IMG/VR virus record: IMGVR_UViG_3300001473_000098
Location: 1-51,664 of that record
DNA length: 51,664 nucleotides
Reading direction: 5' to 3' (one strand)
Source: a virus
The notes beneath the pieces were generated by a model, which was given only the letters and a program-made list of their open reading frames with translations, was not told the origin of the DNA and searched no databases. Position 1 is the stretch's first letter, and every line of letters begins with the position of its first letter. The position numbers and the translations under genes are program-made. Shown here one piece after another: positions 1 through 51,664 of the stretch.

Positions 1-231
1 ATGTTTATCGAACAAACCGAAGTCCTCGATCCCAAGGGATGGTCCGTTCTGTGTCGCGATCCTGGTGACGATGGCGCCACCCTTGCAATTCAGGCGAACA
101 TGAACGGCATCATCAAGGTCGTCTGGGAAGACACCGAAACCGGCGAATGGTGGACGATTTCCGGCCATGCTTACCACGTTCCGAAGGGCATGAACGCCGT
201 GGATTATGCCCGAACCCTGATCAAGCCATAA
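1..231 (+). CDS. hypothetical protein (76 aa, possibly 5' partial)
   Basis: An ATG sits at the first base of the window, so the true start may lie upstream. The acidic, tryptophan-rich 76-aa product (repeated W in VVWEDTETGEWWT) has no signal peptide or membrane segment and I do not recognise a family. It leads a run of short rightward genes with gaps of 7 to 83 bp, a pattern typical of small phage early or accessory genes. Reality as a gene is supported by tight spacing to the next gene and absence of a longer competing frame. Confidence 0.55.
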   Translation: MFIEQTEVLDPKGWSVLCRDPGDDGATLAIQANMNGIIKVVWEDTETGEWWTISGHAYHVPKGMNAVDYARTLIKP

Positions 232-245
232 AGGGAAACAGAACG

Positions 246-635
246 ATGACCCTCAAGCACAACACCCCGTTTGAATTCCGCATCACAATGCCGGACGGGA
301 CATACAAATGGGAACTGATGTGGATCAACACCGAGGATCACGACCGATACGGGGATCCTGCGAAAGACCTCGGTCCCGGCTGGCATCGCGCAAGACGGTC
401 CGACGGTGCGGGTTTTTGCCTTTACAATAAGGGACTACGCTTTCCTGACCCCGCAACGGTAAAACAGGACCCGCCGGACGTGACTGCTGCAGAAATTCGG
501 GCGTATTTCGGACATGACGGCAAGACGGTCAAAGTCCAGGTTCCAAGGAAGGACGACATTATTCGCCGCAACGGTGAAGTTTGCGGGAAGGTCGGCGATG
601 TGCGTATGGCCATTTTGAAAAAAAGAAACACATAG
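246..635 (+). CDS. hypothetical phage protein (129 aa)
   Basis: I chose ATG 246 because a purine-rich stretch (AAAGGGAAACAG) lies just upstream and the next upstream in-frame ATG (147) would overlap the preceding gene deeply. The protein starts with a polar segment (FEFRITMPDGTYKWELMW) and ends in a Lys/Arg-rich tail, so it could bind nucleic acid, but no family is recognised. It is the second gene of the rightward small-gene cluster and is followed 10 bp later by the next start. Confidence 0.6.
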   Translation: MTLKHNTPFEFRITMPDGTYKWELMWINTEDHDRYGDPAKDLGPGWHRARRSDGAGFCLYNKGLRFPDPATVKQDPPDVTAAEIRAYFGHDGKTVKVQVPRKDDIIRRNGEVCGKVGDVRMAILKKRNT

Positions 636-645
636 GAGACAGGCA

Positions 646-951
646 ATGGACTCGATACTTGGCTATCAATTGATCCAGACCATGATGATGGACGAAGGAT
701 GGACCACCAACGTCTATCATGTCTCAAAGCCCGGCCGCGACGTGACGCCGGTATACAATGGACGATCCCTGGCGAAGGCATGGGACGCCCTCACACAAGC
801 CGACAATTGCAGCATCATCTTCATGAAAAACAAACTTGTCGACGGCATGGAAATCAGCCATGCCGGCAAGGCGAACGAAACCGTCAAGCCGGCATCCGAC
901 AAAGGGGTCGTTGCTGAAATCTGGGCCGAATTCCAATCGGTTATGGTGTGA
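646..951 (+). CDS. hypothetical phage protein (101 aa)
   Basis: The ATG is preceded by AGGAGACAGGCA, a good ribosome binding site. The soluble 101-aa protein has no recognisable motif. It lies in the same rightward unit as its neighbours, with only 7 bp to the next start. Nothing suggests a membrane protein or an enzyme, and the function is unknown. Confidence 0.6.
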   Translation: MDSILGYQLIQTMMMDEGWTTNVYHVSKPGRDVTPVYNGRSLAKAWDALTQADNCSIIFMKNKLVDGMEISHAGKANETVKPASDKGVVAEIWAEFQSVMV

Positions 952-958
952 GGGGACT

Positions 959-1216
959 ATGGCGGATAATGACGACAAGGACGCTGTCAGCGCCGAAAAG
1001 GGGCTGACAGCGGAGGAATTCCAGGAATGGATGGCCGCGATGGGATTTCGGTTCGACACCGATGCGTCGAAGGCCCTCGACGTGCACCCCCTGTCGATCA
1101 AGAAATGGAAAACCGGAGGCTGCGACGCGAAGATCGAGGCGGCTTGTTATGGGCTGTTCATCCGCAAGACCTATCCGAATATGCCGCCGCCGCCGTGGAA
1201 AACGAATAATAGATAG
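959..1216 (+). CDS. small helix-turn-helix protein (85 aa)
   Basis: Start 959 follows GAGGGGACT, a usable ribosome site; the longer in-frame reading from 836 overlaps the previous gene. The C-terminal half (DASKALDVHPLSIKKWKTGG) reads as a helix-turn-helix in which LDVHPLSIKKW would be the turn and recognition helix, the form seen in small phage DNA-binding proteins. The N-terminal 20 residues are acidic. It is probably a minor regulator of the left-end accessory genes; target unknown. Confidence 0.6.
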   Translation: MADNDDKDAVSAEKGLTAEEFQEWMAAMGFRFDTDASKALDVHPLSIKKWKTGGCDAKIEAACYGLFIRKTYPNMPPPPWKTNNR

Positions 1217-1225
1217 CGAGTGACC

Positions 1226-1253
1226 TTGAATTACTTTTCCAAGGTGCTACATA
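1226..1253 (+). promoter_or_regulatory. candidate sigma70-type promoter
   Basis: TTGAAT (1226-1231), a 16-bp spacer and TACATA (1248-1253) lie in the 83-bp gap before the gene at 1300. A short inverted repeat ACCTTG/CAAGGT overlaps the -35 side and could be an operator. The -10 is poor, so this is only a candidate. Confidence 0.3.
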
Positions 1254-1299
1254 TCAATTATTGCAACGCCCTACGGGCCGCTCTTAGGAGAAAGAAACC

Positions 1300-1644
1300 A
1301 TGATCATGCAATCCATCGACTATACCGTTCACGAAGATCATCCTGCCGCGAAGGTGCTGCGCGCCTATCACAAGGGTCTGCTCATTCAGCGGGTCGATGT
1401 CCCAAAGGACAACAAGACCGGCTGCCCCAGCATCCGAATTGACGATTACAAATTGGTCGACACCAACAATTTTTGTCGTTGGGAGTCAGACCCGGCACAT
1501 CGTGAAGCCATAATGGATATTGCCGAAAAACTGGATCGCCTTCGCGGGACGACAAACAGCGTGGCGTTCATGCACCAATCGAAGCATTCAGGCGTCCTCC
1601 GGTTCTACAACGAACAGGAAATTCTCGATTGTATCAACGCATAG
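1300..1644 (+). CDS. hypothetical phage protein (114 aa)
   Basis: ATG 1300 has AGGAGAAAGAAACC directly upstream, a strong ribosome site, and a candidate promoter at 1226-1253. The product is a soluble, mixed-charge protein with a central polar segment (DDYKLVDTNNFCRWESD). No family is recognised. It is 15 bp from the downstream regulator gene, so the two are probably co-transcribed. Confidence 0.6.
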   Translation: MIMQSIDYTVHEDHPAAKVLRAYHKGLLIQRVDVPKDNKTGCPSIRIDDYKLVDTNNFCRWESDPAHREAIMDIAEKLDRLRGTTNSVAFMHQSKHSGVLRFYNEQEILDCINA

Positions 1645-1659
1645 GAACGGTTTAGATCG

Positions 1660-2121
1660 ATGATCAGACGATCCGGCGGCGGCCGCCAGAAAATGTGGAA
1701 CGCACTCCGATCGGCAACTGGGCCGGTCGGGGTCGAGCAAATGATGGAATTGTCAGGCAGCGAGGAATCCAGTGTCTGGGTCTACATGTCCGGCCTGATG
1801 AAGCACGACTATGTCCAGCGTCGCCCTTCAGGCTGGGTTCTTCTGCAGGATACGGGGCCGCATTCGCCGGCATACTCCGCACAAACCGGCGAACTGCATG
1901 ATTGGAACCTCAACCCGCGCATGTCGCCGGCAACACTAACACGGGCATGGAAACGATCCGGCTTGAGCGTGTCCGCATTCGCAGAAGCCATCGGCTTCAA
2001 TCGCGGAAGTTCGGCCCGCGTCGCTTCGATGATGCGCGGCGGTCGTCCTGTTTCGGCACAGGTCGAAAACGCCGTGAACGAATATCTGAAAAAGAGCGGC
2101 GACGCGCACTCTGGAAAATAG
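1660..2121 (+). CDS. two-HTH DNA-binding regulator (153 aa)
   Basis: The N-terminal 60 residues fit a winged helix (KMWNALRSATGPVGVEQMM, then a SGLMKHDYV recognition part and a short wing RRPSGWVLL). The C-terminal part (SVSAFAEAIGFNRGSSARV) looks like a second helix-turn-helix, similar to domains that judge operator DNA in plasmid and phage regulators. It ends the rightward left-end cluster and converges with the methyltransferase gene 64 bp away. It probably regulates this accessory block. The double DNA-binding layout is visible; its target is not. Confidence 0.65.
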   Translation: MIRRSGGGRQKMWNALRSATGPVGVEQMMELSGSEESSVWVYMSGLMKHDYVQRRPSGWVLLQDTGPHSPAYSAQTGELHDWNLNPRMSPATLTRAWKRSGLSVSAFAEAIGFNRGSSARVASMMRGGRPVSAQVENAVNEYLKKSGDAHSGK

Positions 2122-2184
2122 CCCACCGCCGCCGCCCGCATTCTCCGCAGCCAGGCTTGACGCCGGCGCCTGAATGCCGCCCAG

Positions 2185-3012
2185 CTATAAAGCGCCGGCG
2201 GCCGTGCGTCCATCCGCTTTCAAAATCCCCCGCCCGATCAACTCCGCGATCTGCGGCACGATCGCGTTGCCGACCGCCTTCAGCCGGTCCAGCCCTTTGG
2301 GTAGCCCATGATCGTTTCGGCCAATTCGACCGTCTGTGTTAGCGACCATCCGATCCACTGAGGGAAAAAGGTAAATCTGATCTGCCCACCTCGCCCGACC
2401 GTTCTGGATATCGAGCGCCGCGGATCGGATTTGCTCACGCGTGACCAGCCGATCGGTTCGCTGGCCAATGGGGTAGGCAACAATCCAGATCCGATCCCGG
2501 CCGTGCGGTAGGCCAATGTTTCCAGCTCCGATGCAATGCCATTCCGCATCATACCCGAGCGCGGCCAGGTCGCCGAGAACCGTGTCCAGTCCTCTAACAA
2601 GCAGCGCTGACACGTTCTCCACGACCACGTAGCGGGGTCGAAGCTCGCCAACAAGACGGGCGATTTCGGACCAGAGCCCGCTTCGCTGACCCTTAAGTCC
2701 GGCACCGTGGCCGGCATACGAGATATCCTGGCAGGGGAATCCCCCGCAAGCAACGTCAATTGGTCCGACATCCCGGCCCCTCAGTTTGACAACGTCATCA
2801 AAGATCGGGACCGCCGGCCAATGCCGGCGCAGGATCGAGCGGGCGAACCCGTCGATCTCGCAGAACGCGGACGTCCTGAAGCCGCCCGTCCGTTCCAGTC
2901 CCAGCGAAAAGCCGCCGATCCCGGAAAACAGATCCAGGACCGACAGTTTGGGACGATCGGGCGGGCGCGCCTTATTTTTTGGGGAAGTGGCCTCGACGCG
3001 CGAATCCGCCAT
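2185..3012 (-). CDS. C5-cytosine DNA methyltransferase, compact
   Basis: All core C5 methyltransferase motifs are present: motif I (DLFSGIGGFSLGLE, residues 27-40), motif IV GGFPCQ with the catalytic Cys at about 94, motif VI ENV at 132-134, motif VIII (GLPHGRDRIWIVA, about 168-179) and motif X (AVGNAIVPQI, about 247-256). At 275 aa it is short; the target recognition domain is reduced to roughly 60 residues, as in other phage Dcm-like enzymes. ATG 3012 follows AAGGACAATCGAT. It overlaps the upstream Com-like gene by 41 bp, the same arrangement as com-mom in Mu. Likely role is self-methylation against host restriction. Sequence specificity cannot be read from the window. Confidence 0.93.
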   Translation of the reverse strand: MADSRVEATSPKNKARPPDRPKLSVLDLFSGIGGFSLGLERTGGFRTSAFCEIDGFARSILRRHWPAVPIFDDVVKLRGRDVGPIDVACGGFPCQDISYAGHGAGLKGQRSGLWSEIARLVGELRPRYVVVENVSALLVRGLDTVLGDLAALGYDAEWHCIGAGNIGLPHGRDRIWIVAYPIGQRTDRLVTREQIRSAALDIQNGRARWADQIYLFPSVDRMVANTDGRIGRNDHGLPKGLDRLKAVGNAIVPQIAELIGRGILKADGRTAAGAL

Positions 3013-3181
3013 ATCGATTGTCCTTGCGACGCTCGGAATGGCGTTCCGGTAGAGGCTCTGAAGGCCTGAAGATGTTCATCGCACCGCAGCGCGGGCATTT
3101 CAGTTCAAGGGTTCCGGCAAGAGCGCCCGGTTCCTGACGGAACAACAGACGGTCGCAGCCGGCACAGCGTATAGACTCCAT
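2972..3181 (-). CDS. Com-like zinc-binding translational regulator
   Basis: The 69-aa product begins MESIRCAGCDRLLF and has a second knuckle KCPRCGAMN, giving four cysteines at 6, 9, 29 and 32, which is the layout of Mu Com and its relatives. Com binds mRNA and frees the ribosome site of the downstream DNA-modification gene. Here the downstream gene is a C5 methyltransferase whose start lies inside the com reading frame (41-bp overlap), so the same coupling is likely. I chose the internal ATG because it matches the family's N terminus. The basic tail (RRKDNRYGGFARR) fits RNA binding. Confidence 0.82.
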   Translation of the reverse strand: MESIRCAGCDRLLFRQEPGALAGTLELKCPRCGAMNIFRPSEPLPERHSERRKDNRYGGFARRGHFPKK

Positions 3182-3339
3182 TGGTTTCCAGTGTATCAAT
3201 CGTCCCGCTGTCGACTAGCAGCGGCAGGGACGGCGATAATTGCCTTTTCGTCGGCGGGGCTGTTTTGCTATGACCCCGTGATCGGAGCGTTGCAACCACT
3301 CCGGTCTCCCTGTCTCTTTGGACAGAAAGGAATGCCGCG

Positions 3340-3999
3340 ATGTGCGGACGATTTACCCTTCACTACTCCTGGGCGGAAATGCACGAGGCCTACAATCTGG
3401 TCAGGTCCGAAGACCAGGCCCGCAACGTGCCCGCCCGCTACAACATCGCGCCGACACAGGACGTTCTGACCGTCGCCGACATCGATGGCGAGCGGCGCCT
3501 GTTTGACGCGCGGTGGTGGCTTGTGCCGTTCTGGGCGAAGGAAATCCCGAAATGGACCCTGTTTAATGCCCGCTCCGAAGACGCCGACAAAAAGCCGGCG
3601 TTCCGGGAGGCGTTCAAGTCGAAACGCTGTCTTATTCCGGCCGACGGCTATTTCGAATGGACGAAGAACGAAGACGACGGCAAGAAAGATCCCTGGTACA
3701 TCACCCTGCCCGACGGCGCGCCGTTCGCCTTCGCCGGCTTATGGGCACACAATACGAACCTGGACATTACAAGTTGCACGATTCTGACCGCGGCGGCGGA
3801 TCCGGCGATAGCGCACCTGCACCACCGCATGCCTATCATACTGGATGCCAGACACTATGATGCCTGGATGGATCCGGAAACGGATGCGGCGGACGCGAAG
3901 GCCTTGTTGACCAACAATCGCGGGGCGGAACTGTCCGGCCGACGCGTCGGCCGGGCGGTGAATTCATCGCGATCGAGCGGGGCGGACCTGATCGAATAG
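3340..3999 (+). CDS. SRAP/HMCES-YedK family abasic-site protein
   Basis: The family crosslinks to abasic sites in single-stranded DNA through the N-terminal Cys2 and so protects them from cleavage. The sequence begins MCGRF, exposing Cys2 after Met removal. Catalytic counterparts are visible as Asn76 (FNARSE), Glu106 (GYFEW) and His161 (HHRMP), close to the E. coli YedK positions. The length of 219 aa is typical. AAAGGAATGCCGCG upstream of ATG gives a ribosome site. It is transcribed away from the com-methyltransferase pair, with a 158-bp shared upstream region. Phage copies may protect modified or repaired phage DNA; that role is inference. Confidence 0.92.
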   Translation: MCGRFTLHYSWAEMHEAYNLVRSEDQARNVPARYNIAPTQDVLTVADIDGERRLFDARWWLVPFWAKEIPKWTLFNARSEDADKKPAFREAFKSKRCLIPADGYFEWTKNEDDGKKDPWYITLPDGAPFAFAGLWAHNTNLDITSCTILTAAADPAIAHLHHRMPIILDARHYDAWMDPETDAADAKALLTNNRGAELSGRRVGRAVNSSRSSGADLIE

Positions 4000-4057
4000 C
4001 GAATTCGGTTTTACAGATTTCGACGCGGATTATGCGGGTGATCATGCAAAGGCGCCC

Positions 4058-4261
4058 TTAGCCGGCACGTTTCCAGCCACACAGCCGCTCACCCTTCAAA
4101 TTATGCTCCACCGCCCGCCGCTTTTCCTCGATCGTCATCGCGGCAATGACGGCCGGTGACAGGATCCGCGGCTGATTGCCGACACAGAAGTCGCCGGGTC
4201 TGGTCGGCGTGGCGCAGCCGGCCAGGATCAGGGCCGCGGCGAGGATCAGTCCCTTGACCAT
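4058..4261 (-). CDS. outer-membrane spanin-like lipoprotein (Rz1-like)
   Basis: The 67-aa product starts with a short signal peptide ending in a lipobox (LILAGC, Cys about 15), so it should be a lipoprotein. It is the last gene of the leftward lysis cassette and overlaps the preceding small membrane protein by 16 bp, the usual spanin-pair architecture. The mature part is about 52 residues and ends in a basic segment. The role, outer-membrane disruption at the end of lysis, is inferred from lipobox plus position; spanins diverge too fast for sequence matching by eye. Confidence 0.6.
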   Translation of the reverse strand: MVKGLILAAALILAGCATPTRPGDFCVGNQPRILSPAVIAAMTIEEKRRAVEHNLKGERLCGWKRAG

Positions 4262-4491
4262 TTCATCAGCTCCTTTTCCAGTTCCGCTTCCGACATGACG
4301 GCGACGTCGCGGCGGACATCGTCCTGGACTTCGTAAGTCCGGATCGTCCGCCTCATCGCCTTCGACCGCTCCGCGTTTCGGCCCTGCGACCGGCCGAACA
4401 GCCAGGTCGCACCAAGCGTGAACAGAGCCGCGACACTGGCCATAAGCCCGCCGAATCCGCCGGGGATTGTGGATGCAATCAGATCAAACAT
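4246..4491 (-). CDS. inner-membrane spanin-like protein (Rz-like)
   Basis: ATG 4491 is preceded by GGAGACGACA; the longer in-frame readings start inside that ribosome site. The 81-aa protein has one N-terminal membrane segment (about residues 10-32, GGLMASVAALFTLGATW) followed by a charged region (RTYEVQDDVRRDVAVM) that could form a coiled coil. Overlaps with the holin-like gene (8 bp) and the lipoprotein gene (16 bp) place it in the lysis cassette. It could also be a second small holin; the membrane topology alone does not decide. Confidence 0.55.
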   Translation of the reverse strand: MFDLIASTIPGGFGGLMASVAALFTLGATWLFGRSQGRNAERSKAMRRTIRTYEVQDDVRRDVAVMSEAELEKELMKWSRD

Positions 4492-4738
4492 TGTCGTCTC
4501 CATCGAAAAGGTCGGGCGCGATCGCGATGTCGCTGGTCTCGTTGCGCCAGGCCAACCGCGTATTGGTGAAATAGGTCCGCAACACGTAAAGGACGGGCCC
4601 GGACAGATAGACAAGCGTCTGGTTGATCTTGTTGACCACGTCTTCGGGGAACACGCCCCAGACGCCAAGTAGCGATACGATCGCAAAGATCAGGGCATAC
4701 AGGTTGATCTTCGATTTGGCCGGGTTCTTGGTTTGCAT
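4484..4738 (-). CDS. putative holin (two membrane segments)
   Basis: ATG 4738 lies 3 bp beyond the endolysin stop and is preceded by GGAGGTTGAGC, a strong ribosome site located within the endolysin end. The 84-aa product has two hydrophobic segments (LYALIFAIVSLLGVWGVF and about QTLVYLSGPVLYVLRTYF) separated by a short polar loop, then an acidic C-terminal tail (APDLFDGDDNV). Size, topology and position after the endolysin fit a holin that triggers lysis by permeabilising the inner membrane. No specific holin family is claimed. Confidence 0.65.
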   Translation of the reverse strand: MQTKNPAKSKINLYALIFAIVSLLGVWGVFPEDVVNKINQTLVYLSGPVLYVLRTYFTNTRLAWRNETSDIAIAPDLFDGDDNV

Positions 4739-4740
4739 GC

Positions 4741-5688
4741 TCAACCTCCAAACCACATTTGCCAACCCGCGCCGGCAGCCGCCACGATGGCCGCGATCAG
4801 GGAATAGAAGCCATTGGCCTGGTCCGCCTTTGGCGCATTGTCATCGACGACAATTGCAACCGGCTTCGGAATCGGTTTCGGCGGCGGATCCTTGGCGAGC
4901 TTTGCCAGCGTGTCGCGCCCGACCAGGCCGTCGACGGTCAAACCGTTCTGCGCCTGGAAGGTTCGAACCGCCGTTTCCGTGCCGGGCCCGAAATCGCCAT
5001 CGATGGCGACGGGGAACCCATGAACGACCAACCGGCGCTGAAGGCCTTCGACCGCCTCGCCTTCCGACCCGCGGCGGAGGACCCTGATGCCGTTCTGGCG
5101 GCTCGACACAGCCGCGCCGGCCTTGACCGCAAGCAGCGTCTTCGCCTTGGCTAGGTAATGCCGCCGATCCGCCAGGCCGTTCCTGCCACCATTGACGCGC
5201 TTCGTGACCATGACGATGTCGTCACGATCGGCGTATCGGTTCAGTTTCCGCGACTGCCAATAATAGACCGCCGACAACAGGGCCCATGGCATGCCCTCGA
5301 GCGCGTCCGGCCGGTCGACAAAATTCGGCGGGTTCAGGTTATTCGACCGGCACCACTTGAAAAACTCTGTGACGTTGGCCCGACCGGTCGTCTGGATCAG
5401 CCCCCTGCCCCGGAAGCGCCGGCCATCGCCCTTTTGCGTGTTACCCAGGTCCCTGCGCCCCTCATAGGCCGCGCCGGATGCATATTCCCGGGTCGTGCAG
5501 AAGCCATCGGCTTCGTGCGCGATCTGGGCAAGGAAATGCGCCTTGCGCAGCGCCGTGTCGATGCGGAACTTGACCGCGGTGTCGTCAATGATCGGCCCAA
5601 GTTCGCGCAGGATTTGTTCCTGCCGGGCGCCCTTTTGTCCGCGCACGCGCGGCGCCAACGCGCGAAGCATTGCGTAATCGATTTTCAT
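4741..5688 (-). CDS. GH19-type endolysin with peptidoglycan-binding and C-terminal membrane segment
   Basis: The N-terminal part (about 1-190) has the chitinase/lysozyme GH19 signature: catalytic Glu59 in AQIAHEADGF, a second acidic residue in TREYASGAAYEG, then GDGRRFRGRGLIQTTGR. Residues 207-265 form a PG_binding_1 repeat (GEAVEGLQRRL, DGDFGPGTETAVRTFQ, VDGLVGRDTL). A proline-rich linker follows (PPPKPIPKP), then a hydrophobic segment at about 294-312, suggesting the enzyme stays tethered to the membrane until the holin acts. It cuts peptidoglycan at the end of the late programme. It heads the lysis cassette. Confidence 0.93.
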   Translation of the reverse strand: MKIDYAMLRALAPRVRGQKGARQEQILRELGPIIDDTAVKFRIDTALRKAHFLAQIAHEADGFCTTREYASGAAYEGRRDLGNTQKGDGRRFRGRGLIQTTGRANVTEFFKWCRSNNLNPPNFVDRPDALEGMPWALLSAVYYWQSRKLNRYADRDDIVMVTKRVNGGRNGLADRRHYLAKAKTLLAVKAGAAVSSRQNGIRVLRRGSEGEAVEGLQRRLVVHGFPVAIDGDFGPGTETAVRTFQAQNGLTVDGLVGRDTLAKLAKDPPPKPIPKPVAIVVDDNAPKADQANGFYSLIAAIVAAAGAGWQMWFGG

Positions 5689-5732
5689 AATGGTCTCCGG
5701 TGATTGTCGGCTGGGCCGACGGTTCGTCGCGT

Positions 5733-6113
5733 TCAGTCCGTCACGGGCAGCCGCGCGACACAGCTCATGAAGATCCTGTTTCCGGCCGGGAACATCTGCC
5801 GTTCGCCGATGAAGACATCGAAGGCCGTTCCGTCCACCTTGCGCCCCCGGACCACGCCGTCCTGTGCAAACCGCAAGCGGCCGCCTTCCCGAATCCTCGA
5901 CGTCATGTCGGACCCGTGCGGATGATCAATCCCCCGATCGATCAGCTCCGAAACGTTACGTCCGACCACTTCGCGATAATCGGAATATCCGAACAGCGTG
6001 CAGAAAGCCGGGGCCGCGAACACGATCTGGCTTAAGTGGTCCGTGATGCAAAGCGCTTCCGGCCGCAGCCCCAGATAGGCTGTCGCCGCCAGTGCGCCGT
6101 CAAGATCCATCAT
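5733..6113 (-). CDS. PAS-domain protein (126 aa)
   Basis: Start 6113 overlaps the upstream stop as ATGA. The sequence reads as a single PAS fold: LCITDHLSQIVFAAPAF at the start (typical I.D....I.YANPAF), then FGYSDYREVVGRNVSELI, and a C-terminal strand pattern with KVDGTAFDVFIGERQMF. It has no output domain, no transmembrane segment and no kinase. It sits between the tail fibre assembly gene and the endolysin, co-directional with both. A sensory or scaffold role in lysis timing or virion assembly is possible but purely inferred. Confidence 0.75.
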   Translation of the reverse strand: MMDLDGALAATAYLGLRPEALCITDHLSQIVFAAPAFCTLFGYSDYREVVGRNVSELIDRGIDHPHGSDMTSRIREGGRLRFAQDGVVRGRKVDGTAFDVFIGERQMFPAGNRIFMSCVARLPVTD

Positions 6114-6385
6114 CACACCTGTTTCGCCTGCATAGCGTTCAAGGCCATGTTTTCCTTGAATTCGCGGTAGGGCGCGATTTCCTCGCGCAATTCGTCGATC
6201 TCGCGCCGCATAGCCCGCAGTTCGGCGCCATAAAGACGCGGCGCGATCCACTTGAAGGCAACGAACGCGCCGGTCAGAAAACCAAGACCGAACAATCCAC
6301 CGGACGGCCCCAAAAACAGCTCCACAAATCTCCCCGCATCCATGCGCGCCGCCTCCTTAGCCCCGATGTCATCGCGAATGGACAT
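6113..6385 (-). CDS. small membrane protein with coiled coil (90 aa)
   Basis: A hydrophobic segment lies at about residues 28-48 (GPSGGLFGLGFLTGAFVAF), followed by a heptad-rich helix (RAMRREIDELREEIAPYREF). The start 6385 has AAAGGA upstream. The layout (one membrane helix plus coiled coil) resembles inner spanins and also anti-holin-like proteins, and it is located just upstream of the lysis genes. It overlaps the PAS gene by one ATGA unit, so their products are translationally coupled. Function unknown. Confidence 0.55.
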   Translation of the reverse strand: MSIRDDIGAKEAARMDAGRFVELFLGPSGGLFGLGFLTGAFVAFKWIAPRLYGAELRAMRREIDELREEIAPYREFKENMALNAMQAKQV

Positions 6386-6406
6386 TACCGATCGTCCTTT
6401 CCCTGC

Positions 6407-7066
6407 CTAAACCGAAGAAACCGCCCCGCCGAAACCGAGTTCAACCGCTTTAGCCCGCGCCGCATCGATCAGGGTGTCGACCAGCGGATCTACGTCGTCG
6501 ACGGACGAAAGGGCCGCAATCTGCGTTTCGGCGAGATTGCGCAGTCCCTCGATCGCGGCAGACATCTTTGCAAAGTCGGCAGCTTTCTCCCGCACCGAGT
6601 TCGCAAGCGCCGTGACGCCGGCGGCGTCCAGATCCATCGCGGCAACGAGTTCCTTCAAAATCAACGTGTCGGCCACATCGCCGCCGGCGAGAACCGCGCG
6701 CGCTTCCGCCTGCTTGGTCGGCCAGGCCATCGTCTCGGCATCCGGATACTGCTTCACAATCTCTTTTGTGAAACTGTCGACATAATCGACAACGCGCCGA
6801 TAGGCCCTTGCCCGAGCCCGCACCAAGCTGGCATTTTGAAGTGCAGGCATGTCTGACACCAGCGCGTCGATGATCTGCGCCATCGTTTCAGGAAAACGGA
6901 TTTCAAATGAACCATCCGGCAATCTAAACAATCCAACATTCGCGCCATCATATTCCGTTGACTCCAAAGCAATGCGCAAGCCCAGATACGCCGCTTCATC
7001 GAGCGGCCGTGTTTCCGACTGGAACGGCTTGATCATCGGTTTCACCGGCTCTTGTTCATCTGGCAT
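6407..7066 (-). CDS. tail fibre assembly-type protein (DUF4376-like)
   Basis: ATG 7066 follows AGAGGGCCCGTC; in-frame ATGs upstream would overlap the fibre gene. The C-terminal 110 residues (FTKEIVKQYPDAETMAWPTK, then LAATQ-like helices) match the helical domain of DUF4376 proteins that follow phage tail fibres and help them trimerise or attach. The N-terminal part contains a strand-rich segment (LFRLPDGSFEIRFPE). It directly follows the putative fibre gene (10 bp), supporting an accessory or chaperone role. Confidence 0.65.
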   Translation of the reverse strand: MPDEQEPVKPMIKPFQSETRPLDEAAYLGLRIALESTEYDGANVGLFRLPDGSFEIRFPETMAQIIDALVSDMPALQNASLVRARARAYRRVVDYVDSFTKEIVKQYPDAETMAWPTKQAEARAVLAGGDVADTLILKELVAAMDLDAAGVTALANSVREKAADFAKMSAAIEGLRNLAETQIAALSSVDDVDPLVDTLIDAARAKAVELGFGGAVSSV

Positions 7067-7076
7067 GACGGGCCCT

Positions 7077-7745
7077 CTATGCAACGGATAATTTGGTAAC
7101 TGAAAACCGGCTTGTGAACGCGGTCGGGAAACCTGATCCGCCGCCCGCATCATCTCGGGAAACTCGAATGTAGTAACTTTCTCCGGGAGAGACCGTGCCA
7201 CAAAAAGCGACGCACGCGCCGAGGTTCGCCGAGGTTCCTGACGTCCTGTTGTCCTTTGCCACCCCTTGCGCAACACCGGTTTTCATGATGTGCACGTTAA
7301 TGCCTCTTGCGCCCGCGCCACCGACAAAATCCATGCAAGACATTATCAGCAACAACCCTCCGTCCGAGGGTCCACAGGTCCATAGGACCCCATCAAATGT
7401 GGAGTCGATGAAATTGTTTTCTTCTTCCGTGGCGAAACTCACGTTGGTCGCAACAGCGTCAGGGAACCCCTGCGACCCGTCAACGTAGTAAACCATCCTC
7501 GGCAGGTTCGGTGCTATTGGCGGATCATTCGGCCCGGGTTGACCTAAAAGCTTGAACAATTGGTGCACCTGCGTCAGGTCGTCTGGATCCAAAGTGAATC
7601 CAAATTGTTCCAGAGCGAAGGCGATTTCCTCGATCAGATCGGTAAATGCCCGGTGCGGAACACGGGATCCCTTGGTCCCCGCTGCACGGTCTCCATCTTT
7701 CCAGTCGGCAAAGTTTGCAGAACCAACGGGCGGCGTTCTGTACAT
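7077..7745 (-). CDS. putative tail fibre / receptor-binding protein
   Basis: The ATG at 7745 has GGAGCTTGAC upstream and lies 2 bp outside the preceding gene's stop. The N-terminal 60 residues (MYRTPPVGSANFADWKDGDR) resemble the baseplate-attachment part of short fibres in Mu-like tails. The rest is Gly-, Ser- and Thr-rich and strand-like, ending in FTSRFSVTKLSVA. It is 222 aa, short for a fibre, so it may be a tip or minor fibre. Codon use is less GC-rich here than in the baseplate genes, consistent with exchange of a host-range module. Confidence 0.6.
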   Translation of the reverse strand: MYRTPPVGSANFADWKDGDRAAGTKGSRVPHRAFTDLIEEIAFALEQFGFTLDPDDLTQVHQLFKLLGQPGPNDPPIAPNLPRMVYYVDGSQGFPDAVATNVSFATEEENNFIDSTFDGVLWTCGPSDGGLLLIMSCMDFVGGAGARGINVHIMKTGVAQGVAKDNRTSGTSANLGACVAFCGTVSPGESYYIRVSRDDAGGGSGFPTAFTSRFSVTKLSVA

Positions 7746-7746
7746 G

Positions 7747-8499
7747 TCAAGCTCCAATCACTTCGGAATAGTCGAAATAGAGAAGCGACCAGGCCGGCCG
7801 CAGCGGGCGGAATATGCATTCCAGTTCTTCATTGGCCGGCCAGTCGAGCAGGCGCGTGACACCGGCCTCGCCGATCGCCGCCTCGAAATAGTCAGACGGG
7901 CCCGCCGCCAGATGCACGACCCATTCGACCTCGAGATTGACGGTCGCGGTTTCATGGTCGAGCCCGCATTCCGACACGCCGCATTCGAAGGCTTCGGGCT
8001 CCTCGATGCGGATATCGAAACCGAGGCGCGCAGCCAGACACAGATAGTCGCCGGGCGAGATCGTTGCCGGCGACAGCTCCTTGGCCACGACCGCGCGGAG
8101 ACGGGTTTCAAGCGATTGATCCGTCCCGAAACAGGGGTTCGGCAATCCGAAATCGGTCTCCCAACCCTCAAGCGAGTCCGTGATCGTCGAGACGGTCGAT
8201 TCCAACGCCGTTGAAAACATGCGCTGATAAAGCGGTTTCAGCACGCCGGCAAAGCCGCGCCAGAACGTCGTCATCTCGCTGGCCGGATTGTGCACCTCGC
8301 CGTCCGGCGTGCCCCAGGCCGCGCCCTGGGGCAAAAGGGCGACGATCTGGTTCGTCAGGTCGGTTTCGTCCGGATCCGACTCTGCGTCCCGGGTATCGAG
8401 AACAGCGGCTTCCAGATCGTCCGGGCACGGCCATTCGATCAAAATCCCGTCGTCCGGCGGATCAAAGACCGCGCCGCTCACAATGTGCCATGTCGACAT
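7747..8499 (-). CDS. Mu gp48 / YmfQ-like baseplate protein (DUF2313)
   Basis: The family pattern is visible: a segment LLPQGAAWGTPDG near the N terminus (the LLPpG.aw.. signature), FWRGFAGVLKPLYQRM, then TDSLEGWETDFGLPNPC, ending in a Cys-rich part CGVSECGL and LECIFRPLRPAW. Start 8499 follows GGGAAACAAATA. It comes straight after the gp47-like gene, exactly as in Mu (47-48), and caps the baseplate wedge before the fibre genes. Confidence 0.88.
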   Translation of the reverse strand: MSTWHIVSGAVFDPPDDGILIEWPCPDDLEAAVLDTRDAESDPDETDLTNQIVALLPQGAAWGTPDGEVHNPASEMTTFWRGFAGVLKPLYQRMFSTALESTVSTITDSLEGWETDFGLPNPCFGTDQSLETRLRAVVAKELSPATISPGDYLCLAARLGFDIRIEEPEAFECGVSECGLDHETATVNLEVEWVVHLAAGPSDYFEAAIGEAGVTRLLDWPANEELECIFRPLRPAWSLLYFDYSEVIGA

Positions 8500-8545
8500 T
8501 ATTTGTTTCCCTGTCGCGGCTTTGCCGCTGCACGCCTCTTGGGCT

Positions 8546-9622
8546 CTAAACCCAGGTGATGGCGCCGGGGACCGGGTATTCACCGGCCGCAAAGGTCACA
8601 TCCGCCGCCGGCACGCTCAATGTGTGGCGATCCTCGCCAAGCGTGTCGGATATCGCTTCGGAGATCCATTCAGGCGGCAACACGAAATCATCGTCGGGCA
8701 GTCCCGGCCGGGTCCTGGCGACGAACATGGCCGCGATCGAGGCCTCGACCTTGGCGCGCAGCGACACCTCGTCGGGTGTCAGTTTGATGGTTATCGGAAC
8801 CGCAACGGCGGTCGGCGCGTTGACCTCAAACCCGACCCGGATCATGCGCAGTTTCGCAATCTCCGCGTCAACCACCGCTACGTCCGCAGCGGTCGGGATC
8901 CCGTTCGGGCGATCCGCGAACAGAAACCAGACTCCGATCGTCGTCGGCCCGTTCACGAAGGATTTCGCCCACGCCGCGGTGACCCCGGGGACCGCCCGGG
9001 CAAATGCGGCATAGTCAGTTTCCGCGCCGCCTTGCGGCGGCCGGCGTTTGTGTTCCAGGACCCGGGCGCGCAAGCTGTCGACCGTTTCCTTATCGGCGCC
9101 GCCGCCGAGGCCGTCCGGGCCGACATCGGCCGTCGCGGCGAGGCCTGGCGATAAGGCCGGGTCGGCAAGTGTCAGTTTGACCGCCGCGGCCAAGTTGGCC
9201 GCCGCGCCCCGCTCCAAGGACTCGACTGTAAACGAAAGGGCGCCATCGCCGGCCGCGACCGCTTCGGCCGTCGTTCTGTAAACCAGATTGCCCGACAGGT
9301 ACTGAATGCCAGCGGGATAGACCGTGGCTGGCGTTCCCGTTGTCGTTACGGTTCCGCCTGCCTTCGACGCCCGATTGCGCCTTATGCCGCGTTCATAGGC
9401 GTGTCGGCCTTCCAGGTGCAATTCATCGGCCGTCGACGCAAACATCTGCCGGTAAAGCGCATCAAGGCGCAGGTAGACCGGATGCAGGACCAGCGCCAGG
9501 ACCTTGGCATGCACATAGTGCGTGTTCGGCCAGATGATCGCCTCAACCAGGCCAAGCGCCGATGCATAGGCCGCGCGGGCCTTTGCCGACAATTCGTCAA
9601 TCGAGGGGACGGGCAACGCCAT
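8546..9622 (-). CDS. baseplate J-like protein (Mu gp47)
   Basis: The 358-aa protein starts with the Mu gp47 pattern (MALPVPSIDELSAKARAAYA) and has the baseplate-J core with RGAAANLAAAVKLTL, GGGADKETVDSLRARVLEH and RRPPQGGAETDYAAFARAVPG, which are hallmark segments of the family. J proteins form the outer part of the contractile-tail baseplate and connect wedge to fibre. It overlaps the upstream gp46-like gene by 26 bp. The 46-bp gap downstream holds only the next ribosome site. Confidence 0.93.
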   Translation of the reverse strand: MALPVPSIDELSAKARAAYASALGLVEAIIWPNTHYVHAKVLALVLHPVYLRLDALYRQMFASTADELHLEGRHAYERGIRRNRASKAGGTVTTTGTPATVYPAGIQYLSGNLVYRTTAEAVAAGDGALSFTVESLERGAAANLAAAVKLTLADPALSPGLAATADVGPDGLGGGADKETVDSLRARVLEHKRRPPQGGAETDYAAFARAVPGVTAAWAKSFVNGPTTIGVWFLFADRPNGIPTAADVAVVDAEIAKLRMIRVGFEVNAPTAVAVPITIKLTPDEVSLRAKVEASIAAMFVARTRPGLPDDDFVLPPEWISEAISDTLGEDRHTLSVPAADVTFAAGEYPVPGAITWV

Positions 9623-10142
9623 TCAATTGATCCCACAAAATCGCAAAGGATTGCTGATGGAGTTCGCGGCCATCACGCCCGAACAAGGTCACGGTGAATT
9701 CAAAACGGTTCTGGTCCATCAGGACCGTGGAAGAAAAGTCGATCCAGGCAACAGCCCCCTGATCGATCAGAGTCTGCAGGGCCTCCCGACAGGCATATTC
9801 GGCAAACCGCGGCGTTTTTGTTTCGTCCAATGTCGCTCGCCGCAATTGCCATAAGCGCGATCCGAGCGGACCTTCTCCCCTGCCCTCGTCCAGGTCGAAG
9901 GCATCGCCGGCCCATCCCCGCTGCTCATCACCGTCGCGCAAAGCTTCCGGTTCGACGGCCCGATCGGTCTGGAGGCAAATCAGGACAGCGGTCGCCAATT
10001 GTTGCCGCGATTGCAATCCGAACGGATTGCCCGGCTCGGTGGCGCCGACGCGGCGAAAGTCGCCGCAACGGCCGTCCCAGACAATGTCCGGTACGAGCGG
10101 CGGCGTCTCCGCCACCTCGATGGGTATGATCCGGATGGACAT
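9597..10142 (-). CDS. Mu gp46-like baseplate protein
   Basis: GP46 family (T4 gp25-like lysozyme-related baseplate wedge) features are seen as VPDIVWDGRCGDF, LATAVLICLQTDRAVEP, GWAGDAFD and LGSRLWQLRRATL. The 181-aa length is close to Mu gp46. It lies between gp45- and gp47-like genes in the canonical order and overlaps the latter. In the virion it would sit in the wedge contacting the sheath initiator. Confidence 0.9.
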   Translation of the reverse strand: MSIRIIPIEVAETPPLVPDIVWDGRCGDFRRVGATEPGNPFGLQSRQQLATAVLICLQTDRAVEPEALRDGDEQRGWAGDAFDLDEGRGEGPLGSRLWQLRRATLDETKTPRFAEYACREALQTLIDQGAVAWIDFSSTVLMDQNRFEFTVTLFGRDGRELHQQSFAILWDQLNGVARPLD

Positions 10143-10147
10143 CGGAT

Positions 10148-10654
10148 TTAGGCAATTCTCGCGTAAACGTTCAGCGACGGCCCGGACTGGGTCTGAACCT
10201 TGGCGAACGTATGGTCGTCCGGGTTCCCGCCCAGGTAGACCTTCTTGTCCGCGCCGACTTCGATGAACGCATCATTGTCGGTCACGGTGATTTTCAGACT
10301 GCCCTGGCGCATCTCTACTGTCTGATCCTTGACGTCGATCGTCATGCCTTCGTCGATGACCTTCAGGATATGCCCATTATGGTCATAGATTGCGGCATTG
10401 CCGGTTTGCAGGTTCGGCCGCATCGCCGGATTTTCGCCGCCAAGGATGACGCGCTGCGCCGATCGGCCGCCGAAGGCCACCTGGAAGCCAAGCGATCCCG
10501 CTGGAAGGCGGGAGGCGAACCCGTGTTGCTGGCTCGACAAGACCTTCGTCGGCACTTCGCCGGCCCGACCGGCCCCGTTCAGCAATTGCTGTCCCGCTTC
10601 CTCGATATCGCCGGTCACCTCGAACCGGCCAAACTGAAAATCAAACCGGCTCAA
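10148..10654 (-). CDS. baseplate assembly/spike protein (Mu gp45, gpV-like)
   Basis: I chose a TTG start at 10654 because AGGAGG lies 5 bp upstream and the reading from 10729 would overlap the previous gene by 89 bp. The 168-aa product has the gp45 features: LSSQQHGFASRLPAGS near the N terminus, then RVILGGENPAMRPN and an OB-fold-like middle with a C-terminal beta-helix spike region (DVKDQTVEMRQGSLKITVTD). It would be the membrane-piercing spike beneath the tube. It overlaps the gp44-like gene by 14 bp. Confidence 0.87.
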   Translation of the reverse strand: MSRFDFQFGRFEVTGDIEEAGQQLLNGAGRAGEVPTKVLSSQQHGFASRLPAGSLGFQVAFGGRSAQRVILGGENPAMRPNLQTGNAAIYDHNGHILKVIDEGMTIDVKDQTVEMRQGSLKITVTDNDAFIEVGADKKVYLGGNPDDHTFAKVQTQSGPSLNVYARIA

Positions 10655-11744
10655 GCGCGCCTCCTGTCGATGCGGGTTTCGCAGCAACCTTCGCCTTTGG
10701 CTTGTCGACCTTGAAGCTGTCGCCTTCACCCTTCGGATCCTCGCCGTTCATCGCCCTCGGGTCGACCAGGTCCAGACGGGCCCGCGTCCCGCCGTCGTTC
10801 TGGCTGAACGTACCGCCCTTGATCAGCATGTCCTGGTCAAGAAAGATCAGGGGATCCTTCAGGTGAACCAGATAGTTCGACATCCAGAATTCGCCGGCGC
10901 GGTCGCGCCATCCCGGGACTTCACACGATGCGGACTTCGAGCGGCCTTCGCGCCGGGTCAGTTCCTGTTCGGCCCTGCCTTTCAAGGCGTCCATCGTCGG
11001 CTCGCCTTCGAACAGGATCACTTTCGGACGCCGGCGGCCAAGGGCCGGATTGGCGACTTCGGCTTCCGGGCGCAACGCGCCGTCACCGGATCCTGTCGAG
11101 GCCTGGCCGCGAACGATGATCGGATCGTGGCGATAGCGACCGGTCAATTGCGCATCCGCCGACAGGAGGTTGACGCCCAGCTCGAGCCCGCCGGCGTGAC
11201 GGCCGGCCGGTCCCTTCGCCATATTGATCGCGCCGGTTTCATCGTCGTAAAGCAGAATGCCCCGTGACCGCGCCAATTCCTCGATTTCGCGAAACGCCGA
11301 TCGACCTGGCACAACCCTGTGCAAGGGCACATCGAACAATTGTCCGGACGATTTCCATTCGACGCCGGCGCTTTCAATGGCCCGAGCCACCTCCGCCAAA
11401 TCCTTGTCGCGAACTTCTCCGGAAGGATGCACGATGGACGATTCCGTCGTATCGACAGGCTTCGAAACGAACGTGATCGACGCTGACCAGATGACGCCGC
11501 CATCGGAGTCCTGATGCCCCGGGTTCGCATCCCGCACGACGCCCGTCAAAAGCAGGTCGCCGTTGGCGGTAATCGTCGCCGGCATGTCGGGAAACGGAAA
11601 ATCATCCTCCTCGACCGGCCCTCCCATGGCGATCGTAGCGGTTCTGACGGCCTGCTCCGCGCCAAACGTCATGGAAAAATCCATGAAGTTATGGATCGGC
11701 CGGCCATCGACCGTGATTTCGATATGTTCAAGAACGTCGGACAT
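10641..11744 (-). CDS. Mu gp44-like baseplate hub protein (gpD/P type)
   Basis: The 367-aa protein begins MSDVLEHIEITVDGRPI, the Mu gp44 pattern, and has the hub features: FVSKPVDTTESS, RVVPGRSAFREIEELARSRG, LYDDETGAINM and RREGRSKSASCEVPGWRD. Hub proteins of this family adopt the gp27-like fold at the centre of the baseplate and bind the spike. It is placed between the gp43-like and gp45-like genes as in Mu. The basic Lys-rich C terminus (KVDKPKAKVAAKP) is a low-complexity tail. Confidence 0.9.
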   Translation of the reverse strand: MSDVLEHIEITVDGRPIHNFMDFSMTFGAEQAVRTATIAMGGPVEEDDFPFPDMPATITANGDLLLTGVVRDANPGHQDSDGGVIWSASITFVSKPVDTTESSIVHPSGEVRDKDLAEVARAIESAGVEWKSSGQLFDVPLHRVVPGRSAFREIEELARSRGILLYDDETGAINMAKGPAGRHAGGLELGVNLLSADAQLTGRYRHDPIIVRGQASTGSGDGALRPEAEVANPALGRRRPKVILFEGEPTMDALKGRAEQELTRREGRSKSASCEVPGWRDRAGEFWMSNYLVHLKDPLIFLDQDMLIKGGTFSQNDGGTRARLDLVDPRAMNGEDPKGEGDSFKVDKPKAKVAAKPASTGGALEPV

Positions 11745-11746
11745 GA

Positions 11747-12415
11747 TCACGCTGCGAGCCCCTCCAGGCGGATCGGCAGGAACAAGGGCGTCAATACCCG
11801 GTTGCGATCGACCAGCTCGCGGGCCCGCTGAGGATCGACATAGAGACGGTGCGCCAGATGCGTCGATGAATACGAGTGCGCGGTCTCGACCGTCACCAAC
11901 GGCATACGGTTGGCGGCGGTCTCCGACAGATGCGAGGACGCCGCACCGACGACTTCGGACAACCAGTCAAACACATCGGCGCCGAGGTGCACGCCAGCAA
12001 CGTTCTGCACGGCTCCCGCCGCGACCAGGAATTCAGATCGCGCACCAAGAGCATCCTGGCGCGCGGCAAAGGTCTTTCGTACAATCGACAACGCCAGGCC
12101 ATAGACAAATGCGCAATCGGTCATCGCGGCGACCCTGTCGTCTTCAGATTTCGCCCCGGCCAATGCGTCCAGGAAGGCAATCGCCTGCAGGTTAGGATCG
12201 TTCTCGCGCCCGACAAACCGGCAAAGGTCCAAAACAGCGGGCCCGAACGCATTCGGCGCGTCGGCGGCCGTCGCGACCGCGTCGTCGAAGCCATCCAAAA
12301 GATCGTTCAAATCGGCGTCCAGATCGTCGGCAACCGGAACGGCCAGGATCGCCCCGCGGACCCGCTCCGCTTCCTGCGCGATCGACAGCGCAATGGCTTC
12401 ATCAAAAAACGCCAT
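11747..12415 (-). CDS. C-terminal half of split Mu gp43 (N protein)
   Basis: The 222-aa helical protein carries, near its end, a stretch (HRLYVDPQRARELVDRN then RVLTPLFLP) that corresponds to the C-terminal hallmark of the Mu gp43 / DNA-circularisation protein, where RLYGDA..A.EL..RN..RHP..P is usual. Its start overlaps the stop of the gene for the N-terminal half as TGATG. In most phages both parts are one chain, so this is a split. The two products probably still assemble together at the baseplate-tube junction. Confidence 0.75.
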   Translation of the reverse strand: MAFFDEAIALSIAQEAERVRGAILAVPVADDLDADLNDLLDGFDDAVATAADAPNAFGPAVLDLCRFVGRENDPNLQAIAFLDALAGAKSEDDRVAAMTDCAFVYGLALSIVRKTFAARQDALGARSEFLVAAGAVQNVAGVHLGADVFDWLSEVVGAASSHLSETAANRMPLVTVETAHSYSSTHLAHRLYVDPQRARELVDRNRVLTPLFLPIRLEGLAA

Positions 12416-12873
12416 CAGAAGGTCGCTCCAAGGGCGGCTCGCCCCGCGGTCGCCAGATGTGAAAGCCGCGGCACGATCGCGCCGGCAGCGAACGGAACGG
12501 ACGAAAGACCGGCCGTCACGAATTCCAGATCGAAGGCGATATAGCCGTTACGATCCTTCTCGCGAACGCGGCGGAAATGTTCACAGCGATAAAGACCCTG
12601 AATGCCAAGAGGCAAGGTCAGGAGCCCCGGGCCCGACGATCCCAATATCGCGGCAAACCCCACGCTCGCCCCGTCGACGAAATCGCTGGCAAGATAGGCC
12701 GTCACGAAGGCCCGCTTCGCCCGTCCGCCGAAATCCTCTGTGATCGGGTCGTCGCGATAAGCCACTTCGGCAACCGAGACACGCCGCCCGCCCTCGAATT
12801 CGTCGACATCGACTTCGAACGGAAATCCCTTGAAGGTCGCAGGCCAGAATGCCCTGGTCCAGTCCCGCGCCAT
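12415..12873 (-). CDS. N-terminal half of split Mu gp43 (DNA circularisation N domain)
   Basis: The 152-aa product holds the complete N-terminal domain: PATFKGFPFEVDVDEFEGGRR, then DDPITEDFGGRAKRAFVT and GPGLLTLPLGIQGLYR, and a C-terminal strand IAFDLEFVTAG. In Mu and related tails this is followed without a stop by a long helical part. Here a TGA ends the frame and the next ATG shares the TGATG overlap. It sits downstream of the tape measure gene (start immediately after its stop), the usual order. Confidence 0.85.
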   Translation of the reverse strand: MARDWTRAFWPATFKGFPFEVDVDEFEGGRRVSVAEVAYRDDPITEDFGGRAKRAFVTAYLASDFVDGASVGFAAILGSSGPGLLTLPLGIQGLYRCEHFRRVREKDRNGYIAFDLEFVTAGLSSVPFAAGAIVPRLSHLATAGRAALGATF

Positions 12874-14826
12874 CTAACCGTCCCCTTCGTCAATGTTCGG
12901 CATGCCGCGGCCGATATTTGCGTTGGCACTGATCGACACGTTCGCACGGATCGGTTTGCTCATGATCGCTTCGATCTTTGCACGGGTTTCCTCGGCCTTC
13001 ATGATCGCTCGCGCCGCCTGTTGCTCGAAACCGTCTACGAAGCCGCCCATGGCCTTGTTGCCCGCCGCCGAAAGGTCGATATCGGCGGCGCGTTCAATGT
13101 CGCCGAAGGCCTTTTCCGCTTCACGAACCGCGCCGTCATCCACCGACACCGGTTTCAAGAATTCAAAATCGGCGCGGGGCGCCGGGAGATCCGGCGCGGC
13201 CTGCGACCCCGTCGGCTGACGGCGACCACTGCCGATAAACACCCCGTCGCCCGGCTTGCTGCGCGGCAGGCCGATGGTCATGCGATCACCGGGTTTCGAC
13301 CGCGGCGCCGCGATTTCGGATTTCAGGGCCGGGTCGTCGGGGAACGTCGATCCGGCCTGTTGAATAACGGGTGGCAGGAAATCGAATCGGGTACCGTCGA
13401 CGCCCTGGCTTTCGATCCGCGCAAGTGCATCGTTGAAAGCCGCCAGTTCGTGCCTCAACAATTGCACACCCGATTGTTCCATGGCGGACGCGCTGTCACC
13501 GCGAGCCAGGATCGACCCGATTTCAGCGTTAAGCTTGTCACGCTCCGCGGTGATGATCTTCTTGTGTCGATCGGTGATCCCGAATGTCGTGCCGCCTTCG
13601 CGCAGGGCTTCGGCAATAATCGGATCGTCACGGATCGTCGTGTACGTGTCCGGATCCAGCGCCTTGTTCAGCGTGTCGAACGCCGGAACAAGGATCTTGG
13701 CGGATAGCGCGCCGATCCGGCGCACCGTCTGATCCCAGGAATTCGCCAAGCGATCGAGAGAGGCCTGCGCGTCGTCGGTCAACCGAGACAGGTCCTTGGC
13801 GGTTTCGCCGGCGGCGTTGTCCAATTCGCTTTCAAAACCCTTCAGGCGCCCGCGTTCCTGCAGCATGGCGTTGACCGCACGCCGCATTTCCTTATCCGGG
13901 ATCAGTTGCGGCAGTTTCGACAGATCGCCTTTGGTCGCCTCTTTCGCCAAATCAAGAAATACCTCGATCAGATCCTTGCCCTCGCGTCGCGCCTTCGCCA
14001 ACGATGACCGAACGTCGATCCCGAATTTTTTGAACTTGTTCTGGACCGTGTCGACTTCCATTTTCTGGAACAGGTCGCCGAGCGCTGTCGCAGCCTGGCC
14101 GGCATCGCCGGTCTGCAAGCGAACCGTCTGCATCATCGCGACCAGACGGATTAGACCTTCCTCGCCCTTCATGCCGAGATTGGCGAATTGCGGAACCAGG
14201 CCCGGCAGATGCTGAGCCATGTCCTTCAATTCGAATTTGCCCAGCTTGCCGCCCTTGATCATGATGTCGAAGGCAAGCTGGGCCTGGTCCGCCGCAAAGC
14301 CCAGATTGTCGCCGACGGCAATGATCGTGGTGGCCAGGTCCGCCGCCCGGGAATCGGAGGCCTGCGCGGCAACGCTCGTTGCCTCAAGCAGTTTCAAAGC
14401 TTCCTCGACCGTCTTGCCAGCCTCAAGCAGGGACGCAAAGCCTTCCTTGACGTTGGCGATCGGCAACGCCGCGACGTCGGCCACCTCCTCGATCCGCTTT
14501 TTGACGACACCGATCTGATCGTCGGTTGCCTCGCCCGTAATCACCAGACGCTGCAATTCCCGCTCAAACGACGCAAATCGTTTGGTCGCGACATTCATTC
14601 CGGCCGTAATGGCGGCGGGCGCCAGGAACGTCGTCGCCCGGGCGGCGACACCCATGAACCCGCGGTCAAGCCGTCGAACCGACCGGTTCATGGCGCCGGC
14701 CTGACGGTTGAACGCCCCGGCTTGCCGGACCATGCGGTCGAACCGTTTCGACAGGCCTTTAAAGACCGTGCCGGTATCGTCGAACGCTTTGAGACGTAAC
14801 CTGGCTTCGACTTCGCGCGTGCTCAT
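12874..14826 (-). CDS. tail tape measure protein
   Basis: The 650-aa chain starts MSTREVEARLRLKAFDDTGT and shows the TP901-type core: KGLSKRFDRM, LVITGEATDDQIGVVKKR, SDSRAADLATTIIAVGDN, and FDIMIKGGKLGKFELKDMAQ. A hydrophobic stretch lies near residues 55-70. It sets tail length and is expelled at injection. About 650 residues would correspond to a short contractile tail. The C-terminal third is Arg/Pro-rich and low in complexity. It starts 16 bp after the end of the -1 frame of the chaperone gene. Confidence 0.92.
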   Translation of the reverse strand: MSTREVEARLRLKAFDDTGTVFKGLSKRFDRMVRQAGAFNRQAGAMNRSVRRLDRGFMGVAARATTFLAPAAITAGMNVATKRFASFERELQRLVITGEATDDQIGVVKKRIEEVADVAALPIANVKEGFASLLEAGKTVEEALKLLEATSVAAQASDSRAADLATTIIAVGDNLGFAADQAQLAFDIMIKGGKLGKFELKDMAQHLPGLVPQFANLGMKGEEGLIRLVAMMQTVRLQTGDAGQAATALGDLFQKMEVDTVQNKFKKFGIDVRSSLAKARREGKDLIEVFLDLAKEATKGDLSKLPQLIPDKEMRRAVNAMLQERGRLKGFESELDNAAGETAKDLSRLTDDAQASLDRLANSWDQTVRRIGALSAKILVPAFDTLNKALDPDTYTTIRDDPIIAEALREGGTTFGITDRHKKIITAERDKLNAEIGSILARGDSASAMEQSGVQLLRHELAAFNDALARIESQGVDGTRFDFLPPVIQQAGSTFPDDPALKSEIAAPRSKPGDRMTIGLPRSKPGDGVFIGSGRRQPTGSQAAPDLPAPRADFEFLKPVSVDDGAVREAEKAFGDIERAADIDLSAAGNKAMGGFVDGFEQQAARAIMKAEETRAKIEAIMSKPIRANVSISANANIGRGMPNIDEGDG

Positions 14827-14841
14827 TCGTGCACCTTCAGG

Positions 14842-15269
14842 TCAGGAATCGGACTGGGCTTCGGACCAGTCCGCGAAGTCCGCCGCATAGAATTCAATTT
14901 CGGCAAAGGTCAGGTCCCGGAGATCTGACGGTCGCCATCCGAATCGCCAGAGGAGTCCGCTTGCGTAGCGTTGGAAATTCGGGCTTCTGTAAAAAAATCG
15001 AGGATCGTATCCTCAATCAAAAGCGTGTCCGCAAGGTCAGCGATCTGGACATGGTCGGAGCGTTCAAACAGTCGATCAACATAGGCGTTGATGCATTCGG
15101 TCGAGACCTGCAGAACGCGATTCCCGTCCCCATAAACCCATTGTTGCGGCTTGCCCTCGGCAACGTAGTCAGGAAATCGCGGCGCGCGATACCGCAACGT
15201 GCTGAACTTACCGTCGCCGAACGGATAGGATTTCGACAACGTCAGTGTGAGCGGGTAATCCGTCGACAT
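14842..15269 (-). CDS. frameshifted tail assembly chaperone product (142 aa)
   Basis: If ribosomes slip back one base on T TTT TTT (14997-14991), the zero-frame product continues at 14991 into a second open frame that ends at 14842. That frame encodes 49 further residues, YRSPNFQRYASGLLWRFGWR then PSDLRDLTFAEIEFYAADFA and a short tail, which resembles the E' or gp42-type extension of tail chaperones (WGW/RP....L....E...y). The extension covers nearly the whole gap to the tape measure gene. Such a longer minor product is usual in lambda, P2 and Mu tails. Confidence 0.72.
14910..15269 (-). CDS. tail assembly chaperone (Mu gp41-like), zero-frame product
   Basis: The 119-aa product begins MSTDYPLTLTLSKSYPFGDG, typical of Mu gp41/P2 E type chaperones (ltLs.p...g....l.lR.P). 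The middle has DLADTLLIEDTILDFFTEA and the tail is Ser/Asp-rich and disordered (ADSSGDSDGDRQIS). It lies between the tube and tape measure genes, the universal position for this chaperone. It would coat the tape measure during tail tube assembly. The stop TGA is 27 codons beyond the slippery run. Confidence 0.85.
   Translation of the reverse strand: MSTDYPLTLTLSKSYPFGDGKFSTLRYRAPRFPDYVAEGKPQQWVYGDGNRVLQVSTECINAYVDRLFERSDHVQIADLADTLLIEDTILDFFTEARISNATQADSSGDSDGDRQISGT
14991..14997 (-). promoter_or_regulatory. -1 ribosomal frameshift slippery run (T TTT TTT)
   Basis: Seven T residues on the minus strand fall exactly as T TTT TTT in the zero frame (codons GAT TTT TTT ACA), a valid X XXY YYZ heptamer. 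The -1 frame after it stays open for 49 codons and looks protein-like, whereas the zero frame becomes low-complexity. Confidence 0.7.
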
Positions 15270-15272
15270 GCT

Positions 15273-15638
15273 CTACGCCTTCCGGAACTGGCGACCGACG
15301 AAGGCCAGGCCCGACACCTCGCCATTGTTCCGGTTGACCCGCGGCTTGCCCTCGAAATGACCGCCGGTCATCGTATAGACCGTCCCGGTATAGTCTTCGG
15401 TCATCGTGCAATCGATTTCCGTCGCCCGCAGGATTGCATCCCAATCGACCGCCGCGCCATCCTCGAACGTGCATTCAAGCCGATAGGGCATGAGACCCAC
15501 GACCTTCGCCAGCGAGCCGTTCTGATTGACGACGGTCGTGTTTTCCGTATTGGTCGGATCAATCGTCGTTTCCCCGCGCATTGTAAGCGGGTTACCGCCG
15601 GCATAACGGAACCGAAATTCACCGCCGAATTCTGACAT
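15273..15638 (-). CDS. tail tube protein (Mu gp40/M-like)
   Basis: The 121-aa protein begins MSEFGGEFRFRYAGGNPLTM and has KVVGLMPYRLECTFEDGAAV then TVYTMTGGHFEGKPRVNRNN, which match the Mu-type tail tube pattern including the GEVSGLAF C-terminal strand. Tube subunits stack as hexamers inside the sheath. It is immediately downstream of the sheath gene, 42 bp away, as in Mu. Confidence 0.9.
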   Translation of the reverse strand: MSEFGGEFRFRYAGGNPLTMRGETTIDPTNTENTTVVNQNGSLAKVVGLMPYRLECTFEDGAAVDWDAILRATEIDCTMTEDYTGTVYTMTGGHFEGKPRVNRNNGEVSGLAFVGRQFRKA

Positions 15639-15680
15639 GGCCTAGTCTCCTGATCTGGTTCGAAACGTTTGTGCCGGCCG

Positions 15681-17177
15681 TCAGGCCAGGCCGTTCGCTT
15701 CGGTGAATTGGGAATGCAGCCGGGCATTGCCGGCCATGACGTCAAGTGCATTGACCCGATCGAGATCTGCCATGATATCGACCCGATTGTGATTTTCCGG
15801 GTTGCGCTGAACGATGAACCTGGCGTTTTCCAAGACGCCCGGCATCGTATCGGCAACCCGGTACATGGTCCCCTCGATATCCTTCGGCGTGGAAATCGCG
15901 CCGAGATCGGTCGGATTGGAATCGGCAAGCGCCTTCTGGCCATGTTCGCTTGCAAGGAACGACCGGAACCGGCGCAGCGCGTACATCATCTGCCCCATGG
16001 ACTGGATGTCGCGGAACGTTGAATCCGGCAGGCCCTGCGGGTCGAGCCGGAACATGGTCACAAGCTTGTCGACCGCCACCTGACCGGACGCCGTCACATG
16101 CCAGGTCGCGATCCCGGATTTGTTGAACGCGTTACGGGTGGGGTAGTCGGAGTTTTTCGACGGATCCCGCGGCGGCCGCAATCCCTTGACGATCAACCCC
16201 GTCTGGTTCCTCGACACATTGCCGAGTGCGCCATCCACGAGCCACGGCACGACCCTGGACAGCAGGCCCGCATCCCAACGCCAGGGCGGTGTCGGCGTTC
16301 CGCCTGTACCGTTCGGATAGAAAATACCGGTCTTGTGCCGGTCGTTCTCCCCAAGACCGATCGTCGTCACTTCGGACGTGGTCCCACCGATCGACATGCC
16401 AACATGGCCATAGATCTGTTGCAAATAGGACCATTGACCGGAAACGTCATCCATCGCATCGCGATAGCGGCCGCGATTGGTCGCATCTGAAAACGTCCAG
16501 GACTGCCAATCAAACGGATTGTCGCCAAGGGCGGCAAGGCCCGCGGAACAATCCGGATCGCCGGCGCCCGCGGTGTCGACGGCCAAGGTCACTTTGCCGG
16601 CAAGCACGTTGCCGGTCGGCGGCAGGTAAAAGTCCAGATCATTGAAGATCGCCCCCTTGTGCCGGGCGGTGATCGTGACGACCCCAAGAGCCGCCGCCGC
16701 GGTGACCTGCAGGGATGTCCCGGAGAGTTCGTCGTAGTACCCATTGATCGCCGTAGCCAGGGCGGTTGCCACATCCCCAACCGCGTCGCCGTCCGCTACC
16801 GTCACCGAAACCGGGTCGCCGCCGATTTCCAGGATGCCGACACCTGCATCCGGCACACTGTCGACGGTCGCCGTCCACACCGCCGCGGTGCCGACATCGT
16901 CGATCGCCATGACCCAGATTTCCTGCGCCGGTGCATTTAGCCGGGCAATCCGGAACTTGTCCTCGAGCATCGACCCGACGCCGGCAATCTCCCGCACTTC
17001 ATTGTGGCTGGATACCGCCGTCGGCGTGTTCAAGGGGATCGTCGCGCCGGTATTCTTGAATCCGACGATCAGTTCCCGCGCCGGCGACTCGAACGTGCCG
17101 CCGGACGTCAGCTCAAACGTCAGAAGCGGCGCGACCAGGCCGCTGCCGGGGATGTTTTCAAAGCCTACGCCGCTCAT
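15681..17177 (-). CDS. tail sheath protein (Mu gp39/L)
   Basis: The 498-aa product starts in the Mu L manner (GFENIPGSGLVAPLLTFELT), has NTPTAVSSHNEVREIAG.., an Ig-like middle (TVDSVPDAGVGILEIGGDP) and the conserved C-terminal sheath half with VPWLVDGALGNVSRNQTG, GLRPPRDPSKNSDYPTRNAF and MFRLDPQGLPDSTFRDIQSM. The sheath contracts to drive the tube through the envelope, so this identifies a myophage. It overlaps the next upstream gene (DUF2635) by 4 bp. Confidence 0.95.
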   Translation of the reverse strand: MSGVGFENIPGSGLVAPLLTFELTSGGTFESPARELIVGFKNTGATIPLNTPTAVSSHNEVREIAGVGSMLEDKFRIARLNAPAQEIWVMAIDDVGTAAVWTATVDSVPDAGVGILEIGGDPVSVTVADGDAVGDVATALATAINGYYDELSGTSLQVTAAAALGVVTITARHKGAIFNDLDFYLPPTGNVLAGKVTLAVDTAGAGDPDCSAGLAALGDNPFDWQSWTFSDATNRGRYRDAMDDVSGQWSYLQQIYGHVGMSIGGTTSEVTTIGLGENDRHKTGIFYPNGTGGTPTPPWRWDAGLLSRVVPWLVDGALGNVSRNQTGLIVKGLRPPRDPSKNSDYPTRNAFNKSGIATWHVTASGQVAVDKLVTMFRLDPQGLPDSTFRDIQSMGQMMYALRRFRSFLASEHGQKALADSNPTDLGAISTPKDIEGTMYRVADTMPGVLENARFIVQRNPENHNRVDIMADLDRVNALDVMAGNARLHSQFTEANGLA

Positions 17178-17494
17178 GATTTCGCTCCTTTGGCTGGTTT
17201 CCGGGCGCCGGCATCACCAGCGCTGGAATCGTCATTCGTTGAATTGTCCGCTGTATTTGCCGCTGATGCGGCCTCAACGGCGGCTTGTTTGGCTTCGCGC
17301 GCCAGCGCGTCTTCCGCCGCTTTCGGGTCCGGGTGCCGCAGGATCGAACCGTCGTTCAGAGCGGCCCGATAGAACGGTTTTTCGACATCGACGACGCGTC
17401 CGTGTTCGGATTGCGGAAATAGATGATAGCCACGATCTGGCATCGGCAATGTGTGCTCCAGATTGGCCAACACGCATCGGACAAGTTTCGCCAT
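17174..17494 (-). CDS. DUF2635-type tail protein (Mu gp38-like)
   Basis: The N-terminal 60 residues (CVLANLEHTLPMPDRGYHLF, then RVVDVEKPFYRAALNDGSI) are characteristic of DUF2635. The C-terminal half is an Ala/Lys-rich tail (ADNSTNDDSSAGDAGARKPA). It sits upstream of the sheath gene, overlapping by 4 bp, as gp38 does in Mu. The function in the tail is unknown; a role at the sheath-tube-terminator end is possible. Confidence 0.82.
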   Translation of the reverse strand: MAKLVRCVLANLEHTLPMPDRGYHLFPQSEHGRVVDVEKPFYRAALNDGSILRHPDPKAAEDALAREAKQAAVEAASAANTADNSTNDDSSAGDAGARKPAKGAKS

Positions 17495-17497
17495 GGG

Positions 17498-18247
17498 TCA
17501 GGTCTCCGTTGGATCGACACGAGCCTGCAGCTCGCCGTCTTCAGGTGTGGCCGGCGCCGGCTTGCCGACATTGGCGCCGAAACGAATATCGGTGATCGGC
17601 GCGCGCGTAATTTCGTCAACCGCGGCCGCAAACTGATCGAGATATGTCCGCCCGTCCGAACCTTCCGGCAGCATCTGGCGAACCTCCTCAACTTTGCCCG
17701 GGATCCCGCCGGCATCGTCTCTCAGGCGATCGTCGCACTCACAGGTGATGATCATTTCATGTTGCGCGATCGCCAGTTGCAGCCCGGGATCGAAAAAGCC
17801 GCGCGTCACGATCTTTGGAACTTTCTTCGCCAGATGCCGAAACGCCGCGCCCTGTTCGCCGACAAGCAACAGATGGCGGATCTGCCACCCCAGAAATTCC
17901 AGTTTGGCTTCCGCCTGCGGCGATGAATGCGCCGCCATCACACTGGCCACGCCGTCACCGTTATCCAGGACGGCCATCGTCAGGATCACATGCAGATCGA
18001 TAATCCAATCCGCCGCGGCGGATCCTTGCGACCGCCCCCGCTCCGATCCGTCGCGCTGCGGCGAATAAATCGAAACCGTCGGCAACTCCTCGCCCTCATC
18101 GCCCAGATCGTCCGCAAAGGCGCCGCGGTCAACGAAGACGCGCGCCTGTGCGATTGTCGGGAAGCCATTGCCGGCCAGATAAGCCGAATAGGGCGCCAGG
18201 GCTTCGCGGGCGGCATGGCGCAGTACGGTTGCAGCGATGGTTGTCAT
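17498..18247 (-). CDS. Mu gp37-like tail protein (terminator/completion candidate)
   Basis: The 249-aa product contains a segment (VSIYSPQRDGSERGRSQG) and a domain with HVILTMAVLDNGDG and VVDEITRAPITDIRFGANVG-like end, matching the gp37 position of Mu-type tail clusters. It lies between the head-tail joining gene and DUF2635. I could not match a family motif with confidence, so the identity comes from gene order. By position it could be the tail terminator that caps the tube. Confidence 0.6.
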   Translation of the reverse strand: MTTIAATVLRHAAREALAPYSAYLAGNGFPTIAQARVFVDRGAFADDLGDEGEELPTVSIYSPQRDGSERGRSQGSAAADWIIDLHVILTMAVLDNGDGVASVMAAHSSPQAEAKLEFLGWQIRHLLLVGEQGAAFRHLAKKVPKIVTRGFFDPGLQLAIAQHEMIITCECDDRLRDDAGGIPGKVEEVRQMLPEGSDGRTYLDQFAAAVDEITRAPITDIRFGANVGKPAPATPEDGELQARVDPTET

Positions 18248-18630
18248 TTCGCTCGGTTCAACGTCAGCGCCACATGTCCCCTGCCGTCCGGCATGGTCGT
18301 GGCGACCGTGAATTTTTCACCGGTCTTGGTCCGGGTAATCCGATCGCCGTTTCTCAGCGCATGCGGCCATGCGGCGGAGAAGGCCGTGATCAAGAATTTG
18401 CCGGAGGACCGCTTTTGCTCGGTGTCGGGACGAACAGCCCGTCCCCCTCCGGAGGCCGACAATTCAGGGTCAGCATCGAACTGCCCCTTGAATGCAAATG
18501 CGCTACGGGCCGGGTCGGGTTCGGGATTTCCGTGCGCTGCATGGATCATCGGCGTGGCCACGAATTCATCATGGCCGAAAACGTCCGCGGCTTCCGCCGC
18601 CGCGGACGCGATTTCGTTGAAGAAGGTCAT
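18244..18630 (-). CDS. putative head-tail joining protein
   Basis: The 128-aa protein follows the capsid gene and overlaps the gp37-like gene by 4 bp. It has a compact beta-like C-terminal part (RNGDRITRTKTGEKFTVATT and then GHVALTLNRAK), a form found in lambda FII-like connector proteins. The middle is polar and loop-rich. No strict motif is visible; its place between the last head gene and the first tail gene is the main argument. Confidence 0.55.
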   Translation of the reverse strand: MTFFNEIASAAAEAADVFGHDEFVATPMIHAAHGNPEPDPARSAFAFKGQFDADPELSASGGGRAVRPDTEQKRSSGKFLITAFSAAWPHALRNGDRITRTKTGEKFTVATTMPDGRGHVALTLNRAK

Positions 18631-18636
18631 GGAAGA

Positions 18637-19683
18637 CTAGTTCGAAGTCTTAAGTTCGACCAGGCACTCGGGTTGCTTGCACACAGCCAACCGGTTCGAT
18701 TGTGACTTCAACTCGTAACCCTCGCCGTGGTCGAGCTCCTTCACTGAAATATAGACCGTGTCCTGGTCCGGCTCCTCATTGATCATGTCAATGTGGTGCA
18801 CGGGGGCCTCGAACGTACGCATCATCGACTGTGTGCCGGACGGATAGGCATGCCCGGTATTCTCGGCAACGTTCGCCTCGGTCGTGATGTTTCCGCTGGA
18901 ATCTTTCACCGGCAAGCCGCCCTTGTACTCCCGAAAACGGACGTCGCCAAAATCAAACACGCGGCCCCAGGAACCGCCTAGCATTTGGCGATTCAACTCG
19001 CGATGCTCACTCGAGTTTTGAGCCTGCAACCAGAATTTTTCGACCTTCGCATGGGCAATCAGCTTGTTGAAAAACTTAGAATCGACAATCGACTCGACGC
19101 CGTTAGTTGTCTCTCCTTGCAGTTTGGTCATCGCATGGTCGATGGTTTCTTCGCACTTCTCGCGCACATCCGTACTTGCTGTGCCAAGCTTGAAATCCAC
19201 CGACTTCTTCGTAATGTCGAAGGCGTCGAAAAGGTCGTAGAGTTCAGTCCCTTCACCGTCCTTGATCACCCCTTTCAACATTCCGATCCGAATGTATTCC
19301 AGCGTAATCGAGTGGTTTCTCCGAATCTCCATCAACTTACGTGCAAGCTCCCGGTCGATCGAGCGCGGCGTAACTGTACCGTTGACCACTTCCAGGAGCC
19401 CGTCCGCATCGTCGACGCGGATCGACTCCAGGTGCGGGAAATGCGGAATTTCAAGAATGATGTATCCCTCGGACTTACCTGGGCCCACGGTGCCCGGAGC
19501 GCCGCGTTCTCGTGCGGCGAGCACATAGAGTTTGCCATCTTTCAACTCTATCCGAACATAGCGCGTGGTTCTTGGCTCAATCGGCGCCAAGCCGAGTGCG
19601 TTGATCATACCGTAGGTGTTCGGGAGACGGTTCACTTCCTGAGTGAGGTCGACATTTGTGTAGGAAAAATCGAATTCAGGCAT
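18637..19683 (-). CDS. major capsid protein (lambda E family)
   Basis: The 348-aa chain shows the phage major capsid protein E pattern: RLPNTYGMINALGLAPIEP near the start, RGAPGTVGPGKSEGYIILEIP, the helix RSIDRELARKLMEIRRNHS, and DALDAF-like EGTELYDLFDAFDITKKSVD. Near the C terminus lie NVAENTGHAYPSGTQSMMRT and HIDMINEEPDQDTVYISVK. It assembles into the icosahedral shell and pairs with the gpD-like decoration protein upstream. A 147-bp gap with a strong hairpin separates the two genes. Confidence 0.95.
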   Translation of the reverse strand: MPEFDFSYTNVDLTQEVNRLPNTYGMINALGLAPIEPRTTRYVRIELKDGKLYVLAARERGAPGTVGPGKSEGYIILEIPHFPHLESIRVDDADGLLEVVNGTVTPRSIDRELARKLMEIRRNHSITLEYIRIGMLKGVIKDGEGTELYDLFDAFDITKKSVDFKLGTASTDVREKCEETIDHAMTKLQGETTNGVESIVDSKFFNKLIAHAKVEKFWLQAQNSSEHRELNRQMLGGSWGRVFDFGDVRFREYKGGLPVKDSSGNITTEANVAENTGHAYPSGTQSMMRTFEAPVHHIDMINEEPDQDTVYISVKELDHGEGYELKSQSNRLAVCKQPECLVELKTSN

Positions 19684-19765
19684 CTTACAGCCCTTTCATG
19701 GTCGCAAGGCGCGGACAACCGCACTGTTAAAGGATGGGTGGATTGGCTGGCCGAAGATCGCGAGC

Positions 19766-19803
19766 CCAAGCAAGTGCCGCGAGTGGCACGGCAACTTGCT
19801 TGG
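19766..19803. other. perfect hairpin between decoration and capsid genes
   Basis: CCAAGCAAGT (19766-19775) pairs perfectly with ACTTGCTTGG (19794-19803), and the loop can fold again (TGCC/GGCA). No U tract follows on either strand, so it is not a typical intrinsic terminator. In the minus-strand late transcript it sits about 80 nt upstream of the capsid start and might be a processing or stability element for this highly expressed gene. Confidence 0.5.
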
Positions 19804-19830
19804 AACCTGTGGCCATGAGTGATAAAGGCC

Positions 19831-20808
19831 TCAGCGCACCAGAATGTTGCGCGCCTCGAGCTTGGCGAGAGCCGTTGCTTTCTGCGCCAGCGTGATACCC
19901 GACGGCCAGACGATTTCGCCCTGGAAAAGAAGCGCCGGGCCGCGGAGCAGACCAAGGCCGCCGGCTGCATCGGCGCCATCAGAAGCAACAATGTCCTTGA
20001 GCGCGATACCCCAGATCACTTCGGTACCGTCCGTCGCGCCCGGGGCCCAGGCGACCGCCTTTCCAACAATGCCCGAAAGTGAAACGGTGAACTTGTCACC
20101 GAGAGCAAAGTCGATCGCGCCGTCAGCGATAGTAAACTGGATATGCGTACCTGCATACGCCACGCCCACCGTTGCGTTTGCGAGCACAGAACCATCCGGC
20201 GCGGATACAGAAAACAGCCCGCCATCGGTCGGGACAACCGCCGACACCGTCACACGAAATATATCACCGGCAACAAAATCAGCGGCGCCGTCCGCGATCG
20301 TAAATTTAATCACATTGTCGAACAGCGTACCGACGACGCCTGTTCCGACAAGGGTTCCGTCCGGGTCCTCAACCTGAAACGTTCCGAGGTTCGACACGGG
20401 TTCAATGAATGTTACCGTATAGACCCCCGCTTTGACGCCTTCGGCTGTCTTCGTCATGTGCATTGTTCCAGCACCGTTTCCGGTATTGCCAGCATCAGCC
20501 GCAATCACGCCGTCGAAGTCGCCCCCGATACATTCAACGATGTAGTTGCCTTCCTGGGCGATTGCGCCAATCGGCGTGGTCACATCCATGAACAAAGTGC
20601 CATCGCCGGTATTGCCTGCATCGGCCGCCACGGCGGCTGCGCCGGCAGTGACGCTTTGGGCCAGCAATTCTCCCATTTTCACCACACGCTCCGCCCCTGA
20701 ACCCGCGAGCAGCGTGAAACCAGAACGACAAAATTCGGCATTAAGTTCATACTTCAAAAGATCCGACGGCCGTTTCGGCGCCGTGCCCTTATAAATCTGC
20801 ATGGTCAT
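19831..20808 (-). CDS. head decoration protein (gpD-like) with repeat insertion
   Basis: The N-terminal 50 residues and the C-terminal 75 (ATDGTEVIWGIALKDIVAS.. then a NILVR end) match the lambda gpD-type decoration fold. Between them, at about residues 60-248, lies an insertion with two related beta units (143-192 and 199-247, both containing FTIADGA.DF..GD.F.V) and two AGNTG.G motifs. At 325 aa it is three times lambda gpD. It would trimerise on the capsid surface and the insertion would project outward. The start ATG 20808 follows AAGGAATCCACC. Confidence 0.85.
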   Translation of the reverse strand: MTMQIYKGTAPKRPSDLLKYELNAEFCRSGFTLLAGSGAERVVKMGELLAQSVTAGAAAVAADAGNTGDGTLFMDVTTPIGAIAQEGNYIVECIGGDFDGVIAADAGNTGNGAGTMHMTKTAEGVKAGVYTVTFIEPVSNLGTFQVEDPDGTLVGTGVVGTLFDNVIKFTIADGAADFVAGDIFRVTVSAVVPTDGGLFSVSAPDGSVLANATVGVAYAGTHIQFTIADGAIDFALGDKFTVSLSGIVGKAVAWAPGATDGTEVIWGIALKDIVASDGADAAGGLGLLRGPALLFQGEIVWPSGITLAQKATALAKLEARNILVR

Positions 20809-20876
20809 GGTGGATTCCTTTCTAGTGACCTGTCAGTCGTCGACGCAAAGCCGCGGACGCAGAAGCGCGCGAACAA

Positions 20877-21293
20877 TCAACGTTGTTTTAGCCGTTCGGA
20901 CTGCGCTGAAATCAAACGAGAAAGTCCGGAAGTTGGCTTGTCGCCACCCGCCGTCGCCTCACCAACGGGATCGCGGTCAGACGCTCGATCTTCAAGCGAA
21001 GCCGAAGGGGCTTCCGGCTTCTCCGGAGCCGCAGTAACATTCGCCGAGACGAACCCGATCACATCCTCGGCGCTCATTTGCGGCGATTTGGCAGCAAGTT
21101 CCATTGCAGCCGACATCTTTTTGGCGTTACCTGCGACACCTTCCGCGCCGACGATTGCGGCGAGCCGTTGCCGTTCAGAGTCGGCACCCGCCTTCTCTCC
21201 TTCAGCCCGAGCCGCGGAGACCGCCGTTTCGTGATCAGCCCTTGGAATGCCCGCATTCTGTTCGACGACGGGTGCGTCGGTGGATTCGCTCAT
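20877..21293 (-). CDS. nested scaffold protein (Nu3-like), internal start
   Basis: An internal ATG at 21293 follows GGAGATCATCC, a good ribosome site, in frame with the protease. The 138-aa product (MSESTDAPVVEQNAGIPRAD, then a helical middle and a C-terminal LSRLISAQSERL) has the acidic, helix-rich composition of scaffold proteins. Overlapping in-frame starts of this kind are established for lambda C/Nu3; here the internal start is inferred from the SD sequence. Confidence 0.6.
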   Translation of the reverse strand: MSESTDAPVVEQNAGIPRADHETAVSAARAEGEKAGADSERQRLAAIVGAEGVAGNAKKMSAAMELAAKSPQMSAEDVIGFVSANVTAAPEKPEAPSASLEDRASDRDPVGEATAGGDKPTSGLSRLISAQSERLKQR

Positions 21294-22160
21294 GGATGAT
21301 CTCCGATTTTGCGAGTTGAGGGTGCCCCTACCGGGGGCAGTGGAAAGTTCCGAAATAAGACCTTCAAAGCTTCCAAGGCGGTCAGCCATACCGGCTGCAA
21401 CTGCCTTCGCGCCGGGGAGCATATCCCCCTGGCCAAACTTCTCATCGACTGTCGTCTCGGAGACGCCACGATTGCGCGCAACAGCGGACACAAAGATGTC
21501 GCCAAGATCGTCCACGACGCGTTGAATCCGTGCGCGTCCGTCTTCGGAATCCATATTCGGTCTCTTGCCCGGTGCGCGCCTGGAAATAAATTCCACTCGC
21601 CGGACACCACGGCTTTCGTCCCTGGCAGTCGTATCTGTCACTTCAAGCGCGACGCCGATCGAGCCCAGCAATGCGGTCGTATCGATCACAATTTCGGATG
21701 CCGCCGATGCAATCCAATAGGCACCAGACGCCCCCGTGCCGCCGATGTATGCGATGATCGGTTTTCGAGACCGTGCGGCGAATATTGCGTCCGCTAGTTC
21801 CGACACCCCATTAACTTCCCCGCCAGGGCTGTCGATATTCAAAATGATCGACTTGAACGACGGATCGTCGAGGGCCTTTTGGAGGTCGCGGCGCACCATG
21901 TCATAAGATGTGGCGCCACTTATATCTGTGAAGATGTTTGCCCGCCGAAACATCGGCCCGATAACCGGTATGATTGCTGTTTCCCCCCTGACGGTCAGCC
22001 GCTCGGCGGACGGAACGAAACGAGCTCGATATGCCTCCAAAGTTTCCGGTGAAACATCGTTTTCCCGCGCTGCAATCGTGAACAGTTCTTCAACTCTCTC
22101 CGGCAGCATCAACCATGGCGCTGACCGCGCGGCTTCCAAAACTCTCGTCATGGATATCAC
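20877..22160 (-). CDS. S49-type head maturation protease with C-terminal scaffold
   Basis: Residues about 60-270 are an SppA/ClpP-like S49 peptidase: IVILNIDSPGGEVNG-type segment (ILNIDSPGGEVNGVSELADA), nucleophile Ser about 145 in GTGASGAYWIAS, and a basic residue Lys about 199 in RRAPGKRPN. The last 138 residues (from Met290) are a charged scaffold domain, as in lambda C/Nu3. The protease would cut scaffold and itself during prohead maturation. It lies between gpW and gpD genes, the usual lambda order. Confidence 0.9.
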   Translation of the reverse strand: MISMTRVLEAARSAPWLMLPERVEELFTIAARENDVSPETLEAYRARFVPSAERLTVRGETAIIPVIGPMFRRANIFTDISGATSYDMVRRDLQKALDDPSFKSIILNIDSPGGEVNGVSELADAIFAARSRKPIIAYIGGTGASGAYWIASAASEIVIDTTALLGSIGVALEVTDTTARDESRGVRRVEFISRRAPGKRPNMDSEDGRARIQRVVDDLGDIFVSAVARNRGVSETTVDEKFGQGDMLPGAKAVAAGMADRLGSFEGLISELSTAPGRGTLNSQNRRSSMSESTDAPVVEQNAGIPRADHETAVSAARAEGEKAGADSERQRLAAIVGAEGVAGNAKKMSAAMELAAKSPQMSAEDVIGFVSANVTAAPEKPEAPSASLEDRASDRDPVGEATAGGDKPTSGLSRLISAQSERLKQR

Positions 22161-22411
22161 CCGAAGGTTATCGCACGCCTAGACGGACGTCCTGTCGTCT
22201 TGCGCGCGCATTCCAGTTTGAGGATCCTGATCCGCTGTTGCAGCGCCATCCGATCCGTTTGAGCGAATTCTTTGCGAACCGAAGAAACTTGGGTCCGCAT
22301 CTCAATTTCGGACGTCCGCTCACCAGCAAGAAGGCGGTCGAGTGCCTCCTGAAGTTTTGGCCAAACAGCGCACGGGTCGCTCATATCGATACCGGTAAAG
22401 ATTGACGTCAT
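22157..22411 (-). CDS. gpW-like head-tail connector
   Basis: The 84-aa helical product (KLQEALDRLLAGERTSEIEM, ..VRKEFAQTDRMALQQRIRI) fits the gpW family, which plugs or stabilises the portal before tail joining. It overlaps the portal gene as ATGA (start 22411) and the next gene by 4 bp. Both its size and its location between portal and protease genes are the lambda arrangement. Confidence 0.78.
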   Translation of the reverse strand: MTSIFTGIDMSDPCAVWPKLQEALDRLLAGERTSEIEMRTQVSSVRKEFAQTDRMALQQRIRILKLECARKTTGRPSRRAITFG

Positions 22412-23982
22412 GCCGAGCCGCGCTCCTCGTCGTCATCCTCTTCCCGTTCAGCCCCGATAGTATTGCCCATCGTACTAGTCGACGGTTCATCCAAGCCTCT
22501 GGAAGTACGGCTCTCCCGTTCCCGGGAAAGCTGTTCGTGAACATCCTCGATGTCATCACCACGGTCGGCCGCGATCCGCTGCTGTGTCTTCACACCAAGG
22601 CGGTAGTAAATTTCATCGGCCTTGGCCGCCTTTATCTCGTCGGCAACAGGTTTCGGCGGTCCGCGCCATTCCGCGCGGGTCGCTGCGGCGCGATTACGCA
22701 CGAAGCCGTCGATCCCTCCCGGAAACGATGTGAAGCCGCGGTCGATATCCTCTTCCAACCAGGCATCGTAGTCAGTCTGACGAAAGGGCACTGCAATATG
22801 TTGTCTGCGATAGAGTGTGATGGGCCAATTCTTGGCGATACCGTTCTGCAACGATGAATATGACGACCCGCGATAGTCCCCAGTCAAATCTTCAAAAAGG
22901 CAACCGAAACAACGCGCCACTTCGCGCAGGAGAAAATTGGCATGGGGCTCATAATTCGAGTTGGGATGTTTCGAACCCTGCAAATTCAGCCGCTCGCCAG
23001 CCATAAGGTGAGGGATTTTGCCATAGCTCCCCAGCCGGATGTCCACTTTCTTGTGCCACTTGGCCGTCTCCGCCATATAGTCCATGAACGGAGCCGAGGT
23101 GTCGTCCCCGCCAAGCGCCGCGAGCACTTCTTCAGTGGGATAGTCACTCTCTACAGTCGCTGCGAAGATTGCATGCAACAGCGCGGCATGCAGGGTCGAA
23201 CCGGACAGCCGGTCGAAGTTTCGTAACGTGTTTAGCACCGGAGCGAATAATGTGATTCCACGATACTGTCCCGCCATGCCGTCGAAGACAAGATTGATGA
23301 TCGTCCGGCCAAAACGATCGCGAGCCCGGAATTCCACGTCCCTCTTGATGCCGTGGCTGTCCGGCAACCGCAGTTTATAGGATTTCGGTGCACCATTGCC
23401 ATCGAGCCTAACCCCCTGATGGAGCCGCTCATGCGGGTTTGTTTCTCGGCTCAGCCAGTGCGACGGCAAAAGCCTGACGCGTGTCGCTGTCTCTATACCC
23501 GGACGATTGATCATCACGATCTGAGTTAGCCCTTCGCCCGTGGCGAACCACTGTCTGAGATGTGCCGCCTCCATCTGACCTGCTGTGTATCGACCGCCCG
23601 CGTCGACCGCCCATTTGTTGCGGCATCGCGCTTCATAGCGCCTCTCCACACGACGGGCCCAGACTGAGGCTTCACTTGCGGTCCAGCCAAGTGCCTCGTA
23701 ATCCGGCTGTGCATTAAGCTTCAATCCGGAACCGATGATCGTGGAAATTGCCGCATCCACGCCACCGGCGATCCATCCATTGTTCTGCAGCACCTCGATG
23801 GTTCGAGCCGCAGCCGGCGTCCAGGCCCGCCTTACGTCTTCGGAAATATCGCGCAGCGGCGGACCGCCAATCAGGAGGTCGCTTTTCTCCTCGATCGGCC
23901 CGCGCATATAACCTGCACGCGGAACCATCGACTGAACCGGCGGCAGAGACCGCGGCCGGGATATGTTTGCAATTGTTGACAT
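22408..23982 (-). CDS. portal protein (lambda B family)
   Basis: The 524-aa protein has the lambda-type portal features: WTPAAARTIEVLQNNGWIAG near the N terminus, IISGSGLKLNAQPDYEALGW-like strand region (IIGSGLKLNAQPDYEALGW), VDAGGRYTAGQMEAAHLRQ, LLPSHWLSRETNPHERLHQG, and RLNLQGSKHPNSNYEPHANF, then CLFEDLTGDYRGSSYSSLQN. The last 70 residues are polar. It forms the dodecameric DNA-entry ring and docks the terminase. It starts 4 bp beyond the TerL stop. Confidence 0.93.
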   Translation of the reverse strand: MSTIANISRPRSLPPVQSMVPRAGYMRGPIEEKSDLLIGGPPLRDISEDVRRAWTPAAARTIEVLQNNGWIAGGVDAAISTIIGSGLKLNAQPDYEALGWTASEASVWARRVERRYEARCRNKWAVDAGGRYTAGQMEAAHLRQWFATGEGLTQIVMINRPGIETATRVRLLPSHWLSRETNPHERLHQGVRLDGNGAPKSYKLRLPDSHGIKRDVEFRARDRFGRTIINLVFDGMAGQYRGITLFAPVLNTLRNFDRLSGSTLHAALLHAIFAATVESDYPTEEVLAALGGDDTSAPFMDYMAETAKWHKKVDIRLGSYGKIPHLMAGERLNLQGSKHPNSNYEPHANFLLREVARCFGCLFEDLTGDYRGSSYSSLQNGIAKNWPITLYRRQHIAVPFRQTDYDAWLEEDIDRGFTSFPGGIDGFVRNRAAATRAEWRGPPKPVADEIKAAKADEIYYRLGVKTQQRIAADRGDDIEDVHEQLSRERESRTSRGLDEPSTSTMGNTIGAEREEDDDEERGSA

Positions 23983-23986
23983 GGCG

Positions 23987-25963
23987 TCAGGAATTCAAGC
24001 TCGCTGCAATCTCGGAGAGAGTCGGTCGTTTCCGCGCTTGCGCCGAAGTTTCAGGTTCGGCGGCGATCTGCTCGACCACACCGGACAAGAGGTCTACCTG
24101 TGGGGTCGAAAACCTCGCTCTTAGGCGGGCCCAGCCGTCAGCCGTAAGTCGAGATAGGCCGAGATGTTCCGCCATCGCCATCGCGTAAATTCGGGTATCA
24201 AGGAAGTGGTTATCACGCCGAATTTTTCGCCATTCTTCGACCAACCGGCCCCGCTTGATCTCGGTGTGGAAGTATTCCGCGGTCACCATCTTGAAGTAAT
24301 CCTCGCCATGCCAGCGAGCGAAATGACAGTATCCCGGCGGATCCTCCGGTTCTCCCGCTGCGACACCGACCTTGTGCAGATTACCGTAGAGTTCGCCTTT
24401 CAGGGACCAGGTCCCCACTGGCCAAGTCTGCGCACCCTTAAACTTCTGTCGCTTACCCCTCCGGTTCACTGACCGCTTCTGCGGCAGTGAGATCGCCGGA
24501 ACGCCGCGCCCAGGCATGCCCTTGACCGCGTACGTGTTCGGACGCCGGCGACACCATTCCAGCACCTGTGTTGTCCGGTTGCCGTCGCCAGCGTCGACCG
24601 CCAGTGCCTCGATCCGTCGGTCACCGTTTCCGAAGGCATCCGGGAACGACTGGCGATAGAGCTCATCCAGTCGCAACCAAGCACCGGCATTCGGGTCGTC
24701 AGTTGAACCGTCTATGATTTCCACGTGCACCGACCACGATTGCCGATCCTCCGCAAAAGCAACGAGTTCGACATAGATTTCATTGTGCCCAACATCAGCG
24801 CCACCGACAAAGATCAGGCCCTCGGCAGGGATCCGCCCCTCCGGATAGTCCTCACGCCGCTCCATCAGCCGCTGATGGTCGGGAGCGTTACCGCGCATCG
24901 CATATGGCAACGCAAGCACTAGATTCGAAAAATCCTTCTCGCCAGCCTCGCCTTTACCTTCCGATGCCAGGAAATCTTCAGCAATTGCCTCATAAGACAT
25001 CATCAGCGACATGAATGCATCAATATGAAACCCAGGATGCAGATCCGGGCCGCTTTCAGTCGCAACATACCGTCCGACTCGCACCATCGACACACGTTCC
25101 GTTTCACTGATCCGATGGCCATTCGGACACACCTGGCAGCTCCTGTGCGGATGGTCGCGATCAATTTCGAAACTCGACCGGGTCTGCACGAACTCCTCGT
25201 CACAATGCGGGCAACGCACCATCCAAACGCGCTGATCCGAGCGGATGTAACTGCGATCGATCCGACAATGCCCCGGCCCTTCACCAAGTTCGTCTCCACT
25301 GTCATATTCAGGTGTCGACAATCGGAAAATCTTGTAGGATTTCTGCCGGCGAAATGCAGTAAATCGCCCAAAGAACAGAGTTTCAGGATCCGCACCGTTC
25401 GGTAGCATCTGCCATTTCGAAAGTTCGTCCTGGACTCCGTAGCGTGCGGTTTTGGCCGACAGATCCATAACCGTGTTTGCGTTGGCAAGAATCAACACTC
25501 CACCCGGAAACTTTTTCTTGTGCGTCGACGATCCGCCTGATGCCCGGGTCGTCACCGGCAGAATAACTCTTTTGCCAGTTGCCTTCTGCCATTCGTCAAT
25601 CATCGGCTGCAGTTTTTCGCCTGACATCTCCGCAAGTGCGTCCACACCGGGCACTCCGTACAGGATATTGTCTGGGGCGTGTTCCGCGAGATAGAGACAC
25701 CAGGCCAACGCCAGGATTGATACCCCCGATTGCTGGCATTTCCGCGCAGTGATGAAATTCGCGGGATGACTCAGGTCAAGACATTCTGCGATCGCCGGTA
25801 AGTACGGCGCGTCCTCAATCGACCAGAATTCGCCTTTTTTCGGTCCGTCGACCAGAACGATGTTTTTTTGAAGCCAGTCGACAAAACGAGGCCGCGGCCT
25901 TGGGCGGATCCCCTCCGACAATGTTGCTCCGACCAGGCGCAACGCTCCGACGTGCGTATTCAT
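23987..25963 (-). CDS. terminase large subunit (GpA type)
   Basis: The 658-aa chain follows the lambda gpA layout: an N-terminal ATPase with ARKCQQSGVSILALAW as the Walker-A region, GVQDELSKWQMLPNGADPET, a CPHC-type knuckle (VRCPHCDEEFV, then CPNGH) and a C-terminal nuclease with GGADVGHNEIYVELVAFAE and ALAVDAGDGNRTTQVLEWC, then DYFKMVTAEYF and NHFLDTRIYAMAMAEHLGL. It packages DNA and cuts it. It follows the Nu1-like gene with a 4-bp overlap. Confidence 0.95.
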   Translation of the reverse strand: MNTHVGALRLVGATLSEGIRPRPRPRFVDWLQKNIVLVDGPKKGEFWSIEDAPYLPAIAECLDLSHPANFITARKCQQSGVSILALAWCLYLAEHAPDNILYGVPGVDALAEMSGEKLQPMIDEWQKATGKRVILPVTTRASGGSSTHKKKFPGGVLILANANTVMDLSAKTARYGVQDELSKWQMLPNGADPETLFFGRFTAFRRQKSYKIFRLSTPEYDSGDELGEGPGHCRIDRSYIRSDQRVWMVRCPHCDEEFVQTRSSFEIDRDHPHRSCQVCPNGHRISETERVSMVRVGRYVATESGPDLHPGFHIDAFMSLMMSYEAIAEDFLASEGKGEAGEKDFSNLVLALPYAMRGNAPDHQRLMERREDYPEGRIPAEGLIFVGGADVGHNEIYVELVAFAEDRQSWSVHVEIIDGSTDDPNAGAWLRLDELYRQSFPDAFGNGDRRIEALAVDAGDGNRTTQVLEWCRRRPNTYAVKGMPGRGVPAISLPQKRSVNRRGKRQKFKGAQTWPVGTWSLKGELYGNLHKVGVAAGEPEDPPGYCHFARWHGEDYFKMVTAEYFHTEIKRGRLVEEWRKIRRDNHFLDTRIYAMAMAEHLGLSRLTADGWARLRARFSTPQVDLLSGVVEQIAAEPETSAQARKRPTLSEIAASLNS

Positions 25964-26517
25964 GCGTCGACGTCCTCGATAAGAGAATCCGTTTCCGGAG
26001 CGGCGTCAGCAATTGTCGCCAGTATGTCTGCGATATCGGTATTCATGTTTTTCGCAGATTCCCTCAGCAGCACCCGGAGCCCATGGGCACCCTCCTTCGA
26101 AACCGCAAGGGCGCCTTCATCGGCTACGTTCGCGATCCGATCGACGCGCGCTTGAATTTCACTGGCGCACCGCTCAAGAGCAATCACCAGCATGTCCTTG
26201 CGAACGAGGTTACCGAGTTGCTCCTGCCGTTCCAGCTTCAACCGGTCGACCTTCAGCCACTCCGATTGACGCCGCGCCTCATCGAAGGAATCCGATGCAG
26301 CCGCCGGCTGCTTCCGCTGGGTTTTGGCTGGATTGACATACTGTCCACGGTGATGTTCGAAATGTGCCAACGAGATTGTTTTGACACGGCCACGGGTATC
26401 CCGTTCAACCGGAAGATCCGGCATGGCCTTAACCGCTTTCGATATCGCCTGGACGGACACCCCTTCGCGTTCAGCGATCTCCTTCAGCGTCACCATCACG
26501 TGAGGTTCGTCTGTCAA
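25960..26517 (-). CDS. terminase small subunit (Nu1-like)
   Basis: The N-terminal HTH (VTLKEIAEREGVSVQAISKA) is the Nu1-type winged helix, which binds cos. A Lys-rich linker (NPAKTQRKQPAAASD) leads to a helical domain that would bind gpA. The 185-aa length is close to lambda Nu1. It begins the terminase operon; the gap upstream (26518-26687) holds strong hairpins and is the place to look for cos. Confidence 0.88.
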   Translation of the reverse strand: MTDEPHVMVTLKEIAEREGVSVQAISKAVKAMPDLPVERDTRGRVKTISLAHFEHHRGQYVNPAKTQRKQPAAASDSFDEARRQSEWLKVDRLKLERQEQLGNLVRKDMLVIALERCASEIQARVDRIANVADEGALAVSKEGAHGLRVLLRESAKNMNTDIADILATIADAAPETDSLIEDVDA

Positions 26518-26687
26518 CCGCTAGGCCTCTTTCTGTAAACCCTGTCAACCCAATCTCAGAGTTTGATTTACTGCACAAATCTCGGGGTCCCCCGGCCCCG
26601 CGCGGCCCAATGGGGCCGGTACGGTCCCTACGGTGTTGCAGAGATGCAACACAGCGTCGGAACGGCCGAAAACCGCAGAAAACCGCG
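26518..26687. other. gap with GC-rich hairpins; candidate cos region
   Basis: The 170 bp before the terminase small-subunit gene carry CCGGCCCC..GGGGCCGG (26592-26619, perfect 8-bp arms), GTGTTGC..GCAACAC (26633-26652) and two copies of GAAAACCGC just downstream. In lambda cos lies immediately upstream of nu1, so this is the natural place for the cohesive-end site, but no cleavage sequence is provable from this window. Confidence 0.35.
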
Positions 26688-27212
26688 TCATTTCGGCAAC
26701 AGGCGTAGGGTTTCGTGCAAAAGGCGTGGCGCCAGGTGGATGTTTCCGACTTCAGCCAGGACGTCGGCGAAAACATCCGGATGATTTCCGATATCGCTTG
26801 CCGGGTTCGGGCCGAACAGCTCCTGGATCGGCGTGCGGCGCGACGTCTTGCGCTTGAACGCGCCCTCGTGGCCGCTGGCCATGGTGGCTATGAAGCCGCC
26901 GGCGATCGTTCCGCGCCCTCGAACCGACACACCCTTGGTGTTTTGCCTCGCGCCCATCTTGATCAGCGGAACCCAGCCCGACCGGACAACGTGTTCCAGC
27001 GTGTCGGACCCGGTGTTGAGCATGGTGTAGACTTCGCGGATGTGCTTCTGGGCAAGTTTGATCCGCTGTGACGACCGCTTGACGACGCGGGTGCGGACCA
27101 TGGAGTTCATGCGGCGCATGGTGCGGCCGAAGGCCTTGGCCCGCATTTCCATCGGCAGACGCGCGAAGGCGCGCCCCAGCCGGTCATACTCGGCAGCGTC
27201 TACGTGAAGCAT
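26688..27212 (-). CDS. prophage minor tail protein Z-like (gpZ)
   Basis: The 174-aa product opens LHVDAAEYDRLGRAFARLPM and RTRVVKRSSQRIKLAQKHIR, then MGARQNTKGVSVRGRGTI.. and GAFKRKTSRRTPIQELFGPN, with LAEVGNIHLAPRLLHETL near the end, a strong match to lambda-type minor tail protein Z. In lambda Z lies in the tail block; here it is the first late gene, before the terminase. It may have been shuffled, or be shared with the packaging module. It follows the terminator and palindrome of the late control region. Confidence 0.83.
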   Translation of the reverse strand: MLHVDAAEYDRLGRAFARLPMEMRAKAFGRTMRRMNSMVRTRVVKRSSQRIKLAQKHIREVYTMLNTGSDTLEHVVRSGWVPLIKMGARQNTKGVSVRGRGTIAGGFIATMASGHEGAFKRKTSRRTPIQELFGPNPASDIGNHPDVFADVLAEVGNIHLAPRLLHETLRLLPK

Positions 27213-27240
27213 TGATGTCTCGGAATATCCCCGGTCAAAA

Positions 27241-27256
27241 CAGTCAGATCTGACTG
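27241..27256. promoter_or_regulatory. palindromic operator CAGTCAGATCTGACTG, copy 1
   Basis: A perfect 16-bp palindrome, flanked one base away by AAA and TTT, lies 29 bp upstream of the first late gene and 7 bp downstream of the terminator hairpin. Identical copies occur at 39218-39233 and 44470-44485, so it is a genuine repeat and a likely binding site for a dimeric regulator. Confidence 0.65.
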
Positions 27257-27263
27257 GTTTGAA

Positions 27264-27296
27264 TCAAAACGCCCGCCGGGGTTAGCCGTCGGGCGC
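27264..27296 (-). terminator. rho-independent terminator before the late operon
   Basis: On the minus strand CGCCCGACGG (27295-27286), a 6-nt loop and CCGGCGGGCG (27279-27270) form a 10-bp stem with one mismatch, followed by TTTT. It would stop leftward transcripts coming from the helicase/Q-like region before they enter the late genes, or form a tR'-like site right behind the late promoter. Confidence 0.65.
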
Positions 27297-27316
27297 ACTG
27301 GTTGAGATTGACGATT

Positions 27317-27345
27317 TGAATACACCCCCTCTAATACACTGTCAA
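27317..27345 (-). promoter_or_regulatory. candidate late promoter (TTGACA, N17, TATTCA)
   Basis: The minus strand carries a perfect -35 TTGACA (27345-27340), a 17-bp spacer and TATTCA (27322-27317). Transcription would begin near 27310 and run straight into the terminator at 27296, so readthrough would need an antiterminator; this is the pR'-tR' logic of lambdoid phages. Confidence 0.55.
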
Positions 27346-27382
27346 CAGCAAATAGAAGGCCATAGAAACGCATCCCGAAATT

Positions 27383-28003
27383 TTATCTTTTTTTGTGTTC
27401 TTCGTTGAGTTCGACGTCTGACGGCATTTTCTCGGCCACACGGCGCAATGTAGAGCGCAAGGTCCGGCCGCATAGCTGTTTGGTGGCCGCGCGCGCGGTT
27501 CCGCGCTCGATCGCGTCCGGATCGTCTTCCAGGATGATCGCGGCCGATCCGACGGTCTGGAAATGGACGGCGACGCGAATCAGGATGATGAACGCTTCCT
27601 CGCCAACCAGTTCGGCTATCTCGCCAAGCATGGCGCCGGCCTCGGCATGGGCGTCCATCGAACTGACGATGATCCAGTCCCGATCAGCACGGCAGGACGT
27701 GTCGACCCGTTCGCCAAGCAAGGGCGAGGCGTTCGATCCGACATGGCTTGCCGCCGACGCCAGGGCGCGGATCCACCCGGCCGCCCGCACCTGGTCCTTG
27801 TTGAGGACCGTCCGCTTGCCGGATTTCTGCATGGCCAATTGCGTGATCGGGTCGACGCCCGACCGGCCCGCCATTCCGGATGCCGGACAGGCCGCCGCCA
27901 TAAGGCCGATCGCGCGCGACCGCCTATGATCGGCAAGGACCTTCCGCCGGGTGAAGTCATCACCGCCCGTTTCCGGGCTTTGATAGATGCTCTGATATGC
28001 CAT
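27383..28003 (-). CDS. hypothetical protein in the lambda Q position (206 aa)
   Basis: No family is recognised. The product is soluble, with a basic N terminus (TRRKVLADHRRSRAIGLMAA), a central domain (ILIRVAVHFQTVGSAAIIL) and a charged Arg/Lys tail (RSTLRRVAEKMPSDVELNEE). It is the last early gene and ends 38 bp before the candidate late promoter and terminator. Lambda Q (207 aa) has the same length and place, so an antiterminator or late activator role is plausible but unproven. Start ATG 28003 is chosen; ATG 28012 is also possible. Confidence 0.55.
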   Translation of the reverse strand: MAYQSIYQSPETGGDDFTRRKVLADHRRSRAIGLMAAACPASGMAGRSGVDPITQLAMQKSGKRTVLNKDQVRAAGWIRALASAASHVGSNASPLLGERVDTSCRADRDWIIVSSMDAHAEAGAMLGEIAELVGEEAFIILIRVAVHFQTVGSAAIILEDDPDAIERGTARAATKQLCGRTLRSTLRRVAEKMPSDVELNEEHKKR

Positions 28004-28035
28004 GTTTCCCATTTCCGCCTGCTAGAACCGCCGAT

Positions 28036-28304
28036 GTCCAACCTGTCCAACCTTGTCCAACCTTGAAAATCAAAGGTAGGACACATATTCCTCAACGCTT
28101 TCAAACGCTTGCAACCAAAGTCCAACCTGTCCGACCTTTCAGCGCCAAAACGAACAGGGCTGGAGGGGTCAATCGCCTTTCGCGCCCGCGTGCGCACGGA
28201 CCACCCGAAAAAGGTTGGACAGGTTGGACAGGTAGGCCAAACCTTTGAAACCAAACGCTTTAATCCCGTCCAACCTCTTATCACCTGTCCAACCTAGGTA
28301 GGAC
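28036..28304. repeat. iteron array: 12 copies of GTCCAACCT (candidate origin)
   Basis: The gap between the Q-position gene and the helicase gene contains 9-bp units in both orientations: forward at 28036, 28045, 28055, 28120, 28129, 28268 and 28287; inverted at 28074, 28212, 28221, 28230 and 28296. Most are exact; four carry one change and 28230 carries two. Units come in tandem groups with 9- or 10-bp periodicity, and GTCCAACCT/AGGTAGGAC meet head to head at 28287-28304. CAAACGCTT occurs twice between groups (28102, 28252). The layout resembles iterons of an initiator-bound origin. No gene is seen in this 298-bp stretch. Confidence 0.7.
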
Positions 28305-28310
28305 AAAACG

Positions 28311-29795
28311 TCAAAAATCCGCGTCCTCCCCTTCTTCCTTGAGCCATGGTTCGTCGTCGTCTGGCCAATCGACCGGTTGTCCCAATGCCGCTTCAAACGC
28401 GTCCCTGCAGGCTTGCAGCGACGGGAAACCGTAAAAGCCCTTGCGGGTGTTGGTTTCGGTATCGATGCGCTTCAGATTGGTTCTGACGGCGGGTATCAGT
28501 CGTTTCAGCCCTATCCCGAACGCGGTCTGATCCTGCCGGCGCTTGATGCCGATACGGTCGGATTCATCCAGATACTGATTGAAAAGGGCTTCCTTCTTTA
28601 TCTCGCCATCGGGTGGCCAGCCGCTGATCTTGCTGGACAGATACCCTTCATAAAGGCGGAGAAACAAAAACGACTCGATCGGATTGAATGACCGGATCTT
28701 CTGCTCCAAGAGACTTTTGGTCTTCGGCGCCAGGCGCAGATTTACCTTCGACAAATCGAAGGCGAGCAGATCGGCAAGCAGGGCTTCACGCCCGCCATTG
28801 TTCAATTCCTCATACATTTCATCGAAATACTCGAAGCTCTCGACCGCGTTCGGCGCGATATCGAGGACGCAATAACGACGTTCGTCTTTGCCGGCTGGAA
28901 CAACCCAGTCTTCGTTCGACGTCATCATGATCCGATTGTAAGAGGTCAGGCGAAACGGATCGATGCCCTTGGATTCGATCATCTGGGTTTTTGCGGTGAT
29001 CAGGCCCTTCAGTTTGCCTTCCGCGACCTTGTCGCCGGCCCAGACTGCTTCCTCCGCCTGAAGCAACAGACAGGACGCCATGTGTGCGTTGAAGTTGCCA
29101 GTGACATAGCGCGGCTCATCGACCAGGAAATAGTGTGCCTCGAACAACGACCCCATGACGTCGCCGACGGTGGTCTTGCCGGCGCCCTGCTTGCCGCGGA
29201 TCACGATCGCGGTGCCCATCTTTTCCCGCGGCCGCTGCACCATCTGGGCGAACCAGGCGAACACCCATTCGAACAACCGTTCATCGCCGCTGCAGAAATT
29301 GGTCAGCATGTGGTCGCGAAACACACCGTAAGAGCCGGCGCCGGCGTCCGGCGCAGTGGAATAGCCCTGCCATAGATTGAGGTAACCGGACGTGTTGGCC
29401 GCACCATCCGGGTTCGGAAAAAACTCGATCCCGTCATAGGTCCGGCGACCGCGATCCGAAATCCATCGCGTGGCCCAGCTCACGCGCTTGATCTTGCCGT
29501 CGGCAGCACGGACTTCCGTCGGCCGGTTGGCCATCCAGGTCCCGAACGCCTGTGTCGTCAGAATGCGGATCCGATCCTCGACCGGCGCATCCGGCTTTTC
29601 TCGGATGATGGCGGCCTTGGAACCGATCAAAACCAAGGCCCATTCCTGGTTGAGTTTATCAACGGAGTAGCCGAACGAATTCGGCAAACCTCCCCCTTCG
29701 TCCCTGCTCTCTCTGCCGTCAAAATCGTCATCGTCCAGAGGACTTGCCGAGGCGATCGCCGCATTTATCCTGTCGTCATTGGGATTATTCGCCAC
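28311..29795 (-). CDS. VapE/D5-like replicative helicase (P-loop NTPase)
   Basis: I chose GTG 29795, preceded by AGGAGGTCGCGC, and an 11-bp overlap with the primase gene. The 494-aa chain has a Walker A (RGKQGAGKTTVGD, about 200-210), a B-like motif (LLLQAEEAVWAG, about 243-254), MIESKGIDPFRLTSYNRIMM with a sensor Asn and TSNEDWVVPAGKDERR as arginine-finger part. These mark the SF3 / virulence-associated E helicase of phages and satellites (DUF5906). It would unwind the origin with the adjacent primase. The iteron array begins directly after its stop. Confidence 0.85.
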   Translation of the reverse strand: MANNPNDDRINAAIASASPLDDDDFDGRESRDEGGGLPNSFGYSVDKLNQEWALVLIGSKAAIIREKPDAPVEDRIRILTTQAFGTWMANRPTEVRAADGKIKRVSWATRWISDRGRRTYDGIEFFPNPDGAANTSGYLNLWQGYSTAPDAGAGSYGVFRDHMLTNFCSGDERLFEWVFAWFAQMVQRPREKMGTAIVIRGKQGAGKTTVGDVMGSLFEAHYFLVDEPRYVTGNFNAHMASCLLLQAEEAVWAGDKVAEGKLKGLITAKTQMIESKGIDPFRLTSYNRIMMTSNEDWVVPAGKDERRYCVLDIAPNAVESFEYFDEMYEELNNGGREALLADLLAFDLSKVNLRLAPKTKSLLEQKIRSFNPIESFLFLRLYEGYLSSKISGWPPDGEIKKEALFNQYLDESDRIGIKRRQDQTAFGIGLKRLIPAVRTNLKRIDTETNTRKGFYGFPSLQACRDAFEAALGQPVDWPDDDEPWLKEEGEDADF

Positions 29796-31092
29796 GCGCG
29801 ACCTCCTCGATCGGAGCCGCTTCGCGGCACTCTGCCATTGGCCCAGGCTGCGCCGCGGGCGCAGCGGCTTCGGCCGGCGTGCCCAACCGTCGGACGTCGT
29901 TGAAATCAACGCCGTCGCCCGGATGCGCCGCCTTTATGATCCGCCCCGGCACCGCCCAGCGGCGCGCGGCGCGGCGGTGCACGCATTCGCAGGTGAACGG
30001 GTCGGAATCCCCGTCCATCAACGTGATGACCTCCTCGACTGTTTCCGGGATCGACAAGGCGCGTTCGTCGGAAAAGTCCGGACCAGGTCCGGGCACTTTC
30101 GCGATTCGGCCGGCCTTGGTTTTCAGGGTCGGATGCGGGACCGTTTCAGCCGCCTTGCCGCCCAGATGCTGCAGGCTGATCGATGTCCAATAATCCGTCT
30201 GCAGGACGGTTTCACGGCGGTACTTCGCCCCCCGCGCCAGCTCTGCCCGCAAAACCGAAATGACGTTTTCAAAGCCTTCCCCGATTACCAGCCGCTTCGG
30301 CTGGTTACGCAGAACCAGGCGGATCGCTCCGCAGCGTTTCGATCCCCGGATCTTTTTCGACGGCAGGACTTCGCCACTGTCCGGGCAAACGATATGCAGC
30401 TTCTTCCCCGGCCGGTCCGGGTCGATATAGGTGATGTGCACACCTAAAAAATGGCCGGTCGCTCCGGTGATCGGCAACAGCATGGCTGGGCCGGTATGGA
30501 GGATGTAGGGTTCGTCTTCGTCCGTTGTTTCGTTCTTGCGTGTGTGCCAGTAGGGCAGTTCCGGCGCGCACCGGATCAGTATTTCAGACGGCAGCGGCCA
30601 GACCTCGCGCGCAAACAGGTAGCGTTCAATCGCGGATCGGCGGATTGGTTCCCCACCCCTCCATATGCCATAGGCCTTTTTGCGCTCGCTCTCCCGATAC
30701 CAATTCTCCTTCTGCTCCGCCCGTTCCCTGGCCGCTTCGGCCTCGCGTCGCCGGCGGTCCAGTTCTTCGGGCGGGATCGGCGCCAGGCCGCCATCGGCCA
30801 AGCCCGCTTCGCCGGCCAAGCGCTGGACGGCCTCACGAAAGCTGATTCCCTCGGTCTCACTGACAAACCGGAAAATGTCGCCCGTCGCGCCACACCCGAA
30901 GCAATGATAGGACCCGCGCCGGTCGCGGACATGAAAGCTCGGCGTCTTTTCGGCATGGAACGGACAACAGGCCCAATATTCCCGCTTCCCCGGTTTCGAT
31001 TTCTTCGCGTCCCAGGTCACAAGCCGGCCGGCAATGTCGGATATGTTCAGCTTGTTGCGGATATCGTCGAGAACGTGCGGCGGATAGAGCAT
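29785..31092 (-). CDS. DnaG-type primase (CHC2 zinc finger, Toprim)
   Basis: The N-terminal 75 residues form the CHC2 zinc domain: CCPFHAEKTPSFHVRDR with Cys43 and His46, and CFGCGATGDIFRFV with Cys64 and Cys67. A charged linker (RREAEAARERAEQKENWYRE) separates it from a Toprim-like core with RLVIGEGFENVISVLRAEL (catalytic Glu) and ITLMDGDSD (acidic pair). The 435-aa protein makes primers for phage replication; it is coupled to the helicase gene by an 11-bp overlap. Confidence 0.92.
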   Translation of the reverse strand: MLYPPHVLDDIRNKLNISDIAGRLVTWDAKKSKPGKREYWACCPFHAEKTPSFHVRDRRGSYHCFGCGATGDIFRFVSETEGISFREAVQRLAGEAGLADGGLAPIPPEELDRRRREAEAARERAEQKENWYRESERKKAYGIWRGGEPIRRSAIERYLFAREVWPLPSEILIRCAPELPYWHTRKNETTDEDEPYILHTGPAMLLPITGATGHFLGVHITYIDPDRPGKKLHIVCPDSGEVLPSKKIRGSKRCGAIRLVLRNQPKRLVIGEGFENVISVLRAELARGAKYRRETVLQTDYWTSISLQHLGGKAAETVPHPTLKTKAGRIAKVPGPGPDFSDERALSIPETVEEVITLMDGDSDPFTCECVHRRAARRWAVPGRIIKAAHPGDGVDFNDVRRLGTPAEAAAPAAQPGPMAECREAAPIEEVARGE

Positions 31093-31460
31093 CAGGCGAC
31101 CCTCCGCAAATCGACGACGCGCGGATCGACCGGGTTGATCGGAAACCGCTCGCGCAGCATGGCTTCCGACACGCCATCCGGCTGGTCCAGCTTCGCCAGC
31201 CAGCCGATCGCCTGCGCATGGTCGATATCCAACATGTGCGCCATCAGCGATATGGAATCGTCACCGCGGGCATTGCAGATCGGGCACTTCCACCGGTCCT
31301 GACCGGTATGGATGGCGAAGGCCTCCCGGGCCCGGCATTTCGGGCAGATGCCGGTTCGAACGACATCGCCCGATACGACCCAATGTTCGCTTTCGGCAAC
31401 CGCGAGGCAGGTCCTGACCACGGCCGCGGCAATCCAGCTTTCGGTGTCCATATCAAACAT
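31092..31460 (-). CDS. zinc-ribbon primase-accessory protein (122 aa)
   Basis: The upstream in-frame start at 31466 is a TTG; ATG 31460 has GGGAGG in front and is preferred. The product has CPKCRAREAFAIHTG and CPICNARGDDSIS, a four-cysteine ribbon like those in primase N-terminal domains, followed by a helical part (IDHAQAIGWLAKLDQPDG). It overlaps the primase gene by one base and the helicase-methyltransferase by 8 bp. It likely assists template recognition or regulates priming; the detailed role is unknown. Confidence 0.68.
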   Translation of the reverse strand: MFDMDTESWIAAAVVRTCLAVAESEHWVVSGDVVRTGICPKCRAREAFAIHTGQDRWKCPICNARGDDSISLMAHMLDIDHAQAIGWLAKLDQPDGVSEAMLRERFPINPVDPRVVDLRRVA

Positions 31461-33993
31461 TGGCAACCTCCCGCATCGGCGCCCCCTCCCCCGGATCCAT
31501 CAAATCGAACAGGCTCGGCGTCTCGATCTCCGCTTCGGCCGCGGTGAGATAGTGAACGCCGTCGCGGAAATAGCCCTCGTGCAGCTCGCAGCCGAGGCCG
31601 ATCCGCCCCTTCAGGACGGCGCGCAGCGGCACGGTCATCAATCCGGCGAACGGGTCGTAGACGGTCTCTCCGGGCATCGAAAAGCGTTCGATCAGCCGGT
31701 CGACGATGTCGAACTGAAGCGGGCAGATGTGCATCTCGACATTGCGCCGGACCTGGTCGCCGTTCAGCGTCTTCATGCGCGCCACGTCGTGCCAGACGTC
31801 AGGATGCGCCGATGCCGGCGCAAGCGCCATGAACGTCTTCGGCAGGCGGTCGCCCAGTTCCTCGCCCAGCCGCACGAGATAATCGTGGTCGTAGATTTCA
31901 GCCAGACTGAACCGTTTAACGATCGCGGTGATATCGGACATGCCGAGCGTCTTGAGCCGTTCGGCGAATTCCGCCGGCGGCACGAGCCGATCCCCGGCCG
32001 ATCGCCAATAGGCATGCGCATCGATCTGCCATCGCGCCAGGGAATAGTCCTGTTTGTCGCGTACGACCGGAACGTCGGCATAGCCGCGGCCCCGATCGCT
32101 CTGCGGCTTGCGGAACAAAAGCACATATTCCGGACAGCCGACCCCGGCTTTCGATCCGTCCTTGCACATTTCGGAATAGCCCAGCCGGTATGTCTGATTG
32201 TTCTCTCGCACCACGTCGGTCACGATCGTGATCATGCCGGCATAGTCGAACTCGTGGCGACGGCCGTGCAGGATCGCTTCGGCATGGAATGGCGATATGG
32301 TCGGCGCGCCGGCGCCCGTGACGGCGCCGAACAAAACCCGGTCCTTGACGTGAATGCAGGCGAGCCGACCGGGATTGAGGATCCGCAAGAGTTCCGGCGT
32401 CAGGAAGTCCATCTGGCGCCAGAAATGATCGTTGTCGTCGGTGTGCCCGAAATCGTTGTAGGAATCGGTATATTCATAGTGATTGGAAAACGGGATCGAG
32501 GTCACGACCAGGTCGACGCTGTCGGGATCCATGCGCGCGGTTTCGTCGACGCAATCATTGTTGACCGCGCGGAACCGATTGCCGGCGACTGCCTTTCGCT
32601 CCACCCCGATCGACCGGCCGGTGACTTCCGCAACCGGCAACCGGCCCAGCCCGTACCGGCGGATGATCGCGGTCATGCGCGCCATCATCGCGTCATGTTC
32701 GGCCCATTTGGTTTCCAGGTTCCGGCGGACCTCGCGTTCGGCTTCGGAATGGATGATGTCGAGTCTGCAGGGCCGGGTCTGGCCGAACCGGACGGTGCGG
32801 TGGACCGCCTGGATGAAATCATGGAACTTGAAGCCGATGCCAAGAAACACCGACCACGCACAATGGCGCTGAAAATTGCAGCCGACGCCGGACATTTCCG
32901 GCTTCGTCGCCAGTTCGGCAAAGCGTCCATATTTGAAGTCGACGGCGTTTCGTTCGTTGACGGCCTGGTCCTGCGCCCCGTAGATCGCGCGGGCATCCGG
33001 CACGGCTTCGGCGATCGCCTCGCGCTCGGCTTCAAGATCGTGCCAGATGATCCGGTGCGCGTCAGGACCCTCGGCACGGATTTCCATAAGCTTCCGGACC
33101 CGGGCGGCAAGGCTCGACCGTTTTTCCGCCGCGGCCTGCGAAACCCCGAGCGCGGCATTGCGAAACAACCGCCCCTGCCCGTCCCGATCCGCCCCGGCCG
33201 TGGAATGGTCGCTCGGCACTTCGTGCCAGTTCACCGTCACAGCCGGCAGTTCATATCCATCGTCGCTGAACCCGAGGTCCGACGGCTTCTGCAGAAAGAT
33301 CGCCCAGGAATGCACCCAAAGCCAGAATTCATCTTCCTTGTGCGGATAAAGCTGAAGGTCGCCGGCCTTTTTGGAATTACGCTGGAAAAACCGTGTCAAT
33401 GCCTGGCCGGTATCCATCACGCCCAGAAAGCCGGCATAATGGATCAGTTCCTTGATCCGGTTCGGCGACGGCGTCGCGGTCGCGACGAAACGATAGGGCA
33501 CGCCCTCGAACAGGGGCAGGAATTCCTGATAGGTCTTCGATCCGAACGACCGCAGCACCGCCGCCTCATCGAGACTCGCCGCGTTGAACAGGCCGGGATC
33601 CAGCCGGCCGTCGCGCACGCTTTCATAGTTCGTCAGATAAAGCCCGTCGCCGTCGATTTCGGCGTCGCGCCGAATGAACCGCGGCGTGACGGCAAATTGG
33701 TCCCGGAACCGCTCATCGGTTTCCGCCATGAATTCGTGCGTTACGCCAAGCGGAGCGACAATAAGCTGCCGGCCGCCGTGACACCGGGCGACATGGCGCA
33801 TGATTTCAAGCTGGATCGAGGTCTTGTGCAGTCCGAAGGCCGCAAAGATCGCACGGCAGCCGCCCGAAAGCGCCCATGGAACGATCGCCCGACAGTGCGG
33901 CGCCAGGTTCGGATTGACGTCGGCCGGATCAATGTGGAAACCAGTCGGTTCGGCCAAAGTCATTTTGGCTTCGAGGAAGTCGCGATAGTTCAT
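31453..33993 (-). CDS. SNF2-like helicase fused to N4/N6 DNA methyltransferase
   Basis: The N-terminal half (1-430) is a superfamily-2 ATPase: FGLHKTSIQLE at 53-63 in the Walker A place, LDEAAVLRSF (DExx box, 141-150), VATATPSPN (motif III), and C-terminal motifs with FIQAVHRTVRFGQTRPCRLD (393-412). The C-terminal half is an amino-methyltransferase: VDLVVTSIPFSN (TSPPY-like motif IV, 493-504) and YDPFAGLMTVP (SAM-binding motif I, 779-789). Order IV before I is the beta class. The first glycine of GKT is replaced (GLHKT), so ATP use may be weak. It probably methylates adenine or cytosine (N6/N4) while translocating. It overlaps genes on both sides. Confidence 0.88.
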   Translation of the reverse strand: MNYRDFLEAKMTLAEPTGFHIDPADVNPNLAPHCRAIVPWALSGGCRAIFAAFGLHKTSIQLEIMRHVARCHGGRQLIVAPLGVTHEFMAETDERFRDQFAVTPRFIRRDAEIDGDGLYLTNYESVRDGRLDPGLFNAASLDEAAVLRSFGSKTYQEFLPLFEGVPYRFVATATPSPNRIKELIHYAGFLGVMDTGQALTRFFQRNSKKAGDLQLYPHKEDEFWLWVHSWAIFLQKPSDLGFSDDGYELPAVTVNWHEVPSDHSTAGADRDGQGRLFRNAALGVSQAAAEKRSSLAARVRKLMEIRAEGPDAHRIIWHDLEAEREAIAEAVPDARAIYGAQDQAVNERNAVDFKYGRFAELATKPEMSGVGCNFQRHCAWSVFLGIGFKFHDFIQAVHRTVRFGQTRPCRLDIIHSEAEREVRRNLETKWAEHDAMMARMTAIIRRYGLGRLPVAEVTGRSIGVERKAVAGNRFRAVNNDCVDETARMDPDSVDLVVTSIPFSNHYEYTDSYNDFGHTDDNDHFWRQMDFLTPELLRILNPGRLACIHVKDRVLFGAVTGAGAPTISPFHAEAILHGRRHEFDYAGMITIVTDVVRENNQTYRLGYSEMCKDGSKAGVGCPEYVLLFRKPQSDRGRGYADVPVVRDKQDYSLARWQIDAHAYWRSAGDRLVPPAEFAERLKTLGMSDITAIVKRFSLAEIYDHDYLVRLGEELGDRLPKTFMALAPASAHPDVWHDVARMKTLNGDQVRRNVEMHICPLQFDIVDRLIERFSMPGETVYDPFAGLMTVPLRAVLKGRIGLGCELHEGYFRDGVHYLTAAEAEIETPSLFDLMDPGEGAPMREVANV

Positions 33994-34298
33994 GGTGCCC
34001 CCGTATCCGAAAGCGCCTCTTGCTGATCTCGCGCCTCATCGCGGCATGCGGCGCACTGCTCGAATTCGCCGCTTCCATGCCGACACCGCACCACTAGGTC
34101 CCGAACGAAGACTGTCTTTTGCTCCGCGCGATCGTCCGCCGTCGGGACGAAGGTTCGGAGGTTGCGTAACAGTTTCATCAGATGCGGGGAAAGGATGGGC
34201 AGCCCGGCCGCTTCCGCGTCGATCTGGGCAAACATGCAGTCGCCGCACAGCAACACGCCGTCGTCGTCGCCGCATCTGGGACATTTGGGTTCGTTCAT
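33990..34298 (-). CDS. zinc-finger hypothetical protein (102 aa)
   Basis: I prefer ATG 34298, which overlaps the next gene's stop by 4 bp; longer readings overlap it by 100 bp. The start MNEPKCPRCGDDDGVLLCGD is a four-cysteine knuckle. The middle (IDAEAAGLPILSPHLMKLLR) is helical, and the C-terminal region (RCRHGSGEFEQCAACRDEAR) has a second Cys cluster. It is one of several zinc ribbons in this early operon and is likely a DNA-, RNA- or protein-binding factor of unknown role. Confidence 0.6.
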   Translation of the reverse strand: MNEPKCPRCGDDDGVLLCGDCMFAQIDAEAAGLPILSPHLMKLLRNLRTFVPTADDRAEQKTVFVRDLVVRCRHGSGEFEQCAACRDEARDQQEALSDTGAP

Positions 34299-34666
34299 GG
34301 CCAGCACTCCGGGGCCACGGGCAGAACAAACAAACACCCGCGGGACCAATCGCCATCCCGCATGGTTGCCGGCGTAAGAGGTGCGCCAGCGCAAGGATCT
34401 TTCAAAAACTCGGCAAATGCCGCATCCTCGAGACTAATCATTTCACTGGCGGGACATTTGGTCCCAATCCACGGCACGATCACATGCGGCACACCTGCGG
34501 GACCGCGATAGGAGACGACCAAAAACGCGGAACAGAACTGGCAGAAGTGCGAAAGGACTTCGGTCTCGCTTAAGCCAGATCCGTCGTAGTAGGCCTTGTG
34601 CCAGGAATCGATACCGGGTCGATGGCAGTGCGGGCAGTTCCATCGGGTGTGAGAATCGTGGGTCAT
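34295..34666 (-). CDS. zinc-finger hypothetical protein (123 aa)
   Basis: The 123-aa product has NCPHCHRPGIDSWH and HFCQFCSAFLVVS, two CxxC knuckles about 30 residues apart, followed by a small domain (GPAGVPHVIVPWIGTKCPAS). A conserved WIGTKCPA-like element follows, then a Cys-containing C terminus. Its role is unknown. It is coupled by a 4-bp overlap to the neighbouring zinc protein, and 27 bp separate it from the next gene upstream. Confidence 0.6.
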   Translation of the reverse strand: MTHDSHTRWNCPHCHRPGIDSWHKAYYDGSGLSETEVLSHFCQFCSAFLVVSYRGPAGVPHVIVPWIGTKCPASEMISLEDAAFAEFLKDPCAGAPLTPATMRDGDWSRGCLFVLPVAPECWP

Positions 34667-34693
34667 GGTTCGCTCCGCTCCTCTCGCTCCGTG

Positions 34694-34984
34694 TCAATGC
34701 ACGCTGGATTTCGTGAACGGCGCACCCGAACCCGGACCATGCACGGACGAATCTTCTCCGCCCTGCGCCTGTGCGACCGCCTGCGCCGACAGCAAAAGAT
34801 TGCGGACAATCGTGTCGACCAGATCCAAACCGAAGGGCGCGATCGCAAAGACAGCGCCGTCCTCATCAACAAGCTGAATGAACAGGCCCGAACATCCGCA
34901 GGTCGGGTCGGTGCAGCTCGCAATCGAAAACTGCGATGCCACCCTGATCCCCCGGCGCCCCGCTTCCTCGCGCGATATGGTCAT
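34694..34984 (-). CDS. hypothetical phage protein (96 aa)
   Basis: The product (MTISREEAGRRGIRVASQFS) has a Cys-rich turn CTDPTCGCSG followed by strands (GLFIQLVDEDGAVFAIAPFG) and a C-terminal helix. No family is recognised. It starts 4 bp inside the methyltransferase gene's stop, so it is translated from the same message. Such small proteins next to phage methyltransferases are common; function is unknown. Confidence 0.58.
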   Translation of the reverse strand: MTISREEAGRRGIRVASQFSIASCTDPTCGCSGLFIQLVDEDGAVFAIAPFGLDLVDTIVRNLLLSAQAVAQAQGGEDSSVHGPGSGAPFTKSSVH

Positions 34985-37110
34985 GGTCTGTCTCCCGTGG
35001 TTTGGCCCCGAACAGCGATCCCAACCGCAAGATTGCGGACCCAGATCGGTTCATTCGAAAGCATGAAGGTTTCGCCGGACCAGGCGAGAAGCAGGGTCTG
35101 GCCCATCGTGTCGGCGATGGCCTTGGCCGCAGGCGGCGGCACGGCGTTGCCGATGCGCTCGCGCCAGGCGGAATCCGACAGGCCGTCCAGCTCAAGCACC
35201 TCGTGCGGATCGACCAGGCCCTGCAGGGCGGCCAACTCCAACGTCGTGAACGGCCGGTGCCAGGTTCCGTCCAGCGCGCGAATGACCGCGAACAGGCGGT
35301 CGTTCGGTGCCGGAAGGGAGGACGCCGCGCCCTGGTCCGAACACGCGGCGACGCGCGGATCCGCGACCGACCATCGGCCATTGTCGTGTCTGGCGGATCC
35401 GGACACGGTCCCGCTTTCGGACTTCCAGTCAACAACGCCGTAATGGCCGCCGGTAAGATAGGCGTCGCGGCCGTCGCGAGCGAAATCCGGTCTGGGATCG
35501 GCGACCGACAGCGCGCCCGACTGGACGTGCTGCCCGCCCGTCACGGTTTTGGACGGCGCATCCCAGCCCTGAACCGACAGCTTGTTGTGAAAGGCGTTCG
35601 GCCGGTATCCGTTGCACCGCGGATCCGCGACCGACCCGCCGCCGGAATAAGGCGCGCGGCTTCCCGTGACGGTGCCGGCGTGGCTTTCCCAATCGGCGAC
35701 GGCAAGCTTGTTGCGATGCGCCGAGGGCGACCAGTTGCAGCGCGGATCGGCGACACCCAGCCCGCCAGCCGACGGCATGCCGCCGCCGGTCACGGCCGGC
35801 GATGTCTCGCCATAGCCGACGACGCGAAACACATTGTTGAACCGGACCCCGCCAAGGCGCGGATCCGCCAGCGCAAACGCCCCCTGCCCGGTCGTCGAAG
35901 CGCCGATCACCGTCCCGGCCGGTTCGTCGATCCGCGTGACGCGGTATTTGCCCTTGCCGCCGAAGCCGGGCCCGGCGCGCGGGTCGGCGACGGAATGAGG
36001 CCCGCCGCCCGCCAGCATCTTCGACGTGACCACGCCCGACGGCCGGTCCCATGGGCGCACGCCCAGTTGAACGGATTTCGGGTGGCCATCCACACGCGGA
36101 TCCGCAACCGAATAGGCTCCGGTCGTCGGCGTTCCGCGGCCGGAAACGACGCCGGTGGAATCGCCCCAGTCGTGGACGCCGAGATAGCCGCCATGGCGTT
36201 CGCCAACGATCGCGAAATCGCGCAGAAACCCGTCCTCGACCGCAAGGTCGTTGAGCGATCGCCAGTCCGAGCCGGCCTTGACGAAGGCCAGCCGCACCCA
36301 TGTCTTCCATTGCAGGCTGGGCATGCGGTGCATGGGCAGGACCGGTTCCGGGCCCGGCACGGGCAGCGTGTCCAGGACGTCGCCGACGCCGAGCAGCGGC
36401 CGCTTCGGCGGCTCGTAGACAAACGGCGGGACCTTGTCCTGATGCCGCGCCACCAGAAGAAACCGCTTGCGGCTTTGCGCCAGGCCGCCCAATTCGCCGC
36501 AATCGTGCGTCGTCTCCGCCACCGCATAGCCGTATTGACGCAACAGGGCGATGATCCGGTCGAGCAGCGGCCGGCCGCGCGACGCGATCCGCGGCACATT
36601 TTCAAAGACGACTAGGTCGACGGGATCGTCTCTATAGGCCTCGAGCATCAACCAGACGCCGCGCAGGGTCAGCGCGTTCAGGGCCTGATATTTCGCCGTC
36701 TTCGACGAGGTTTCCGAAAGCAGCCCGGAAAAGCCCTTGCACGGCGCCGACAAAAACATGATATGCGGCCGCTCGTTTCCGAATGCCGCATGCAGGTCCG
36801 ACGGAAGCCGCTCGCGCCAGTCCGGACCCGGCTCGCGGCCATGAAAATCGATATATTGCGCGCGCGAAAACAGATCCATGCAGGTGCCGGGCACGCCGGC
36901 CAGCCGGCCGAAATCGGCAATCGCCGCGGGGCTGAAGTCGATCCCGCCGAGACAGCGGAATTTCGCCTTCAGCGACCCGACCCGGGCTTCGCCTCGGTTG
37001 AAGCCGCGGGCCGCGGCGCCGAGGCCGCAGAACAGGTGCGCATGCCGGATTTCTCTTTCGGTCCCGGTCCGGCGTTCCGCCGTCCTCGCCTCTTGTGCCG
37101 CCCTCACCAT
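34981..37110 (-). CDS. C5-cytosine methyltransferase with seven-unit repeat insertion
   Basis: The N-terminal core has motif I (HLFCGLGAAARGF, 25-37), motif IV (SAPCKGFSG with catalytic Cys about 124), ENV at 170-172 and QSRKRF at 212-217; motif X (RIGNAVPPPAA) is near residue 650. Between motifs VIII and IX sits an insertion (309-586) of seven 39-46 aa repeats, each with a W..PS.TVTG-like core and ending in ADPR. At 709 aa it is about twice the normal size. The start overlaps the upstream gene by 7 bp. The repeats may be stacked recognition modules; that idea is inference. Confidence 0.85.
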   Translation of the reverse strand: MVRAAQEARTAERRTGTEREIRHAHLFCGLGAAARGFNRGEARVGSLKAKFRCLGGIDFSPAAIADFGRLAGVPGTCMDLFSRAQYIDFHGREPGPDWRERLPSDLHAAFGNERPHIMFLSAPCKGFSGLLSETSSKTAKYQALNALTLRGVWLMLEAYRDDPVDLVVFENVPRIASRGRPLLDRIIALLRQYGYAVAETTHDCGELGGLAQSRKRFLLVARHQDKVPPFVYEPPKRPLLGVGDVLDTLPVPGPEPVLPMHRMPSLQWKTWVRLAFVKAGSDWRSLNDLAVEDGFLRDFAIVGERHGGYLGVHDWGDSTGVVSGRGTPTTGAYSVADPRVDGHPKSVQLGVRPWDRPSGVVTSKMLAGGGPHSVADPRAGPGFGGKGKYRVTRIDEPAGTVIGASTTGQGAFALADPRLGGVRFNNVFRVVGYGETSPAVTGGGMPSAGGLGVADPRCNWSPSAHRNKLAVADWESHAGTVTGSRAPYSGGGSVADPRCNGYRPNAFHNKLSVQGWDAPSKTVTGGQHVQSGALSVADPRPDFARDGRDAYLTGGHYGVVDWKSESGTVSGSARHDNGRWSVADPRVAACSDQGAASSLPAPNDRLFAVIRALDGTWHRPFTTLELAALQGLVDPHEVLELDGLSDSAWRERIGNAVPPPAAKAIADTMGQTLLLAWSGETFMLSNEPIWVRNLAVGIAVRGQTTGDRP
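35353..36186 (-). repeat. seven tandem protein-coding repeats inside the methyltransferase
   Basis: ADPR ends the units at residues 336-339, 375-378, 415-418, 454-457, 495-498, 537-540 and 583-586 (of 709). Each unit also contains a Trp or Tyr, then a (S/T)GTVTG-type element. Spacing is 39 to 46 residues, so the DNA period is about 117-138 bp. Confidence 0.8.
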
Positions 37111-37448
37111 GTGGACAGCTCGCTTTCGTCGACGTCGGCTTCGTCGAACATGTCCGAATCCGGCGCCGGCAAGGAATTCTGATAGTGCAGACGGTGCACC
37201 GGACGCGGATCGCCAAGGCTTGCGGCGACCGTGCGCGCGACGTCCTCGGTCGTCGGGCGCAGCGCAAAGATCGCCGATCCGCCGCGATATTCCGTCACGA
37301 AGTCCTCGCCGGACTCCCCGACCGGGATATCGATGCGCAAAAGGGCCGCGCCGAACCGGGTTTCCTCGCTGATCCGCCCGGCCCGCTTGATGCGGCCGAA
37401 GATTTCGACAATCGCCCATTCTTCGGGTTCACGGTTTTCATCGGTCAT
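37104..37448 (-). CDS. conserved phage hypothetical protein (114 aa)
   Basis: The N-terminal domain starts EEWAIVEIFGRIKRAGRISE and continues RFGAALLRIDIPVG then GGSAIFALRPTTEDVARTVA. I have the impression that this pattern recurs beside phage methyltransferases and ASCH genes, but I can name no function. The acidic C terminus (SLPAPDSDMFDEADVDESEL) may be disordered. It overlaps the methyltransferase gene by 7 bp, consistent with translational coupling. Confidence 0.65.
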   Translation of the reverse strand: MTDENREPEEWAIVEIFGRIKRAGRISEETRFGAALLRIDIPVGESGEDFVTEYRGGSAIFALRPTTEDVARTVAASLGDPRPVHRLHYQNSLPAPDSDMFDEADVDESELSTW

Positions 37449-37457
37449 GGTGTCACC

Positions 37458-37880
37458 TCAAAAGTCAGCGTTTGTGGAATTGATCAGTGCGGCCGCAACG
37501 TCGTCGGGCACATCGAAGAACCCGAGGCGGCCCTTGCAGGGCATGAAATCCAGCTTGCGAACGTCGTCGAAAACGAAGCCATAGGGGCCGTAAAACCAGT
37601 CGGACGGATGTGCCGTCACGCAATCGGTGATGGTCCCGAAGCCGACCAGGCCGCCGGTGCGCGCCTGCAGGTCATAGGCGTTGCGGATCATCTGGCGCGG
37701 CGTTCCGGTCTGATCCGCGATCTGTGCAATGACGCCGTCGATACCGTCCTTCTGGACCGCCTGTCCGGCATGGATCAGGCACGGCCCGCGAAACGCGGTT
37801 TTCCATGTCCGGTTTTCGACCGGTTTGAAGCCGGCGGCGATCGCCCAGGCATAGGGTTGTTGGATCGACAAGGCTTTCAT
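37458..37880 (-). CDS. ASCH-domain protein
   Basis: The 140-aa product begins MKALSIQQPYAWAIAAGFKP and has VENRTWKTAFRGPCLIHAGQ, the hallmark of the ASCH (PUA-like) fold, and later GTITDCVTAHPSDWFYGPYG. ASCH proteins bind RNA or nucleotides and some act as nucleases or pyrophosphatases. It overlaps the next small gene by 4 bp. Its role in the phage, possibly RNA or base modification, is inferred. Confidence 0.88.
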   Translation of the reverse strand: MKALSIQQPYAWAIAAGFKPVENRTWKTAFRGPCLIHAGQAVQKDGIDGVIAQIADQTGTPRQMIRNAYDLQARTGGLVGFGTITDCVTAHPSDWFYGPYGFVFDDVRKLDFMPCKGRLGFFDVPDDVAAALINSTNADF

Positions 37881-38065
37881 GACGCATCTCCCGTGTTTTC
37901 CGCCTCAACCACCCGCAAATCCGGGCCATGCTCGCGCTCGCGCTTGGCGTTGAGGACAATGCAGATTTCGGATTCCGGGATGCCAAGCGCGCCAGAAATG
38001 TCGGCCGCATCGAACCGGCGAGACTCCCAAAGGGTGATGGCGGCGGCGGCTTGCACGAGGGTCAT
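37877..38065 (-). CDS. small HTH-like protein (62 aa)
   Basis: Start 38065 overlaps the upstream gene by 4 bp. The peptide MTLVQAAAAITLWESRRFDA then ADISGALGIPESEICIVLNA reads as a helix-turn-helix in which SGALGIPESEICIVL supplies the turn and recognition helix. At 62 aa it has little else than this element and a short Arg-rich tail. It may be a minor transcription factor or a repressor of neighbouring genes. It lies between the ASCH gene and a hypothetical gene in the leftward operon. Confidence 0.55.
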   Translation of the reverse strand: MTLVQAAAAITLWESRRFDAADISGALGIPESEICIVLNAKREREHGPDLRVVEAENTGDAS

Positions 38066-38451
38066 GTTTGCCCCTCCGCTGCGTCCCTGGCCGGCTCGCA
38101 AAGCGACAAATGCGCATGCCACTGGGCAAGCAGTGCAGCGCTTGAAATCGTGTGGTGTTTGGCCTTTCTGATGTCACCGGACGCCGCGGCCTGCGCTGCC
38201 TTCTGGGACAAATAACCGAGCGTCCAGAACCAATCGAAAGGGGACTTTTCCGCGTCGCGGCTCGCACGTCCGCATGCGACCTGATGCGCAAACTCAAACA
38301 CCACGCCGCGGCTGAAATCCTCGACCTCTGGCCGGTTGAGCATCGCTTCCAGTTCCAGAATGCGCGCTTTCGCTATCTTCAATTCCGTCCGCAGATGCAT
38401 TTCCGCGGGCGACATCGTGTAGGTGCATTCCATGTTGCGCGCGTCGATCAT
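38062..38451 (-). CDS. hypothetical phage protein (129 aa)
   Basis: Start 38451 overlaps the MT-A70 gene's stop as ATGA; longer readings go deep into that gene. The first half forms a likely coiled coil (RTELKIAKARILELEAMLNR), the second is a helical domain with KSPFDWFWTLGYLSQKAAQA and KAKHHTISSAALLAQWHAHL. I recognise this last motif as common in phage proteins of unknown role. It is co-translated with its neighbours. Confidence 0.62.
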   Translation of the reverse strand: MIDARNMECTYTMSPAEMHLRTELKIAKARILELEAMLNRPEVEDFSRGVVFEFAHQVACGRASRDAEKSPFDWFWTLGYLSQKAAQAAASGDIRKAKHHTISSAALLAQWHAHLSLCEPARDAAEGQT

Positions 38452-39500
38452 GTCCGGCCTCCTTCGGATCCAGGCCCCGGTTCGCTGCCCGGGGCTGCGC
38501 CGCCTTCTCCGGCTTGATTCCCCCACACATCCCAGCCCGGCCGCTTGCCGCGCGCGAAGCCCTCGACCAGGGGCAGGCCCTGATAGACATGGGCGATATA
38601 GTCGTAGATCTGGTCGGGCTTTTCGGAGTGCTTACCGCGCCGGCAGTTCCAGACCGACGGATGGCGCTGGCCTTCGGGCGGGCAGCCGACCTTTTCGCCC
38701 TTGCGCCCGATCAAAAGCAGCTCATGGGTCTTGCGCCCCCAGTACCCGCTGCCGATCTGGTCCGGGTGATACCAGACCCAATGCGAGACGTAGCGATAGC
38801 CCCAGAAGGTCGGGCATTTGATCTGGCGATCGAGCAGCGGCATCGTCGCCCAAAGGAACAGAATGCTGTCGTCCAGCATCATGTCGGGGATCGGCATGGC
38901 CATGATTTCTTCCGGCGTTGCCGTCGGATAATGGTTGTCCGCCGATTTCAGCATGCCCTTTTCGGATCGGGCTTCCGTCTTCCAATGCGGATCGAAGGCG
39001 CCGACCGCATATTTCTTCTGTCCGATTTCCTCCAGGGCGCGCTCGGAATCCGCAGCAAGCCCGGCATGCAGCGCCGTTCGCTTAACCAGCTTGACATGGC
39101 TTTTGATGTCGTTGTGCGACATGCCGGGATGGATCACCTGATCCCGGATCAATTGTTGCGCGTCATCGGCCGGCAATCGCGCAACGTCGTACATGGTCGT
39201 CAGAGACGGCGGGAAAACAGTCAGATCTGACTGATTTGCAATCACGTCCGACGCGGCGATCTTCATGTATTTCCGCGCCATTTCCGGCGAAAATGGAAGG
39301 TCGGCTTCAATCATGGCGGTGAATTCGCCATGCCCCAGCTTGCTCTTGGCCGCGATCAGCGTCGCGCCGGCATCGACGATCGCCTGGACGGCCTTGCGGG
39401 CATGATTGCCGATAGCTCGAGCGAAGTCGGCGCGGGTCTCGAGATGCGCAAAGGATTGCACCTCGCGCCCCTCGCCTTCGATGATCAGTCCGCCACTCAT
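38448..39500 (-). CDS. DUF3102-like N-terminal domain plus MT-A70 DNA methyltransferase
   Basis: Residues 30-80 match DUF3102 (KAVQAIVDAGATLIAAKSKL, MARKYMKIAAS), a phage DNA-binding helical domain. The C-terminal half resembles MT-A70 adenine-N6 methyltransferases, with ILFLWATMPLLDRQIKCPTF, WVWYHPDQIGSGYWGRKTHE, LLLIGRKG and WDVWGNQ. The catalytic DPPW motif reads DPHW (residues 170-173), so activity needs testing. Start 39500 overlaps the DnaA-domain gene as ATGA. It would modify adenines to evade host restriction. It contains palindrome copy 2 in its coding sequence. Confidence 0.85.
   Translation of the reverse strand: MSGGLIIEGEGREVQSFAHLETRADFARAIGNHARKAVQAIVDAGATLIAAKSKLGHGEFTAMIEADLPFSPEMARKYMKIAASDVIANQSDLTVFPPSLTTMYDVARLPADDAQQLIRDQVIHPGMSHNDIKSHVKLVKRTALHAGLAADSERALEEIGQKKYAVGAFDPHWKTEARSEKGMLKSADNHYPTATPEEIMAMPIPDMMLDDSILFLWATMPLLDRQIKCPTFWGYRYVSHWVWYHPDQIGSGYWGRKTHELLLIGRKGEKVGCPPEGQRHPSVWNCRRGKHSEKPDQIYDYIAHVYQGLPLVEGFARGKRPGWDVWGNQAGEGGAAPGSEPGPGSEGGRT
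39218..39233. promoter_or_regulatory. palindromic operator CAGTCAGATCTGACTG, copy 2 (inside MT-A70 gene)
   Basis: An exact match to the 27241 copy, also flanked one base away by AAA and TTT, sits inside the MT-A70 gene where it encodes N-Q-S-D-L-T. Being embedded in coding sequence, its exact retention suggests selection for the DNA site. Confidence 0.6.
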
Positions 39501-39964
39501 GGCGTCACCGCCGGCGCATCCGCCCGTTGCGGCCACGATCCGCGCACCCGGTCCACCTTCCAGAACGACCCGTCAAACCGGCTGCCCGATCGCGCCGCGT
39601 GGACCTTCGCGCCGTGGATCACCGCCGAATTGTCGCGATTGACGATGCGCCCGACCTGCTCCGACGACAGTTTTGTTTCCGTCAACAGCCGAAAGCAAAG
39701 ATGATGCCGCGGCGCGGTCAGGTAGTTCGACCGTCTCGGACTTTGAATCTCGGAAAGCGTCAGATTGTATTGATCCAGGACCTGACGGACGATAGCCCGG
39801 ACCGGGATCGGGACACCGCCAGACTGGCGCACCAAGTAAATTCTGTAGGCCCGCAACGGCATTGGCAAGTGGTGCTGGATGTCGGCCCAGCGCAGCCGGC
39901 CGTTGACCAGGTTGACAATCGCAGCGCGATCCTTGGCGGCGGACGTTGCTTCAACCGTGTGCAT
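39497..39964 (-). CDS. DnaA domain IV-like protein
   Basis: The C-terminal 60 residues (SNYLTAPRHHLCFRLLTETK, then LSSEQVGRIVNRDNSAVIHG) match the DnaA DNA-binding domain, which reads GR.FGGRDHTTVLH in the bacterial protein. AAGGAG precedes ATG 39964. There is no AAA+ domain, so it is a DNA-binding-only version (155 aa). It may bind DnaA-box-like or phage-specific sites to help start replication. It lies between the ParB-like and MT-A70 genes. Confidence 0.82.
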   Translation of the reverse strand: MHTVEATSAAKDRAAIVNLVNGRLRWADIQHHLPMPLRAYRIYLVRQSGGVPIPVRAIVRQVLDQYNLTLSEIQSPRRSNYLTAPRHHLCFRLLTETKLSSEQVGRIVNRDNSAVIHGAKVHAARSGSRFDGSFWKVDRVRGSWPQRADAPAVTP

Positions 39965-39968
39965 CGCC

Positions 39969-40751
39969 CTACTCCTTGTCGCGGACATAAAGCCCGCTGG
40001 TCGGATATTTGACGGTGTAGACATTCGAAATCGCGACGCGCATGGCCATGGCCGGCGTGTCGCCGCCAAGCCGGATCCTGTTCGCCGCGGCGAGCATTTC
40101 CGCCGCGGTCTGCGCCCCAAGCGCCCGCGCGACCTTTTCGACCTGGGCCGATGGGTTGCGATGAAACAGAAAGGCCAGCGCCAGGATCATGTTTGCCCGC
40201 AGCACGCGGCGGACGTCCGGCCAGGCCTTGCGCAGGGCCTTCAGGGCCTTTGTGGTGTTGGCATAGCCATATTCGTTCAAGGCCCTGTGCACCGCGGCAA
40301 TCGCCATGGTTTCGCGCGGCGCCGATGATCCAATCCCGCAATCGGCCGCTTCCAGAAGCCCGTTGATCCGAAGCGCGGTCGGGTCGCCGGCGGTCACAAG
40401 CGCATGATGCTTTTCAACCAGGGTCACCGCCCTGCGGTCGGAATTGATGCCGACAAAGGCCGCGGCTTCATCCTCGATCGACGCGAACGTGAAGATAACG
40501 GTCGGCGCGCCATAGACTTGCGGATGCCGGCGTGCGGCCTCGCGCCGGTGCTGCCCTTCGACCACGGCGAACCGGCCGCGCGGACGCCTGGCAAGGGTCA
40601 GCGAGCCGAACTTTTCCCAGCGGAAATCATCGACGATCGCCTGAACAAGCGCTTCGTTCAGCGGCCGCTGATAGAGCGGGTCGACATCGATCAGATCGAC
40701 ATTGACGAAGTCGGTTTGCGGCGGCGTACCGATCGAATTGCGAGACGTCAT
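39969..40751 (-). CDS. ParB/Srx-nuclease-domain protein (DUF6551-like)
   Basis: The product has VDLIDVDPLYQRPLNEALVQ then FGSLTLARRPRGRFAVVEGQ and HRREAARR, the ParB N-terminal-domain pattern (VEGQHR in place of the usual DGxHR). The rest is helical. ParB-like phage proteins are DNA-binding or nucleases. Start 40751 comes from ATG after GGGAGGATGTTTGCGCC. It lies in the early leftward operon between the small membrane gene and the DnaA-like gene. Function in partition or replication is unclear. Confidence 0.8.
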   Translation of the reverse strand: MTSRNSIGTPPQTDFVNVDLIDVDPLYQRPLNEALVQAIVDDFRWEKFGSLTLARRPRGRFAVVEGQHRREAARRHPQVYGAPTVIFTFASIEDEAAAFVGINSDRRAVTLVEKHHALVTAGDPTALRINGLLEAADCGIGSSAPRETMAIAAVHRALNEYGYANTTKALKALRKAWPDVRRVLRANMILALAFLFHRNPSAQVEKVARALGAQTAAEMLAAANRIRLGGDTPAMAMRVAISNVYTVKYPTSGLYVRDKE

Positions 40752-40891
40752 GGCGCAAACATCCTCCCGGCGCGGAACCCCGCGCCCGTTCAAGGCTTCA
40801 AAACGTTTCAAAAACAGCCGCCGGGTTCGGGCCCGGGCTCGAGGCCTCACCCCGTCCCGACGGCGTGCCCCGTTCGGGGCTTGTCTGCCGC

Positions 40892-41062
40892 TTAAGGCGG
40901 CAGATTCTTGATCCATTCATCGAGCGCCCGTTTCAGGCGCTTGACCGGCCAGGCCGGGACAAACCAGATTTTGAGAATGAGCCCCAGCAGGACCGACAGG
41001 CCCCGGGCCAGGTGTTCGACGACGAACAGGATCACGGTCAGGACGATATGCCTTTGTTTCAT
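40892..41062 (-). CDS. small membrane protein (56 aa)
   Basis: Start 41062 overlaps the upstream stop as ATGA. The peptide is mostly two hydrophobic helices (IVLTVILFVVEHLARGLSVL then LGLILKIWFVPAW) with a basic C terminus (KRLKRALDEWIKNLPP). A hairpin CTGCCGC/GCGGCAG lies across its stop. It could be a superinfection-exclusion or toxin-like small protein, or a neutral membrane peptide; none can be chosen. Confidence 0.5.
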   Translation of the reverse strand: MKQRHIVLTVILFVVEHLARGLSVLLGLILKIWFVPAWPVKRLKRALDEWIKNLPP

Positions 41063-41358
41063 TCCCGCCATCCCATGATCTTTTGTGCTTTCAGATCTTC
41101 CATCCGGCGATCCAGTTCGGCGTTTTTCGCCGCGACCGCTTCGTCGTTCAGCCAGTCCGGACAATTGACCAGGGCGGCGGCCAAAAGCGGCGCGCGATAG
41201 ACAATATAGAGGCGCACCATGTTGATGCCGCTCGGTTCGGACGGGTTCGCGGACAGCCAGCGTTCCACGGTTTTGACCGGCACCCCGGTCTGACCGGAGA
41301 CACATTCGGCGGTTTTCAGCGGATGCCGGTCTGTCAGAAACCGGCGCAGGCCCTGCAT
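41059..41358 (-). CDS. small HTH regulator (99 aa)
   Basis: I took ATG 41358 because it lies just downstream of the operator triad; longer readings place the operators inside the gene. The protein contains VSGQTGVPVKTVERWLSANP, a clear helix-turn-helix, then VRLYIVYRAPLLAAALVNCP and a helical, Glu/Lys-rich C terminus. It could be a second lysogeny or early regulator that binds the CCCGCAT sites upstream of itself. It is part of the leftward operon. Confidence 0.65.
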   Translation of the reverse strand: MQGLRRFLTDRHPLKTAECVSGQTGVPVKTVERWLSANPSEPSGINMVRLYIVYRAPLLAAALVNCPDWLNDEAVAAKNAELDRRMEDLKAQKIMGWRE

Positions 41359-41370
41359 ATCCAGCGCGAT

Positions 41371-41429
41371 CCCGCATGCATGAGGAATTTTCCCGCATCC
41401 ATGCGGGTAAGTTCCCCCATACATGCGGG
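41371..41429. promoter_or_regulatory. operator triad: three phased CCCGCAT..ATGCGGG palindromes
   Basis: Site 1 41371-41386 (right arm degenerate), site 2 41392-41407 (perfect arms CCCGCAT and ATGCGGG around 2 bp), site 3 41414-41429 (one left-arm change). Centres are 21 and 22 bp apart, about two helical turns, all upstream of the HTH gene at 41358. This is the classic three-operator layout of a phage repressor. Confidence 0.68.
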
Positions 41430-41611
41430 AAGCTGTCGTGCGACATTCGAGATCGTCGAACAAAAGGACCCCGCTCATGACAGCACACCATGACATACAG
41501 CACCGCTTTCGCCTTTCAGTCTTGCCGCTCTGGCTGCGGTGGCTCCTGCAAACGCCGGAACCCAGCCCATCAGGCCCGCCGGTCGGCGCGGTCTGTTGAT
41601 CCGGGCGCAGC

Positions 41612-41833
41612 TCATGACTTTCCCCCCGCCGAAGCAAAAGCGGGCCGGACCTCATAGGCCCGGCCCAAGTCGGACGCAGACGCGTCCTGGGAGGAACGAA
41701 ACAGGGTGGCTTGTTGACCGAAGGAACACGATGTCGCCAGGAGGCCCAGACCAAGGACTGTCACCAGCACGAAGGTCAGTGCCGTCGGGATTGTTGCGGT
41801 CGGAGCGGAGGGCTGGAATGGATGGCGGGTCAT
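41612..41833 (-). CDS. small membrane or lipoprotein (73 aa)
   Basis: The start 41833 overlaps the Cro-like gene's stop as ATGA. A hydrophobic segment (TALTFVLVTVLGLGLLATSC) ends in Cys, so it may be a membrane anchor or an atypical lipobox. The remaining 40 residues are polar (QATLFRSSQDASASDLGRAY). It is the first gene behind Cro in the leftward unit. Function unknown; phages often encode small exclusion proteins at this position. Confidence 0.5.
   Translation of the reverse strand: MTRHPFQPSAPTATIPTALTFVLVTVLGLGLLATSCSFGQQATLFRSSQDASASDLGRAYEVRPAFASAGGKS
41631..41667 (-). terminator. candidate intrinsic terminator at the end of the small membrane gene
   Basis: On the minus strand GGGCCGG (41666-41660), an 11-nt loop and CCGGCCC (41648-41642) form a 7-bp all-GC stem, followed by GCTTTTGC. 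It overlaps the gene's 3' end and would stop the cro transcript unless antiterminated. Confidence 0.4.
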
Positions 41834-42054
41834 TCGGCGGCCTCCGAAATTGGTTTTTTAAGTTCCGGCAAATCAACGAAATCATTTGGCGTAACTTGAC
41901 CGCCCGTCTCGACATAAATCTGCCGAAGCTGCGAACGGCGCGGCATGCGATGGCCGCGACGCCATTTCCAGACGGCCTCAACAGACACGGAAAAACGCTC
42001 CGCGAGGTTCGCGTTGCTCAAATTTTCCAAATCTTTCCATTCATCCAAGGTCAT
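41830..42054 (-). CDS. Cro-like HTH repressor
   Basis: The protein contains NLSNANLAERFSVSVEAVWK and RRGHRMPRRSQLRQIYVETG, a classical Cro/C1-type helix-turn-helix with WKWRRG following the recognition helix. I selected ATG 42054 (74 aa); ATG 42072 lies inside the palindromic operator and would leave almost no leader. It is divergent from the repressor gene at 42150, the phage lysogeny switch. It would lower early transcription or shut off the repressor. Confidence 0.75.
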   Translation of the reverse strand: MTLDEWKDLENLSNANLAERFSVSVEAVWKWRRGHRMPRRSQLRQIYVETGGQVTPNDFVDLPELKKPISEAAE

Positions 42055-42058
42055 AAAT

Positions 42059-42078
42059 CCAAAAATGTACATTTTGGG
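42059..42078. promoter_or_regulatory. palindromic operator at the cro start (CC.AAAATGTACATTTT.GG)
   Basis: A 14-bp perfect palindrome AAAATGTACATTTT with CC and GG arms one base further out lies in the cro/repressor intergenic region. A leftward -35-like TTGACG (42089-42084) is next to it. The right half recurs at 44414-44426 (12 of 13 bases). It is the likely site for the Cro or repressor dimer. Confidence 0.62.
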
Positions 42079-42149
42079 CGTTTCGTCAACCCATTTTTTG
42101 GGGTCGCCCGTTCCAATCCGATATGGGTGGCGACATCAGGAAGCAAAAA

Positions 42150-42632
42150 ATGCACTATCTGGACATGAAAGAAACAGACAATAAGGCGACCCACCGGTTG
42201 CGCGAACTCCGGGAATCCCGCGGCTTTTCACAAGAAAAGGCGGGCGAGTTATTCGGCATGTCCACAAGCGGCTATCAAAAAATCGAACAGGGCAGCCGCG
42301 GCCTGAAGGCGAATGTGATCGCTAAAGCCTGCGAGATCTACGGTGTGGATGAAGGCGCCGTGCTCGGCAGCAGCAACCCGAGGCTGTACTCGGTTGTGTC
42401 GAATCCAACTAAAAATTTTGCGTTGCAATTAAATCGCGAACTGCTAACGTCCATAATTGTAAAGGTCGACGAGGTTAGGAAGTTGAGAAAAGTCGCCCTA
42501 GGCGGCAAAGAACCGGAACAATATGCGGAATTTGTTGCTGATCTTTACGAACTCGCAATGAGTAAAGGCGGCGATTTTGAGACGATTTCCTACTTCTTTG
42601 ACTTGGCGTCGTATGAGGAAGACAAAAAATAA
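42150..42632 (+). CDS. HTH_3 repressor (CI-like)
   Basis: ATG 42150 follows AGGAAGCAAAAA. The N-terminal domain (HRLRELRESRGFSQEKAGEL then FGMSTSGYQKIEQGSRG) is a classical helix-turn-helix. The C-terminal 90 residues (ALQLNRELLTSIIVKVDEVR..) are helical with no LexA/CI-type protease Ser-Lys pair, so self-cleavage by RecA is not expected. It is divergent from the Cro-like gene, so it is the candidate lysogeny repressor; the shorter start at 42165 is possible. Confidence 0.8.
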   Translation: MHYLDMKETDNKATHRLRELRESRGFSQEKAGELFGMSTSGYQKIEQGSRGLKANVIAKACEIYGVDEGAVLGSSNPRLYSVVSNPTKNFALQLNRELLTSIIVKVDEVRKLRKVALGGKEPEQYAEFVADLYELAMSKGGDFETISYFFDLASYEEDKK

Positions 42633-42683
42633 CTGACGCGCACTTGCAAATGGCCAAGATATCAAGATTATATGGGGCGCGGC

Positions 42684-43082
42684 ATGGATTATTCCCTAAG
42701 CGATGTGGAAAAGAGAATAGCAGAACGTTTCTCATCACCGAGTGAATGCTCTGTTTATGAAACCCTTGAGGCGATCAGCATAATCTGTATTTCCGCAGGG
42801 GAACAGCGGTTTCTGGACGATCATCTCCGGAATTTTTATGGTGTTGATGTTCAATTTTTACGCTCAAACCTACCCACTATTGAGCATGCTGCAAAAGAAC
42901 TGATCATCCGCCTCTTGCTGAAGACGGAAACGGAAATTGCCGAAAACGATCTGTTCTCCGTTCGGGACGCTTTGATTTACGATCAGTTCGGCGTATCCTT
43001 CGTGGACCAGCTCAACATGGTTCAATTGGCCCGGTACATCGGAATGATGCGGGCCATCATTGCGCAGTACAAGGCACCATGA
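42684..43082 (+). CDS. hypothetical protein (132 aa)
   Basis: Start 42684 follows GGGGCGCGGC; the earlier ATG 42672 has no ribosome site. The helical, acidic protein (MDYSLSDVEKRIAERFSSPS) has no known motif. Base composition here (42400-43000) is distinctly lower in GC than in the structural genes, suggesting later acquisition. It overlaps the next gene by 4 bp, so they form an operon, probably a moron expressed from the prophage. Confidence 0.6.
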   Translation: MDYSLSDVEKRIAERFSSPSECSVYETLEAISIICISAGEQRFLDDHLRNFYGVDVQFLRSNLPTIEHAAKELIIRLLLKTETEIAENDLFSVRDALIYDQFGVSFVDQLNMVQLARYIGMMRAIIAQYKAP

Positions 43083-43567
43083 CGCACAAATGCTATGATG
43101 AAGATATAGCAACGTTGTCCCGCGGGATGGCGGATCCGACCTTGTGTCGCGTTTATGAAGCCTTTCAACGAACCAATGGCGTTTTGACAAAAGCCAACGA
43201 ATGGGCGTTGCCACACCTATCGATCACAACCGATGAAGTGAAGCCGGATGTGGTCCCGCCGATTATTGTCGTCGGATCAAAGACGTCGCAGCGGATGTGG
43301 TTTGGCCAAGAATGGTCGGATTGCCCCCTGACGCGGCATCAGTTCCCGTTGGATCTCGAGATGGAAATGGTTTCCGCGCCGGCTTATTGCAAGGCAGCCA
43401 GCGGAACCCCTTACTACGGGATTGCGGTCTTCGACACACGCCACTCACCGGGACTTAACAAATCCACAGGCCCACTGACCATAGACCGACTGGTGTTCCC
43501 TATCAGATTCAAGCAGAACGGACCTACCTTCTGCGCATATATGGGGTCCGTGCTAAGCCAAGCTTAG
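43079..43567 (+). CDS. PAS_5-like hypothetical protein (162 aa)
   Basis: The middle has PPIIVVGSKTSQRMWFGQEW then HQFPLDLEMEMVSAPAYCKA and the C terminus LTIDRLVFPIRFKQNGPTFC, then AYMGSVL, a layout similar to alphaproteobacterial PAS_5 proteins, in which a RLLLPL strand leads to a final .V.G.. strand. The first 50 residues are polar. It overlaps the preceding gene and tail-to-tail overlaps the GNAT-like gene by 44 bp. A PAS-like sensor is plausible but not secure. Confidence 0.5.
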   Translation: MTHKCYDEDIATLSRGMADPTLCRVYEAFQRTNGVLTKANEWALPHLSITTDEVKPDVVPPIIVVGSKTSQRMWFGQEWSDCPLTRHQFPLDLEMEMVSAPAYCKAASGTPYYGIAVFDTRHSPGLNKSTGPLTIDRLVFPIRFKQNGPTFCAYMGSVLSQA

Positions 43568-44294
43568 ATATTTGTCGCGCCGAGTATTCGACGTAGGCGC
43601 GAGGCGAAGCGACCAACCAGTCATCTTCGTGGATGTGGTCTATTGGCGGCGCCTTTTTCCAATCGACACTGAACGGCTCTGCAAGGCGATAGCCCGCGCG
43701 CGAATGAAACCCTGCATAGACACCTTCAGTATGCATCAGGCCGTAGATCCAGTCATAGTTCCAATGAAGCAGAGCAATAAAGAACCCCATATGGACAAGC
43801 GCTTCAGAGAACCCGTCTCCCCGGTATTCCTCATGCACCCAGAAATCGCCGTGATAAGCAACCCGGCCGGTAATCTCGAACGCACCCAAACAATGTTGCT
43901 TGCCTAATTCGAATTCACTCGGATCCACCTGGTTCGCCGCTTTCCGTCGCTGCTGACTGTTCCAATGCTCCGCAAGCGTGCGCGCTTGAAGATCTTCGAC
44001 CCGTGCGGCTTGTATCGACACGCACTTTTCGTCTTTGTCGTACAAACCGATCCAGAAAAAATTGGCTTCATGCAAATCAAATTGTCGCCCGTCAAAATCG
44101 TCGGTCAGCTCCTTACCGTCCAGGGCCGCGGCAGTCTCCTGCAACAGATCGCAATCAAAATGCAACTCATACGTCAGACCGCGACTGCGGATTTCCGTGT
44201 CGATCTGGGCGATCGCCAGGGCCGCCGAAAGCGAGTTGCGGTTACCGGTCATGTCAACATCCACAGGAATCCGCAGGCGTTCTAATACGTGCAT
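43524..44294 (-). CDS. GNAT-like acetyltransferase-fold protein (256 aa)
   Basis: The C-terminal half has GDFWVHEEYRGDGFSEALVH, a GNAT motif A-like acetyl-CoA loop (RGDGFSEALV in place of RGxGxG/A), and YGLMHTEGVYAGFHSRAGYR, a GNAT C-terminal pattern. The N-terminal half (LTYELHFDCDLLQETAAALD then RIQAARVEDLQARTLAEHW-like helices) is unassigned. It is transcribed opposite to the adjacent repressor operon, which marks it as a moron or a lysogenic-conversion gene. Substrate unknown. Confidence 0.6.
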   Translation of the reverse strand: MHVLERLRIPVDVDMTGNRNSLSAALAIAQIDTEIRSRGLTYELHFDCDLLQETAAALDGKELTDDFDGRQFDLHEANFFWIGLYDKDEKCVSIQAARVEDLQARTLAEHWNSQQRRKAANQVDPSEFELGKQHCLGAFEITGRVAYHGDFWVHEEYRGDGFSEALVHMGFFIALLHWNYDWIYGLMHTEGVYAGFHSRAGYRLAEPFSVDWKKAPPIDHIHEDDWLVASPRAYVEYSARQISKLGLARTPYMRRR

Positions 44295-44505
44295 GGTTAA
44301 TTTTCCCCAAAACTAGCAAAGCCGAAATCGGCAAACCGAGCGCTACACAACCCCGTTTTCAGGGCGTCTCGGCACCTTTTCAGAACCTATACGTACAATT
44401 TGTACTTTACAATATGTCCATTTTGGCTTTATTTGGATCAATCTTGCTTCTGATCGCAAGCGGCCAAACCAGTCAGATCTGACTGTTTTCAAAAGGAGGA
44501 AAGCC
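44295..44505. promoter_or_regulatory. control region of the rightward operon with palindromes and half-operator
   Basis: The 211 bp hold GTACAA-T-TTGTAC (44393-44405), a Cro-operator half site ATGTCCATTTTGG (44414-44426) and a weak promoter candidate TTTACA (44406-44411), N18, TATTTG (44430-44435). Palindrome copy 3 follows, then AAGGAGG before the gene at 44506. No gene is seen here; it is probably the promoter of the second early operon. Confidence 0.55.
44470..44485. promoter_or_regulatory. palindromic operator CAGTCAGATCTGACTG, copy 3
   Basis: The exact 16-bp palindrome lies 20 bp before the first ATG of the rightward operon, flanked one base away by AAA and TTT, like copies 1 and 2. Confidence 0.65.
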
Positions 44506-44739
44506 ATGAAACACACCGCCAACATGACGCCGATGGATCTGATCTGCTGCGGGCACTCTGTACCGGATCACCTTTTTTCAGACGCGCAACGCGCGGACAT
44601 GACGGGCAGCCCCTACCGGGCACAAGACGCGGATGGTCGTTGGTACAGCACGACGTTGAACGACAAAGACCGCAAGTTTCGCCAGTCCTATTGGAAACCG
44701 GACACGGGACACCGAGCGGATTTCGTCGCGGGGCTCTGA
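44506..44739 (+). CDS. hypothetical phage protein (77 aa)
   Basis: ATG 44506 follows AAGGAGGAAAGCC, a strong ribosome site. The product has MTPMDLICCGHSVPDHLFSD and SYWKPDTGHRADFVAGL, with a CC and several His, but no known motif. It is the first gene of the second early operon and is followed by a small hairpin CGGCGG/CCGCCG (44763-44779) before the next gene. Function unknown. Confidence 0.6.
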   Translation: MKHTANMTPMDLICCGHSVPDHLFSDAQRADMTGSPYRAQDADGRWYSTTLNDKDRKFRQSYWKPDTGHRADFVAGL

Positions 44740-44802
44740 TGCCCCTTTGTCGGCACCAAGCGCGGCGGCCTAACCGCCGCCCTCTCCCGAAAGGAATCTG
44801 AC

Positions 44803-45012
44803 ATGCCTACGCTTTATCGGATCGGCGTCATCGGAACGAAAGGCGGCAACCGGCGCTATGTGTCGGGCACGGCCAATCAAATCGAAATTGAGGCCCGCGA
44901 CGACGCGCTGCATTGGAATAAGCGTGAAGCGAAAATCCTGTGCGACGCTTTCAACGCCGAATTTATCCGACTGAAACGCGATGAACGCTTCCAGATCGAG
45001 CGGGCCGCCTGA
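44803..45012 (+). CDS. hypothetical phage protein (69 aa)
   Basis: The start follows GAAAGGAATCTGAC. The basic-acidic 69-aa peptide (MPTLYRIGVIGTKGGNRRYV) has a compact strand-like N-terminal half and a helical rest (HWNKREAKILCDAFNAEFIR). The shared base with the following start places it in the same operon as the PAPS-reductase gene. No family is recognised. Confidence 0.6.
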   Translation: MPTLYRIGVIGTKGGNRRYVSGTANQIEIEARDDALHWNKREAKILCDAFNAEFIRLKRDERFQIERAA

Positions 45013-46136
45013 TGCCCGACATTGCCGCCACCCCGCAAATCGACCGTCTGGTGAAATCCGGCGCGCCCGTCGCCATCGGCGTTTCGGGGGGCAAGGACAG
45101 CCAGGCCTGCGCCCTCGCCACATTCGACCATCTTGACCGGATCGGCCATACCGGGCCGCGCTTGCTGGTGCATGCCGATCTCGGATCCGTCGAATGGAAC
45201 GCCTCGCTTCCGGCATGCCATGCCCTGGCCGAAAAACTCGGATGCGACCTGGTCGTCGTCCGCCGCAAGGCCGGCGGCCTGATGCAGCGCTGGCAAAGTC
45301 GGTGGCATTCCAGCCGCACCCGCTATGAAGCCCTTTCAACCGTCACCCTCGTGCCGTGCTGGTCGACCCCCGGGATGCGCTTTTGCACCTCGGAGATGAA
45401 AACCCACGTCATCACCGCCGAGCTGAAGCGGCGGTTCAAGGGGCAGGCAATCATCAACGTCACAGGGATCCGCCGCCAGGAAAGCGCCCGCCGCGCCCAG
45501 ACGGCCATCGCCGGCAAAAGCGCCGACGGCCGCCTGATCCATTGGCGCCCCATCGCCAACTGGTCCACAGACGACGTCTTCGGCGAAACCGCTGCGCACG
45601 GGCAGCACCCGCACCCCGCCTATACGGACTTCGGCATGAGCCGGGTGTCGTGCCGGTTCTGCATCATGCAGAACCTGGACGACATGGTCGCCGCGACACG
45701 GCAGCCGGAAGCGCACGGCATCTATCGGGAAATGGTCGGGCTGGAAATCGACAGCACGTTCGCCTTCCAGGGCGCGCGCTGGCTGGGAGACATCGCCCCT
45801 CACCTGTTGAGCGCCGAAGACCGCGCAGGCCTTGCCGACGCCAAGGACAGGGCCGCGCGGCGGGTCGCGGCCGAAGCGCGGATCACGAAGGAGATGCGCT
45901 ACGTCGCCGGCTGGCCAACCCGAATGCTGACGGATTCCGAAGCCGACTGTCTGGCCGAAGTCCGTACCGAGGTCAGCGGGTTGATGGGGTTTCGATCGGA
46001 CTTCCTGACCCGCGACGCGATCCACGGACGCTATGCCGACCTGCTCGCGCAGCAAGCGGCGAAGCGCAAGACAGGCGCCGGCAAGCCGAGGCGTCGCAAT
46101 TTCAAACTTCAGACCAATACGGGAGTTGCCGCATGA
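45012..46136 (+). CDS. PAPS-reductase-like PP-loop protein (374 aa)
   Basis: The PP-loop SGGKDS (25-30) marks an ATP-pyrophosphatase of the adenine-nucleotide alpha hydrolase type. Four cysteines at 116, 125, 214 and 217 (PCWSTPGMRFC and SCRFC) could bind a 4Fe-4S cluster or zinc. The middle has INVTGIRRQESARRAQTAIA and IHWRPIANWSTDDVF, typical of PAPS/APS reductases and phage relatives. It may thiolate or activate a nucleotide or tRNA, or act in DNA backbone sulfur chemistry; no partner genes point to dnd. Start overlaps the previous gene by one base. Confidence 0.82.
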   Translation: MPDIAATPQIDRLVKSGAPVAIGVSGGKDSQACALATFDHLDRIGHTGPRLLVHADLGSVEWNASLPACHALAEKLGCDLVVVRRKAGGLMQRWQSRWHSSRTRYEALSTVTLVPCWSTPGMRFCTSEMKTHVITAELKRRFKGQAIINVTGIRRQESARRAQTAIAGKSADGRLIHWRPIANWSTDDVFGETAAHGQHPHPAYTDFGMSRVSCRFCIMQNLDDMVAATRQPEAHGIYREMVGLEIDSTFAFQGARWLGDIAPHLLSAEDRAGLADAKDRAARRVAAEARITKEMRYVAGWPTRMLTDSEADCLAEVRTEVSGLMGFRSDFLTRDAIHGRYADLLAQQAAKRKTGAGKPRRRNFKLQTNTGVAA

Positions 46137-46366
46137 TGATGCTCAACCAGTATGCATCAAACCGGATGTATTTTTGGGAAGATGCCGAAGGAACAGAACT
46201 TTCCGACCTGTTCACCGATCGATGGCCGGCCTTGATCTGGGCGCTCGAACGCGGGTGGCATATCAAAATGGGGGATGAAGAATCCCTTTGGGCTGTCAGC
46301 CCCGGCCATGCCGCAGACTGGGTGGGGCTTCCGCCGAAGCACCCGTCAAAAAGGGTGTCGGCATGA
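46133..46366 (+). CDS. hypothetical phage protein (77 aa)
   Basis: ATG 46133 overlaps the PAPS-like stop as ATGA and follows GGGAGTTGCCGC. Three Met codons stand in a row at the start. The middle (TELSDLFTDRWPALIWALER) has a Trp-rich helix and the end contains GHAADWVGLPPKHPSK. No family is recognised. It is coupled to the next small membrane gene by a second ATGA. Confidence 0.6.
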   Translation: MMMLNQYASNRMYFWEDAEGTELSDLFTDRWPALIWALERGWHIKMGDEESLWAVSPGHAADWVGLPPKHPSKRVSA

Positions 46367-46554
46367 TCGCATCGTCGCTTGCTTACATCCTGACCGGCTT
46401 GTTTGTTTTTGTCGCGCTTGTCCTCATTGCCGACATCCTCGGCATTGTAAATCGTGCCGCGAAAAGGACTCCGATTGGGAGCCTGGTTCGTTGCATTCTG
46501 GTGTTCTGGCTTCTCGTGGCCGCGCTTATCGCCGCCCTCATCGGGGGGATCTGA
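46363..46554 (+). CDS. small two-helix membrane protein (63 aa)
   Basis: Start 46363 overlaps the upstream stop by 4 bp. Two hydrophobic segments (LAYILTGLFVFVALVLIADI and then VRCILVFWLLVAALIAALIG) flank a basic loop (VNRAAKRTPIG), so both termini probably face the same side. It is a typical unassigned phage membrane peptide, possibly involved in exclusion or host takeover. Confidence 0.58.
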   Translation: MIASSLAYILTGLFVFVALVLIADILGIVNRAAKRTPIGSLVRCILVFWLLVAALIAALIGGI

Positions 46555-46560
46555 ACGACC

Positions 46561-46872
46561 ATGTCAAAAGATCCCATCACGCACGAAATCATGCGCGCGG
46601 AAATGCACCCGGACGTCTATGCCGGGCCGAACTGCGAAGGCCTCAAGCCCAAATGGCGCTGCAGTTGCGAAAACGACATGGGCGACAATGCCGACCTGGA
46701 CGGCATCGCGCTCGCCAGCACGGCCTTTCCGCCCGGCACAAAGGTCAGCGTGAGGGTCCCGGTCTGTCCCGATTGCAACCTGTCCGCCGACCACGCCATG
46801 ATCGGCAACACGATCGGCCCCTGCCGGTGCGGGTTCGACTGGGTCAAGTGGGCGGAGGGGCGGTATTCATGA
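46561..46872 (+). CDS. cysteine-rich hypothetical protein (103 aa)
   Basis: Several cysteines form knuckle-like groups: KWRCSCEN, VCPDCNLSAD and CRCGFDWVKWAEG, consistent with one or two zinc sites. The middle (GTKVSVRVPVCPD) looks like a small beta unit. The rest is polar. It overlaps the next gene as ATGA (46869). Function unknown; small zinc proteins of this sort are common beside phage replication genes. Confidence 0.6.
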   Translation: MSKDPITHEIMRAEMHPDVYAGPNCEGLKPKWRCSCENDMGDNADLDGIALASTAFPPGTKVSVRVPVCPDCNLSADHAMIGNTIGPCRCGFDWVKWAEGRYS

Positions 46873-47321
46873 CTCGTATCAGCCTCATATCCGCAACGAA
46901 CCCGATCACAGTCGACGACATCGGCAAGTGGGGCATGACACGCAGCGGCCACACGGTTCTTGTGGCCTGCCTGAGAAACGCTACGCCTATACGGGTCATC
47001 GGAACCCTGTTCGACGACGGCGACAATGGCTCCTGTCAGGAATGGTTCGCTTCCGGACGACGGCACCTCGGCGAAATTCATCCCGACGACATCGCTTCCA
47101 TCGAGACGCCTTGCGACGACGTAGCGGTCAAACACGTCGGCGACCTGGTCGCAGCGGCGGAAACCCTGGTCGCCTCTTTACGGACATATCTGTTCAAACG
47201 CACGACGGGGCACGACGAAGCCGGATCCGAAGCGGATCGACAAGTCCTGCTTTCCGACTGGAAAGCCGTCAAAAACGCGCTGGCCGCCTATGAAGCAGCC
47301 CTTGCGAAGGACGGAAAGTGA
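46869..47321 (+). CDS. hypothetical phage protein (150 aa)
   Basis: ATG 46869 overlaps the upstream stop by 4 bp. The N-terminal 40 residues are strand-like (RISLISATNPITVDDIGKWG), followed by CLRNATPIRVIGTLFDDGDN and a helical C-terminal part (RTYLFKRTTGHDEAGSEADR). No known motif. It ends 6 bp before the convergent membrane gene. Reality is supported by coupled starts along the operon. Confidence 0.58.
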   Translation: MTRISLISATNPITVDDIGKWGMTRSGHTVLVACLRNATPIRVIGTLFDDGDNGSCQEWFASGRRHLGEIHPDDIASIETPCDDVAVKHVGDLVAAAETLVASLRTYLFKRTTGHDEAGSEADRQVLLSDWKAVKNALAAYEAALAKDGK

Positions 47322-47326
47322 ACCGC

Positions 47327-47806
47327 TTATCCGCCATAGTCTTTGAAGAACGCGATCGGATTGTCGATCGGCGCATTTTCGAAATGCCGGGAAAGCTTCA
47401 GGATCCGGCTGACGGGGATCGATCGGTCGGCCTGATCCCAGTAACAAAAAACCTTCAGGGTCAGTGGCCTTTCGGTCACGGCCTTGACGCGCACGACGCG
47501 GCCATGGGGCGTGTCGCCGTCATCGATCCAGAACGTCGAATGACGCTCCGATTCCTGCGGAGCGTGCGCGATCTGGCCGGGCGTTGCCGCGCGGATCGCC
47601 TTGGCATGCGCCCGCCCGGGCGGGCCGTCGTCTGCCTGGATGATGCCGGCGGCGAAAAAAATGCCGACCGCCACGATCGCCAGGAACAGGGACAGCGCGA
47701 CGCCGTCCGGCCAGGTGTCGGCGGCGCGCTGGGCGGCGAACAGGAACAGGGGCAGCGCCACGACCAGCCGCACCCCCCAGCGAAAAATTGCCATGAACGT
47801 CTTCAA
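47327..47806 (-). CDS. membrane protein moron (159 aa)
   Basis: The start is a TTG (47806) with GGGAGA 6 bp upstream; ATG 47794 is an alternative. Two membrane segments (GVRLVVALPLFLFAAQRAAD then VALSLFLAIVAVGIFFAAGI) precede a soluble domain that ends PLTLKVFCYWDQADRSIPVS and LSRHFENAPIDNP, a small WYL-like pattern. It faces against the flanking rightward genes, suggesting expression as a separate prophage unit. A role in superinfection exclusion or signalling is conceivable. Confidence 0.58.
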   Translation of the reverse strand: MKTFMAIFRWGVRLVVALPLFLFAAQRAADTWPDGVALSLFLAIVAVGIFFAAGIIQADDGPPGRAHAKAIRAATPGQIAHAPQESERHSTFWIDDGDTPHGRVVRVKAVTERPLTLKVFCYWDQADRSIPVSRILKLSRHFENAPIDNPIAFFKDYGG

Positions 47807-47913
47807 GCCGGCTCTCCCTGTTTACGCGATTCCGAGCTTAGCCGCTTTACGGAAAGGTTGAAACACACGTCTTTTCGAAACAGTACCGGCACCGCCCAAG
47901 GAAAGGCCCGTCC

Positions 47914-48111
47914 ATGCTGATCCTGACCAAAAACCTGATCGCCGCGGCCCGCGAAATCGCCGCCGCGCACAAGGCCGAAGCCACCCGCCACACCGATCCA
48001 AACGCCTGGAAAAAGCGTCTTCACCACACCACCCGCGCCGCCAGCGCCGCAAGCCTGGCCGACGACATCGCGGCGATCGAGGCGGACTTAACGAAGGGAA
48101 GCAAGCCATGA
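47914..48111 (+). CDS. hypothetical phage protein (65 aa)
   Basis: ATG 47914 follows AAGGAAAGGCCCGTCC. The product is helical, Ala-rich and basic (LIAAAREIAAAHKAEATRHT), with a C-terminal SLADDIAAIEADLTKG. It has no recognised motif. It overlaps the next gene by 4 bp. The 107-bp gap upstream (47807-47913) is shared with the divergent membrane gene and should carry promoters for both, but none is convincing. Confidence 0.55.
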   Translation: MLILTKNLIAAAREIAAAHKAEATRHTDPNAWKKRLHHTTRAASAASLADDIAAIEADLTKGSKP

Positions 48112-48317
48112 ACGATTACCGAAAGGCGGCCCGACTGATGATCGACCGCGGTTGCGATTTTGAAGCCATCGACCTCGCATCCGCCTACTGGCAGCGCGGC
48201 GACCACGCGGAAGCCCTGCACCATCTTGAAAAGGGTATGGGCGACATGTTTCCGCACCTCGGCGATTTGCTCAAGACACAAGAGGCGTGGAGCGGGGAAC
48301 CCGCGACAGGGAGATAA
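48108..48317 (+). CDS. hypothetical phage protein (69 aa)
   Basis: The start overlaps the preceding stop by 4 bp and follows AAGGGAAGCAAGCC. The peptide (ARLMIDRGCDFEAIDLASAY, then GMGDMFPHLGDLLKTQEAW) is a small helical unit with repeats of GD. No family is recognised. It directly precedes the sliding-clamp gene (3 bp). Confidence 0.58.
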   Translation: MNDYRKAARLMIDRGCDFEAIDLASAYWQRGDHAEALHHLEKGMGDMFPHLGDLLKTQEAWSGEPATGR

Positions 48318-48320
48318 AGA

Positions 48321-49454
48321 ATGAAATTCAAAGCCAACGCCAAGGCCCTGGCCGCCACCCTCGCCGCGATCATGCCGACGGTCGAACGTCGCAACACGAT
48401 CCCGATCCTGAACAATATCGCACTCACCGTCGACGGCGGCGAGGTGACGATCGAGGCGACAAACCTGGACATGTGGACGTCGATCGCGATGGAAGCCGAT
48501 TGCGAAAGCGACGGCCAGGTCACCGTCCCCGGCCAGATCTTCTATTCCATGGTCCGCAATCTGAACGCGGCCGACGGCGACAGCCTGACATTCGAAGTCA
48601 TGGACGACCAGAACGCCCGGGTTCAGTTCAAAAAATCAAGGTACAAGATCGCGACCCTGCCGTTCAGAGATTTCCCGCGTCCGGGCCCGATCGACTATCC
48701 GACATCGTTCATCCTGACGGCCGAAGACGCGGCGACGCTGTTCAAATCCTGCGCGATCGCCATGTCGAACGAGGAAACCCGCTACTATCTGAACGGCATC
48801 TATCTCTGCGCCCAGCCGATCAAGAACCTGGCCGACGGACGGGACAGGCTGGCCGCGGTCGCGACCAACGGCCATCAGCTCGCCGCCGCCGGCGTCGATC
48901 TTCCCGACGGCGCCGCCGGCATGGAGGGCGTGATCGTGCCGCGCGCCGCGGTCGGGATCATCGTCGGCCTGCTGAACGGGGATGCGGAAACCATCCCGAT
49001 CCGGGTCTGCAATCAGCGGATCGAATTCGAAATCGGCCGCGTAACACTGACGTCAAAACTGGTCGACGGAACCTATCCGGACTTTGAACGGGTCATGCCG
49101 GCAAAGGGCACCGCCCCCGTCATCCTGGACACCGACCAAATCCGAACGACTTCGAAAAGCCTTGCCGGGTTCATCAACGGCACCGCGGCAATCGCCATCG
49201 ATATCGAGGGCGACCAGGCACGGTTTTCAGGCCGGGATAACAACACCGGCAACGAAGCCGAAGACACTGTCCGCGTCGACTATCAGGGCGACCCGATCCG
49301 CATCGGGTTCAACGTCAAATATGTCGCCGAATATTTCGGCGCGATCGGCACCGACACCACCGACATGCATCTGTCCGGCGACCAGTCGCCGGCCCTGTTC
49401 ATCCCGCACGGGCGCGACGATGTGCAGTTCGTGCTTATGCCGATGCGGGTTTGA
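48321..49454 (+). CDS. dnaN: phage DNA polymerase III beta clamp (DnaN)
   Basis: The 377-aa chain follows the bacterial clamp: MKFKANAKALAATLAAIMPTV then RRNTIPILNNIALTVDGGEV, LATNL-type EATNLDMWTSIAMEADCES, and in domain III VDGTYPDFERVMPAKGTAPV. The C-terminal end reads PALFIPHGRDDVQFVLMPMR, close to the bacterial VMPMR-type end. A phage-encoded clamp is uncommon. It should form a ring that tethers the host or a phage polymerase. It is co-transcribed with GapR and other early genes. Confidence 0.93.
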   Translation: MKFKANAKALAATLAAIMPTVERRNTIPILNNIALTVDGGEVTIEATNLDMWTSIAMEADCESDGQVTVPGQIFYSMVRNLNAADGDSLTFEVMDDQNARVQFKKSRYKIATLPFRDFPRPGPIDYPTSFILTAEDAATLFKSCAIAMSNEETRYYLNGIYLCAQPIKNLADGRDRLAAVATNGHQLAAAGVDLPDGAAGMEGVIVPRAAVGIIVGLLNGDAETIPIRVCNQRIEFEIGRVTLTSKLVDGTYPDFERVMPAKGTAPVILDTDQIRTTSKSLAGFINGTAAIAIDIEGDQARFSGRDNNTGNEAEDTVRVDYQGDPIRIGFNVKYVAEYFGAIGTDTTDMHLSGDQSPALFIPHGRDDVQFVLMPMRV

Positions 49455-49493
49455 TCGACGATGGATCCCGCAGACAAGACCGGAGAAACGGCA

Positions 49494-49808
49494 ATGACAT
49501 ATAGACGCCCAACATACGAAGAACTTGAAATCGCCGCCCTTCAGGAAGCCCTTCGCCGATATGGCGAACGATGGCGCATGGGAACCGTTGAGCCAAGTTC
49601 AGTACAACAGGCCATCGACCGCGCCCTTGAAGGCGAGGACGGCCCGCCCCCGACCTACCAAGACCGCGTTGCGGCCTGGCTTCTCGATTGTTTCGGCCCG
49701 AAAATCGCGGCCGAACATCCGCACGCGCATGCAGGCCGAAACCGAAGCAAAGTGGCTGAAGTGAACACCTACGTCTTTCCACAACCGAAAGGATTGAACC
49801 ATGCCTGA
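49494..49808 (+). CDS. hypothetical protein (104 aa)
   Basis: ATG 49494 follows GGAGAAACGGCA; the in-frame ATG at 49461 lacks a good site. The product contains [20 protein letters not shown] and [20 protein letters not shown], which recalls the N-terminal part of phage dATP/dGTP diphosphohydrolase-like proteins, but the catalytic region is absent. It may be a truncated relative. It overlaps the GapR gene by 8 bp. Confidence 0.5.
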
Positions 49809-50067
49809 CACCAACCCGGGCGGCGTCGCCGCCGACCAGCTCCGCGCCTTCGTCGAACGGATCGAACGCCTCGAGGAAGAAAAGCAGGCCATCACCGACG
49901 ACATCAAGGACGTCTATGGCGAGGCCAAGGGAACCGGCTTCGACACCAAGATTCTGCGCCAGATCATCCGCCTGCGCAAACAGGACGCCGGCGAACGCCA
50001 GGAACAGGAAGCCTTGCTGGATCTCTACATGCACGCGCTCGGCATGGCGCCGACCGCCGAAGACTAG
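49801..50067 (+). CDS. gapR: GapR-family nucleoid protein (DUF2312)
   Basis: The 88-aa product reads [20 protein letters not shown], then [20 protein letters not shown] and [20 protein letters not shown], with [13 protein letters not shown]-like end, matching the DUF2312/GapR family. GapR binds overtwisted DNA ahead of replication and transcription forks in Alphaproteobacteria. Phage copies probably help phage DNA topology. It supports the alphaproteobacterial host inference. Confidence 0.93.
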
Positions 50068-50131
50068 GACGCCATCAAGAGGCGAGGACGGCCCCCGCAT
50101 CAAGTGCGGGGCAGGCTCCGAACGGACCGGG

Positions 50132-50335
50132 ATGCGAACAACACCGCCGCGCTACACAGTCGAGCAGTTTGACATCGCCCTTGCGAAGATCGCATCGGTG
50201 ATCGAGACGCATCCGCGCGGCGAAAACGCCTGGCCGATTTTCGACCGTCTCGAGCAAGAACGCGCCAAGCTTATCGGCCGGGCAGACCGCCTGCAGGCCG
50301 CCCTCGATCGCCGGCGCAAGACCCCGGACACATGA
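50132..50335 (+). CDS. hypothetical coiled-coil protein (67 aa)
   Basis: The start at 50132 has only a weak ribosome site. The peptide (YTVEQFDIALAKIASVIETH, then FDRLEQERAKLIGRADRLQA) is an Ala/Leu-rich helix with a basic tail. It is the last rightward gene and converges with the integrase 3 bp away. It has no recognised domain. Modest confidence that it is expressed. Confidence 0.5.
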   Translation: MRTTPPRYTVEQFDIALAKIASVIETHPRGENAWPIFDRLEQERAKLIGRADRLQAALDRRRKTPDT

Positions 50336-50338
50336 CCG

Positions 50339-51664
50339 TCACGTCAGAAGCCCATCCGGATATTCCAACGCAAGTTTCCTGATCTCACCCTGCCGGAACT
50401 TCAAGGATCCGCCGTCGCCATAGTCCGGCCGGCCGATCGAATGGCCCATCAACCGCATCCGCAATTCCGAATCGATCCCCGCTTCCATCGCCCGCGTTTC
50501 AAAGGCATGTCGGAATGAATAAATCACGTGTTTGTCCGTCGGAAACAGCCCGTTCGCCCGGAAGAACTTCATGGCGGTCGCCGAAAAGCCGTTTTCCTTG
50601 TCTCCATACCGATGCGAAAACCCGTCCGGCCAGCGCCGGAACGCGGCAAGCGAAACGCCGACCAGGGGAATGTCGCGATTGCTCGGGTCCGATTTCACCT
50701 CGCGCCCCATGCGCTGCGTGATCACGATGTGCGGCACGTCGGCGTCAAGGACAATGCATTCCGGCGGAAGGTTGCAGATCTCTGACGGCCTGCACCCCGT
50801 TTCGATCAGGGCAAAAATGATCCCGCGGGCGGCTTCGTTCAGGCCGTCAAGTGCGCCGGGCTTCAGGATTTCATCACGGATCCAGGACGATTCGAATGGC
50901 GGCGGTTTCTCCGACTGCCCGCCCTTGTACGAAAGGTCGCGGAACGGGTTCGGCCGGTCCGCCTGGCCGACATGCCGAAAATACTCACGATAGAGCGTCC
51001 GCATGTTGCCCATGTCACGCTTTGCCGAATTCTGACTGCGCGACCCGTCCAGGACCCGGTTCAGCCAAAACTGATAGAATTTAAGGGCGTTCTCCCGCGT
51101 GATGTCCTGCAGGGGGACGTCGCCGACCACGCGCTTGAAATTGTTGATCGCGCGCAGTTTGACCTTGCGCCAGCTCGCCTTCTGCCCGTTCGATTTGGTT
51201 TGCAGCTCCGCCGCCTTGATCACCTTTTCATAGGTGTCGAACGCGTCATCGAGGGGCGTTTTTGGTTCCGGCACCAAGCCCAGAACCGCATCGACGTCCA
51301 GCCCGGAAGACGTTGATTCGTCGATCAGGGCGGCACGCGCCATGATCAGATCGACAGACGACCGGGCGATTTCATCCGCCGGGAGGTAGGCCAGATTCAG
51401 GGACATGGCGCGCACGGCCGCGGCCTCGTAAAGCTTGCGCGCGGCGTCATTCGGCCCGGCGATCAGCGCCGACCAATACTCATCATGCGCCTTTTCTAGG
51501 ATATCCCGCCGCGCCCGGGCGACCGCGGCATCATGTGTGTTGAGAGATTTCTTGACCCAGACGGCGCCGAAGGTCTCGCGAACGTTTTTCGGCACACGGC
51601 GAACATACCGATAGCCGCCCCTTGTCCGTTTTTCGAGGTAACGATCTTCCTGTTCCGAACCCAA
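50339..51664 (-). CDS. int: tyrosine-type integrase (start at window edge)
   Basis: The catalytic domain shows Arg292 in ETGCRPSEICNLP, SFRHAFETR around 383-391 (the preceding His of HxxR is Tyr382), LMGHS with His408, and nucleophile Tyr415 in RPDYGDGG. The N-terminal part (ERYLEKRTRGGYRYVRRVPK-like) is an arm-type DNA-binding region, followed by a core-binding domain. The first visible codon is TTG at 51664, the window edge, so the start is uncertain. It inserts and excises the phage; attP should lie next to its start, outside this window. Confidence 0.9.
   Translation of the reverse strand: MGSEQEDRYLEKRTRGGYRYVRRVPKNVRETFGAVWVKKSLNTHDAAVARARRDILEKAHDEYWSALIAGPNDAARKLYEAAAVRAMSLNLAYLPADEIARSSVDLIMARAALIDESTSSGLDVDAVLGLVPEPKTPLDDAFDTYEKVIKAAELQTKSNGQKASWRKVKLRAINNFKRVVGDVPLQDITRENALKFYQFWLNRVLDGSRSQNSAKRDMGNMRTLYREYFRHVGQADRPNPFRDLSYKGGQSEKPPPFESSWIRDEILKPGALDGLNEAARGIIFALIETGCRPSEICNLPPECIVLDADVPHIVITQRMGREVKSDPSNRDIPLVGVSLAAFRRWPDGFSHRYGDKENGFSATAMKFFRANGLFPTDKHVIYSFRHAFETRAMEAGIDSELRMRLMGHSIGRPDYGDGGSLKFRQGEIRKLALEYPDGLLT

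Follow-up and report, generated by a model that had tools for sequence, protein, structure and literature searches.

Three 16-bp palindromes of the form CCCGCA-N4-TGCGGG lie in what is most simply read as the 5' coding part of a small regulator gene of a phage. The DNA analysed, called the window here, is the whole of a virus sequence of 51,664 nucleotides (IMG/VR record IMGVR_UViG_3300001473_000098, positions 1 to 51,664). We rate it somewhat above an even chance that these three sites act as cooperative operators inside the gene, where they would be read by the gene's own XRE-fold product and limit further transcription.

The palindromes and the gene around them

The start-to-start spacing of the three sites is 21 and 22 bp (Table 1), and their places and spacings are reproduced as the original prediction gave them. 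S3 falls in another coding phase than S1 and S2. The degenerate half-site of S1, CCTCA, is seen again in a relative (L141). The window contains four matches to CCCGCA-N4-TGCGGG with up to one mismatch, where 0.45 would be expected; no shuffled version out of 100 contained as many as four. A blind search for any perfect 6+6 palindrome that is accompanied by two near copies within 50 bp finds a comparable triple in 2.8% of 1500 Markov-simulated windows. Judged from the window alone, the triad is only moderately unusual; it is secure because it is conserved in relatives. An isolated copy in the lysis region, CCCGCATCCATGCGCG, overlaps a possible start codon and is either a chance occurrence or a second target.

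Table 1. Features of the window and their coordinates
Feature	Position	Strand	Sequence	Remarks
Site S1	41371-41386		CCCGCATGCATGAGGA	Two arm mismatches; gene-strand reading TCCTCATGCATGCGGG
Site S2	41392-41407		CCCGCATCCATGCGGG	Perfect CCCGCA-N4-TGCGGG
Site S3	41414-41429		CCCCCATACATGCGGG	One mismatch; gene-strand reading CCCGCATGTATGGGGG; first in the direction of transcription
Regulator gene	41059-41478	-		139 aa with the proposed ATG at 41478; residues 1-35 predicted disordered; residues 41-138 five predicted helices with an XRE-like helix-turn-helix
Helix-turn-helix core	41059-41358	-		Gene boundaries of the original prediction (ATG 41358)
Small ORF	41475-41615	-		ATGA overlap with the regulator ATG
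Small ORF	41612-41833	-		ATGA overlap with cro
Cro-like repressor	41830-42072	-		phrog_35, E 1e-7; carph-isopro domain match weak, under its cut-off
CI-like repressor	42123-42632	+		HTH_31/HTH_3
Palindrome between cro and cI	42059-42078		CCAAAAATGTACATTTTGGG	Motif differs from the triad; probable CI/Cro operator
Repeat array	28035-28305		AGGTTGGACA	11 copies (<=1 mismatch), both orientations, 270 bp
Isolated palindrome	6333-6348		CCCGCATCCATGCGCG	One mismatch; near the endolysin gene
Small protein with DnaA C-terminal DNA-binding domain	39497-40120	-		PF08299, E 2e-10; after a ParB-like gene

The helix-turn-helix gene had been predicted to start at 41358, with the palindromes upstream of it. 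Both statements have to be revised. The reading frame stays open upstream of ATG 41358, and ATGA start-stop overlaps chain cro, the two small ORFs that follow it, and ATG 41478. In homologues, the ORF runs through the sites or through the place where the sites would be, and in one of them (L026) a clear ribosome-binding sequence precedes the start that lies ahead of the sites. The lengths of homologues also match a product of 139 aa: L026, L141, and L143 have 132, 131, and 132 aa with the starts used here, and L142 has 130 aa as annotated. Proteins like that of Sinorhizobium phage PBC5 are longer (about 200-215 aa). Because of the chain of overlaps and the homologues that read through the sites, translation in the window most simply begins at 41478, which is where we infer the exact start. 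The palindromes therefore lie in the gene, within its first ~40 codons, as they do in all relatives.

Two small ORFs separate cro from the regulator gene in the window. The one next to the regulator encodes MGWVPAFAGATAARAA, a peptide of the kind typically seen when REP-like repeats of alphaproteobacteria are translated. Downstream, on the same strand, a small protein with a DnaA-type DNA-binding domain follows a ParB-like gene.

The window protein has no significant match in Pfam, PHROGs, or NCBIfam. AlphaFold predicts a disordered leader followed by a confident five-helix core with a helix-turn-helix (pLDDT 91). The top fold matches are XRE and phage repressors, including structures of phage 186 regulators (one of them presumably 186 CII); all are weak (E >= 0.1). 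These weak matches suggest a Cro/CI-type (XRE) helix-turn-helix fold. A PDB search by sequence with the regulator gave nothing useful, nor did single-protein scans aimed at close relatives of its gene.

Conservation of the site and selection on the DNA

Homologues of the regulator are found in Sinorhizobium phage PBC5 (35%), Agrobacterium phage Atu_ph08 (30%), and many rhizobial prophages. Where the neighbourhood was examined, they follow a Cro-like or small gene that is divergent from a repressor. In PBC5, Atu_ph08, and other phages and prophages, CCCGCA-N4-TGCGGG or a degenerate form of it is present within the homologous ORF. In PBC5-like loci the palindrome is mostly perfect and stands at -130 from the VENWL codons (-127 and -124 in two loci). 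A CCGCA half-site is found exactly 22 bp (+22) from the main site in 7 of 12 divergent PBC5-like loci, where the encoded residues differ. In L026 and L141, which are more distant, the site is present twice with a spacing of 22 bp. The main site is degraded in four loci (L033, L046, L050, and L051), and there a copy that is perfect or nearly so stands about 220 bp farther upstream, in a different reading phase. In L047, L048, and L052 the sites are all degenerate. The motif is confined essentially to one locus per genome, and it is absent from the 8.8 kb read of a phage that has the window's ParB gene and lacks the helix-turn-helix gene.

The association of operator-like phased palindromes with a small helix-turn-helix gene is thus borne out, in that the motif is conserved where the gene occurs. 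Of the triad itself, which had been expected to recur in related phages, the site is kept with the gene; the triple copy is special to the window phage, and relatives bear one or two strong sites. Scans of plasmids and a scan with a stricter tandem pattern led nowhere. One match to the tandem motif (L017) has no visible helix-turn-helix partner and is taken as chance, and a literature search on the palindrome motif found nothing useful. In the deposited circular record of Atu_ph08 (NC_070876.1), position 1 is the first base of the palindrome. A gene for a DUF2312 (GapR-like) protein follows the pair of cro and helix-turn-helix genes in L142 (3012-3254) and L143 (3278-3748), where it is annotated, and is recognised by sequence likeness in L005 (7143-7544) and L026 (around 1030).

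In one reading frame, the palindrome CCGCA-N4-TGCGG and the peptide P-Q/H-x-C-G imply each other. A purely peptide-level origin of the palindrome is nevertheless rejected on three grounds. Sites are found in all three reading phases; those in other phases are S3 of the window, the first site of L026 and of L141, and the upstream sites about 220 bp away. The cysteine is replaced by tyrosine or arginine in some phages, in which most of the arms are kept. And the proline and cysteine codons never vary synonymously: in 20 sequences proline is encoded by CCG without exception (179 pairs, 0 synonymous differences) and cysteine always by TGC (78 pairs, again 0), against a mean synonymous difference of 0.48 in other columns. 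Moreover, at arm positions 2-6 of 25 sites, all seven changes are one-sided and break the pair, none is compensated, and the loop varies freely. Because of the three phases, the invariant codons, and the uncompensated arm changes, selection is seen to act on the DNA and to be sequence-specific.

PBC5-like loci have another conserved stretch upstream in the same ORF (e.g., at about 2880-2950 of L028). It is a block of GGCCATGATCG-N9-TGTCCGCA-N9-24-CCTGATTGCCC with almost no synonymous change, and it would represent a second nucleic-acid element. The conserved ATGA of these loci might have marked the end of a small upstream gene; this reading was rejected, since the alternative frame is not consistently open.

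The probable reader of the sites and alternative roles

The distant homologue L143, from Bradyrhizobium phage ppBeUSDA76-1, suggests a link between protein and site. The CCCGCA site is absent from its gene. At the corresponding place it carries CCGGCCAGCTGGCCGG and CCGGCCAGTTGGCCGG, which are 22 bp apart and in differing coding phases, so that the palindrome CCGGCC-N4-GGCCGG is present twice. Its recognition helix is RHCERCL, as against S/T-V/A-E-R/N-W-L in the CCCGCA group. The same architecture with both site and helix changed is what would be expected if the sites are read by the product of the gene that carries them, the coupling of specificity coming from this one homologue. No palindrome was found in the homologue L142.

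It is highly improbable that the triad is read by some other protein, whether from the host or another regulator of the phage. The same palindrome is present in unrelated genes with an HTH_36 domain, which places the motif outside this regulator family as well. But in each phage genome it accompanies the helix-turn-helix gene, at what is essentially a single locus, and it is missing near the ParB gene of the phage that lacks this gene. Nor does the triad resemble the palindrome between cI and cro of the window, CCAAAAATGTACATTTTGGG, which is a different motif. As an operator of CI or Cro, the triad is rejected on both motif and place. Nearly as improbable is a role as RNA hairpins of the early transcript, controlling translation of the regulator or antitermination. 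The triad segment does fold much more stably than its shuffled versions (-48.9 kcal/mol, z -6.8), with S3 pairing with S1 around S2. But it is the sequence of the arms that is kept and not their pairing, and an Rfam search gave no credible family. Because the inner-arm changes are one-sided and break pairing, a sequence-reading protein is favoured over an RNA helix. The possibility that the sites are iterons of a replication origin, bound by an initiator as in lambda O, is given little more weight. In lambda, too, the O iterons are found within the initiator gene, spaced 20-24 bp, and HTH_36 genes, which look like those of phage replication initiators, carry the same palindrome in the gene at a spacing of 22-23 bp. 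However, no AT-rich stretch (50-bp bins) is found beside the sites in the 15 loci profiled, and many relatives have a single strong site. The regulator also has no initiator domain and has another fold. PBC5 has a separate primosomal/DnaD-like gene. Genes for a primase and a helicase are present in the window itself, and the array of AGGTTGGACA adjoining the primase/helicase-like gene is a far better candidate for the phage's replication origin. The triad is rejected as the origin, both for its lack of AT-rich DNA and in view of the array at 28 kb.

A CII-like role, in which the regulator bound at its in-gene sites would activate an antisense promoter back over cro into cI, is unlikely, though it deserves more attention than the preceding alternatives. 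Lambda CII acts at PRE, inside the start of cII, and binds direct repeats. Like lambda CII and 186 CII, the protein is a helix-turn-helix regulator of similar size encoded after cro, which is the position of cII in lambda, and it has a C-terminal helix. It lies directly after cro, with a divergent cI, in PBC5, L142, and L143, and by likeness in Atu_ph08 and L026. An antisense promoter at the sites would fire toward cI, and phage 186 regulators are among the weak fold matches. Lambda CII sites, too, are near the start of their own gene. Against this reading, the CII family is absent from the Pfam and PHROGs matches of the window protein and from the Pfam matches of 18 homologues, and the sites here are palindromic and not direct repeats. 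Inspection by eye finds no conserved -10-like sequence on the antisense strand beside the proximal site, and a consensus scan of 41000-42200 finds no sigma-70-type promoter. A second control circuit, separate from the lysogeny switch, had been suggested; because the gene stands at the cII position after cro, the circuit of the regulator could instead feed into that switch.

The HTH_36 (PF13730) phage genes were surveyed in viral contigs L018-L025, L027, and L058-L137. They contain 20 sites of CCGCA-N4-TGCGG, in 13 of 67 distinct loci, with none in 150 kb outside the genes. All of these sites are 286-499 bp past the start of the domain match, just after the helix-turn-helix domain, and where tandem they are mostly 22-23 bp apart. 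Some have AT-rich DNA alongside, which is found at none of the small helix-turn-helix loci profiled; because of this, in-gene origins fit the HTH_36 sites. They are possibly in-gene origins or operators.

Proposed in-gene autoregulation and its meaning

The preferred reading remains that of operators within the regulator's own gene. The early transcript would yield the XRE-fold regulator with its disordered leader. Dimers of the regulator would then bind the 16-bp palindromes cooperatively, two helical turns apart, in the 5' part of their own coding sequence. There they would most likely act as a block, either to elongating RNA polymerase or to an internal promoter, so that the regulator gene and the early operon that follows it are transcribed less. 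We infer that the regulator binds these sites, that it does so as cooperative dimers, and that the regulation is negative. Looping of the DNA between the proximal site and the distal one was considered and rejected, as the distances between them (about 190 to 225 bp) do not keep a constant helical phase.

Two known systems are useful for comparison. Like OR1-OR3 of lambda, the triad consists of three phased palindromic sites (start spacing of 23 and 24 bp in lambda, 21 and 22 bp here). The lambda operators, however, are intergenic between the divergent cI and cro, whereas the triad is about 400 bp past the end of cro, within a third gene, and its motif is unlike the CI/Cro palindrome. Closer in placement is C.Kpn2I, a small controller regulator which binds within its own coding region, two dimers per site, and acts as a transcription elongation roadblock that stalls RNA polymerase (PMC6237814). 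C.Kpn2I belongs to a restriction-modification system and its site has no clear paired inverted repeats (PMC6237814), whereas here two or three clear palindromes are found in a phage early operon; the likeness is one of sequence anatomy only. In that anatomy, the conserved palindromes lie inside the open frame of the regulator's own coding region. By analogy with C.Kpn2I, the regulation is probably negative feedback.

Autoregulatory operators are of a known kind; here they would lie inside coding sequence, in a family that has neither name nor assigned function. More broadly, and tentatively, the gene may represent a family of early regulators, so far nameless, that phages encode at the cII position, with tandem 16-bp operators 22 bp apart in their own coding sequence and a palindrome that co-evolves with the recognition helix, the unrelated HTH_36 initiators having reached the same in-gene palindrome. 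If this is true, a common unannotated gene of rhizobial temperate phages would gain a function, and the DNA target of its product would have been predicted from sequence alone. It would also be a clear natural case of operators within coding sequence, paid for in synonymous freedom. As the spacing is shared by two different palindromes, this family may be used to test the joint change of recognition helix and operator.
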